Source of the DNA: Yinghuangia seranimata
Lineage (GTDB): Bacteria > Actinomycetota > Actinomycetes > Streptomycetales > Streptomycetaceae
DNA length: 40,166 nt
Assembly (NCBI RefSeq): GCF_029953285.1
Contig: NZ_JASAOI010000092.1
Span: 1-40,166 of the forward strand
Direction: 5' to 3'
The first letter of the stretch is position 1. Every line of letters starts with the position of its first letter. A program made the translations under genes and the position numbers. Under the pieces are notes generated by a model. That model did no database searches. It saw only the letters and a program-made list of their open reading frames with translations, and was not told the DNA's origin. Shown one piece after another: positions 1-40,166 of this stretch.

Positions 1-78
1 CCGCGCCCGCACCGCGCCCGCGCCCGCACCGCGCCCGCGCCCGCACCGCGCCCGCGCCCGCACCGCGCCCGCGCCCGC
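1..78. repeat. 17-bp tandem repeat, about 4.6 copies
   Basis: A 17-bp unit (ACCGCGCCCGCGCCCGC) recurs with exact period 17: its A falls at 11, 28, 45 and 62. The array runs off the left edge, so the full copy number is unknown. Because 17 is not a multiple of three, the array would be read in all three frames if translated. It may be low-complexity DNA at the end of a gene or intergenic sequence. Confidence 0.9.
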
Positions 79-386
79 TCGTGCCGCGCCGCTCGCGCGG
101 TCCGGGGTCCGCGCGTCCGCACGCGCCAGCAGTCCGAACACAGCCGCCTCGCAGGTCCGCGACCGCGTCTCTGGCCGGTTCGTTCGGCGGGCGCGGGCGC
201 GGCGGCCGGGGCCGACCCGGGCGCGCCGATGACGCCGAGCTGCGCGCCGACCTCGACCGTCTCGACCAGGTCCGCGATCTCCCGCAGCCCGAACCTTGCT
301 CCCGCCGCCTCGATCTCGCGGCCGCGGCCTCCCGCGCGCGATCTCGACCCCCCGTCTACGCGCGGGCGTTCGTCGGGCTTCGCCAT
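1..386 (-). CDS. Possible partial CDS after helR, unknown product
   Basis: On the minus strand an ATG at 386, 25 nt after the helR stop, opens a frame that stays open to the window edge. The first part reads like a protein (around residues 28-55: EIEAAGARFGLREIADLVET). It then becomes Ala/Pro- and Arg/Gly-rich as it enters the 17-bp tandem repeat. There is no clear Shine-Dalgarno sequence, and stop-free frames are common by chance at this GC content. I do not recognise a family. The stretch may simply be the noncoding downstream region of helR. Confidence 0.3.
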   Translation of the reverse strand, partial: MAKPDERPRVDGGSRSRAGGRGREIEAAGARFGLREIADLVETVEVGAQLGVIGAPGSAPAAAPAPAERTGQRRGRGPARRLCSDCWRVRTRGPRTARAARHERARARCGRGRGAGAGAVRARARCGR

Positions 387-411
387 CCGGTCGGGCCGCG
401 CCGATCGTCGG

Positions 412-2700
412 TCAGACCAGGACGTCGAGCCCTCGCGGCAGCGGGCCGGCGTGGACGACGCCGAGGCGTTGGGTGGGCCTGGTCAGGGCGACGTACAGGT
501 CGTGCAGGGACAGGTCGGCGGGTTCGACGACGATCACCGCGTCGAACTCGAGGCCCTTGGCCTGCTTCGGGGACAGCAGGACCACTGGGCGGGTCAGGTC
601 CGGGGCCACGCCTGATTCGGCGTCGGGGAGGGACTTGGCGAGGGCGTCGAGCAGGCGGGGTGGGGCGATGACGGCCAGGCGGCGGGTGGTGTCGCGTTCC
701 TGGGCCACGGCGGCGGCGACCGTGTCGGGGAGTTCGTCGGCGGCGGTCGCGCGGGCCCACGGGGCGGTGCCGGTGGCGCGTACGGACTCGGGCGGCACGA
801 AGCCCGGGTCGGCGGCCCGCATCACGGCCGCGGCGACGGTCATGATCTCGGCCGGCGTCCGGTAGTTGACGCCCAGTCGGGTCAGCTCCCAGCGGTCCTC
901 GACGAACGGGGTCAGGATGCGCTCCCACGACCCGCAGCCGCCCGGCTCGCTGGTCTGCGCCGGGTCGCCGACCAGGGTCATGGACCGGGTCGGGCTGCGG
1001 CGCATCAGCAACCGCCAGGCCATCGGGGAGAGTTCCTGGGCCTCGTCGACGACGACGTGGCCGAACGCCCAGGTGCGGTCCGCCGCGGCGCGTTCCGCGG
1101 CCGTGCGGTGGTCGGCCTCCTCGTGCCGCTCGGCGAGCCGCTCCGCGTCCACCAGGTCGTGGGCGGCGAGGACTTCGGACTGCTCGTCCTCACGGTCCTC
1201 GAACTCCTGCGTCCGCGAGCCGTACGTCAGGTCGAGCACGCCCTGCGCGAACGCGATCCGCCGCCGCCGCTCCTGCTCGGCGGCGACGCGCGCGGCGGTG
1301 TCGTCGACGCCGAGGAGTTCGGCCGCCTCGTCGAGCAACGGGACGTCGGAGACCGTCCATTCGGCGCTCGTCCAGCCGCCCCGCACCGGTTCCCAGACCG
1401 GCTCGCGCCGTACCGCCGCGGCGTCCTCGTCGGTCAGGTAGACCGGGTCGGCGAGGTAGTCGGCGATCACCCCCTCGGGGGTGAGCTTGGGCCACAGTTC
1501 GTCGATGGCGCGGTGCACGGCGGCGCTCCCCGCGATCCCCATGTTCAGCTCGGCGATCTCGGTCGAACCGAGGAAGTTCGGTCCGCCGAACGGGTCGCCG
1601 CCGATGCGGTCGGCGAGCTGCGCGGTCAGGCCGTCGACGACGCGCGCCACGAACCGGGGCCGGGCCAGGTTGTGCGGCAGCCGGGCCTCGCGCGCGTGGC
1701 GGCGCGCCTCGGTGGCGATCTCCGCGTCGAGGTACAGCTCGCCGTCCTCGTGGTCGATGGCCAGCGGCTCGTCGGGGATCTTCTGCTGGTCCGCGACGAA
1801 CCGGCCCAGCACCTCGGCCATCGCGGCGCGGCCCTTGATCTCGGCGGCCTCCGCGTCGTCGCGTGCGGTCGCGACGACGCCGGGGTAGAGCTCGCCCGGC
1901 GTCGCGAACAGCACACCGGTCTCGCCGAGCGACGGCAGCACGTCCTCGATGTAGCCGAGGAACGCCGGGTTCGGGCCGACGACGAGGACGACCCGCCGCG
2001 TCAGCTGCTCGCGGTTGGCGTAGAGCAGGTAGGCGGCGCGGTGCAGCGCCACGACGGTCTTGCCGGTGCCCGGCCCGCCCTCGACGACCAGCACGCCGTG
2101 GTGCGGTGCGCGGATGATGCGGTCCTGCTCGGCCTGGATGGTCTGCACGATGTCGTGCATGCGGCCGGTGCGGGCGGCGTCGAGCGAGGAGAGCAGCACG
2201 GCGTCGGCGTCGGAGCCCTCGTAGCCGGTGCGCTCGGGGTCGTCGAGGTCGAGGATCTCGTCGTGGAGCGCGGTGACCTTCTGCCCGGACGTGGTGATGT
2301 GGCGGCGCCGCCGCAGGCCCATGGGGGTGTGCCCGGTGGCGAGGTAGAACGGGCGCGCGACGTCGGCGCGCCAGTCGATCACGAGCGGACTGTGCTCGGT
2401 GTCGTCCCTGCGAATGCCGATGCGGCCGATGTGGTGGTCGGAACCGTCGCGGAACAGCAGCCGGCCGAAACACAGGCCGTGCTCGCTGGCATTCAGCGCG
2501 GCGAGCAGCGCGGACTGCTCGGCCACCACGATGTCGCGCTCGATGCGGTCCTGCCGGGTGCCGCCGAGCTCGCGTCCGAGAGCGGCCCGGGTCGCATCGC
2601 CGGCCTGCGCGCGCAGCTCGGCGAGGCGCACGTAAAGGCCGTCGACGAATTCCTGCTCGTACCGCAATTCCGCGTTTGACAATTCCACTCCCCGGCGCAT
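412..2700 (-). CDS. helR: HelR/HelD-type RNA polymerase-associated helicase-like ATPase
   Basis: A 762-residue superfamily-1 UvrD-like ATPase. The N-terminal part (about 1-65) is helical and charged, like the coiled-coil arm of HelD proteins. A Walker A motif (GGPGTGKT) lies at 208-215, and a Walker B-like VVDEAQELSP motif follows a long insert. HelD-family proteins enter RNA polymerase channels and release stalled or rifamycin-bound enzyme; HelR of Streptomyces is a rifamycin tolerance factor. That role is family knowledge and was not shown here. The ATG at 2700 is preceded by GAAGG with 6-nt spacing. The gene appears monocistronic with a strong-looking promoter about 50-90 nt upstream. No rifamycin-associated inverted repeat was found upstream. 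The length is normal for HelR. Confidence 0.88.
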   Translation of the reverse strand: MRRGVELSNAELRYEQEFVDGLYVRLAELRAQAGDATRAALGRELGGTRQDRIERDIVVAEQSALLAALNASEHGLCFGRLLFRDGSDHHIGRIGIRRDDTEHSPLVIDWRADVARPFYLATGHTPMGLRRRRHITTSGQKVTALHDEILDLDDPERTGYEGSDADAVLLSSLDAARTGRMHDIVQTIQAEQDRIIRAPHHGVLVVEGGPGTGKTVVALHRAAYLLYANREQLTRRVVLVVGPNPAFLGYIEDVLPSLGETGVLFATPGELYPGVVATARDDAEAAEIKGRAAMAEVLGRFVADQQKIPDEPLAIDHEDGELYLDAEIATEARRHAREARLPHNLARPRFVARVVDGLTAQLADRIGGDPFGGPNFLGSTEIAELNMGIAGSAAVHRAIDELWPKLTPEGVIADYLADPVYLTDEDAAAVRREPVWEPVRGGWTSAEWTVSDVPLLDEAAELLGVDDTAARVAAEQERRRRIAFAQGVLDLTYGSRTQEFEDREDEQSEVLAAHDLVDAERLAERHEEADHRTAAERAAADRTWAFGHVVVDEAQELSPMAWRLLMRRSPTRSMTLVGDPAQTSEPGGCGSWERILTPFVEDRWELTRLGVNYRTPAEIMTVAAAVMRAADPGFVPPESVRATGTAPWARATAADELPDTVAAAVAQERDTTRRLAVIAPPRLLDALAKSLPDAESGVAPDLTRPVVLLSPKQAKGLEFDAVIVVEPADLSLHDLYVALTRPTQRLGVVHAGPLPRGLDVLV

Positions 2701-2724
2701 ATGATGCCTTCAGTTAATCACTTT

Positions 2725-2750
2725 CCGTGCCGTTCCTCGAACGGACACGG
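2725..2750. other. Hairpin in the helR leader, with a T-run on the plus strand
   Basis: A stem of ten pairs with one bulge (CCGTGCCGTT / AACGG-A-CACGG, loop CCTCG). On the plus strand it is followed by ATTTTTT, so read in that direction it looks like an intrinsic terminator, although no plus-strand gene precedes it. On the minus strand it would lie at the very 5' end of the helR mRNA and could stabilise it or act as an operator. Confidence 0.6.
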
Positions 2751-2757
2751 ATTTTTT

Positions 2758-2788
2758 AATATACGCAGAAATAGACCTCGGATGTCAA
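2758..2788 (-). promoter_or_regulatory. Candidate promoter of helR
   Basis: On the minus strand a perfect -35 box TTGACA (2788-2783) and a near-consensus -10 box TATATT (2763-2758) are separated by 19 nt, slightly longer than ideal. Transcription would start near 2750, about 50 nt before the helR ATG and just before the leader hairpin. The segment is unusually AT-rich for this genome. Confidence 0.6.
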
Positions 2789-2811
2789 CCGTACTCCGGG
2801 GTTTTCGCATG

Positions 2812-3144
2812 TCAGGCCTCCTGCGCGTCGGCCGCGTGCTTGCGCGCGAGCTTCTCGACGAGTTGGCCGAGGTTCGCGGTGAGCGGCCAACCGACGTAGT
2901 GCGCCAAATGCACGATGACCTCCCGCAGTTGATCCGGCGTCAGCTCGCCGCGCTCGAGCGCGCTGGAGAACTGCAGTTCAAGGAGCTGGTCCTTGCCGAA
3001 CGCGGCGAGCACGCCGATCGTCAGCAGGCGGCGCTGCGGGACGTCGAGGCCGGGCCGGGTCCAGACCGCGCCGAAGAGGTGGTCGATCGTCAGCGCGAGG
3101 TACGGGTTGGCGTCGGTCGTCGCACGGTCGGACGGCAGCGTCAT
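2812..3144 (-). CDS. Carboxymuconolactone decarboxylase-like domain, probably the broken C-terminal part of the upstream oxidoreductase
   Basis: From the ATG at 3144 this gives 110 residues with the helical AhpD/CMD-like fold sequence (TIDHLFGAVWTRPGL near the start; EVIVHLAHYVGWP near residue 80). The open frame extends further upstream, where it overlaps the oxidoreductase gene. If one T is removed from the GTCTTAC sequence on the minus strand (plus-strand AA at 3156-3157), the upstream protein continues as MAEVYSLPMTLPSD directly into this domain. I recall fused dehydrogenase-CMD proteins in actinobacteria. The domain may be expressed separately, or the reading may reflect a mutation or a sequencing error. 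The short form lacks a good Shine-Dalgarno sequence. Confidence 0.65.
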   Translation of the reverse strand: MTLPSDRATTDANPYLALTIDHLFGAVWTRPGLDVPQRRLLTIGVLAAFGKDQLLELQFSSALERGELTPDQLREVIVHLAHYVGWPLTANLGQLVEKLARKHAADAQEA

Positions 3145-4060
3145 CGGGAGGCTGTAAGACCTCGGCCATCTTGGCCAGGCCGACGGCGCGGAGGTCGGGT
3201 TCGGAGGCCTCCGACCCGTCAGGCTCCGGCGCCGGGTCCTCGATACCGAACACGCGCTCGTACGTCGGCTCGGCCAGCCTCGCGTGCGGAACCTCCGCAC
3301 CCACCGCGTCGGCCAGCTCGATCGCCGCCTTGAGGTCCTTGTGCGCCATGGCGGCCGGGCCGCGCATGAACTCGGGGTCGGCGGGACGCGGGCCGAGCAG
3401 CGCGGTCGGGCCGCCGGTGAGCTCGTCCCCGGCGACGACGATCTCCTTCAGGCGCGCCACGTCGATGCCGGCGGCCTCCGCGAGGCGGCGCGCCTCGTCG
3501 GCGACGGCCCAGACGCCGTACTGCATGTGATTGCGGATCAGCTTGGCGCGCAGGCCGCTTCCGGGGCCGCCCATGGGCACCACCCGCGAGCTGAACGCCT
3601 CGGCGACGGGGAGTGCGCGGGCGACCGCGGCGTCGGTGCCGCCGAGCATCGCGACGAGCCGTCCGTCGCGCGCCGCGGCCGGCCCGCCGGTGACGCCGCA
3701 GTCGACGAGGTGGACGGTGTGGGGGAGTTCGGCCGCCGCGGCGTGCAGCGCGTCGAGCGTGCCCGTGCTTATCGTGCTGACGACGAGCACGACGGAGTCC
3801 GGCGGGAGCCCGGCCAGCAGGCCGTCGGCGCCGGTGAGCACGGCCAGGACCTGGGCGTCGTCGAAGACCGCGACGACCACCGCGTCGGGGCCGCCGGCGG
3901 CGACGTCGGCGAGGGTGGGCGCGGCGGCGAAGCGTTCGTCGAACGCCGCCAGGGCCTCCGCGCGGGCGTCGTGCACGGTGACGTGGTGTCCCGCGTCCAG
4001 CAGCGCCCGCGCCGCGCCGCCGCCGATGGCCCCGACCCCGATGACCGCGACTTCTGCCAT
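2978..4060 (-). CDS. NAD(P)-dependent beta-hydroxyacid/imine-reductase-type oxidoreductase with a probable frameshift near its end
   Basis: The ATG at 4060 follows GGAGG with 6-nt spacing. Residues 4-20 form a Rossmann dinucleotide motif (VIGVGAIGGGAARALL), typical of the 6-phosphogluconate/3-hydroxyisobutyrate dehydrogenase superfamily. The GPGSGLRAKLIRN segment carries the conserved Lys and Asn of that family. Homology-like sequence runs to about residue 301 (AVGLAKMAEV, near 3160). The last 59 or so codons, to the stop at 2978, are Arg/Pro-rich and read out of frame across the CMD domain. The natural product is probably a two-domain fusion of about 415 residues. Substrate unknown. An isolated unit; a 150-nt gap separates it from the next gene upstream. 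Confidence 0.75.
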   Translation of the reverse strand: MAEVAVIGVGAIGGGAARALLDAGHHVTVHDARAEALAAFDERFAAAPTLADVAAGGPDAVVVAVFDDAQVLAVLTGADGLLAGLPPDSVVLVVSTISTGTLDALHAAAAELPHTVHLVDCGVTGGPAAARDGRLVAMLGGTDAAVARALPVAEAFSSRVVPMGGPGSGLRAKLIRNHMQYGVWAVADEARRLAEAAGIDVARLKEIVVAGDELTGGPTALLGPRPADPEFMRGPAAMAHKDLKAAIELADAVGAEVPHARLAEPTYERVFGIEDPAPEPDGSEASEPDLRAVGLAKMAEVLQPPDDAAVRPCDDRRQPVPRADDRPPLRRGLDPARPRRPAAPPADDRRARRVRQGPAP

Positions 4061-4209
4061 GTCTGCCTCCTGCTTTCCGGGCGGCGTCAGGCCGCCTGAT
4101 GCCTCGTCAAGAGGGCGGAGGCTACGCGGGAGAGGGCGGGGTTGCCAGGGACGGGCGGACGGCATCGTCGCACCGGTCTGCGCTCACGGTGCCCGGTGCG
4201 AGGCCCCGG

Positions 4210-5292
4210 TCAGGCCGCCGCCGCACGCGCCACGCCGAGCAGCTCGCGCAGCGTGCCCGTGAACTCCGGTACCAGGCGCACCGCGACGAGCCACGCGTCG
4301 GCGTCGTCCCGCAGGGCGGAGCGCGCCGACCTGCCGATGTCGTCGCGCACGTTCTTGATCGCACGCGCCCGTCCTGGTCCGCCTGGCGTCGCGTGCGCGG
4401 TCAACTCCGGCGGGCAGCCGGGTTGATGGGCGAACACCGACAGTGCCGGGGCCTGCCAGCGCCACAGCCGGTGTTCGTCGACGACGAGGTCCCAGGCGAG
4501 CGGCTGGTGCGGGGCGAGCAGGACCAGGTCGATCCGGGCGCGTGCGACGGCGCCTCCGCCGCGGGCGCCCTCTCCGCTGTTCGAGCGGTCGTCGAGCTCC
4601 CGGATCCGCTTGAGCACCAGGGGGGTTCGCCCCTCGTTCTCGATCGCGCGGCCGAGCCGCTGGCGGCCGTCGGGGTGCTCGAACCCGGCGAGCAGGTCGA
4701 CCTCCCGGCCCTCGGGCTGCGGACTGGCGTCCAGGGCGGCGGCCGCCTCGCGCGGGCCTACGGCGCGCCAGAGGTTCAGGCATGCGCGCAGGACGACGGC
4801 CCGGCGTGCGGGGAAGCGTGAACCGGGCATGGCGTGGGCGAGCACATGCCGCAGTACGTCCGGATCGGCCGACTCCGCGAGCGGGTACAGCGCGCGCTGC
4901 CCCCGCTCGACCTCGCCGATGCCGGGCCCGGGTGGGGCGAAGTCGTCGCGGGCGAGGTCCGGAGGCGCGATGGCGTACGCGCGCAGCATGGTGCCGCGGT
5001 CGGCGGCCTGGTGTGCGAGGACCGCCCGCGCGACCGCCTCCGAAGCGTCCGGCAGCAGGCGCCCGAGCACCTCGCGGGTGGCGTCGGGGTTGGTGGCGAG
5101 TGCCAAGCGTTCGGCCTCGGTGCCGTGTTCGGCGACGTGGGTGACGATCACCGGTGCGGGCAGCGGCGGTTCGGCCAGCACCGCGCGCCGTGTCGCGGCG
5201 TCGAGCCGGTCGAGCACCGGGCCCAGCAGGTCGGGCGGGGCGTACCCGAGCAGCAGCGCCGGGGTGATGGCTACGCCCCCCGTTCCTTGCAC
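4210..5292 (-). CDS. Unrecognised 360-residue protein
   Basis: I do not recognise a family. The protein is mostly helical and Ala/Leu-rich. Its N-terminal 150 residues contain recurring short segments of the type 'ALATNPDATREVLGRL' and 'LAESADPDVLRHVLAH'. These resemble repeats of the leucine-rich-repeat-variant/HEAT kind found in actinobacterial proteins of unknown role. No signal peptide, membrane segment or catalytic motif is evident. The likely start is GTG 5292, since no upstream in-frame alternative looks better, and it lacks a clear Shine-Dalgarno sequence. The gene lies 52 nt downstream of the TetR gene on the same strand and may share its transcript. Confidence 0.7.
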   Translation of the reverse strand: MQGTGGVAITPALLLGYAPPDLLGPVLDRLDAATRRAVLAEPPLPAPVIVTHVAEHGTEAERLALATNPDATREVLGRLLPDASEAVARAVLAHQAADRGTMLRAYAIAPPDLARDDFAPPGPGIGEVERGQRALYPLAESADPDVLRHVLAHAMPGSRFPARRAVVLRACLNLWRAVGPREAAAALDASPQPEGREVDLLAGFEHPDGRQRLGRAIENEGRTPLVLKRIRELDDRSNSGEGARGGGAVARARIDLVLLAPHQPLAWDLVVDEHRLWRWQAPALSVFAHQPGCPPELTAHATPGGPGRARAIKNVRDDIGRSARSALRDDADAWLVAVRLVPEFTGTLRELLGVARAAAA

Positions 5293-5344
5293 GCGGCGAG
5301 TCTAGGAGCGGGAGATCAGCGGACGCCCGGCATTTCCGGGGCGG

Positions 5345-6004
5345 TCACGCGTCCCGCGATGGCTCCGCCGCCGGTTCGCCCCGCCGCTGGGGGAGCGGCC
5401 CGGGGAGTGTCTCGGGGAGCGGTTCGAGGAGCGGTTCGAGGAGCGGGTCGACGGCCGCCGCCAGGTGGGCGCGGAGGCGTTCGGGCGGGGCCGAGATCAG
5501 GGCGTCCACGTCGGCGACGGTGGTGAGGACGCCCATGCCGATGTTGACGGCGAGGATCAGCGCGGCGCGCAGTTCGGCTTCGGGGCCGTCGAGGCGCTCG
5601 GCCAGCCGGGCCACGGTGTCCTGGACCTGAGCCCGCATCAGCGACGCCACGCCCTCGCGGCCCGAGGTGCGCAGCATCAGCCCGAGCGGGTGCTCGCCGC
5701 CGACGCTCGCCGGGCGGTTGTGGAACCAGGTGACGGCGCGGTCGGGGAGTTCGCGCAGCGGGCCCTCGATGATCGCGGCCGGGTCGCGGTCGCGGGACAC
5801 GACGGCGACGAACAGCTTCTCCTTGGAGCCGAAGTAACGGTAGATCAGGGCCGGGTTCACGCCGACGTCGGCGGCGATGTCGCGGACCGAGACGGCGTCG
5901 TACCCGTCCCGGGAGAAGCGCGTCGCCGCGGCGTCGAGCAGTGCGGCGGCGGTGTCCTCGGCGGAGCGGTGACGGGGCCGTGGCGCGGCGGTGTCCGTGG
6001 TCAT
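5345..6004 (-). CDS. TetR-family transcriptional regulator, divergent from an MFS exporter
   Basis: A protein of 219 residues. Residues about 14-60 form a TetR DNA-binding domain, with AAATRFSRDGYDAVSVRDIA followed by GVNPALIYRYFGSKEKLF as the recognition-helix region. The C-terminal part is a variable ligand domain, and its tail is Leu-Glu-Pro-rich. The ATG at 6004 was chosen over the upstream ATG at 6088, because the longer form has a low-complexity N-terminus. AAAGGA lies about 10 nt before 6004. The gene diverges from the drug-exporter gene at 6154 across a perfect palindrome, the classic layout of a repressor controlling itself and an efflux pump. The inducer is unknown. Confidence 0.88.
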   Translation of the reverse strand: MTTDTAAPRPRHRSAEDTAAALLDAAATRFSRDGYDAVSVRDIAADVGVNPALIYRYFGSKEKLFVAVVSRDRDPAAIIEGPLRELPDRAVTWFHNRPASVGGEHPLGLMLRTSGREGVASLMRAQVQDTVARLAERLDGPEAELRAALILAVNIGMGVLTTVADVDALISAPPERLRAHLAAAVDPLLEPLLEPLPETLPGPLPQRRGEPAAEPSRDA

Positions 6005-6104
6005 CTCCGTCGAGTCCTTTTGTCCCGTTCGTTGCGTTCCGTGCGGCCGGATCGGAGCCCCATCTAACCACTCGGGCGGCGTCGGCAATAATGTGTGTCG
6101 CTTA

Positions 6105-6125
6105 CATGTAAACCAGGTTTACATG
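6105..6125. promoter_or_regulatory. TetR-type operator palindrome between regulator and exporter
   Basis: A perfect 21-bp palindrome with 10-bp arms around one central base; the core is ATGTAAACC-A-GGTTTACAT at 6106-6124. It sits 101 nt upstream of the TetR start and 29 nt upstream of the MFS start, in an AT-richer island. A second smaller palindrome (TTACATGTAA, 6102-6111) overlaps its left arm. The binding protein is inferred from position only. Confidence 0.8.
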
Positions 6126-6153
6126 GCGCGCCACGCGAGGGGAACCACCTGCC

Positions 6154-7641
6154 TTGACCACTGTCGACGGGACGCGATCCGACGTCCCGAGCCACGCCGC
6201 ACCCGACCCCGGCGCGCGGCCGTCCGCCCCGGGCGCCGACACCGCCGCCGAACGCCGCACCGGGCCGATCCTGCTGATCCTGGTGCTCGGCGCCCTGACG
6301 TACTCACTCCTCCAGTCGATGCTGTCGCCCGCCCTGCCGGTCATCACGCGCGAGGTCGGCACCACGACCGACACCGCGTCGTGGCTGCTGACCGCGTACC
6401 TGCTGGTCGCGTCGGTCACCACGCCGGTGGTCAGCCGCCTGGGGGACATCCACGGCAAGAAGAAGCTCTTCGTCGTCGCGATCGGCGCGCTCGGCGTCGG
6501 CTCGCTCATCTGCGGCCTCGCCGACTCGATCGCCCTGCTGATCGTCGGACGGGCCATCCAGGGCGTCGGCGCGGCCGTGTTCCCGCTGTCGTTCGGCATC
6601 GTGCGCGACGAGTTCCCGCCGCACCGCCGGGCCGCCGCGATCGGCCTGACGTCCGCGGTCATGGGCATCGGCGGCGGCATCGGCTCGGTGCTGGCCGGGC
6701 CGATCGTCGACCACCTGTCGTACCACTGGCTGTTCTGGATACCGATGGTGGTGTGCGTCGGCACGGTGGCCGCGGCGTGGGTGGTCATCCCCGAGTCCCC
6801 GCAGCGGGTCGCCGGTGCGCGCATCAACTGGCTGGGCGCGGCGCTGCTCGGCGGCGCGCTCGCCTGCCTGCTGCTCGCGGTGAGCAAGGGCCGTTCGTGG
6901 GGCTGGGGTTCGGCGACCGTCGTGGGCCTGTTCGTGGGCGCCGTGGTGCTGCTCGCGCTGTGGGTGTTCTCCGAACTGCGCTCCAGCACACCGCTCGTGG
7001 ACATGAAGGTCATGCGGCTGCGCGGCGTGTGGACCACCAACGCGGTGGGCGTGCTGTGCGGCTACGGCATGATGGCCACGATGTTCTTGATGCCGCAGAT
7101 GTTCCAGCTGCCCAAGAGCACCGGCTTCGGCTTCGGGACCACGGTGACGATGGCGGGCGTGTACGTCCTGCCGATGGCCGTGGCGATGCTCGTCGCCGGT
7201 CCGACCGCGGGCGCGCTCGAGGGCCGCATCGGGTCGAAGCCGTCGCTGCTGATGGGCTGCGCGGCGCTCGCGGGCGGCTCGCTGCTGCTGATCGTCGCGC
7301 ACTCCGAGGTGTGGCAGATCGCCGTCGGGCTGTTCGTGTTCGGACTCGGCGTCGGCGCCGCGATGGCCGCGATGGCGAACGTCATCGTCGGCGCGGTGCC
7401 GCCGGACCAGACCGGCATCGCCAGCGGCATCAACACCATCGCGCGCACCGTCGGCATGTCCTTCGGCTCCGCGCTGTCGATGGTCGCGGTGACCTCGCAC
7501 GTGACGGCCGCGGGCGTGCCGGAGGAGAGCGGCTTCACGCTGGCGTTCGCCATCGCGGCGGGCGCGGGCGTGCTGGCGCTCCTGGTGGGCCTGCTCGTTC
7601 CGGCGGGGCGGCGCGCGGCCGCGCGGAAGGTCGCAGGCTGA
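6154..7641 (+). CDS. MFS drug:H+ antiporter, DHA2 (EmrB/QacA) type
   Basis: A 495-residue integral membrane protein with about 14 predicted hydrophobic segments, the DHA2 topology. Motif A appears as RLGDIHGKKKLF after the second segment, and the antiporter motif C region as GIGGGIGSVLAGPI near residue 170. The start is TTG 6154, preceded by AGGGGA. The N-terminal 35 residues are cytosolic, Pro/Ala-rich. The exporter probably uses the proton gradient to expel hydrophobic or cationic compounds; the substrate is not predictable. Control by the divergent TetR is likely. The stop lies 13 nt from the stop of the convergent VOC gene. Confidence 0.9.
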   Translation: MTTVDGTRSDVPSHAAPDPGARPSAPGADTAAERRTGPILLILVLGALTYSLLQSMLSPALPVITREVGTTTDTASWLLTAYLLVASVTTPVVSRLGDIHGKKKLFVVAIGALGVGSLICGLADSIALLIVGRAIQGVGAAVFPLSFGIVRDEFPPHRRAAAIGLTSAVMGIGGGIGSVLAGPIVDHLSYHWLFWIPMVVCVGTVAAAWVVIPESPQRVAGARINWLGAALLGGALACLLLAVSKGRSWGWGSATVVGLFVGAVVLLALWVFSELRSSTPLVDMKVMRLRGVWTTNAVGVLCGYGMMATMFLMPQMFQLPKSTGFGFGTTVTMAGVYVLPMAVAMLVAGPTAGALEGRIGSKPSLLMGCAALAGGSLLLIVAHSEVWQIAVGLFVFGLGVGAAMAAMANVIVGAVPPDQTGIASGINTIARTVGMSFGSALSMVAVTSHVTAAGVPEESGFTLAFAIAAGAGVLALLVGLLVPAGRRAAARKVAG

Positions 7642-7654
7642 CCCTCGGGCCCGG

Positions 7655-8059
7655 TCAGCCGTCCAGTTCCTGAAACAGGGTCAGCTGGAGGCCGGCCGGG
7701 CCTTCCAGGCGGGCGTTCGACGAGTTCCACGGGGTGACGGTGGGCTCGGCGAGCACCGCCAGGCCGGCGTCGGCGGCCTCGCGTGTCGCGGCCTGCGCGT
7801 CCGGGACCTGGAAGGCGATGCGGATGTGGCCGGCGACGCGGCGCCCCACCTCGACGTCGTCGACGTACTCCGCGTGCGGCGGGTCGGCGATCTCCAGCGT
7901 CGCGCGGCCCGCCTCCAGGATCGTGACGCGGCCGCCCGGCGAGCTGAACGCGCCGAGCTCGGGCAGGCCGAGCACGTCGCGGTAGTAGGCCAGCGCCGCC
8001 TCGTAGTCCGCGGCGGTCACCACGACCCGCAGCTCCGCGACGCGGGGTTCGTCGGTCAT
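7655..8059 (-). CDS. VOC-family (glyoxalase/bleomycin-resistance-like) protein
   Basis: A protein of 134 residues with the paired beta-alpha-beta-beta-beta modules of the vicinal-oxygen-chelate fold. The N-terminal module includes VVVTAADYEAALAYYRDVLGL, and the C-terminal one ends with GLQLTLFQELDG. A HIRIAFQVPD segment and E near the end of the second module are typical metal-site regions. The ATG at 8059 follows GGAGGAG with good spacing. The gene diverges from the amidohydrolase operon and is convergent with the exporter. The reaction is unknown; small VOC proteins include isomerases, dioxygenases and drug-binding proteins. Confidence 0.82.
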   Translation of the reverse strand: MTDEPRVAELRVVVTAADYEAALAYYRDVLGLPELGAFSSPGGRVTILEAGRATLEIADPPHAEYVDDVEVGRRVAGHIRIAFQVPDAQAATREAADAGLAVLAEPTVTPWNSSNARLEGPAGLQLTLFQELDG

Positions 8060-8202
8060 GTCGGTCTCCTCCGGTGCGGTGGCGTGTCCCGACCATGATC
8101 CGCGAGGGGGGCGGGCGGCGCACGGTACGGGCGCGGCGCTCGCGGATTCCGGCTGAGGGCGCGGGGGCGCCCGCTCATCGCTGAATCGATCCATCGCAGC
8201 TC

Positions 8203-8231
8203 TTGTGCGCGGTCCTTCCCTTGCCTAGCGT
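8203..8231 (+). promoter_or_regulatory. Candidate promoter of the amidohydrolase operon
   Basis: TTGTGC (8203-8208), a 17-nt spacer and TAGCGT (8226-8231). The last two bases of the -10 box are the first two of the palindromic site at 8230, so a bound repressor would block the promoter. The same -35 hexamer and spacer occur in the promoter of the glutamine-synthetase-like gene. Confidence 0.5.
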
Positions 8232-8243
8232 TTGGGGTCAAAC
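8230..8243. promoter_or_regulatory. Shared regulon palindrome, copy A (GTTTG-GGGT-CAAAC)
   Basis: The 14-bp sequence GTTTGGGGTCAAAC, with 5-bp inverted arms around 4 nt. It lies 39 nt upstream of the amidohydrolase ATG and overlaps the -10 box. The core is identical to copy F at 24795. See the finding on the shared regulon. Confidence 0.8.
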
Positions 8244-8282
8244 AATCCGTCGCGCGGCCCCGCGCCCCGGAAGGAGTGCCCC

Positions 8283-9980
8283 ATGCCCCTGCCCGCGGAC
8301 CTGATCCTGCGCAACGGGCGCGTGCTCACGCTCGACGACGACTTCGGCACCGCGGACGCGCTCGCCGTCCGGGCCGGGCGGATCGTCGCCGTCGGCACGG
8401 ACGCCGAAGTGCGGCCCCACGCCGGGCCCCGCACCGAGGTCGTCGACCTCGCCGGGCGGACCGCGCTCCCCGGCGTCAACGACTCGCACCTGCACGCCTG
8501 CGCGTTCGGCGCCACCCGTCCGCCGCTCGCCGCCGACGTCGGCTACCCGGCCGTCGACTCGATCGCCGCCGCCGCTCGCGCGGTCGCCGCGCACGCCGCC
8601 CAACTGCCGCCCGGAGCCTGGGCCGTCGGCCACGGCTGGGACGTCGGGTACCTCGCCGAGTGCCGCGCCGACCCGTCGCGCACCCCGCACCGCCGCGACC
8701 TCGACGCGCTGATACCCGACCGGCCGGTCCTCCTCTACGAGTTCTCCGGCCACACCGCCTGGCTCAACACCGCCGCGCTCAAGGCCGCCGGGATCGACCG
8801 GGACACCGTCGCGCCGTCCGGCGGGATCATCGAGCGCGACGCGGACGGCGAGGCCACCGGGCTGCTGCGCGAGAGCGCCCAGAACCTCGTCAACGCCGCC
8901 ATCCCGCCGATGACCCGTGCCGAGCGCGAACGCGCCGTCCGCGCCGCCGTCGCGCTGTGCCACGCCGAGGGCATCACCAGCTTCACCGAACCCGGACTCG
9001 GCCCCGGCGGCCGCTCGTTGTTCCTCGGCGCCGCCGGGGCCGAGACGCTGCAGGTGTACGCGGATCTGGCCGCCGCCGGCGAACTCCAGGCCCGGGTCAG
9101 CGTCCTGCTCCTGCCGCTCGCGATGGGCGAGTCCGCCGCCGCCCTGCCCGCACGGCTCGCCGCCGCGCACCCCGCGAGCGACGCCGACCCCCGCCTGCTC
9201 CGCGTCATCGGCGTCAAGGTGTTCGCCGACGGCATCCCGCCCAGCCGCACCGCCTGGATGCACGACGAGTACGTCGGCGGCGGCCGCGGCTGCCTGTGCC
9301 TGCACGGCGACAGCGACGGCCAACGGGTCGGCGAGCTCGCGGAGATCGTGCACGCCGCACACGCCGCCGGCTACCAGCTCGGCGTGCACGTGACGGGCGA
9401 CCAGGGCATCGACGCCGTCGTCGACGCGTTCGCCGCCGCCCGCGCCCACCACCCGCGCACCGACGAGCGCCACTACGTCATCCACGGCGACTTCGTGACC
9501 CCCGCGAGCCTGCGCACGCTCGCCGCACACGGCTGGTCGGTCAACATGAACCCGGCCATCAAGTGGACCATCGCCGACCTCATGGACGACGTCGTCGGCC
9601 CCGAACGCTCCGCCTACCAGTGGCCGGTGCGCTCGGCGGTCGAGGCCGGCATCCCCGTCGCGGCGAGCTCCGACGCCCCGATCACCTATCCCGACTGGCG
9701 GCGCGGCGTCGCGTCCATGCTGTTGCGCGAGTCGAAGGCGACCGGCCGGCCCAGCGGCCCCGAGCAGCGCGTCGACCTCGCGACCGCGCTGCGCGCCTAC
9801 ACCGTCAACGCCGCGCGCCAGGACTTCGCGGAGTCCTGGAAGGGCCGGCTCGCCGTCGGCATGGCCGCCGACGTGTGCGTGCTCGGCGGCGACCTGCTCG
9901 CCGCCGACCCGCACGAGATCCCCGACCTCCCGGTGGACCTGACCGTGTTCGACGGCTCCATCGTGTACGGAAAGGCCTGA
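8283..9980 (+). CDS. YtcJ-type metal-dependent amidohydrolase
   Basis: A 565-residue protein of the amidohydrolase superfamily, YtcJ-like subgroup. It opens with a small beta domain (LILRNGRVLTLDDDFGTADAL), followed by the metal-binding HxH in GVNDSHLHA near residue 74. Later metal-site segments include GVHVTGDQG, YVIHGDFVT and ASSDAPIT. The C-terminus returns to the beta domain (GMAADVCVLGGDLLA). ATG 8283 is preceded by AAGGAG with 6-nt spacing. It probably hydrolyses an amide or related C-N bond in the cytoplasm; the substrate is unknown. The amidotransferase-like gene follows after 9 nt. With a regulon palindrome upstream, it likely belongs to the catabolic region. Confidence 0.88.
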   Translation: MPLPADLILRNGRVLTLDDDFGTADALAVRAGRIVAVGTDAEVRPHAGPRTEVVDLAGRTALPGVNDSHLHACAFGATRPPLAADVGYPAVDSIAAAARAVAAHAAQLPPGAWAVGHGWDVGYLAECRADPSRTPHRRDLDALIPDRPVLLYEFSGHTAWLNTAALKAAGIDRDTVAPSGGIIERDADGEATGLLRESAQNLVNAAIPPMTRAERERAVRAAVALCHAEGITSFTEPGLGPGGRSLFLGAAGAETLQVYADLAAAGELQARVSVLLLPLAMGESAAALPARLAAAHPASDADPRLLRVIGVKVFADGIPPSRTAWMHDEYVGGGRGCLCLHGDSDGQRVGELAEIVHAAHAAGYQLGVHVTGDQGIDAVVDAFAAARAHHPRTDERHYVIHGDFVTPASLRTLAAHGWSVNMNPAIKWTIADLMDDVVGPERSAYQWPVRSAVEAGIPVAASSDAPITYPDWRRGVASMLLRESKATGRPSGPEQRVDLATALRAYTVNAARQDFAESWKGRLAVGMAADVCVLGGDLLAADPHEIPDLPVDLTVFDGSIVYGKA

Positions 9981-9989
9981 CCCGCCATC

Positions 9990-10688
9990 ATGCGCGCACT
10001 GATCATCCGCCACGACCACCCGTCCGGATCGGGGTTCGTCGGCGAACGCCTCGTCGAGCGGGGCTTCGAGCTCACCGAGGTCCTGGTCGTCCCCGAAGAA
10101 CGCTGGAACGAGCCGCACCAGGCCGTCGAGTTCCCCGACCCGCGCGACTTCGACGTGGTCGTGTCGCTCGGTGCCCCGTGGTCCGTGGACTCCGCCGAGG
10201 TGGCGCGCTGGGTGCAGGGCGAGCACGGCGAACTCGCCCTGCTCCGCACCGCGGTGGAGGCCGACGTCCCGGTGCTGGGGGTGTGTTTCGGCGGCCAGGC
10301 GCTGGCCGTCGCGCTCGGCGGCACCGTCGAGCGCGCCCCCAAGCCGGAGGTCGGCTGGACGCACGTCTCGTCGGACGACACCGGGCTGGTCGGCGAAGGG
10401 CCTTGGTTCCAGTGGCACTTCGACCGCTTCGAGCCACCGCCGGACGCGTACGAGATCGCGCGGACCGGGATCGCGTCGCAGGCGTACGTCGTGGGCCGCT
10501 CGCTCGGCGTGCAGTTCCACCCCGAGGTCACACCCGAGATCGTCCGGTCCTGGCTGGAGTGGGGCGGCTACGCCGAGGCCCGGGACCTCGGCGTCGACCC
10601 GGACGACCTGCTGCGGGTCGAACCGGGCGCCCAGGTACGCTCGTTCGCCCTCGTGGACGCGTTCCTTGACCGGATCGCGCGGATCTGA
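9990..10688 (+). CDS. Class I glutamine amidotransferase-like hydrolase
   Basis: A 232-residue stand-alone GATase-1 domain with the catalytic triad visible: the Cys nucleophile in GVCFGGQ (C99), and His and Glu in VQFHPEV (H177, E179). It has no synthetase partner domain, so it may act as a hydrolase on gamma-glutamyl compounds. The class I amidotransferase-like protein of aniline degradation (AtdA2) and PuuD-type enzymes are comparable cases. This role is inferred from the nearby glutamine-synthetase-like ligase. It follows the amidohydrolase gene by 9 nt in one operon and ends at a strong terminator. Confidence 0.85.
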   Translation: MRALIIRHDHPSGSGFVGERLVERGFELTEVLVVPEERWNEPHQAVEFPDPRDFDVVVSLGAPWSVDSAEVARWVQGEHGELALLRTAVEADVPVLGVCFGGQALAVALGGTVERAPKPEVGWTHVSSDDTGLVGEGPWFQWHFDRFEPPPDAYEIARTGIASQAYVVGRSLGVQFHPEVTPEIVRSWLEWGGYAEARDLGVDPDDLLRVEPGAQVRSFALVDAFLDRIARI

Positions 10689-10697
10689 GCCGCCGCA

Positions 10698-10740
10698 CGA
10701 CGAAGGGGCCGCGCCGGTCGGTGGCGCGGCCCCTTCGTCG
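10698..10740. terminator. Bidirectional terminator between convergent genes
   Basis: A perfect 18-bp stem (10698-10715 with 10723-10740) with a 7-nt loop, GGTCGGT. It lies between the amidotransferase stop and the P450 stop. No T-run, as is common in high-GC actinomycetes. Confidence 0.85.
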
Positions 10741-10748
10741 GGTCCGGA

Positions 10749-12032
10749 TCAGGCGAGGGTCACCGTCACCGGCAGCTCCTTGATGCCGTTGACGAAGTTG
10801 GACCGCACCCGCCGCACGTCGCCCGCGAGGCGGATGTCCGCGATGCGGGGCAGCAGTTCCTCGAACATGATGCGCATCTCCAGGCGGGCCAGCGCGTTGC
10901 CGAGGCAGAAGTGCGGGCCGCCCTTGCCGAACGTGACGTGGTCGACGTTCTTCCGCGTGACGTCGAAGCGGTACGGGTCCGCGAACACTTCTTCGTCCCG
11001 GTTGCCCGAGGCGAACCACAGCACGACCTTGTCGCCCTCGCGGATCCGCTTGCCGCCCAGTTCGGTGTCGCGCGTGGCGGTGCGCCGGAAGTGGTAGACC
11101 GGCGAGGCCCAGCGCAGGAACTCCTCGACCGCGTCCGGCATCAGGCCGGGGTCCTCGCGCAGCCGCGCGAGTTGGTCCGGGTTGTCCAGCAGAGCGAGCA
11201 TGCTGTGCGAGATGGCGTGCCGCGTCGTCTCGTTGCCCGCGACGACCAGCAGCAGGAAGTAGTTGTCGAAGTCCCGCTGGGACAGCGGGAGCCCGTCGGA
11301 CGGCGTCTGGTTGACCAGCCGGCTGACCAGGTCGGTGCCCTCGCCGCCGCGCCGCCGCGCGGCCAGCTCGCGGCCGTACTCGAACACCTCCAGCGAAGCC
11401 GGGCTGCGGAACGGCAGGTCGCGGTACTGCTCGCTCTCCTCGCTGTGCAGCAGCACGTCGGCGTAGTCCGGGTCGGTGTTGCCGATGATGCGGTTGCCCC
11501 AGTCGATGAGCCGCTCGGTGTCGCTGTCCGGGACGTCGAGCATGCGGGCCAGCACGTTGATGGGGAAGTCCGCGGAGATCTCGCTGACGAAGTCGAACGT
11601 GCCCTTGGGCAGCGCGGCGTCGAGGGTGCGCGCGGTCAGCCCGCGCAGGAACACGCCGTACTCGGCGACCGCGCGCGGTGTGAACTGCTTCTGCAGCAGC
11701 TTCCGCAGGGCGGTGTGGCGGAGCCCGTCGGTCTCCAGCATCGAGCGCCGGATGGCGATCTGCGAGTCGTCGACCTCCTCGAGGTTGGTGAACCGCGTGG
11801 AGGTGAAGGTGTCGGCGTCGCGGTCCACCGCGACGATGTCGGCGTGCCGGGTCAACGCCCAGAACCCGCTGTTGGGTTCGGGCTCCGGTTGCCAGTGCAC
11901 GGGGTCCTCGCGGCGCAGTGTGTGGAACATGCGCCACGGCGTCTCGCCGTCGAGGAAGCGGTCGTTGTCGGCGAGGTCGACCTCGTCCAGCGGCATCGGT
12001 TCGGGCGTGGTGTCCACGGTGGTGGTGCTCAT
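10749..12032 (-). CDS. Cytochrome P450, CYP124/125/142-like
   Basis: A soluble 427-residue class I P450. The I-helix oxygen-activation motif AGNETTR is at 265-271, ExxR at E304-R307, and the heme-binding loop [13 protein letters not shown] has the thiolate Cys at 376. The segments [21 protein letters not shown] and [17 protein letters not shown] resemble the mycobacterial steroid/fatty-acid group CYP124/125/142, but the substrate need not be a lipid. ATG 12032 has AGGAG 8 nt upstream. It starts 20 nt after the glutamine-synthetase-like gene, so the two form one operon. Redox partners are probably the ferredoxin and reductase at 28.2-29.6 kb. I infer that it oxidises the gamma-glutamylated amine or a later intermediate. 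Confidence 0.92.
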
Positions 12033-12052
12033 GCGTGCGGCTCCTGCCTGGC

Positions 12053-13462
12053 TCAGATCTGGTACGCGTACTCCGCGAACTCCCAGTCGGTGACGTGCTG
12101 CCGGAAGCGGTCGACCTCGTCGCGCTTGTACGTGGTGAACGCGTCGACGAAGCCGGGGCCGAGGAGTTCGGCCAGTTCGGTGTCGGCGGCGAACGCGTCG
12201 AGGGCGGCCGGGAGACTGTCGGGCAGCATCGGCGCCTTGTCGGTGTCGTAGCCGTAGCCCTCCAGCGGCGCGGGCGGCTCGGCCTTGTCGCGGATGCCCA
12301 GGTGCAGTGCGGCGACCAGGGCGGCGATCGCGAGGTACGGGTTGGCGCTCGCGTCGCCGAGGCGCAGCTCCAGGCGTGCGCCGGGGCCGCGTTCGGGCGG
12401 GATCCGGACCATCGCGCTGCGGTTGTCCAGGCCCCAGTCGATCAGCCACGGGGCGAGGGTGTCCGGGCCGAACCGCTTGTACGAGTTGACGGTCGGGTTG
12501 AGCAGCGCGGCCATCGCGGGGGCGTGCCGCAGCACGCCGGCGATGGCGTGCCCCGCGGTCTCGGACAGCCCGTACGGGCGGCCGGGACCGTCGAACACGT
12601 TGCGGCCCTCCATGTCGACGACGCTGACGTGCAGGTGGAATCCCGAACCGCCCTCGTCGTTGAAGGGCTTCGCCATGAAGGTCGCCAACCGGCCTTCGAC
12701 GCGGGCGATTTCCTTGATCGCCGACTTGAAGAGGAAGGCGCGGTCAGCCGCGTCGAGCGCGTCGGAGTGGTCGAGGTTGATCTCGAACTGCCCCGAGGCG
12801 AACTCGTGGTTGCCGTTGGTCGCGCCGATGCCGAGGCCGGCGAGCCGGCGCAGGGTGCGCAGCAGGTGGGCGTCAGGGTCGCCGCGGCGGCCCGCCACGT
12901 ACACGTTGCCGGACGCCTCGCCGTAGCGGCGCCAGCCGCCGTTGCCGTCCGGGTCGCAGAGGAAGTACTCCAGCTCGGGCCCGACGACCACGCGGAGCCC
13001 CTGGTCCTGCTGGAGTCGTCGGAGCACGGTGCGCAGCACCGCGCGCGGCCCCTCGGGGGCGAGTTCGCCGGTGGCGGGGTCGGTGGCCTCGCCGAGGCAC
13101 CAGGCCACGCCGGGTTCCCAGGGCAGCGGCCGCGCGGTGGCGAGCTCGGGGCGCACCGAGACGTCGGGCAGGCCGACGTCCAGGCCGCCGGCGACCGGGA
13201 CGACGCCGCCGCGCGGGGTCGTGTGGTAGACCGCGCGGCAGAACGCGAGGCCGTGCGCGTGCACCGACGGCAGGTGGTCGACGAGGACGTCGCGGCCGCG
13301 GTCGGTGCCGATCAGGTCGGGATAGACGACGCGGACGACGTCGATGCCGCGGGACTTGAGGTCCGCCGTCGTGCTGCGGACGTCGCCGTCGTGCGCGGGG
13401 GCGGGGGCCGGGACGGGCGCGGGTACTGCGGCCGGGACTGCGGCGGGTTCGGATGCGGGCAC
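12053..13462 (-). CDS. Glutamine-synthetase-family gamma-glutamyl-amine ligase
   Basis: A 469-residue class I glutamine synthetase homologue. Active-site segments are visible: GPELEYF (metal-binding Glu), [25 protein letters not shown] (His), [15 protein letters not shown] and [17 protein letters not shown]. An Ala/Pro-rich tail of about 25 residues precedes the domain. The start is GTG 13462, behind GAGGAG. Its position with a P450, PuuC- and PuuD-like enzymes and an APC permease suggests ATP-dependent gamma-glutamylation of an amine, as in PuuA, AtdA1 or IpuC, rather than ammonia assimilation. P450, ferredoxin, reductase and GS genes also cluster in mycobacterial cyclic-amine degraders. A regulon palindrome lies 43 nt upstream. 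Confidence 0.88.
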
Positions 13463-13504
13463 CGGACTCTCCTCGCGGGGTCGGGCAGGCGGCGGAGCCG
13501 ATTC

Positions 13505-13518
13505 GTTTGAATCCAAAC
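13505..13518. promoter_or_regulatory. Shared regulon palindrome, copy B
   Basis: GTTTGAATCCAAAC on the plus strand (GTTTGGATTCAAAC on the minus strand). It lies 43 nt upstream of the GS-like start and overlaps its -10 box by two bases, the same geometry as copy A. Confidence 0.78.
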
Positions 13519-13545
13519 AATATGGCCGCGCGGGGTGCCGCACAA
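13517..13545 (-). promoter_or_regulatory. Candidate promoter of the GS-P450 operon
   Basis: Minus strand: TTGTGC (13545-13540), a 17-nt spacer and TATTGT (13522-13517). The -10 box runs into palindrome copy B. Confidence 0.55.
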
Positions 13546-13604
13546 GAGGTTCCGGAGGGGTTCCGTGCCGGTTCGGCGCCGGTTCCGCGGGAGTCGCCCC
13601 GGGG

Positions 13605-13633
13605 GTGACAGCGGCGCGCGAGGGGCATATCGT
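13605..13633 (+). promoter_or_regulatory. Candidate promoter of the acetoacetate-decarboxylase-like gene
   Basis: GTGACA (13605-13610), a 17-nt spacer and TATCGT (13628-13633). The final GT of the -10 box is the start of palindrome copy C, again the shared geometry. Confidence 0.55.
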
Positions 13634-13648
13634 ACGGACCCAAACGAT
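13629..13648. promoter_or_regulatory. Shared regulon palindrome, copy C (variant)
   Basis: ATCGTACGGACCCAAACGAT. The outer ATCGT/ACGAT arms are perfect; the left inner arm is GTACG instead of GTTTG. Its reverse complement matches copy D1 at 17659 in 18 of 20 positions. It lies 45 nt upstream of the GTG of the acetoacetate-decarboxylase-like gene. Confidence 0.7.
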
Positions 13649-13693
13649 TAATCACGGGCGGTGCGTCCGCCCCCAGCGACCCGAGGAGGCGCC

Positions 13694-14512
13694 GTGACCG
13701 GCGTGCGCGGTTTCTTCCACCCCAAGACCGGCACCGGCCGGTCCTCGCTCGTCCCGGCCCCGCCGTGGCACTACTCCGGCGACCTGCTCACCGTCGAGTA
13801 CCGCACCGACCCCGCGCGTGTCGCCGAACTCCTGCCCGCCCCCCTGGAGTTGGCCGACGAGGACCCCGGCGCCGTCGCGCTGATCTGGGCCGACTGGCAG
13901 TCCTGCGCCGCCGACCGGGCGGAGCTGCTCGACCCGGTGCGCGGGCAGTACAAGGAGTGCTTCGCGGTGGTGCGCTGCAAGTACCAGGGCGTCACGTACT
14001 CGCGCTGCGTCTACATCTGGGTCGACAAGGATTTCGCCGTCGCCCGCGGCCTGCACCAGGGCTACCCCAAGAAGCTGGGCTCGATCCACCAGACCCGCCC
14101 GCACCCGTACGGCCCCGCGCCCCGCATCGAGGCCGGCGCGGTCTTCGGCGCCACCCTGGCGGCGGCCGACCGGCGGCTCGCCGAGGCCGTCGTGACCCTG
14201 CGCGAGCCCGCCGAGAACAACGGCTTCGTGAACGGGCACCCGATGGCCCACCACCGCTGGCTGCCGTCCATCGAGCCCGGCAAGGGCTTCGCGCTCGACG
14301 AACTCGTCGCCAGCGGCGCCGAGTCCGTCGAGGCCGGTCCGGCCTGGGCGGGCGACTTCGAGCTGGCGCTGTACGACGCGCCCACCGAGGAGCTGTCCCG
14401 GCTCGAGGTCCACGAGCCGATCGGCGCGTACTACCGGCAGGTGGGCGTGGTGTGGAACGGCGGGACGCTGCTCGCCACCGGCACGACCACGGTGGCGGAC
14501 GGCACGGCCTGA
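13694..14512 (+). CDS. Acetoacetate decarboxylase superfamily enzyme
   Basis: A 272-residue protein with the ADC fold. The segment GYPKKLGS (K126, K127) matches the paired active-site lysines of acetoacetate decarboxylase, one of which forms a Schiff base. The start is GTG 13694 with GGAGG four nt upstream. Family members include true decarboxylases and Schiff-base aldolase-dehydratases such as MppR. The neighbouring meta-cleavage genes would yield oxo-acids, so it may decarboxylate, hydrate or cleave a pathway intermediate; this is inference. It is transcribed divergently from the GS-P450 operon, each side with its own palindrome. Confidence 0.85.
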   Translation: MTGVRGFFHPKTGTGRSSLVPAPPWHYSGDLLTVEYRTDPARVAELLPAPLELADEDPGAVALIWADWQSCAADRAELLDPVRGQYKECFAVVRCKYQGVTYSRCVYIWVDKDFAVARGLHQGYPKKLGSIHQTRPHPYGPAPRIEAGAVFGATLAAADRRLAEAVVTLREPAENNGFVNGHPMAHHRWLPSIEPGKGFALDELVASGAESVEAGPAWAGDFELALYDAPTEELSRLEVHEPIGAYYRQVGVVWNGGTLLATGTTTVADGTA

Positions 14513-14518
14513 CCCCGA

Positions 14519-14549
14519 GACCGCCCGGGCGCCATCGGCCCGGGCGGTC
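14519..14549. terminator. Bidirectional terminator
   Basis: A perfect 12-bp stem (GACCGCCCGGGC / GCCCGGGCGGTC) with the 7-nt loop GCCATCG. It lies between the convergent ADC-like gene and the 99-residue protein gene. Confidence 0.85.
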
Positions 14550-14580
14550 CCACGCGACGCGGCCTCTCGGGTGCTCTGCG

Positions 14581-14880
14581 TCAGTCGGCGCCGGTGACGC
14601 CGGGCGCCACGAACCGCCGGTGCAGCGTCTGGTACTCGGCCTCCGGTTCCGTGGTGATGCCGGCCTTCACGACGGCCGCCATGAGCTGTGCGTCGCGGAA
14701 GCGCTCGAAGTGCCCCTGCGACTCCCACACGTCGGTCACGCGCAGGGCGCCCGGCTCGAACCACGCCACGTGGATGTACGCGCCGTCTGGCGCCTGTTCC
14801 TCCCAGCCGACCGCGTCGCGCACCTCGTCGTACTGCCCGGGTGTCACGCCAGGCCAGCGCAGCGACAACACGACAGCCAT
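14581..14880 (-). CDS. Small dimeric alpha-beta-barrel-like protein
   Basis: A 99-residue protein with the feel of an antibiotic-biosynthesis-monooxygenase-like ferredoxin fold: a strand (MAVVLSLRWPG), a helix (TPGQYDEVRDAVGW), then VTDVWESQGHFERFRD, a pattern common in such dimeric barrels. ATG 14880 follows GGAGGGG. It lies 188 nt downstream of the luciferase-like gene on the same strand. The function is unknown; members bind or oxidise small aromatic compounds or act as structural dimers. Confidence 0.75.
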   Translation of the reverse strand: MAVVLSLRWPGVTPGQYDEVRDAVGWEEQAPDGAYIHVAWFEPGALRVTDVWESQGHFERFRDAQLMAAVVKAGITTEPEAEYQTLHRRFVAPGVTGAD

Positions 14881-15068
14881 GGAACCCCTCCTTCACTGCT
14901 GGATCGGACGGCACCCCCGCACTTCCAGCACACCGCCGAAGGCGGCCGAAGAGTGTCTCGTTTACGCAAAATACGGGACATCCCCACAGCGCACGCACAC
15001 CACGAACACCATACGTCCCACCTTGCACGCCCCCTCCGCGCGCCGGCCGAGGGGGCGTCGCGGGCGGA

Positions 15069-15998
15069 TCAGAGCGCGGCGGTACGCCGGACGATCTCGC
15101 GGCACAGCGGGCCGACCTCGACACGCTCGTCGGTGTACTGCGACGGCTTGACGCAGATCGTCGTGAAGCCGCGCGCCATCTGGCCCGGGATCGACTCCAG
15201 GGCCGGGGCGATCGGCGCCGGGCTGTGGTCGTCGGGGAAGGTCGGGCGGATCCCGCCGACCATCTCCAGGGCGCCCGGGTCGCGGCCCGCTACGGTGAAC
15301 GCGGTTCGGAGCGTTCCGAGTTCCTCGTCGGACGGCTGGCCGAGCGGGTGGAAGCCGTGCCCGTACCGGACCAGCCTGCGCAGCACGGCCCCGTGCACCG
15401 AACTCCCGCCGAACCACAGGCGCGGGCCGTCCGGGCGGTACGGCTTCGGCACCAGGTACACGTCCTCGAACGGGTAGTCCGGGTCGTCGAACGAGGCGGG
15501 GGTGTCCCGCCACAGCGTCTCCCAGGCCGCGAGGTGCGCGTCGAGCAGCCGGCCGCGGCGCCGGAACGGGACGCCCAGCGCGGCGTATTCGGGCTCGTGC
15601 CAGCTCACGATCGGCTGCACGACCAGGCGGCCCTCGCTCAACAGGTCGAGTGCCGCCAGCTCTTGGGCCAGGACGAGCGGGTGCCGCAGCGGTGCGATCA
15701 CCCCGGCGGCGACCAGGCGCAGGCGCGTGGTCGCCGCCGCGATCGCGGTCAGCAGGGTCAGCGAGTCGGGCCACGGCGTCGCCGGGTCCTGGTTGCCGGG
15801 CAGGGCGTAGTCGCGCGGGTTGGCCATCAGGCCGTTCGCGTCGGCGCCCTTGCCCAGCACGATGTGCTCGCTGACCATGACGGCGTCGAATCCGGCGTCC
15901 TCGGCCTCGCGGGCCATGTCGACCAGCGAGCGCAGGTCGCGTGGATCGGTGAGCGTCCAGTTCTCGCTGAGGACGAGGACGAGCCGGGGCGGGGTCAT
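15069..15998 (-). CDS. LLM-class (F420-dependent) oxidoreductase
   Basis: A 309-residue luciferase-like TIM-barrel protein. It begins with a strand region (PPRLVLVLSENWT), followed by DMAREAEDAGFDAVMVSEHIVLG. Then come TRLRLVAAGVIAPLRHPLV and the family signature of a coenzyme-binding loop (RLWFGGSSVHGAVLRRLVRYGHGF). In actinomycetes many such proteins use coenzyme F420, but FMN use is possible. ATG 15998. It follows the APC permease gene by 80 nt and probably shares its transcript. It may reduce or oxidise an intermediate of the imported substrate; the exact step is unknown. Confidence 0.85.
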   Translation of the reverse strand: MTPPRLVLVLSENWTLTDPRDLRSLVDMAREAEDAGFDAVMVSEHIVLGKGADANGLMANPRDYALPGNQDPATPWPDSLTLLTAIAAATTRLRLVAAGVIAPLRHPLVLAQELAALDLLSEGRLVVQPIVSWHEPEYAALGVPFRRRGRLLDAHLAAWETLWRDTPASFDDPDYPFEDVYLVPKPYRPDGPRLWFGGSSVHGAVLRRLVRYGHGFHPLGQPSDEELGTLRTAFTVAGRDPGALEMVGGIRPTFPDDHSPAPIAPALESIPGQMARGFTTICVKPSQYTDERVEVGPLCREIVRRTAAL

Positions 15999-16078
15999 GC
16001 GGTCTCCGTTGCGGTGGTGCGGTTCTGACGGTCGATCAGGGGTGGGCGGGTCGGGGATGCCGCGTGCCGGGCGGGTCG

Positions 16079-17623
16079 TCAGGCGCCCGCTCCCCGGCCG
16101 ACGCCCGCGTACACCTCGGGCTTCGCGCGGCGCAGCCACGCGCCGTACGCCGTCCCGACGACGCCCGCGCCGATGACGAGGGCGGGCAGCACCCAGCGCA
16201 GCGACGAGCCGGCGTCCACGCCGAGCAGGACGCCGAAGTTGTCGACGGCGAGCACGAACACGACGGCGAGGGAGACCGCCGCGACGAGCGGGGCGACGAG
16301 CCGGTTCCAGAGCGTCTCGGGCGCCTCGTCCGGGCCCGCGCCGCCGGACGTGCGGCGGAAGTACACCGCGACGCCCAGCGAGGTCAGCACCAGCAGGAGG
16401 ATCACGCCGAGCGCGCCGACGTTGGTCAGCCAGTTGAACAGCGTGGCCAGCGGGTCCTTCTTCAGCACCGCGAACACGCCGACGACGAGCGCCGCGAGCG
16501 CCGTCTGGGCGAGCGAGCCGATGTGCGGCGAGCCGTGCCGCGCGTGGCTCCGGCCCAACCCGCGCGGCAGGACGCCTTCGCGGCCGAGCGAGAAGAAGTA
16601 GCGGGCGACCGCGTTGTGGAAGGACAGCAGCGCGGCGAAAAGGCTGGTGATGAGGAACGCCTGGGCCACGTCGGAGAATCCGGAGCCGATCTGGTCGTCG
16701 GCGAGCACGAACACGAGGTTCGGGCCGTTCTCCTGCGACTGCGCGACAGCCTGGTTCGCGCCGGTGCCGGTCATCAACGCCCACGCGGTGACCGCGTACA
16801 GCACGCCGATCACGCCGACGGCGATGTAGGTGGAGCGGGCCACCGTGCGGCGCGGGTCCTTGCACTCCTCGCCGTACAACGCCGCCGACTCGAAGCCGGT
16901 GAACGACGCCATGACGAAGCAGAACGCGGCGCCGGTCGAGCCGGCCGTCAGCGCGCTCCACGTGAACGGGTCGAGCGAGACGCCGTGCGGCGCGGCGTGG
17001 AAGGCGCCCGCGTCGAAGACGACGATCGTCGCGGTCTCGATGGTGAGCAGGACGGCGAGCACGCGGGCGTTGAGGTCGACGCGCAGGTAGCCGAGCACCC
17101 CGACGACGGCGATGCCGATCAGCACGATCAGCCACCAGTCCAGGTCCCAGCCGAACTTGTCGTTCAGGAAGTCCGAGGTGGTGAAGCCGAACAGGCCGTA
17201 GATGCCGATCTGCATCGCGTTGTACGCCACCACCGCGACGAACGCGGCGCCGACGCCCGCGACGCGGCCGAGGCCCTGCGAGACGTACGCGTAGAACGCG
17301 CCCGCGCCGGTGATACGGCGGCTCATGGCGGCGTAGCCGGAGCTGAAGACCGCGAGCATCGCCGCGAGGATCAGGTAGACGAGCGGGATGCCGGTCGTCC
17401 CGGTGACCGCGAGGCTCTGCGGCACGCCGCCCGCGGCGACGGTCAGCGGGGCGGAGGCCGCGACGACGAAGAAGACGATGTGCGGGACGCCGAGCGAGCC
17501 GCGGGGGAGCGGCTTGATTTCGGGGGCGGCCGGGTCGGCGGCGGGCACGGCGGCGTCCCCCGACGCGGCGCCGGACGGGACGCCGGAGGGGGCACGGCGG
17601 ATCGGGGGTTCCTCGACGGCCAT
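16079..17623 (-). CDS. APC-family amino acid/amine permease
   Basis: A 514-residue membrane protein with about 12 hydrophobic segments. The first contains the APC signature region (HIVFFVVAASAPLTVAAGG), followed by SRRITGAGAFYAYVSQGLG. The conserved segment FTGFESAALYGEECKDPRRTV is typical of amino acid/polyamine permeases. The N-terminal 45 residues are Ala/Pro-rich and cytosolic. ATG 17623 has GGAG 8 nt upstream. In this cluster it is the likely uptake system for the amine that the GS-like ligase glutamylates, as PuuP is for putrescine in E. coli; substrate inferred. Palindrome D1 is 36 nt upstream. Confidence 0.88.
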   Translation of the reverse strand: MAVEEPPIRRAPSGVPSGAASGDAAVPAADPAAPEIKPLPRGSLGVPHIVFFVVAASAPLTVAAGGVPQSLAVTGTTGIPLVYLILAAMLAVFSSGYAAMSRRITGAGAFYAYVSQGLGRVAGVGAAFVAVVAYNAMQIGIYGLFGFTTSDFLNDKFGWDLDWWLIVLIGIAVVGVLGYLRVDLNARVLAVLLTIETATIVVFDAGAFHAAPHGVSLDPFTWSALTAGSTGAAFCFVMASFTGFESAALYGEECKDPRRTVARSTYIAVGVIGVLYAVTAWALMTGTGANQAVAQSQENGPNLVFVLADDQIGSGFSDVAQAFLITSLFAALLSFHNAVARYFFSLGREGVLPRGLGRSHARHGSPHIGSLAQTALAALVVGVFAVLKKDPLATLFNWLTNVGALGVILLLVLTSLGVAVYFRRTSGGAGPDEAPETLWNRLVAPLVAAVSLAVVFVLAVDNFGVLLGVDAGSSLRWVLPALVIGAGVVGTAYGAWLRRAKPEVYAGVGRGAGA

Positions 17624-17658
17624 GGGCGGGTCTCCAAGGGAGGACGGATCCGGAGTCG

Positions 17659-17678
17659 ATCGTTTGGGGCCGTACGTT
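17659..17678. promoter_or_regulatory. Shared regulon palindrome, copy D1 (variant)
   Basis: ATCGTTTGGGGCCGTACGTT, upstream of the permease gene. One arm is GTTTG, the other CGTAC. It closely matches the reverse complement of copy C. Confidence 0.68.
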
Positions 17679-17691
17679 TTCCGTGTGGCTG

Positions 17692-17708
17692 ATCGTACGG
17701 ATGCAAAC
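17692..17708. promoter_or_regulatory. Shared regulon palindrome, copy D2 (variant)
   Basis: ATCGTACGGATGCAAAC, 67 nt upstream of the MarR start. It has the same left arm as copy C and the same right arm as the canonical sites. Two sites in one divergent gap (D1, D2) would let one regulator control both the permease and its own gene. Confidence 0.62.
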
Positions 17709-17774
17709 AGGCCGCCACAAGAGCTAGATTTCGGGCCAGGGCAGCACGAAGGCACAGGACGGAGCAGGGGCAAC

Positions 17775-18362
17775 GTGGGCGTCGGCAAGCGATCCATCAC
17801 CGAGACCGAGAAGGCCGTCCAGGAACGGCTCGGCGACATCCCGCTGCGCCGCGAGCAGATGGCCGCCGTGTCGAACATCTACCGCGCCGCCACCGCCGTA
17901 CGGCAGCACCTGGAGAACTCGGTGCTGCGCGAGGCCGAGCTGACCTGGACCGCCTTCACCGTGCTGTGGGAGGTCTGGATCTGGGGCGAGTCCGAGACCC
18001 GGCACGTCGCCGAGGACGCCGGCATCTCCAAGGGCACGCTCACCGGCGTCGCCCGGACGCTCGAGTCGCGCGGCCTGCTCACCCGCACCCAGCACGCCTC
18101 CGACGGGCGGCTCGTGCTGCTCGCGCTCACCCCGGCCGGCGAGGAGCTGATGGCGCGGGTGTTCCCGGCGTTCAACGCGGAGGAGGCCTTCGTCACCGAG
18201 GACCTCAGCCCCGCTGAGTGCCTGAAACTTGCGGACGGGCTGCGGAAGATCGTGGCGCGCCTCGAGGCCAAGGGCGAGGAGCGCCGCGAGGAACTGCTCG
18301 CGGGCGAGGCGCCGAAGCCGCGGCGCAGCGGGCGGCGGCCGAGGAACGGCGCGGCCGGATAA
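17775..18362 (+). CDS. MarR-family transcriptional regulator, likely regulon repressor
   Basis: A 195-residue protein. A winged helix lies at about 57-118: TWTAFTVLWEVWIWGESETRHVAEDAG, then the recognition helix ISKGTLTGVARTLESRG, then the wing HASDGRLVLLALTPAG. N- and C-terminal helices would form the dimer, and a basic tail (KPRRSGRRPR) ends the protein. The start is GTG 17775, with AGGGG four and GGAG ten nt upstream. It is divergent from the permease across palindromes D1 and D2. As the only regulator inside the catabolic region, it is the best candidate to bind the shared palindrome. MarR proteins commonly respond to aromatic acids or CoA thioesters. Confidence 0.88.
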   Translation: MGVGKRSITETEKAVQERLGDIPLRREQMAAVSNIYRAATAVRQHLENSVLREAELTWTAFTVLWEVWIWGESETRHVAEDAGISKGTLTGVARTLESRGLLTRTQHASDGRLVLLALTPAGEELMARVFPAFNAEEAFVTEDLSPAECLKLADGLRKIVARLEAKGEERREELLAGEAPKPRRSGRRPRNGAAG

Positions 18363-18367
18363 TCATG

Positions 18368-18395
18368 TTGCCGGGCGGTCCGGCGCGCTCATAGT
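18368..18395 (+). promoter_or_regulatory. Candidate promoter of the tRNA-like pair
   Basis: TTGCCG (18368-18373), a 16-nt spacer and CATAGT (18390-18395). Transcription would begin near 18402, leaving only about 7 nt before the first tRNA-like acceptor stem, much like a real tRNA gene. Confidence 0.45.
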
Positions 18396-18408
18396 CTCCC
18401 GGTGACGA

Positions 18409-18480
18409 CAACGTGTAGCTCAGTCAGCAGAGCACCGGGCTTCCTACCCGGAGGGCGCAGGGGCGGGACCTGCCACGTTG
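18409..18480 (+). ncRNA. tRNA-like RNA 1 (72 nt, anticodon position UCC)
   Basis: It folds as a full cloverleaf of canonical dimensions. Acceptor 7 bp (CAACGTG/CACGTTG, perfect), then T8 A9. D-stem GCTC/GAGC with 8-nt loop AGTCAGCA. Anticodon stem CCGGG/CCCGG with loop CTTCCTA, anticodon 18442-18444 TCC. Variable loop AGGGC. T-stem GCAGG/CCTGC. Core tRNA bases T8, A14, G15, A21, T33 and C48 are kept. The T-loop, however, is GGCGGGA instead of TTCRANN, and G18 is A, so the G18-psi55 contact is lost while G19-C56 could remain. It is not a standard tRNA-Gly. No CCA is encoded. Role unknown. Confidence 0.8.
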
Positions 18481-18482
18481 GA

Positions 18483-18554
18483 CAGCGTGTAGCTCAGCTA
18501 GAAGAGCACCGGGCTCTGGACCCGGAGGGCGCAGGGGCGGAACCTGCCGCGCTG
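18483..18554 (+). ncRNA. tRNA-like RNA 2 (72 nt, anticodon position CUG)
   Basis: The second copy begins 74 nt after the first, with a GA before each copy. Same dimensions. Acceptor CAGCGTG/CGCGCTG (6 Watson-Crick pairs and one U-G). D-arm GCTC-AGCTAGAA-GAGC. Anticodon arm CCGGG-CTCTGGA-CCCGG, anticodon 18516-18518 CTG. Variable loop AGGGC. T-arm GCAGG-GGCGGAA-CCTGC. Relative to copy 1 the acceptor shows a compensatory A-U to G-C change and a U-A to U-G change, which supports a selected fold. Stems are otherwise identical, while the D and anticodon loops differ. It ends 3 nt before the ATG of the next gene. Confidence 0.8.
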
Positions 18555-18557
18555 GCT

Positions 18558-20840
18558 ATGAACGAGAACCTCGCGCAGGTGCGCGCCAACCCGGGCTACG
18601 CCTACGGGCAGCTGGCCAAGGCCTTCGTGACCGCGTCCGACCACGAGGACGCCGCGACCAGGCGACGCGCCGAAGAGCGCATCCGCGACTGGCAACGCGT
18701 CGCGCGCGGGATGGCCGACGGATCGCTCGCCATCGGCAGCCGCACCCCGGTCGCCGGACTGCCCGCCTGGGTCACGCCCACGGTCGTGCGCGGCGGGTTC
18801 GCCACCGGCGAGGCCGCGGCGGGCGGGCCGCTCCTGCCGTACGAGACCGAGACCGCCGAGCGGTTCGGACTGCGCGCGGCCGACCGCGGCGCGCTCTTCG
18901 ACCACTACCTCACCGACGCGGGCGTCGCCGAACTCGGCGCGCTGCTGGACAGCGGCTGCTACGAGGTCGCGGTGCCCGAAGAGGCCGCGCTACTCACCGT
19001 CGCCTGGCTGCTGCGCGCGGGCGACCGGGCGGGCGCGCTCGAACTGCTGGCCGGGATCCGGCCGTTCGCCGACCGGCTCCGCTTCGCGCCGCGGCGCGTC
19101 CTCGAACCGCCCTTCGACGGGACGGCGGTGCACCGCGAGACCGTCGGCGACGTGCGCGACGGGCTCGCCCAGCGGCGCCGCAACCGCAAGGTCGAGACGA
19201 TGAACGAGGCGCTGCGGGTGTGGAACCCGTACGCCGACACGCTGCTCCAGCACTGGCTGGAGACCGTGTCGGAGGGGCGCGTCGCGGCGGTCCGGCCCGA
19301 GGGCTGGGCGCAGCGCGGCCGTGAACTCCTCGACGAGTACGCGCGGTTGGCGGCTTCGCACAAGCTGTGCTCGAAGCACCGCAAGCCGAAGGAGAACCCG
19401 GCGATCCTGCGCGCCGCTCTGGAGGACGCGGTCGCGGGGCGTGCGCTCGCGCCGCATCGGCTCGGGCTGCTGCAGCACGCCGTCGACTCGATGGTCGCCC
19501 GCCGCGGCGCGCCCGGCTCGGAGCGGCACACGGGGCTGCGGGAGCGGCAGGCCGCCGACGCGCTGCACGAGTCGCCGTACCAGCTCGCGCAGATCCTGAT
19601 CGGGCGGCTTTCGGCCGTGCCGCACGGCATCGGGTTGCCGTCGACCGACTGGGTCCTCGAGCCGGTCACCGCGGACGAGGCGCTGGCCACCGGCGTGACC
19701 GAGGGGCGGGAGTTCCCCGACGCGCTGCGGTCCGTCGTCGAGCGCGCGCTGAGCGCTCCGGTGGCGACCCTGGTCGAGCGCGGCGTGGTGCCGTCGGCGG
19801 AGGTGCTGGCCGAGCTCGTGCCGCAACTCGTCGCCGCGACGACGGCCTTGTCGTACCGCGACGCGTCGCTGCGTACGCTCATGACGGCCGTGCACCGGGC
19901 GTTCGCCAACCGGCGCTCGCTGCTGCTCGTCAACCTGGAGAGCCAGGTGCGGATGGACGAGCTGCCGTGGGTGCGGGCGGTCGCGGCGTACCGGCGCGGC
20001 ACCGACGACACGCGGGGCAACGCGCACGCGACGCTCGCCCAGCTCGGCGAACTCGCGCTGCGGGCCTTCCCGGGGACCATCCTGCCGAACCCGCTGCTCC
20101 AGGAACTGCGGGCGCTGGCAAAGCAGTCCGACGTGGTCGTGCCGTTCACCGAGGAACTGGCCGCGGACATCTTCATGGGCACCTTCTCCGCGAAGTTCCT
20201 GCAGGCGGCGCAGCTCGCCGGGGAACTGCTGGAGGGCTCGCTGTACGCCCGCTACTACGGGATCGACTACGCGGCGCTGTCGGCGATGGCCGTGCCGAAG
20301 CAGGCGCGGGCGGCCTGGCCGTCGACGAGCACCCCGCCGGCCGCCGACTTCGCCGCGCTGTGCCGGGAGCGGGCGGGGTCGTCGTCGGGCCGGTCGTGGG
20401 TGGCCGCCAACGGCAAGGTCATCGAGCAGGCGCAGATCCTGACGACGCACAACCTCGCGTTGCTGGTGCACCCGGTCGGCGTCGAGCCGGCGGACGGCTG
20501 GGACGGGCGCGCCCGCGGGGCGTTCACGGCGACGTGCCGGCTCGTGCGGCAGGTCCACAACAACCCGCGGCCGCTCGGCACCATCAAGGACGCGGCGTAC
20601 GCGTGGCGGCAGACGGTGTTCTTCCTGTCGCTGTGCGGGCTCGCCGACCAGATCAGCGTGACGGCGTGGATGCAGGACGAGGCCGCGCGGCAGCCCGACC
20701 ACGTCGCGGCACGCCTTGAGCCCCTCCTTGAAGGGCTGCGCGTGGTGCTGACCGGCGGAACGCTCGGCGACGGCGAGACCCCGATGCACGGTCGGCGCTT
20801 CCTCGGCTGGAGCACGGACGGGCACTGGATGCGGGGCTGA
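18558..20840 (+). CDS. Unrecognised 760-residue protein behind the tRNA-like pair
   Basis: I do not recognise this family. It is a soluble, largely helical protein with no membrane segment or signal peptide and no obvious nuclease, kinase or P-loop motif. A basic, His/Cys-containing stretch (HKLCSKHRKPKENP, about residues 268-281) could contact nucleic acid. It does not look like a Ro/TROVE protein. ATG 18558 is chosen because an earlier in-frame GTG (18402) would translate through the tRNA-like RNAs. No Shine-Dalgarno sequence precedes it, since the upstream bases belong to the second tRNA-like acceptor stem. Co-transcription with the RNAs, and release of a nearly leaderless mRNA by tRNA 3' processing, is plausible. 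A terminator hairpin follows. Confidence 0.85.
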   Translation: MNENLAQVRANPGYAYGQLAKAFVTASDHEDAATRRRAEERIRDWQRVARGMADGSLAIGSRTPVAGLPAWVTPTVVRGGFATGEAAAGGPLLPYETETAERFGLRAADRGALFDHYLTDAGVAELGALLDSGCYEVAVPEEAALLTVAWLLRAGDRAGALELLAGIRPFADRLRFAPRRVLEPPFDGTAVHRETVGDVRDGLAQRRRNRKVETMNEALRVWNPYADTLLQHWLETVSEGRVAAVRPEGWAQRGRELLDEYARLAASHKLCSKHRKPKENPAILRAALEDAVAGRALAPHRLGLLQHAVDSMVARRGAPGSERHTGLRERQAADALHESPYQLAQILIGRLSAVPHGIGLPSTDWVLEPVTADEALATGVTEGREFPDALRSVVERALSAPVATLVERGVVPSAEVLAELVPQLVAATTALSYRDASLRTLMTAVHRAFANRRSLLLVNLESQVRMDELPWVRAVAAYRRGTDDTRGNAHATLAQLGELALRAFPGTILPNPLLQELRALAKQSDVVVPFTEELAADIFMGTFSAKFLQAAQLAGELLEGSLYARYYGIDYAALSAMAVPKQARAAWPSTSTPPAADFAALCRERAGSSSGRSWVAANGKVIEQAQILTTHNLALLVHPVGVEPADGWDGRARGAFTATCRLVRQVHNNPRPLGTIKDAAYAWRQTVFFLSLCGLADQISVTAWMQDEAARQPDHVAARLEPLLEGLRVVLTGGTLGDGETPMHGRRFLGWSTDGHWMRG

Positions 20841-20850
20841 CCGACGCGAC

Positions 20851-20879
20851 GCGGGCCTGCCGGGTTCCGGCGGGCCCGC
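20851..20879 (+). terminator. Terminator hairpin after the 760-residue gene
   Basis: A 13-bp stem with one G-U pair (20851-20863 with 20867-20879) and the 3-nt loop GTT, 10 nt after the stop codon. No T-run. Confidence 0.75.
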
Positions 20880-20883
20880 TCCG

Positions 20884-20889
20884 TACCCT
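20884..20889 (+). promoter_or_regulatory. Possible -10 box of a leaderless transcript
   Basis: TACCCT (TANNNT pattern) ends 6 nt before the ATG at 20896, the position expected for a leaderless actinobacterial promoter. The gene shows no Shine-Dalgarno sequence, which agrees with this reading. Confidence 0.4.
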
Positions 20890-20895
20890 CGACGC

Positions 20896-21540
20896 ATGGC
20901 ACTGCTCCTCCGCGGCCTCGACGACCGCACCGCCGACCAGCTGGTCGCGCTCGCCGGCCTGGCCTGGGCGGACGGCGAGACGATCCACGCCGCCGCCGAG
21001 GCGTTCGGCTGGACGCCGGGCGGACCGCACGACGCGGCGTACCTGACGACGGGCGGGCACCCCGTCTACCCACTCGACTTCGGTGCGCCGGGGCCGGTGG
21101 GGGCGGACACGGCGTGCCTGGTGCCGTTCGCGTACCTGTACGAGGCGTCGGCCGACGACGTCCCCGACGAACTGCTGGGCCTGCGCACCGACCTGACATG
21201 GTTTCGGGGCTATGCGGGCCACGACGCGCGCTGGCGCTACGACCGGACCGCGGGGCGCGGACTCTTCGACGAGACGTGCCACGCCGTGACGGAGCTGTTC
21301 GTCGACCGCCTCGGCCCGGCCGACCTCACCGCCCGGTTCCCCGACGGCACGTCGGACGACGAACGCCCGCCGTGGCACTACGCGGCCTGGCGCCTGCGCG
21401 ACAAGATGCTCCTCGTCGGCCAGGCCGCCGACCCAGTGGCCGACGGAACCTTCGAGTACGCGGCGGTCCGCATCGGCCGCTACCCGACCGGCGCCCGGCT
21501 CCCGTCGCCCGACGACCTGTGGCTGCTGATGGAGGGCTGA
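20896..21540 (+). CDS. Unrecognised 214-residue acidic protein
   Basis: No family recognised. An acidic, soluble protein with many Trp and Tyr residues in its second half (WFRGYAGHDARWRYDRTAGR; PPWHYAAWRLRDKML). Early segments such as LVALAGLAWADGETIHAAAEAFGW suggest helices, and the later part looks mixed alpha/beta. It lies 55 nt after the 760-residue gene on the same strand but beyond its terminator, and is probably translated from a leaderless mRNA. Whether it works with the tRNA-like module is unknown. Confidence 0.75.
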   Translation: MALLLRGLDDRTADQLVALAGLAWADGETIHAAAEAFGWTPGGPHDAAYLTTGGHPVYPLDFGAPGPVGADTACLVPFAYLYEASADDVPDELLGLRTDLTWFRGYAGHDARWRYDRTAGRGLFDETCHAVTELFVDRLGPADLTARFPDGTSDDERPPWHYAAWRLRDKMLLVGQAADPVADGTFEYAAVRIGRYPTGARLPSPDDLWLLMEG

Positions 21541-21665
21541 CGGGCTTTCCCGTGTTGCTCGGCGCCGCGAACCGCCATAATCGACGCGCGACTTCGGCTC
21601 GACGCAGCGCGCGGGCACGGAGGCGTGGGGGGCTACCCGCTGATCACCTGTATCAGGAGTGCCCG

Positions 21666-22028
21666 ATGGACTACACCCGCCGCGACGGCTGCCCGCACTG
21701 GTGCCGAGGCCACGTCGCCTGGCAGACCGGCCCGACCGAGCGACTGCACCACGACGCTTCAGGCGTCACCGTCCGCGTCCCGATTTCGGTGCCGGAGGGC
21801 ACCGAGCGGACCGCCGTCTGGGCGTCGAAGGGGCCCGACACCGACCTCAAGATCATCATTTCCCGCTGCGTCCCGATACCGGGGTCCAACCCGTGGCGCG
21901 TCGACCTCAGCGTCCACCAGGCCCGCCAACTCGCGGGCCTGGCAGATGTGTTCGCCCCGGGCCTCGCGGACGCCCTCCGCAAGGTCGTCGGCGTGGTGAC
22001 CAGCGGGAGGCCCCCGAAGACCCGGTAA
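21666..22028 (+). CDS. Small Streptomyces-type protein, DUF6907-like
   Basis: A 120-residue protein starting at ATG 21666 behind AGGAG (6-nt spacing). Its N-terminus MDYTRRDGCPHWCRGHVAW carries a CPxWC pair typical of short actinomycete proteins of the DUF6907 kind, which often lie near helix-turn-helix genes. The C-terminal half (VDLSVHQARQLAGLADVFAP) resembles the dimer-like helix of these proteins. The function is unknown, and the family name is from memory. It is convergent with the PuuD-like gene across a terminator. The 125-nt gap before it shows no further gene. Confidence 0.72.
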   Translation: MDYTRRDGCPHWCRGHVAWQTGPTERLHHDASGVTVRVPISVPEGTERTAVWASKGPDTDLKIIISRCVPIPGSNPWRVDLSVHQARQLAGLADVFAPGLADALRKVVGVVTSGRPPKTR

Positions 22029-22037
22029 GTTGCCGCC

Positions 22038-22069
22038 GCCCGCACCGGGGTCGGGGCCCCGGTGCGGGC
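22038..22069. terminator. Bidirectional terminator
   Basis: A perfect 13-bp stem (GCCCGCACCGGGG / CCCCGGTGCGGGC) with a 6-nt loop, between convergent genes ending at 22028 and 22073. Confidence 0.85.
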
Positions 22070-22072
22070 GCA

Positions 22073-22789
22073 TTACACGGGGTCGGCCGCCCGCACCCGG
22101 GCGTGCTCGACCAGGGTCTCGAACAGTCCGCGGTTCGCAGGGTCGGTGCCGGCGAGGTCCTCCGGATGCCACTGGACGGCGAGGAACAGCGCTTTGGCGT
22201 CGCGGAGTTCGACGGCCTCGACGGTGTGGTCGGCGGCTCGCGCGGTGACGGTCAGGCCCCGGCCGAGGCGGTCGACGGACTGGTGGTGGTAGCAGGAGAC
22301 GTCCGGGTTCTCGGTACGCACGGCCGCGGCGACGGCCGAGCCCGGGCGGAGCTTCACCGGGTGCACGAGATGGCGGTGGTGGGTCGGCATGTCCTGGGTC
22401 AGGGTGCCGCCCAGGGCCACGTTCACCACCTGCATGCCGCGGCAGACCGCGAGGGTGGGCAGGCCCGCGTCGAGGGCGTGGCGCGCGGCCGCGAGGTCGA
22501 AGGCGTCCTGGGTGTCGTCGACGTCGTAGACCTCCTCGTGGACGTCGGTCGCACCGTACGTGTGGGGCGCGAGGTCGCCGCCGCCCGGCAGGAGGAGGGC
22601 GTCGCAGCGGGCGAGCCGGGCCGGCGCGGACGACGGCTCGGCCGGGTGCATCATGAACGGCTCGCCGCCCGCCTCGTAGACGGCTTCGGCGAGCGCCCGG
22701 GCGGTCACCTCGGCGGCGTACCGCAGGGCCGACGTGCGTTCCGCGAACCGGCAGGGCAGCGCGACCAACGGGCGGCCTGTCGGCCTCAC
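22073..22789 (-). CDS. PuuD-like gamma-glutamyl hydrolase (peptidase C26)
   Basis: A 238-residue enzyme of the gamma-glutamyl-GABA hydrolase type. The Cys nucleophile lies in LAVCRGMQ (C116), and His and Glu in AVQWHPEDL (H208, E210). The segment ALLLPGGGDLAPHTYG is also typical. It starts at GTG 22789, and its GTGA overlaps the TGA of the aldehyde dehydrogenase gene, so the two are translationally coupled. In the Puu pathway this enzyme removes the glutamyl group after aldehyde oxidation. Here it probably releases free product and glutamate from a gamma-glutamyl compound. The start is a best guess because no separate Shine-Dalgarno sequence is seen. Confidence 0.87.
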   Translation of the reverse strand: MRPTGRPLVALPCRFAERTSALRYAAEVTARALAEAVYEAGGEPFMMHPAEPSSAPARLARCDALLLPGGGDLAPHTYGATDVHEEVYDVDDTQDAFDLAAARHALDAGLPTLAVCRGMQVVNVALGGTLTQDMPTHHRHLVHPVKLRPGSAVAAAVRTENPDVSCYHHQSVDRLGRGLTVTARAADHTVEAVELRDAKALFLAVQWHPEDLAGTDPANRGLFETLVEHARVRAADPV

Positions 22790-24270
22790 AGCTGCACCCA
22801 CGTGGTCTTCAGGTCCGTGTACTTGTCCAGCGCGTGCAGCGACTTGTCGCGGCCGTGGCCGGACTGCTTCATGCCGCCGAACGGGACGTTCAGGCCGCCC
22901 TCCTCGTAGCAGTTCACCCACACCGTCCCGGCCCTGACGGCGCGTGAGACCCGGTGCGCGGTGGACAGGTTCGCGGTCCAGACGGCGGCGGCCAGGCCGT
23001 ACTCGGTGGCGTTCGCGAGGCGCACGGCCTCGTCCTCGGTGTCGAACGTCAGGACGCTGAGCACCGGCCCGAAGATCTCGTCGCGGGCGAGCGCCATGTC
23101 CGGGGTGACCTGGTCGAAGACGGTGGGTTCGAGGTACGTCCCCGGCCGGTCGAGCCGCCCGCCGCCGCAGCGCAGCCGGGCGCCCTCCGCGCGGGCGGTC
23201 TCGATGTGGCCCTGGACCCGCTTGAGGTGTGCCTCGGTGACGAGCGCGCCCATCTCGGTGGCGGGGTCGAGGGGGTCGCCGACGCGCAGGGTACGGCCGC
23301 GTTCGACGACGGCGTCGACGACCTCGTCGGCTATGGACCGGTGGACGAGCAGCCGCGACGGCGCGGTGCACATCTCGCCCTGGTTGAAGAAGATCCCCCA
23401 GGCGGCGGAGGCCGCGGCCGCGGCGAGATCCGGGGCGTCAGGGAAGACGATGTTCGGTGACTTGCCGCCGAGTTCGAGCCAGACCCGCTTGAGGTTGGAG
23501 TCGGCGGCGTAGCGCAGGAAATGCCGGCCGACGGCCGTCGAGCCGGTGAACGCGAGGACGTCGACGCCGGGGTGCAGACCGAGCGCGCGGCCGGCCTCCG
23601 GCCCGTCGCCCGCGACGACGTTGAACACGCCCGGGGGCAGCCCGGCTTCGACCGACAGGCGGCCGAGGAGGAGCGCGGAGAGCGGGGACTGCTCGGCCGG
23701 CTTGAGAACGGCGGTGCAGCCTGCGGCCAACGCCGGGGCGATCTTCCACGCGGCCATGGTGAGCGGGAAGTTCCACGGCACGACGGCCGCGACGACGCCG
23801 ACGGGCTCCCGCGTGACGAGGGCGAGCGCGTCGGCCGCGGTCTGCGGCAGCTCGTCGACGAGCTTGTCGGCGGCCTCGCCGTACCAGCGGAACGTGTTGG
23901 CGACGGCCCGGAGTTCGATGCCGTAGGCCTCGGTGACGGGCTTGCCCATCTCCAGACTGACGGCCAGCGCCAGCTCGGTCCGGTGCTCCTCGACGAGCTC
24001 CGCGAACCGGACGAGCGCCCGCCCGCGCTCGGTAGGCGTGAGCCGAGGCCAAGGCCCCTCGTCGAACGCCCGCCGCGCGGCGGCCACGGCGAGATCGACC
24101 TCGCCCTGCCCGCCACACGCGACCTCGGCCAGCGCCCGCCCGTCACGCGGCGAGACGACGGTGAACGTACGCCCACCCCCGGCGTGCGGCCCGCCGTCGA
24201 TGTGATGCTCCGTCACAGGCCGAAAGGCGCCCGCAAGCGACTGCCAGTCGGCGTGGGTGAGGTCGGTCAT
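22786..24270 (-). CDS. PuuC-like aldehyde dehydrogenase
   Basis: A 494-residue NAD(P)-dependent aldehyde dehydrogenase with N167 (VVPWNFP), catalytic base E266 (LELGGKSP) and nucleophile C301 (FFNQGEMCTAPSR). The C-terminus (SGHGRDKSLHALDKYTDLKTTWVQL region) closely resembles E. coli PuuC, the gamma-glutamyl-gamma-aminobutyraldehyde dehydrogenase. ATG 24270 follows GGGAG. It precedes and overlaps the PuuD-like gene in one operon, downstream of palindrome copy E. It likely oxidises the aldehyde formed from the glutamylated amine or a related arylacetaldehyde; substrate inferred. Confidence 0.9.
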   Translation of the reverse strand: MTDLTHADWQSLAGAFRPVTEHHIDGGPHAGGGRTFTVVSPRDGRALAEVACGGQGEVDLAVAAARRAFDEGPWPRLTPTERGRALVRFAELVEEHRTELALAVSLEMGKPVTEAYGIELRAVANTFRWYGEAADKLVDELPQTAADALALVTREPVGVVAAVVPWNFPLTMAAWKIAPALAAGCTAVLKPAEQSPLSALLLGRLSVEAGLPPGVFNVVAGDGPEAGRALGLHPGVDVLAFTGSTAVGRHFLRYAADSNLKRVWLELGGKSPNIVFPDAPDLAAAAASAAWGIFFNQGEMCTAPSRLLVHRSIADEVVDAVVERGRTLRVGDPLDPATEMGALVTEAHLKRVQGHIETARAEGARLRCGGGRLDRPGTYLEPTVFDQVTPDMALARDEIFGPVLSVLTFDTEDEAVRLANATEYGLAAAVWTANLSTAHRVSRAVRAGTVWVNCYEEGGLNVPFGGMKQSGHGRDKSLHALDKYTDLKTTWVQL

Positions 24271-24319
24271 GGGGGGCTCCCGCTCTCGGCCCGACGAGGT
24301 CACGACCGCCCCGCCAGTT

Positions 24320-24337
24320 GTTTGAGGTCAAACGATA
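24320..24337. promoter_or_regulatory. Shared regulon palindrome, copy E, with overlapping -10 box
   Basis: GTTTGAGGTCAAAC (24320-24333), extended by GATA. It lies 50 nt upstream of the PuuC-like ATG. On the minus strand TATCGT (24337-24332) is a plausible -10 box that runs into the palindrome, exactly as at copy C. No clear -35 box. Confidence 0.75.
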
Positions 24338-24449
24338 GCGAGGACCGGCCGAACGGGGGAGAGGGGTAGCGCCAAGACTGGATCGGGAAAGCGGACGCGA
24401 GGCCGGGCCGGGGTGCGCGCGATGAGCGTGGCAGGCGCGCAAAGCCCCA

Positions 24450-24666
24450 CCGCCACGCCGCCACGCCGCCGCACCGCCACGCCGCCACGCCGCCACGCCG
24501 CCGCGCCGCCACGCCGCCACGCCGCCACGCCGCCGCACCGCCACGCCGCCGCACCGCCACGCCGCCGCACCGCCGCACCGCCACGCCGCACCGCCACGCC
24601 ACCCCCGCCTCCCCGTCTCCCCGCCATGCGCCTGCCCCGCCATGCGCCTGCCCCGCCATGCGTCCG
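24450..24666. repeat. Low-complexity repeats between divergent operons
   Basis: The gene-free interval 24271-24825 holds two repeat types. From about 24450 to 24601 an imperfect 9-bp unit (CGCCGCCAC, with CGCACCGC variants) recurs about 16 times. From 24619 to 24666 a 16-bp unit (CCCCGCCATGCGCCTG) occurs three times, the last with two changes. Minus-strand frames through it give only Trp/Arg/Gly repeats, so I do not call a gene. Regulon palindromes E and F flank it on either side. Confidence 0.8.
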
Positions 24667-24764
24667 CCCTGCCACGCGTCCGCGCTACCCGTCGCGTCGC
24701 GTTCCGTCGTCGGGTCGGGTGGGGGGTCGTTGGGGCTGGTCTGGGGGTCCGGGGCGTCAGGGGG

Positions 24765-24794
24765 TTGACCGTGTCCCGGCTGCGTCAGTAATTT
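24765..24794 (+). promoter_or_regulatory. Candidate promoter of the meta-cleavage operon
   Basis: TTGACC (24765-24770), an 18-nt spacer and TAATTT (24789-24794). The palindrome at 24795 follows directly, over the expected start site. Confidence 0.6.
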
Positions 24795-24811
24795 GTTTGG
24801 GGTCAAACGAT
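24795..24811. promoter_or_regulatory. Shared regulon palindrome, copy F
   Basis: GTTTGGGGTCAAAC plus GAT. The 14-bp core is identical to copy A. It lies between the -10 box and the Shine-Dalgarno GGAGGG (24814-24819), 17 nt before the HpaE-like ATG. Confidence 0.8.
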
Positions 24812-24825
24812 ATGGAGGGTTCCCC

Positions 24826-26286
24826 ATGACCGAGGCCACCGTCGCCGGCGTTGCCGTCGATACCCGGCACTGGATCGGCGGCGTGCGGGTCGGGTCCGCG
24901 GAGACCTTTGCCGACGTCTCGCCCGTTGACGGCGCCGTCATCGCGCAGGTCGCGCGAGGTGGGGTCGTCGAGGCGCGGGCGGCTGTCGCCGCCGCGCGGG
25001 AGGCGTTTCCCGGGTGGGCCGCGACGCCGCCCGTCGAGCGGGCTCGGCTGCTGCATGCGATCGCTGACGGCGTCGACAAGCGGCTCGCCGAGCTGGCGGT
25101 CGTCGAGACGACCGACAACGGCGCGTTGCTGCGCTCGCACCTGCGCGGTGTCATGCCGCGCGTCGCCCACAACCTGCGGTTCTTCGCCGACTGGCTTGTC
25201 GAGAACCTCGCCCACGACGACTTCGACACCCGCGGCCACACCAACCGCGTCAGCTGGGACCCGGCCGGTCCGAGCGTGCTCATCACGCCGTGGAACGCCC
25301 CGCTCATGCTGGCCACCTGGAAGATCGCCCCCGCGCTCGCGGCCGGCAACACGGTCGTCCTGAAGCCTGCCGAGTGGACCCCCCTCACCGCCTCGCTGTT
25401 CGCCGACATCACCGCCGAAGCGGGCCTGCCCCCGGGCGTGTTCAACGTCGTGCAGGGGTTCGGCGAGGAGGTCGGCGCGGCGCTCGTCGACGACCCTGAC
25501 GTGCGGCGCATCAGCTTCACCGGGTCGGTGCCCACCGCCCGTGCGATCGGCGCGGCCGCGGGGCGTCACCTCACTCCCACCAGCTTCGAACTCGGCGGCA
25601 AGTCGCCCCTGTTGGTCTTCGCCGACGCCGACCTCGAGCTGGCCGCCGACCTCGCCGTCGAGCAGTATGACAACGCCGGCCAGGTCTGCCTCGCCGCGAC
25701 ACGGATCCTCGTCGAGGAGTCGGTCGCCGAGGAGTTCACCGCCAAGCTGCTCGACCGCGCCACGCGTCTTGTGCAGGGCGACCCGCGCGACGAGGCCACC
25801 GGCGTCGGCCCCAACATCCACGCCGACCACGTCGCGCGCGTCGACGGCTTCGTGCGGCGCGCCGTCGACGCCGGTGCCCGCGTGCTGCTCGGCGGCGGCC
25901 CGAACACCGACCTGGGCGGCCTCTACTACCGTCCGACGCTGCTCACCGACGTCGCGCAGGACTCCGAGATCGTGCAGGAGGAGGTCTTCGGCCCCGTCCT
26001 CACCCTCCAGACCTTCCGCGACGAGGACCACGCGGTCGCGCTGGCGAACGACACCCGGTTCGGCCTCGCCGCGACCCTCGCCACCGGCGACCGCGAGCGC
26101 GCCGACCGCGTCACCGCCCGGCTCGTCGCCGGCACGGTGTGGGTGAACTGCTTCTTCGTGCGCGACCTGCAGGCGCCGTTCGGCGGCTCGCGCCAGTCGG
26201 GCGTCGGGCGCGAAGGCGGCACCTGGAGCTTCGACTTCTACTGCGACGTCAAGAACACCGTGACCGCACCGAACGGATGGCGATGA
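24826..26286 (+). CDS. hpaE: HpaE-like 5-carboxymethyl-2-hydroxymuconate semialdehyde dehydrogenase
   Basis: A 486-residue aldehyde dehydrogenase with N157 (ITPWNAP), E255 (FELGGKSP) and C288 (NAGQVCLAATRI). The C-terminal GGTWSFDFYCDVKNT segment is characteristic of HpaE and 2-hydroxymuconate-semialdehyde dehydrogenases. In the homoprotocatechuate pathway it oxidises the ring-cleavage aldehyde to the dicarboxylic acid. ATG 24826 follows GGAGGG. Its last codons overlap the dioxygenase start (ATGA at 26283), so the two are translationally coupled. The neighbouring HpaD-like gene supports this assignment over a generic ALDH. Confidence 0.82.
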   Translation: MTEATVAGVAVDTRHWIGGVRVGSAETFADVSPVDGAVIAQVARGGVVEARAAVAAAREAFPGWAATPPVERARLLHAIADGVDKRLAELAVVETTDNGALLRSHLRGVMPRVAHNLRFFADWLVENLAHDDFDTRGHTNRVSWDPAGPSVLITPWNAPLMLATWKIAPALAAGNTVVLKPAEWTPLTASLFADITAEAGLPPGVFNVVQGFGEEVGAALVDDPDVRRISFTGSVPTARAIGAAAGRHLTPTSFELGGKSPLLVFADADLELAADLAVEQYDNAGQVCLAATRILVEESVAEEFTAKLLDRATRLVQGDPRDEATGVGPNIHADHVARVDGFVRRAVDAGARVLLGGGPNTDLGGLYYRPTLLTDVAQDSEIVQEEVFGPVLTLQTFRDEDHAVALANDTRFGLAATLATGDRERADRVTARLVAGTVWVNCFFVRDLQAPFGGSRQSGVGREGGTWSFDFYCDVKNTVTAPNGWR

Positions 26287-27179
26287 GGATGGGCGAAGTC
26301 GTCGGCGCCGGGCTGCTGGCCCACGCCCCCACCATCATGCTCCCGCAGGAGATCCGCTACGAGCTCAACGAGGGCAGTGAGATCACCCTCGTGACCGGCC
26401 TGCACGGCCTCCACGAGGACGTGTTCGCCAACGAGACCCTCGACTACGACACGGTCGTCGTCTTCGACTCGCACTGGGCGACCACCGTCGAGTACGTGGT
26501 CGCCTCGCACGAGCGACGCTCCGGCCTCTACACGTCCGAGGAACTGCCGCGCGGCATGCGGCAGATCCCGTACGACATCCCCGGCGACCCGGAACTCGCC
26601 GAGGCCACCGCCTCGTTCGCGGGCAAGCACGGCACCTGGATCACCCCGATCGACGACCCGTGCCTGCCGATCCACTACGCGACCGTCAACCTGTGGCACT
26701 ACCTCGGCGTACCCGGCAAGCGCTGGATGAGCATCGGCTGCTGCCAGACCGCCGACGTCGAGGACAACCTGCGGCTGGGCCGGGCGCTTGCCGACGCCAT
26801 TGCGGCCGTCGACCGCAAGGTGCTGCTCGTCGCGTCCGGCGCGCTGTCGCACACGTTCTGGAGCCTGCGCGAACTGCGCGACCACGAGGCGTCCGACCCG
26901 GTGCACGTCCGCACGCCGGAGGCCCGCGCCGCCGACGAGGAGCGGCTCGCGTGGATGGCGGAGGGCGACCACGCGCGGATCCTCCGCACCATGCCGGAGT
27001 TCCTCACCCAGAAGCCCGAAGCCCGGTTCGGGCACTACCTGATGATGCTCGGCGCGCTCGGCGCGGAGCGCTGCACGGCGCCGGGGCGGATGTACGGCGC
27101 GTACGAAAACGCCACCGGCACCGGCCAGGCGCACATGTGGTTCGACCGGCCCGCCGCCGGCTGGACGAAAGGGAACTGA
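26283..27179 (+). CDS. hpaD: Class III extradiol dioxygenase, HpaD-like (3,4-dihydroxyphenylacetate 2,3-dioxygenase)
   Basis: A 298-residue LigB-superfamily protein. Candidate iron ligands are the His residues in LLAHAPT (near residue 15) and VVFDSHWA (near 60). The segment YTSEELPRGMRQIPYDIPGDPELA closely resembles the same region of bacterial HpaD, as do VASGALSHTFW and the C-terminal SGTGQAHMWF-like end. It opens the catechol ring of homoprotocatechuate or a related catechol. The ATG at 26283 overlaps the upstream stop; ATG 26289 is an alternative. Cytoplasmic, Fe(II)-dependent by family knowledge. Confidence 0.82.
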   Translation: MRMGEVVGAGLLAHAPTIMLPQEIRYELNEGSEITLVTGLHGLHEDVFANETLDYDTVVVFDSHWATTVEYVVASHERRSGLYTSEELPRGMRQIPYDIPGDPELAEATASFAGKHGTWITPIDDPCLPIHYATVNLWHYLGVPGKRWMSIGCCQTADVEDNLRLGRALADAIAAVDRKVLLVASGALSHTFWSLRELRDHEASDPVHVRTPEARAADEERLAWMAEGDHARILRTMPEFLTQKPEARFGHYLMMLGALGAERCTAPGRMYGAYENATGTGQAHMWFDRPAAGWTKGN

Positions 27180-27182
27180 TCC

Positions 27183-28052
27183 ATGACCACCAGCAGCTCC
27201 GGCACCACCGAGTACCGGCGGATCCTCCTCGACGGCGCCGTCGTCGAGGTCGTCCGGGACGCGGACGAACTGGTCGCCGCCGACGGGCGCCGCGTCAAGG
27301 CCGCCGACGCGCAGCACCTGCCTCCGGTCGTGCCCGGCAAGATCGTCGCGGTGCACCTGAACCACCGCAGCCGCGTGGACGAGTTCCAGACGAAGCTGCC
27401 GCCCGCGCCGACCTACTTCCACAAGCCGACCTCGTCGCTCAACGCGCACGGCGGCGCGGTCGTCCGCCCCGAGGGCTGCAAGTACCTCAACTACGAGGGC
27501 GAGATCGCCATCGTCATCGGCCGCACCTGCCGCAACGTCTCCCCGGACGAGGCCGGCGCCTACATCCGCGGCTACACCCTCGCCAACGACTACGGCCTGC
27601 ACGACTTCCGCGACACCGACGCCGGTTCGATGCTGCGCGTCAAGGGCTCGGACACGCTGTGCCCGCTGGGCCCGGGGCTCGTCGAGGGCTGGGACTTCCG
27701 CGGCAAGCGGCTGCGCACGTACGTCAACGGCCGTGTGGTGCAGGACGGTTCGACGGACGAGATGGAGTGGGACATGCACTACCTCGTCGCCGACATCGCC
27801 CGCACCATCACCCTCTACCCGGGCGACGTCCTGCTGTCCGGCACGCCCGCCGGGTCACGGCCCGTGCAGCCCGGCGACGTCGTCGAGGTCGAGGCCGAGG
27901 GGCTCGGACGGCTGACGAACCACATCGTCACCGGCCCGACGCCGATCCGCGACGACTGCGGCGCGCAGCCGACCGAGTCGGAGGAGGTCCGCTCCACGGC
28001 CCTCGGCGGCGACTGGGAGCTGCGCGGCGTCCGGCCCCCGCGCCGCGACTGA
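27183..28052 (+). CDS. FAH-family hydrolase/isomerase, HpaG-like
   Basis: A 289-residue fumarylacetoacetate-hydrolase-fold protein. The metal-site acidic residues are in LNYEGEIAIVIGR and LANDYGLHDFRD. The later VADIARTITLYPGDVLLSGTPAG segment is the family hallmark. In meta pathways such enzymes decarboxylate or isomerise the dicarboxylic intermediate, as HpaG does. The last 30 residues after the core are a charged extension. ATG 27183 follows AAAGGG, 3 nt after the dioxygenase stop, so it is in the same operon. Other FAH activities (hydratase, acylpyruvase) cannot be excluded. Confidence 0.83.
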   Translation: MTTSSSGTTEYRRILLDGAVVEVVRDADELVAADGRRVKAADAQHLPPVVPGKIVAVHLNHRSRVDEFQTKLPPAPTYFHKPTSSLNAHGGAVVRPEGCKYLNYEGEIAIVIGRTCRNVSPDEAGAYIRGYTLANDYGLHDFRDTDAGSMLRVKGSDTLCPLGPGLVEGWDFRGKRLRTYVNGRVVQDGSTDEMEWDMHYLVADIARTITLYPGDVLLSGTPAGSRPVQPGDVVEVEAEGLGRLTNHIVTGPTPIRDDCGAQPTESEEVRSTALGGDWELRGVRPPRRD

Positions 28053-28063
28053 CCGACGGCGCC

Positions 28064-28091
28064 GCGGACATCGCGGACCCGCGATGTCCGC
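28064..28091. terminator. Hairpin between the FAH gene and the ferredoxin gene
   Basis: A perfect 12-bp stem (28064-28075 with 28080-28091) with the loop GACC. No T-run. It could end or attenuate the meta-cleavage transcript before the redox genes. The following 100 nt are rich in CAGC/AAGCAGCCAG short repeats and contain no gene. Confidence 0.6.
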
Positions 28092-28193
28092 CCCGCCGCC
28101 CCGCGGTTCCGCACTGACAGCGCAGCGCGGCACAACGCAGCACAGCAAGGCGAAGCAGCCAGAAGCAGCCAGAAGCAGGGAAAGGAGCCGGTG

Positions 28194-28382
28194 GTGAGGA
28201 TCATCGTCGACATGGACCGCTGCCAGGACCACGGGCAGTGCGTCTTCGCGGCCCCCGAAGTGTTCCAGATCAACCCGGCCGGACGGCTCGAGTACACCGC
28301 CGAGCCCGACGACGAGCTGCGCGAGGCGGTCGAAGAGGCCGCTGACGTATGCCCGTTGCAGGCCATCACCATCGAGGACTGA
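28194..28382 (+). CDS. P450-type ferredoxin with a CxxHxxC cluster motif
   Basis: A 62-residue acidic ferredoxin: MRIIVDMDRCQDHGQC near the start, and DVCPLQAI near the end. The cluster motif is C-x2-H-x2-C...CP, where His replaces the second Cys of a 4Fe-4S site. Such ferredoxins accompany many actinobacterial P450s and usually carry a 3Fe-4S cluster. Two GTG codons are possible; 28194 gives 6-nt spacing from AAAGGAG. The reductase gene follows after 4 nt. Its likely partner is the P450 at 10749-12032, the only P450 in the window. Confidence 0.88.
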   Translation: MRIIVDMDRCQDHGQCVFAAPEVFQINPAGRLEYTAEPDDELREAVEEAADVCPLQAITIED

Positions 28383-28386
28383 CGCC

Positions 28387-29637
28387 GTGATCATCGGGGT
28401 CGACGGCGCCCGGGACCGCCCTGGCGTCGTCGTCGCCGGGGCCGCCATGGGCGGGCTGCGCGCCGCCGAGCAACTGCGCGCGGCCGGCTGGACCGGGCCG
28501 GTCACGGTCGTCGGCGACGAACGGCACATGCCGTACAACCGGCCGCCGCTGTCCAAGGAGGTCTTGGCCGGCGAAGTGTCGCACGCCGCCGTCGCGTTCC
28601 GGACCCGCGCGTCCGTCGCCGACGTGACGTGGCGGCTCGGCACGGCGGTCGCGGCCGCCGACCTGACCGAGCGCCGTGTCACGCTGGCCGACGGGAGCAC
28701 GCTGCCGTACGCGGGCCTGGTCGTCGCGACCGGCATCCGCCCTCGCCGGCTCAACTGCCCCGGCCCGCGCGGCGGACGCCACGTCGTCCGGACGTTGGAC
28801 GACGCCCAGGCACTGCGCGGCGAACTGCGCGCGGGCCGCCGCCTCGTGGTGATCGGCGCCGGGTTCATCGGCTGCGAGGTCGCCGCCACGGCGCGCGGCC
28901 TCGGGATGGAAGTCACCATCGTGGCACCGGAGTCCGAGCCGATGCTGCGTCCGTTGGGGGAGCGGCTCGGGGCCGCTCTGCGACGTCGCCACGAGGCACG
29001 CGGCGTAACGTTCCGGCTCGGCCGCACGATCGACCGGTTCCTCGGAGGAGCCGACGGGGCTGGAAACGGACACGGCGACGACGACCGGGCTACCGGCGTC
29101 GTCCTCGACGACGCGAGCACCGTCCCCGCGGACGTCGTCGTCGAGGCCGTCGGTTCCGTCCCCAACACCGAGTGGCTCGCCGGCAACGGCCTCGACCTGA
29201 GCGACGGGGTGGTGTGCGACGCGCTGCTGCGGGTCGAGGGCCGCCCGGACGTTGTCGCGGTCGGTGACATAGCGCGCTTCCCGAACCCCCGCTACGACGC
29301 GGTCGCGCGCCGCGTCGAGCACTGGAGCGTCCCGACCGACTCGGCGAAGCGCGCGGCCCGCACCCTCGCCGCGCAGCTCACCGGCGGCGCGGTCGACGAG
29401 ACGCCGTTCGCGCCGCTGCCGACCTTCTGGTCGGACCAGTACGCCGAACGCCTCCAGTCGTTCGGCGCCCCCGGCCTCGGTGCGGCCGACATCCGGCTGC
29501 TGGAGGGGGAGTTGGACGCCGACTGCGTGGTGGGCTACCACCACGCGGACGGCCGCCTGGTCGGCATCGTCGCGCTGGGAGGAGGTGCGGCGGTGGCGGC
29601 GGCCCGCTACCGAGGGGCGCTCGCGGCACACGCGTAG
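28387..29637 (+). CDS. FAD-dependent NAD(P)H:ferredoxin reductase
   Basis: A 416-residue reductase of the putidaredoxin-reductase/rubredoxin-reductase type. The N-terminal FAD Rossmann motif is slightly unusual (VVVAGAAMGGLRAAEQLR). MPYNRPPLSKEVLAG is a family signature, the second Rossmann motif LVVIGAGFIGCEVA binds NAD(P)H, and VVAVGDIARFPNP is the second FAD contact. The start is GTG 28387. It forms an operon with the ferredoxin and would feed electrons to the P450. A strong terminator follows. Confidence 0.88.
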   Translation: MIIGVDGARDRPGVVVAGAAMGGLRAAEQLRAAGWTGPVTVVGDERHMPYNRPPLSKEVLAGEVSHAAVAFRTRASVADVTWRLGTAVAAADLTERRVTLADGSTLPYAGLVVATGIRPRRLNCPGPRGGRHVVRTLDDAQALRGELRAGRRLVVIGAGFIGCEVAATARGLGMEVTIVAPESEPMLRPLGERLGAALRRRHEARGVTFRLGRTIDRFLGGADGAGNGHGDDDRATGVVLDDASTVPADVVVEAVGSVPNTEWLAGNGLDLSDGVVCDALLRVEGRPDVVAVGDIARFPNPRYDAVARRVEHWSVPTDSAKRAARTLAAQLTGGAVDETPFAPLPTFWSDQYAERLQSFGAPGLGAADIRLLEGELDADCVVGYHHADGRLVGIVALGGGAAVAAARYRGALAAHA

Positions 29638-29664
29638 CAGCCCCGAACGACGGCCGGGCCGGCG

Positions 29665-29711
29665 GACCCGGACCGGCGCGCCACGATCGCGGTGGCGCGT
29701 CGGCCCGGGTC
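29665..29711 (+). terminator. Terminator after the ferredoxin reductase gene
   Basis: A 20-bp stem with one mismatch and one G-U pair (29665-29684 with 29692-29711) and a 7-nt loop. It ends the catabolic region. The remaining 170 nt before the MFS start hold no gene. Confidence 0.8.
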
Positions 29712-29886
29712 CTTCGCATGCCCGGAATCAGATGTTCTGCCACCATCAGCCGCGCTTGCCATGTCTTGTGCACGCAATGCCAAGGCGGTCTGCGCTGAGC
29801 GTCAAGACGCGCCCGCCCCGGGTCCGGATGCTGGGGCTCCTCCTCCCGAACCCCTGCCGACCCTCACGACCTTTGGGATGCCACGC

Positions 29887-31221
29887 ATGAGCACGACCCT
29901 CCCCAACGCCCCCGGAACCGCGCCGGACACCGACGCGCCCGGCCCCGCCGGCGCCGAGACCGCCGGATACCGCCTCGGCCCGCTGTACCTCACGTTGCCG
30001 CTGGCCAACATCGCGCTGTACATGATCTGGATCGGCGTCGGCAGCTTCCTGATCCCGTTCCAGGTGGCGCAGATCACCGGGAGCAACGACACCGACGCGC
30101 TGTCAACCGCGTCGACCACCGGCGCCGTGCTGGCGACCGTCGGGAACCCGCTGTTCGGGCTGCTGTCCGACCGCACCCGCTCGCGCTTCGGACGCCGCAC
30201 GCCGTGGATCCTGCTGTGCGCGGGCGTCGGCTCGCTCGCGCTGGTCGGCCAGGCGCACGCGTCCTCGATCGCAATGCTCGGCCTCAGCTGGGGCGTCGTG
30301 CAGTTCTTCCTGAACGGCTACATGGCCGCCTCGACCGCCGCGATGCCCGACCGCGTGCCCGCGCGCCGCTACGGCGTCTTCTCGGCGCTCGTGGGGCTCG
30401 GCATCCCGCTGGCCACGATCGTCGCGTCGCTGATCATCGGCGGCGTGCCGGGTGAGAAGTTCGGGCTGTCGGGCACCATCGGCGGCTTCGACGGCCGGTT
30501 CATGGGCACCGACGGGTACTACCTGATCGCCGCGATCGTCATGGCGTCCGCGCTGGTCTTCGTGGTCGTGTCGCCCGACAAGTCGTCGAAGGACCTGCCG
30601 CGCGAGCCGTTCAGCGCCAAGGAGTTCCTGTCGGGGTTCTGGGTGAGCCCGCGCAGGTACCCGGACTTCGCGTGGGCGTTCTGCTCGCGCTTCGGCGTCA
30701 TGCTCGGCTACTGGATCATCAGCGTCTACACGATGTACCTGCTCGCCGACTACATCGGCATCGCGGGCGAGGACCTCGGCGCGGTCATGGGCTTCCAGCT
30801 CATCGTCAACGCCCTCGCCACGGTCGCGGCGTCGATGCTCGTGGGGCCGCTCGTGGACCGGGTGGGGCGGCTCAAGCCGTTCGTGCTCGTGTGCGGCGTG
30901 GGCTCGGCGGTGTCGCTGGCCATCCCGATGCTGTCGGCGACCGAGACCGGCATGACGTGGTTCCAGATCGTCAACGGCGTGTTCTTCGGCACCTACATGG
31001 CCGTCGACCTGGCGCTCATGACCCGCGTGCTGCCGCCGGCCGCCGAGGTCGGCAAGAACCTGGGGCTGGTCAACATCGCGGCGGCAGGGCCGCAGATCGT
31101 CGCCCCGACGGTCGCGGGCTGGATCGTCGACGCCGGCGGCTACGACGCGATGTTCCCGATCTCCGCGGCGGTGTCCCTGGCGGGGGCGCTGCTGGTGCTG
31201 GGGGTCAAGGGCGTCAAGTAG
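29887..31221 (+). CDS. MFS transporter, GPH/12-TM type
   Basis: A 444-residue membrane protein with about 12 hydrophobic segments. It contains LLSDRTRSRFGRRTPWIL, a motif A variant typical of sugar:cation symporters of the GPH family and related MFS carriers, and a matching LVDRVGRLKPFVL in the second half. The start is ATG 29887, with no good Shine-Dalgarno sequence; ATG 29878 is possible. The substrate is unknown, perhaps a glycoside or organic acid. It is convergent with the frameshifted AraC gene, 35 nt apart. No regulon palindrome precedes it, so it may be outside the amine regulon. Confidence 0.83.
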   Translation: MSTTLPNAPGTAPDTDAPGPAGAETAGYRLGPLYLTLPLANIALYMIWIGVGSFLIPFQVAQITGSNDTDALSTASTTGAVLATVGNPLFGLLSDRTRSRFGRRTPWILLCAGVGSLALVGQAHASSIAMLGLSWGVVQFFLNGYMAASTAAMPDRVPARRYGVFSALVGLGIPLATIVASLIIGGVPGEKFGLSGTIGGFDGRFMGTDGYYLIAAIVMASALVFVVVSPDKSSKDLPREPFSAKEFLSGFWVSPRRYPDFAWAFCSRFGVMLGYWIISVYTMYLLADYIGIAGEDLGAVMGFQLIVNALATVAASMLVGPLVDRVGRLKPFVLVCGVGSAVSLAIPMLSATETGMTWFQIVNGVFFGTYMAVDLALMTRVLPPAAEVGKNLGLVNIAAAGPQIVAPTVAGWIVDAGGYDAMFPISAAVSLAGALLVLGVKGVK

Positions 31222-31256
31222 GGCCCGACCGAGAGGAGCGGGGCGGGCGGGGCGGG

Positions 31257-32265
31257 TCAGCCGTCGGCGGCCCCGCCGCCCGCGCGGTACGCGCTGGGGG
31301 ACACGCCGTACCGCTCCCGGAACACCCGGCTGAACCGCGCGGCGTCCCCGATGCCCCACCGGGCCGCGACACCGCTCACCGGGACGCCGCGCAGCGCGGG
31401 GTCGGCCAGGTCGCGGCGGATCCGCTCCAGGCGGCGCTCGCGCACGTGGCGGGCCACCGACACCTCGTGGTCCTCGAACAGCAGGTGCAGGTAGCGCGTC
31501 GAGATGAAGTGCGCCCCGGCGATGGCCGCGGGGTCGAGGTCGGGGTCGTCGAGGTGGTCCTCGATCCACGCCATGACGCGCCCGCAGGGCACGGCGCTGG
31601 GCGTCGGGGTCGGCGGGCGGCTCCGACGCCGCGTCGGCCTCGGCGTCCGGATGCCCGGCCAGCAGCTCGGCCGCCACCGCGCGGCACAGCGCGGCGACGG
31701 CGTCCGCGACGTGCGGCGCGGCGCCGGACGCGGGCGCGCGGGAGCCGGTGTCGGCGGTCGCCTCGGTCAGCAGCGCGGCGAGGAGCGCGGCCGTCCCCTG
31801 CCCGGTGTCGACGGGCAGCCCGGTGACCGCGGCGAACCGCTCCGGCGCCGTCCCGAGCAGCGCCCGGGGCAGCACCAGCTGCGCGACCCGGAAGGGGCTG
31901 TCGAAGTCGATCCGGTACGGCCGGGTCGCGTCGGTGATGACCAGCCGCCCCGGATGCAGCGCGCCCCCGTGGCCGTCCTGCACGGCCGTGCCGCGGCCGT
32001 CGAGCACCAGGACGACGTCGTACGCGTCGGTGTGTTGGCGGGCGACGTCGGTCGGCGTGCGGTGGAAGTGGTGCGGGGACGCCTCGATGCGGGCGAGGTC
32101 GATGGCACCGACGGGCCGGTGCCGCAGGCGGCCCTGGAAGCCGTGGTCGGCGCGCCCGCCGACGGGTTCCAGCTCGGCGGCGAAGAAGGTGTCGCGGACG
32201 AGGGTGCGCCAGGCGTCGAAGTCGGTGACGGTGTCGTCACTGGGCGCGCTGAATCGGTTCAACAT
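31257..32265 (-). pseudogene. AraC-family regulator interrupted by a frameshift
   Basis: The N-terminal part, from ATG 32265, reads MLNRFSAPSDDTVTDFDAW and continues with an AraC-binding/FeaR-like sensor (RQHTDAYDVVLVLDGRGTA, LVITDATRPYRIDFDSPF) to about residue 229. The C-terminal DNA-binding domain (MAWIEDHLDDPDLD..., SVARHVRERRLERIRRDL, SVSRVF-like second helix GDAARFSRVFRERYGVSPS) lies in another frame, ending at 31257. One missing base near 31577-31590 restores RARVMAWIEDHL and one continuous protein of about 335 residues. It is either a pseudogene or a sequence error. If functional it would be an activator; its target is unknown. Confidence 0.72.
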
Positions 32266-32369
32266 GGGTCGTCATATAGAAGGCTGCCGGAGGACCCGCG
32301 TCAAGGCGGGCCCGGCGGCTGGGACGACAGGGGCGGGAGCGCAGGGAAGGGCATGGGAGGGGCAAGGGA

Positions 32370-32405
32370 GGGGCGGGTGCGCCCGTCCCTTGACGCACCC
32401 GCCCC
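32370..32405. terminator. Terminator hairpin after the GNAT-AAA+ gene
   Basis: A perfect 12-bp stem (GGGGCGGGTGCG / CGCACCCGCCCC) with a 12-nt loop, downstream of the minus-strand stop at 32447 and upstream of the AraC start. Confidence 0.75.
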
Positions 32406-32446
32406 CGTCCGGAAGCCCCCGCTATGTGTGTCGCCTATATGTGTCG

Positions 32447-33730
32447 CTACACCCGCGCGTGCGTGGTGATGTCCACCCGGAAGTCGGCGACCATCCCGGG
32501 CGTCACCGTCGGACGGCACTGGGCGACCGCCTCCAGGAAGTCGTCGGTCCCGGCGCCCTCGGTCGCCCGCGCGGGAGTGTCCAGGTCGCGCTCGAACGAC
32601 GCCTGGGCCGCGATCCGGGCCGCGTGGTCGATGTCGGCCGGCGTGAACAGCTCGCTCGCGCGCACCAGCGCCTCGAGGTCCACGTCCGGGCGGCGGGCGT
32701 GCGCGTACCGCGCCCACATCGCCCGCCGGGCCGCGCCGTCCGGCGTGCCGATCGGGATCACGTAGTCGAACCGCCCCGGGCGCAGGAACGCCGGGTCCAG
32801 CGACCGCACCGAATTCGTCGCACACACCAGCAGCCGCTCCCCGCGCTCGCGGAACGCCGGGATGAGCTTGAGGAGTTCGTTCGTCACCGAGTGCGTGCCG
32901 CCGGGCGTCGTACCGGACTCGAACTGCCGCACCGGCGCGATCTCCTCGACCTCGTCGATGAACACCACCACCCGGTCGAGCTCCCCGATACGGGAGAAGG
33001 CGTCACGCAGCGCCGCGGCCAGGTTGCCGCTGTCCGCGAGACGCGACGGCAGCAGCTCCACGAACGGCCAGCCGAGCCGCGAGGCGATCGCCCGCGCGAA
33101 CGTCGTCTTGCCCGTCCCGGGCGGACCGAACAGCGCGATCGCGCGCGGCGGTTCCACCCCGTGCCGGTCGGCCCGCTCCGGGTCGGCCAGCGGCAGCACC
33201 ACGCGGCGCTCGATGAGGGTCTTCTCCTCCTCCATGCCGGCCAGCCGCGACCACAGGTCGGCCGGCAGCACGCGGCCGCCCAGCTGCTCGAGCACGTCGG
33301 CGGAACGGTCGTCGACCGGCTCCAGCTTCTCGAAGTAGGCCACCGCCGGACGCCGGTCGTAGCCCGCCTTGTGCAGGCCCTCCTGCAGGAGGTCCTCCTC
33401 CGGCAGGACGTACGCGATGCGCCGCACCCGCAGCTCGACCAGCCGCCGCTCCAGGGCCAGCAGCAGCGTGCTGGCCAGCCCGAGGCCGCGCAGCGACGGG
33501 GCGAGGGCGATGCGCATGACCCAGGCCCGCCCCTCGGCGACGGTGGCCAGCGCGGCGCCGACGACCTCGCCGTCCCGCCGCGCCACGACGGCCGGCTGCC
33601 GGGCCGTCAACGCGGTGATGCACTCGGCGACCGAGAACACCGAGTCCTGCCCGATGCCCGACGTCGTGTCGATCAGGTGCACGACGGCGGCGAGGTCGTC
33701 GTCGCGGTACTCCTGCACGATCCAGCCCAT
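32447..33730 (-). CDS. GNAT acetyltransferase-AAA+ ATPase fusion
   Basis: A 427-residue two-domain protein. Residues 1-137 look like a GNAT N-acetyltransferase, with VMRIALAPSLRGLGLASTLL as the acetyl-CoA loop (RGLGLA, 81-86). Residues about 145-427 form an AAA+ domain related to Cdc48/FtsH-type ATPases: Walker A GPPGTGKT (202-209), Walker B VVVFIDEVEE (254-263), sensor LLVCATNS, then the Arg-finger region DPAFLRPGRFD and a small helical lid. ATG 33730 follows GGAGG. The partner and substrate are unknown; it could couple ATP-driven remodelling to acetylation of a client. Apparently monocistronic. Confidence 0.85.
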   Translation of the reverse strand: MGWIVQEYRDDDLAAVVHLIDTTSGIGQDSVFSVAECITALTARQPAVVARRDGEVVGAALATVAEGRAWVMRIALAPSLRGLGLASTLLLALERRLVELRVRRIAYVLPEEDLLQEGLHKAGYDRRPAVAYFEKLEPVDDRSADVLEQLGGRVLPADLWSRLAGMEEEKTLIERRVVLPLADPERADRHGVEPPRAIALFGPPGTGKTTFARAIASRLGWPFVELLPSRLADSGNLAAALRDAFSRIGELDRVVVFIDEVEEIAPVRQFESGTTPGGTHSVTNELLKLIPAFRERGERLLVCATNSVRSLDPAFLRPGRFDYVIPIGTPDGAARRAMWARYAHARRPDVDLEALVRASELFTPADIDHAARIAAQASFERDLDTPARATEGAGTDDFLEAVAQCRPTVTPGMVADFRVDITTHARV

Positions 33731-33914
33731 GGCCCAGCCTCCAGCGGTACGAGACGTCGAGTGCCGAACGCTAGGGGGAGCCCCGGGGTCGGGACTTTCG
33801 CCGGAATGGACAAGACGGGGCGGGCGAGTGCGCCGGGCAGGGGCTTGACCGGCCGGAGGGGGCGTCGGCCGGGGCGCCGGGACCGTCGGACGGCAGCGCG
33901 ACGCAACGCGCATA

Positions 33915-33947
33915 GAACCCGCGCCGAACCCGCGCCAAATCCGCGCC
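33915..33947. repeat. Three 11-bp direct repeats in a gene-free interval
   Basis: GAACCCGCGCC at 33915-33925 and 33926-33936, with AAATCCGCGCC at 33937-33947. They lie in the 339-nt interval between the divergent GNAT-AAA+ and channel-like genes. I see nothing else there beyond the presumed promoters. Confidence 0.7.
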
Positions 33948-34069
33948 GCTCCCGCAGGCACACCGCATCCAGGCAGCGCGAACCCGCCGGCGGTCGCCAT
34001 TGAGGCATTCGGGGTGACCCGCGTCGCAACTGTGCGTGGCAGACGTTTGGTTGCGGCAGGGTAGGGCTC

Positions 34070-36181
34070 ATGCCCTTCGTACCTGATCAGGGAATCCCGC
34101 GCGAGGCCGGGCCGAACGGTGCATCGCAGGCCGCCCCGCGGGCCGCCGGCATGGTGGTGTGCGGCGACGACGCCCTCGCCTACCGGCTCACCGCGGAGCT
34201 GGCCCGGTTGTACGAGCAACCGGTCACCGCCCTCGTTCCCTCCGCGCACACGGGCAGCGGGCTGCGGATAGCGGAACTGGCCCGTTCGGAAGGGCTGCCG
34301 GTCACGGTGCGCGAGGCAGCCGACCCCAGCGAGGCGGCGCTGATGCTCGCCGGAGTGCAGTACGCGGAGGCGATCGCGCTGACGTACTCCGACGACCAGA
34401 CCAACATCCACGCCGCGTTACGCGCCCGGCGGATCAACCCGTCGGTGCGGCTGGTGATCCGCCTGTTCAACCGCAAGCTGGGCCGGTACCTGGAGGATCT
34501 GCTCGCGCGCTCGGTCGCCCAGCCGGGGGTGCGCGGGCGGGAGGACGCCACGACCACCGTCCTGTCGGACGCCGACACGGCGGCCCCCGCCCTGGTGGCG
34601 GCCGCGCTCGCGGGGCAGCGGAGCCGGATCGTCGAGGCGGACGGTCTCCTGCTGCGGGCCGCGGACCGGGCCGTCGGTGAGCCGGTCGGACCGGGGGAGC
34701 TGTGCACGCTGGCGCTGCTGTCGGACCCGGCGGCGTCGCTGCCGGACCCGGTCGGCGGGGCGGCCCCGGGGCCGCGGCTGCTGCCGGACGACGACGAGGC
34801 GTCCGCGTCGCTCGCGGGCCGCGGCCGCGTGGTGCTGGAGGCGGTGACCCGTCAGGTGGCCGCGTCGCCGCCGCTCGCGCCGCTGAACCGCATTCCGCGT
34901 CGCTTCCCGCTGCGCGAACTGTTCTCCTGGCGGCTGATGTTGGTCGTCGCCGGGCTGCTGACGCTGGAGCTGTTGTTCGCGCTGCTCACGTGGCGGGTGA
35001 CGGACGATCCGCCGCTGCGGGCCGCGTACCTGTCGCTGCTGGACCTGCTGAGCATGGGCGATCCGGCGATCGGCGCGAGCAAGGGCCGGCAGATCCTCCA
35101 GCTGATGTCCGGTCTCACCGGACTCGCTTTGCTGCCGGTGCTGTTCGCGGTCGTGCTGCAGGCGCTCAGCTCGTTCCGTACCGCCAGCGCCCTGCGTCAG
35201 CCGCCGCGCGGGCTGTCGGGCCACATCGTGCTCATGGGCCTGGGCAGGGTCGGCAGCCGGGTGCTGGACCGGCTGCACGCGCTCGGTGTCGACGTCGTGT
35301 GCGTGGAGCGGGACCCGAAGGCGCGCGGCGTGGCCCTGGCGCGCACGCTGCACGTGCCGGTCGTGCTCGGAGACGCGACGCAGGACGGCGTGTTGGAGTC
35401 CGCGCTGATCGAACGCGCTTCCGCAGTATTGGCGTTGACCAGCAGCGACAGCTCGAACCTGGAGACCGCGCTGTACGCGCGGGAGTACAGGCCGGACATC
35501 CGCGTCGTGATGCGGCTGTTCGACGACGACTTCGCCGCCGTCGTCAACCAGGCCATGCGCGCGTCCTACCCGCAGGCGACCACCCGCAGCCGCAGCGTGT
35601 CGACGCTCGCCGCACCCGCCTTCGCCGCCGCGATGATGGGACGTCAGATCCTGGGGGCGCTGCCGGTCGAGCGGAACGTCCTGGTGTTCGTCGCGCTCGA
35701 GGTCGGACGGCACGCGGACCTCCGCGGCCGCACCGTCGACGAGGTGTTCCGGCCCGGCGCGTGGCGCGTGCTGGCCCTCGACGTCGCCGACCCCGACGAA
35801 CGCCGCCCGAACCTCGGCGCGGCCGCCAACCCGGGGCGACACGGAGAGCACGAGCCCGAGCTCGCGTGGGGGCTGCACGAGGGCTACGTCCTCCAGGACG
35901 ACGACCGGGTGGTGCTGGCCACGACCCGCCGCGGCCTGGCGACGCTGCTCCAGACCCACGACGGCGACCGGACCCCGGCGGCGGGTGTCGTGCTGGGGAC
36001 GCCGCCTGCCGACCCGCGGGGAGATCCGCAGGTCGGCCCGCCTGCCGACCCGCCTGTCGGCCCGCCTGCCGAGCCGCCGGTGGACCTGCCGACCGGAGCA
36101 TCGGCCGACGGGTCGGAACCCCCGTTGCCCGACCCCTCCGACCCCTCCGACCCCGACGGTGACCGCGCGGCAACGGGTTAG
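34070..36181 (+). CDS. Two-RCK (TrkA-N) channel-like membrane protein with atypical pore
   Basis: A 703-residue protein laid out as RCK - TM - pore-like loop - TM - RCK. The first nucleotide fold (about 27-150) has a degenerate glycine motif (VVCGDDALAYRL). Transmembrane segments are at about 288-308 and 341-366, with a re-entrant-like loop AYLSLLDLLSMGDPAIG between them, where potassium channels have TVGYG. The second RCK starts with HIVLMGLGRVGSRVLDRL (385-402), a canonical NAD motif. The C-terminal 70 residues are a Pro/Asp-rich repeat tail (PPADP/PPVGPP). It may gate cation flux in response to nucleotides; selectivity is unclear. The S4 gene follows by 8 nt. Confidence 0.82.
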   Translation: MPFVPDQGIPREAGPNGASQAAPRAAGMVVCGDDALAYRLTAELARLYEQPVTALVPSAHTGSGLRIAELARSEGLPVTVREAADPSEAALMLAGVQYAEAIALTYSDDQTNIHAALRARRINPSVRLVIRLFNRKLGRYLEDLLARSVAQPGVRGREDATTTVLSDADTAAPALVAAALAGQRSRIVEADGLLLRAADRAVGEPVGPGELCTLALLSDPAASLPDPVGGAAPGPRLLPDDDEASASLAGRGRVVLEAVTRQVAASPPLAPLNRIPRRFPLRELFSWRLMLVVAGLLTLELLFALLTWRVTDDPPLRAAYLSLLDLLSMGDPAIGASKGRQILQLMSGLTGLALLPVLFAVVLQALSSFRTASALRQPPRGLSGHIVLMGLGRVGSRVLDRLHALGVDVVCVERDPKARGVALARTLHVPVVLGDATQDGVLESALIERASAVLALTSSDSSNLETALYAREYRPDIRVVMRLFDDDFAAVVNQAMRASYPQATTRSRSVSTLAAPAFAAAMMGRQILGALPVERNVLVFVALEVGRHADLRGRTVDEVFRPGAWRVLALDVADPDERRPNLGAAANPGRHGEHEPELAWGLHEGYVLQDDDRVVLATTRRGLATLLQTHDGDRTPAAGVVLGTPPADPRGDPQVGPPADPPVGPPAEPPVDLPTGASADGSEPPLPDPSDPSDPDGDRAATG

Positions 36182-36189
36182 GGTGAGGC

Positions 36190-36630
36190 ATGGCAGCAGC
36201 ACAGTCCGACGGCCCGGCCACCGGCACCCCCGCGACGGCTCCGGGCCACGGCCTGCCCGCGGAGCCCAGCGGCCCGGTGCGGGTCGACGCGTGGCTGTGG
36301 TCGGTACGGCTGACCAAGACCCGCTCGATGGCCGCCACCGCGTGCAAGGCCGGCCATGTCCGGGTGAACGGCGACCGCGCCAAGCCCGCCCAGACGCTCA
36401 AGGTCGGCGACGAGGTGCGGCTGCGGCACGACGGGCGTGAGCGGATCGTCGTGGTCCGGCGGCTGCTCCTCAAACGGGTCGGCGCGCCGGTCGCCGTCGC
36501 GTGCTACACCGACAACAGCCCGCCGCCCCCGCCGAAGGAGGTCGCGGCGGCCGTCGGCATCCGCGACCGGGGCACCGGCCGTCCGACCAAGCGGGACCGG
36601 CGCGTCATGGATCAGCTGCGCGGTATCTGA
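36190..36630 (+). CDS. S4-domain RNA-binding protein, Hsp15-like
   Basis: A 146-residue protein. An S4 RNA-binding domain spans about 30-90 (VRVDAWLWSVRLTKTRSMAATACKAGHVRVNGDRAKPA, then VGDEVRLRHDGRERIVVV). The basic tail (GRPTKRDRRVMDQLRG) resembles the heat-shock ribosome-binding protein Hsp15. The N-terminal 28 residues are an Ala/Pro-rich extension. ATG 36190 lies 8 nt after the channel-like gene, with GTGAGG just upstream, so it is probably co-transcribed. Hsp15 rescues stalled 50S-tRNA complexes in E. coli; a similar role is inferred here. Confidence 0.85.
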   Translation: MAAAQSDGPATGTPATAPGHGLPAEPSGPVRVDAWLWSVRLTKTRSMAATACKAGHVRVNGDRAKPAQTLKVGDEVRLRHDGRERIVVVRRLLLKRVGAPVAVACYTDNSPPPPPKEVAAAVGIRDRGTGRPTKRDRRVMDQLRGI

Positions 36631-36686
36631 TATCCCACCTGCGAGGTCCGCGACGGGCGGACGCTTCGTGGGATCGGGAGGACCGC

Positions 36687-37115
36687 ATGGCGGACGACGC
36701 GGTGGTGGTCGGGTACGACGTCGGCGATGCCACGGCGCGCGCGATGGTCGAGCGCGTGGTGGCCAGGGCCCGGGCGACGGGGCGTGCGGTCACCGTGGCC
36801 GTGGTCGACTCGGCCGGCGTGCTGGTCGCGTTCGCACGGATGGACGGCGCACTGCGGTTCAGCGCAGGCCTGGCCACCGAAAAGGCGCGCACAGCCGCGT
36901 CCTTCGGCCGTCCGACCGCGTTCATGGAGAGCATGATGGCCGAACGCCCGGTCTTCGCCCAGAGCTTCACCAACCAGGGCAACTGGTACCTGGGCCGCGG
37001 CGGCTACCCGCTCCTCCACGACGGAAAGCCGGTAGGCGGCATCGGCGTCAGCGGCGACGAGGCCGACTTCGAGGACGACCTGGCCCGCGAGGAGGCGGAG
37101 GCCTTCGGGGGTTGA
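36687..37115 (+). CDS. HbpS/GlcG-like heme-binding family protein (DUF336)
   Basis: A 142-residue cytosolic protein of the GlcG/HbpS/Cob(I)alamin-adenosyltransferase-associated family: AVTVAVVDSAGVLVAFARMDGA near residues 31-52, TEKARTAASFGRPTAF, and GGIGVSGDEADFEDDLAREEAEAF at the end. No signal peptide, unlike secreted Streptomyces HbpS. ATG 36687 is preceded by GGGAGGA. Members bind heme or other small molecules; no specific role can be assigned. It is followed by a 908-nt gene-free region. Confidence 0.83.
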   Translation: MADDAVVVGYDVGDATARAMVERVVARARATGRAVTVAVVDSAGVLVAFARMDGALRFSAGLATEKARTAASFGRPTAFMESMMAERPVFAQSFTNQGNWYLGRGGYPLLHDGKPVGGIGVSGDEADFEDDLAREEAEAFGG

Positions 37116-37274
37116 GGGGGTGCGGGCTCGGCTACCGGGCTGCGGCCCACTCCGAGGCGGGGACGCGTCTTTGGCGTGCGAGCGAGCCGCCATGTGCGGG
37201 GTGGGGCTCGGTCGTTGCGGCGTGGAGACCATCGGCCATGCATGGTCCCCTGTCCTGTCTGCCGGCGGTGGCCA

Positions 37275-37429
37275 CCTCCCCCTCCCGATTTGTGATTGTC
37301 CGCGCGGCCGGTCGCCTGTCAAGGCGCGGTGGATCTTCCACGGACAGGTAACCTGTCGCGTGGTGGTGGGGGCGCCTTGACAGGCGCCCGGCCGCGCTTA
37401 AAACCGCGGCAACTATCGGGAGGGGGAGG
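37275..37429. repeat. Inverted pair 1 of the nested palindrome
   Basis: Outer 15-bp exact arms (37275-37289 and 37415-37429) enclose inner 26-bp arms matching in 25 of 26 positions (37302-37327 and 37372-37397). The 44-nt centre holds a further palindrome, GACAGGTAACCTGTC (37343-37357). Found in the gene-free interval 37116-38023. Confidence 0.85.
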
Positions 37430-37586
37430 CGGTGTGGAGGCGCAGTGCGTGCGTTGCGTTGCCGAGCTGCGGTTCCAGCGTGGGGCGGGCGGGCGACCGC
37501 CTTTGACGACCGGTGACCGGGCTCCATGGGTCTCATATCGCGCCAAATCGGGGCATTGAGGCGGCCGAATCCCTATTGACTTTGCG

Positions 37587-37630
37587 TCAAAAGAACCAAA
37601 TGGCCACATGTTGCCATCTGGTTCTTTTGA
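37587..37630. repeat. 44-bp AT-rich central palindrome
   Basis: Two 22-nt arms match in 20 of 22 positions around a central CATG (arms begin TCAAAAGAACCA and end TGGTTCTTTTGA). The sequence is far more AT-rich than its surroundings. Its centre (37608.5) is also the centre of symmetry of the flanking repeat pairs. It may be a binding site, hairpin RNA or bidirectional terminator. Confidence 0.85.
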
Positions 37631-37780
37631 AAACCGTTGTCAGTGAGAGGTGAGAGGTCGGCGACCGCGGCCCGGCGGCGCGACCCGTCCCGGCGCCCGG
37701 CCGACACCGACCGGCAGCGCCGGGCGCCCGCCACGCTGGGACCGCAGCCCGGCGACGCGTAGCGAGGGAGCGGCGCCACA

Positions 37781-37943
37781 CCTCCCGCCCCTCCCGCAGG
37801 TGCCAAGGATGTTCAGCGCGGACGGCCCGCGGGTCAAGCCGCCCCCTCCACCCCGGGACAGGCCGCCTTCAACAGCGTTGGTCATGCTGCGGCTTGACGC
37901 GCGGGACGGCCGCGCGAAAATCGAAAGCGGGAGGGGCGGGAGG
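37781..37943. repeat. Inverted pair 2 of the nested palindrome
   Basis: Outer 17-bp exact arms (37781-37797 and 37927-37943) enclose inner 27-bp arms matching in 24 of 27 positions (37816-37842 and 37889-37915). The arms resemble those of pair 1 (CCTCCC-rich box, GCGCGG box, GTCAAG-GCGC/CCGC box). A separate 7-bp hairpin lies at 37964-37993. Confidence 0.85.
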
Positions 37944-38023
37944 CCACCAACAACGGTGCAGGCCAGGGACGGTGCAGCCCGGCGCGGTCCCTGCCCCCTC
38001 GTGCGAGCCTGCGGCAGGTCCGG

Positions 38024-38683
38024 TCAGCCCACCGGCTTGCGGTCGAACGTTGCGTATTTCAGGGCCAGTCCGTCGAGCAGCGCCGTCAGGCCCGTCTCGA
38101 AGGCGGCCTCGTTGATTTCCCGTTGGGCGTCGGCCAGGAGGTGGGCCTGGTCGAGGTGGGGGTAGGCGCCGGCGTACAGCTTGGCGTCGTCCGGGAATCC
38201 GCCGGCGAAGGAGCCGAGGGCCGAGCCGGTCACGAAGTACCGCATCAGGACGCCGACGCGGGTCGCCTGTGCCCGGGGCCAGCCCGCGTCGACGAGGGCG
38301 CCGAAGACGGCGTCGGCCATCCGGAGGGCGTTGGGGCGGCGGCCCGGGCCCTGGGCGAGGGCCGGGACGACGTTCGGGTGGGCGGCGAGAGCGGCGCGGT
38401 ACGACCGGGCCCAGGTGCGGAGCGGGGCCTGCCACGCCCCGTCGGCGGTGATCGCCGGGTCGGCGAAGACCGCGACGTCGACCTCGCCCAGCACGCTGTC
38501 GACGACGGCGTCGATCAGTTCGTCCTTGGTGGCGAAGTGGTTGTACAGCGCGGGCCCGCTGACCCCCAGTTCGGCGGCGAGCCGGCGGGTGGAGACGGCG
38601 TCGAGGCCCTCGTCGTCGACCAGCGTGAGCGCGGCGGCGACGATGCGGTCGCGGCTCAGCAGCGGTTGGCGTGGCCGACCCAC
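38024..38683 (-). CDS. TetR-family regulator of the adjacent acyl-CoA dehydrogenase
   Basis: A 219-residue protein. Residues 1-55 hold the TetR DNA-binding domain (MGRPRQPLLSRDRIVAAALTLV, then VSTRRLAAELG, then VSGPALYNHFATKDEL). The C-terminal domain (about 80-210) resembles the TetR class C-terminal fold with WARSYRAALAAHPNVVP. The start is GTG 38683, with GGAGG 8 nt upstream. It diverges from the acyl-CoA dehydrogenase gene, with a perfect 19-bp palindrome between them, and probably represses both. The ligand is unknown, perhaps an acyl-CoA. Confidence 0.88.
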   Translation of the reverse strand: MGRPRQPLLSRDRIVAAALTLVDDEGLDAVSTRRLAAELGVSGPALYNHFATKDELIDAVVDSVLGEVDVAVFADPAITADGAWQAPLRTWARSYRAALAAHPNVVPALAQGPGRRPNALRMADAVFGALVDAGWPRAQATRVGVLMRYFVTGSALGSFAGGFPDDAKLYAGAYPHLDQAHLLADAQREINEAAFETGLTALLDGLALKYATFDRKPVG

Positions 38684-38810
38684 GGTAGGCGCCTCCTTGT
38701 CCGGCGGGGTGGCGGATTCGCGGTCATTCTCCCAGTGGCCGGGCCGCGGCGTGGGCGGGCGTGCTTGGGGGCCGCCACAACAAAGCGTCCGCTCAGGCCT
38801 AGCCGTCTCA

Positions 38811-38829
38811 AAATTAGCAGTGCTAATTT
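38811..38829. promoter_or_regulatory. TetR-type operator palindrome
   Basis: AAATTAGCA-G-TGCTAATTT, a perfect 19-bp palindrome in an AT-rich island. It lies 128 nt from the TetR start and 78 nt from the acyl-CoA dehydrogenase start. The binding protein is inferred from position. Confidence 0.8.
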
Positions 38830-38906
38830 GTGCCCGGAAGAGCCGGCACCCCGTTCGCCTCGAACGCCCACCGCCCCGTACCCGACGTCCCGTAACGGAG
38901 CACGCC

Positions 38907-40073
38907 ATGGACTTCTCGCTCACCGACGACCAGAAGGCGATCCGCGACACCGCGCGTGCGTTCCTCGCGAAAGAGGTCATGCCTCTCGAGCAGGAGGTAC
39001 TGCGCCGCGAACGCGCCCACCAGCCCTCGCTCGACCGCAGCGAACTGCGCGAACTCCAGCTCAAGGCGAAGAAGTTCGGCTTCTGGGGACTGTCCACGCC
39101 CGAGGAGTACGGCGGCATGGACCTCCCCGCCGTCACCCAGTCGCTGATCTGGACCGAACTCGGGCGTTGCTTCGTGCCGTTCCGGTTCGGCGGCGAGGCG
39201 GACAACATCCTGTACTTCGCCAACGACGAGCAGAAGCACGAGTACCTGCTCCCGACGATCGCCGGCGACCGCATATCGTGCTTCGCCATCACCGAGCCGG
39301 GCGCGGGGTCCGACGCCGCCAACATCAAGCTGTCGGCCCGTCAGGACGGCGACGACTGGATCCTCAACGGCGAGAAGACCTTCATCACGAACGGCAACGA
39401 CGCCGACTTCGCGATCGTCGTCGCCGTCACGGACAAGGAGAAGGGCGTCCGGGGCGGCGGCACGACGGCGTTCCTCGTCGACCGCGCGATGGGCTGGAAG
39501 TCCGAGTTCATCCAGACCATGGGCGAAGGCGGGCCCGCGTCACTGGTGTTCGAGAACGTCCGCGTCCCGTCCCGCAACATCCTCGGCGAGATCGGCCAGG
39601 GCTTCGGCCTCGGCATGAAGTGGATCGGCAAGGGCCGCTACACGATCCCGTCCAACGGCATCGGCATCGCCGAACGCGTCCTGCAGATGGCCCTCGACCA
39701 CGCCAACACGCGTGAGACGTTCGGCAAGCCGATCGCCGAGAACCAGGCCATCCAGTGGATGATCGCCGACTCCGAGGTCGAACTCGAGGCCGCCCGGCTG
39801 CTGGTGCTGCGCGCCGCGTGGGCCATCGACCAGGGGCTCGACCCGCGGCACAGCTCGTCCATGGCCAAGCTGTACGGCGCGGGCATGGTCAACCGGGTCG
39901 TCGACCGCGCGCTGCAGATCCACGGCGGCATGGGCTACACCCGCGAACTCCCCATCGAGCGCTGGTACCGGCAGGTCCGGCTGTACCGGATCTTCGAGGG
40001 GACGGACGAGATGCAGCGCCTGATCCTCTCCCGCGACCTGCTGCGCGGCTACACGAAGATCGGGCAGGTCTGA
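38907..40073 (+). CDS. Acyl-CoA dehydrogenase
   Basis: A 388-residue FAD enzyme with the full ACAD fold: MDFSLTDDQKAIRDTARAFL at the N-terminus, the substrate/FAD segment CFAITEPGAGSDAANI, WILNGEKTFITNG, then ALQIHGGMGYTRELPIERWYR and LYRIFEGTDEMQRL. The Glu in FEGT is the usual catalytic base position. ATG 38907 follows GGAG with 7-nt spacing. It introduces a C2-C3 double bond into an acyl-CoA and passes electrons to ETF. Chain specificity is not readable. It is probably the first gene of an operon, as another frame begins 5 nt after its stop. Confidence 0.9.
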   Translation: MDFSLTDDQKAIRDTARAFLAKEVMPLEQEVLRRERAHQPSLDRSELRELQLKAKKFGFWGLSTPEEYGGMDLPAVTQSLIWTELGRCFVPFRFGGEADNILYFANDEQKHEYLLPTIAGDRISCFAITEPGAGSDAANIKLSARQDGDDWILNGEKTFITNGNDADFAIVVAVTDKEKGVRGGGTTAFLVDRAMGWKSEFIQTMGEGGPASLVFENVRVPSRNILGEIGQGFGLGMKWIGKGRYTIPSNGIGIAERVLQMALDHANTRETFGKPIAENQAIQWMIADSEVELEAARLLVLRAAWAIDQGLDPRHSSSMAKLYGAGMVNRVVDRALQIHGGMGYTRELPIERWYRQVRLYRIFEGTDEMQRLILSRDLLRGYTKIGQV

Positions 40074-40078
40074 CCGTC

Positions 40079-40166
40079 ATGGACACGACATACGTGCTCC
40101 AGCACGCGGCGCACCGCGGTACGGCGCGCCGCGACCAGTGCGACGAGGCGCGGCCGCGGCCGCGCG
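40079..40166 (+). CDS. Start of a further gene, truncated by the window edge
   Basis: An ATG 5 nt after the acyl-CoA dehydrogenase stop opens a frame (MDTTYVLQHAAHRGTARR and on) that runs to the window end. Only 29 codons are visible, too few to name a product. The tight spacing suggests an operon, but no clear Shine-Dalgarno sequence is present. Confidence 0.35.
   Translation, partial: MDTTYVLQHAAHRGTARRDQCDEARPRPR

Follow-up and report, generated by a model that had tools for sequence, protein, structure and literature searches.

The locus

The window, a stretch of 40,166 nt of Yinghuangia seranimata DNA (contig NZ_JASAOI010000092.1), carries two tandem tRNA-like RNA units directly upstream of an open reading frame (ORF), P0001, on the same strand, with a promoter-like motif ahead of the first unit (Table 1). 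A sequence-only reading of this DNA had described two tandem cloverleaf units at 18409-18554, and these are present: each unit is 73 nt long with position 73 (72 nt without it), the period is 74 nt, and folding of both gives a complete cloverleaf with stems of 7, 4, 5 and 5 bp. The aberrant T-loop GGCGG(G/A)A and the A at position 18 are also as that reading described them, the T-loops of the two copies being GGCGGGA and GGCGGAA and both copies having A18. ARAGORN calls the units tRNA-Gly(tcc) (18409-18481) and tRNA-Gln(ctg) (18483-18556), and the Rfam tRNA model (RF00005) gives 49.5 bits to each, above the gathering cut-off of 29. The minimum free energies of the two units are unremarkable (z-scores of -1.36 and -0.91), such z-scores of single sequences being uninformative for fold selection.

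Table 1. Features of the RNA-protein module in the window
Feature	Position	Strand	Description
-35-like hexamer TTGCCG	18368..18373	+	TTG-N18-TAnnnT before the RNA
-10-like hexamer TAGTCT	18392..18397	+	11 nt before the first RNA; part of TTGCCG-N18-TAGTCT
tRNA-mimic RNA copy 1	18409..18481	+	Triplet UCC, loop CUUCCUA; model R1 92.9 bits
tRNA-mimic RNA copy 2	18483..18555	+	Triplet CUG, loop CUCUGGA; model R1 92.4 bits
Partner ORF P0001, 760 aa	18558..20840	+	ATG 2 nt after RNA copy 2; without recognised domain

A family of RNAs tied to one protein gene

The P0001 ORF has relatives at 168 places, and 80 of these were taken for locus analysis. These 80 genomic relatives belong to 16 named genera including Streptomyces, Actinomadura, Embleya, Nocardia, Micromonospora, Nocardiopsis and Catenulispora, and a geometric scan, from which three chance or ordinary-tRNA hits were removed, finds a matching cloverleaf upstream of the gene in 80/80. 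A covariance-model search had been proposed by the sequence-only reading, which regarded the RNAs as a distinct tRNA-mimic family, and it recovers homologous copies in abundance. The model, built from 40 sequences, identifies 109 members in 84/84 loci (80 genomic and 4 plasmid), 71 of the 109 lying outside the training alignment; a match in L038 (49.5 bits) is an ordinary tRNA-Pro and is excluded from this count. The members score 70.5-98.5 bits, and model R1 gives at most 63.7 bits to the other matches in the host genome, as against the scores of the window copies in Table 1. Viral contigs contain at least 120 stretches matching the pattern, and the tRNAs in the 80 that were searched score at most 65 bits. 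The gap between family and ordinary tRNA is narrow for divergent members: three RNAs found later, with 65.4, 62.2 and 45.8 bits, score within the ordinary-tRNA range and are assigned by their position before the gene. The window RNAs thus belong to a widespread actinomycete tRNA-mimic family, and the earlier view of them as a distinct family is borne out.

The host genome also contains some tRNA-like matches worth recording in their own right. The one nearest to the mimic family (63.7 bits) is a tRNA-Trp(cca) that lies a few nt from a tRNA-Ser(gct) at C22:409697-409860. Two odd matches are located at C25:25128-25201 and C46:99921-100039; one has an ARAGORN call with a 4-letter anticodon, and the other is 119 nt long and scores 32 bits, with no ARAGORN call.

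The same RNA is located upstream of the homologous gene and on the same strand in 84/84 loci, so that the partnership with the protein encoded next door, to which the sequence-only reading had pointed, is strict. Among 297 genomes of the host's family, RNA and protein occur together in 51, the protein alone in 5 and the RNA alone in 1 (Fisher p of about 2e-50, uncorrected for relatedness). The six discordant genomes reflect divergent RNAs or gene remnants. In two of the protein-only genomes (G550 and G558), the RNA is present but scores 65.4 and 62.2 bits, below the threshold used; the other three (G474, G594 and G664) have gene fragments, and two short RNA motifs were not found in the stretches fetched from them. 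In the RNA-only genome (G495), the RNA is followed by the apparent first codons of the ORF and then by unrelated sequence. A set of 396 phylum genomes yields 3 with the RNA and 4 with the protein, the additional genome being that of a homologue whose RNA has canonical loops. Searches of 72,556 plasmid records by blastn (RNA pair) and tblastn (protein) match the same 6 records, of which 4 were opened for locus analysis. Two Curtobacterium plasmids share 85% and 88% RNA identity with the window over the aligned pieces, as against 41% and 38% for the protein. The module is patchy (56/297 genomes of the family and 4/396 of the phylum), and the gene is broken or partial in L100 and in G452, G498 and G505 among others, suggesting that the module is dispensable.

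A selected cloverleaf with a rewired elbow

In the alignment of 40 sequences, 840/840 cells hold standard pairs, and double-sided changes occur at 8/21 pairs (54 cells), a count reached in 0/500 shuffles. These covariation counts are inflated by the kinship of the sequences and are given alongside a control in which the partners are slid by 1-3 columns, resulting in at most 46% pairing and at most 5 double changes. Selection on the cloverleaf fold, which had earlier been proposed from the two window copies, is therefore shown by covariation among relatives, with no help from minimum free energy.

PMC4810234 describes the contacts that ordinary tRNA makes through positions 18, 19, 55 and 56. 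In the mimic family, the D-loop follows the pattern A-R-(1-3 nt)-A-G-(1-3 nt)-R in 108/109 members, giving A18 and G19, while G55 and C56 are present in 109/109, so that the G19-C56 pair can form. The family thus departs from the ordinary-tRNA combination of G18-G19 with U54-U55-C56-R57-A58. The elbow is rewired and not lost, with A18·G55 in place of G18·U55 and G19-C56 kept. The sequence-only reading had held that both elbow contacts are lost, and this needs correction: the 18·55 contact is exchanged and the 54·58 pair inside the T-loop altered, and G19 and C56 are retained in both window copies.

Positions 54 and 58 covary, being G·G in 99 members, U·A in 9 and U·G in 1, with U54 in loci L037, L067, L095, L104 and L109. 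Locus L069 has G·G despite sharing its D-stem change and loop with L067, so the 54·58 pair has probably undergone more than one switch. At the Levitt pair 15-48, 95 members have G-C, 7 have A-U and 7 have neither. A distant homologue from another class of the phylum (L260) shares 31-39% protein identity with the six plasmid homologues. Two RNAs lie upstream of it, of which the better has canonical G18-G19 and UUCGAAU loops and the other is irregular. Both loops are canonical solely in this better RNA, so that position pair 18·55 differs between two lineages, G·U in one and A·G in the other. The A·G pair presumably occupies the same place in space as G·U.

A drifting anticodon loop

The variation in the RNA is greatest at the centre of the anticodon loop, where entropy is highest at positions 35 and 36 (1.68 and 1.65 bits), followed by 34 and 59 (1.51 each). 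By comparison with these, C32 and U33 are invariant (109/109). The 109 members contain 26 different complete triplets. A34, A35 and U36 are rare (3, 2 and 6 of 109 members), and with these nearly absent the complete triplets include no anticodons for Leu, Ile or Val codons.

The triplet does not keep a stable anticodon identity among orthologues. In 311 locus pairs with proteins 70-80% identical, the rate of difference is 0.45 for triplets, 0.40 for fourfold-degenerate sites, 0.21 for five further variable sites of the RNA and 0.06 for RNA positions outside the loop; in 114 pairs with proteins 80-90% identical, the corresponding values are 0.29, 0.25, 0.13 and 0.03. The 432 locus pairs in this comparison are not independent, and in genomes this rich in GC the fourfold sites may approach saturation. 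On these figures, the triplet drifts about as fourfold sites do. All 19 multi-copy loci have at least two different triplets each, and the two copies in the window differ likewise. Loci L074 and L104 additionally contain identical copies, and the difference in L108 is a deletion in one loop. The triplet is either unread or read by something that rewards variety.

The possibility that the loop is a guide to its own mRNA was considered and rejected, complementarity to the mRNA being no higher than for permuted loops (99 loops). In an upstream stretch, the 7-mer count is 5 against 1.8 expected, with 9/500 permutations as high, and this was one of nine comparisons.

The putative partner protein

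P0001 has no match in Pfam, PADLOC or NCBIfam, and its profile has none up to E = 1 among PDB sequences. Its relatives have only scattered weak matches in Pfam and PHROG, and no fold or catalytic motif emerged from these searches. No toxin family is present among the Pfam matches of P0001 and its relatives, or in PADLOC or NCBIfam for P0001. The protein is mostly basic, with a median pI of 9.2 (range 6.0-10.2, 39 family members). An alternative in which the RNA region is the coding N-terminus of the protein is rejected, since both the D-loop length and the RNA-ORF spacing vary out of frame.

Membership of the TROVE (Ro60) family is also rejected: P0001 has no Pfam match, and TROVE is absent among the 10 families matched by 40 members. 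Alignment by hhalign gives a probability of 0.1%, no better than the reversed control, with a TROVE set of 12 uncurated sequences obtained by a simple longest-frame rule, so that some N-termini or frames are doubtful. A separate TROVE ORF, Rsr/Ro60-like, is encoded elsewhere in the host genome (C41:18536-18769) and contains a DTSGSM stretch, which we take to be a vWA-like motif.

Probable transcript organization and genomic neighborhood

A promoter-like pattern with a spacing of 17 or 18 is present in 61/85 loci (mean 0.17 and maximum 2 in base shuffles), the end of its -10 element lying 8-13 nt upstream of the RNA. The position of this motif just before the RNA suggests that the RNA is likely to be the first thing transcribed, with the protein next on the same transcript. 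In 81/84 loci and in the window, an in-frame ATG or GTG follows the 3' end of the RNA at 1-3 nt, leaving no space for a ribosome-binding site between RNA and ORF. In L079, the ATG located at 3 nt does not share the frame of the protein match, and two Curtobacterium loci have in-frame spacings of 11 and 13 nt. Most loci (65/85) have one RNA copy, and 20/85 have 2-4. Locus L074 has four tandem copies (L074:5688-5998) with a spacer that repeats the ORF start (CTATGAACGA), whereby the duplication units seem to include the start codon.

The neighbor upstream of the window module is a MarR-type regulator. Around the module (12053-24303), the minus strand has ORFs with Gln-synt_C, Peptidase_C26 and Aldedh matches, suggesting genes of amine catabolism. 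Across the loci, the only widely conserved neighbor of the RNA is the protein itself (78/80), the next neighbor family occurring in only 10. Neighboring genes lie on either strand about equally, as called by a simple codon-position rule that sometimes assigns the wrong strand (L033, L035, L040 and L043). In several clades, the module is located at one fixed place among housekeeping genes. No defence-island signal was found in PADLOC among the 25 most frequent neighbor families, first (142) and third (134) neighbor proteins being alike, in a scan that covered proteins of up to 700 aa and omitted one piece of the broken L100 gene. Among first neighbors, 2 match Type I specificity models and 2 methyltransferase models; among third neighbors, individual members match methyltransferase models, and both sets include a few mads-type matches. 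Upstream of the RNA, some Actinomadura loci (L034, L036, L039, L040 and relatives) carry genes that resemble those for Type I methyltransferase (6 loci) and specificity (5 loci) proteins. No relative of the protein was found in 50,697 phage records or in two pattern-based scans of viral contigs. A defence role is possible but unsupported.

Proposed mechanism and alternatives

We propose, with about even confidence, that the locus encodes a module of at least one non-decoding tRNA-mimic RNA and one protein, which are made from a single transcript and form a ribonucleoprotein (RNP), the RNA acting in trans and serving its role by posing as a tRNA. Transcription would start at about the 5' end of the first RNA. 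RNase P and RNase Z, the ordinary tRNA processing enzymes, would probably excise the RNAs, and excision would leave a leaderless mRNA beginning just before the AUG of the protein. Once freed, the RNA would serve the mostly basic protein in trans as its dedicated partner. The protein would probably grip the conserved acceptor, D/T elbow and variable loop, with the freely varying anticodon loop facing away. As a guess, the mimic, in posing as a tRNA, may set the activity or target of the protein, and the protein may thereby encounter or monitor some component of translation or of tRNA handling. A bound pair is favored by the strict linkage, by an RNA body that is more conserved than the protein and by the predominantly basic character of the latter. 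Points that weigh against a trans-acting RNP are the 1-3 nt spacing, which would also fit a cis-acting leader, the majority of loci with a single copy, a protein in which no fold or catalytic motif was found, and the fact that the protein is not basic in all members (lowest pI of 6.0).

The leading alternative, which we consider unlikely, is a cis-acting tRNA-like 5' leader that is bound or cut by the protein or by a tRNA-processing enzyme and so sets the synthesis of the protein itself. Such a leader would account for an RNA that is always upstream and on the same strand, for its close spacing to the start codon and for the promoter-like motif just ahead of the first RNA. Tandem copies further upstream are, however, equally intact, the best of them scoring above the ORF-side copy in 9 of the 19 multi-copy loci, below it in 9 and equal in 1. 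The ORF-side copy is clearly weaker in L101 (80.3 versus 92.8 bits) and L108 (70.5 versus 91.0 bits), triplets diverge between copies, and the Curtobacterium spacing is wider. Intact upstream copies together with a weak ORF-side copy in these two loci favor action in trans over a pure leader.

A further reading, also unlikely, is a new class of RNA-protein system built around a captured tRNA that the protein carries or by which it is gated. Elbow rewiring (A18·G55 for G18·U55) would have taken this tRNA out of translation, and its anticodon loop would be free to diversify, between tandem copies too, as a bait or sensor for tRNA-acting agents.

A type III toxin-antitoxin-like system or guard, in which the RNA would hold a toxic protein in check until damage to the mimic sets it free, is a doubtful reading. 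The damage might come from the tRNA anticodon nuclease of a phage or rival, for example, and varied anticodon loops would then widen the range of bait. The upstream, same-strand RNA with 2-4 copies in some loci, the differing loops in every multi-copy locus, the patchy occurrence and the broken or partial genes are all in keeping with it. Against it stand a protein with no match to a defence or toxin family in the searches above, direct neighbors about as poor in defence matches as third neighbors, the absence of relatives from the phage records and viral-contig scans, and the fixed place among housekeeping genes in several clades.

We regard as very unlikely an accessory tRNA that still decodes, comparable to the allo-tRNAs, whose anticodons span 35/64 codons according to the available part of PMC7609411. 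The complete cloverleaf and conserved core of the mimic would suit a decoding tRNA. The drift of the triplet at about the rate of fourfold sites (0.45 versus 0.40), U37 in 13/105 members with complete loops and the loops shortened by missing bases (4/109) argue against decoding, and further points against it are the triplet UCA in 6 members, A34 in 3/109 and the use of cognate codons in the ORF, which shows no difference in relation to the triplet. The usual T-loop modifications need U55 and A58. Finally, decayed ordinary tRNA genes or attachment-site remnants, suggested by the rank of the window copies (58th and 59th among the 60 tRNA matches in their own 9.8-Mb genome, lowest but one), are scarcely credible against a 109-member family, perfect pairing in 40 aligned sequences and a fixed partner gene.

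Relation to known systems

Several known systems resemble the proposed module of RNA and protein in part. YrlA is a tRNA-mimicking non-coding RNA encoded near the gene of its binding protein Rsr (Ro60, TROVE), and consists of a tRNA-like module attached to a Ro-binding stem. The likeness lies in a tRNA-mimic RNA beside a protein gene, whereas the family described here is a free-standing 73-nt cloverleaf abutting a start codon, and its protein has no TROVE match, which places the module outside the Ro/Y-RNA systems. In the 61/85 loci with the promoter-like motif 8-13 nt before the RNA, this motif and an ORF 1-3 nt after the RNA would leave no room for such a stem. In type III toxin-antitoxin (ToxIN-like) systems, an RNA, sometimes repeated, immediately precedes a single protein gene and has the same orientation. 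The mimic RNA shares this position and orientation, with 2-4 copies in 20/85 loci and one in the other 65, but differs in being a tRNA mimic with a 760-aa putative partner that matches no known toxin, and the 1-3 nt between RNA and ORF leave no room for a terminator.

The allo-tRNAs are likewise tRNA-like RNAs with many anticodons, as is the mimic family with its 26 complete triplets. Their acceptor branch has 12 bp, arranged as 8/4 or 9/3 (Mukai et al. 2017, reviewed in PMC7609411, available part). Membership in this group is rejected, since the branch has 7 + 5 pairs in all 40 aligned mimics, which also differ in their 5-nt variable loop and fixed protein partner. The tRNA-Other of Bacillus cereus is a pseudo-tRNA outside translation, part of a larger RNA and with a Trp anticodon, as described in the available part of PMC3399842; it resembles the mimic family in being a tRNA-like RNA, for which a non-decoding role is proposed in the mimic. 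The mimic differs in having a linked protein gene, a dedicated protein partner for tRNA-Other being unreported in that part of PMC3399842. No description of the present RNA-protein module was found in the open-licence literature. The kind appears to be new, as neither the protein nor the RNA-protein pairing fits the described kinds compared here, and the mechanism may place the module nearer to one of them.

The family is easily overlooked, because tRNA finders and Rfam label its RNA as plain tRNA. If the proposal is true, the module would represent a new bacterial reuse of the tRNA fold, in which a natural tRNA with an exchanged elbow contact is tied to one protein family throughout actinomycetes. 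The mimic would provide a ready test of which rewiring of the elbow is compatible with folding, and would open up an uncharacterised protein family for which the gene itself hints at the ligand.
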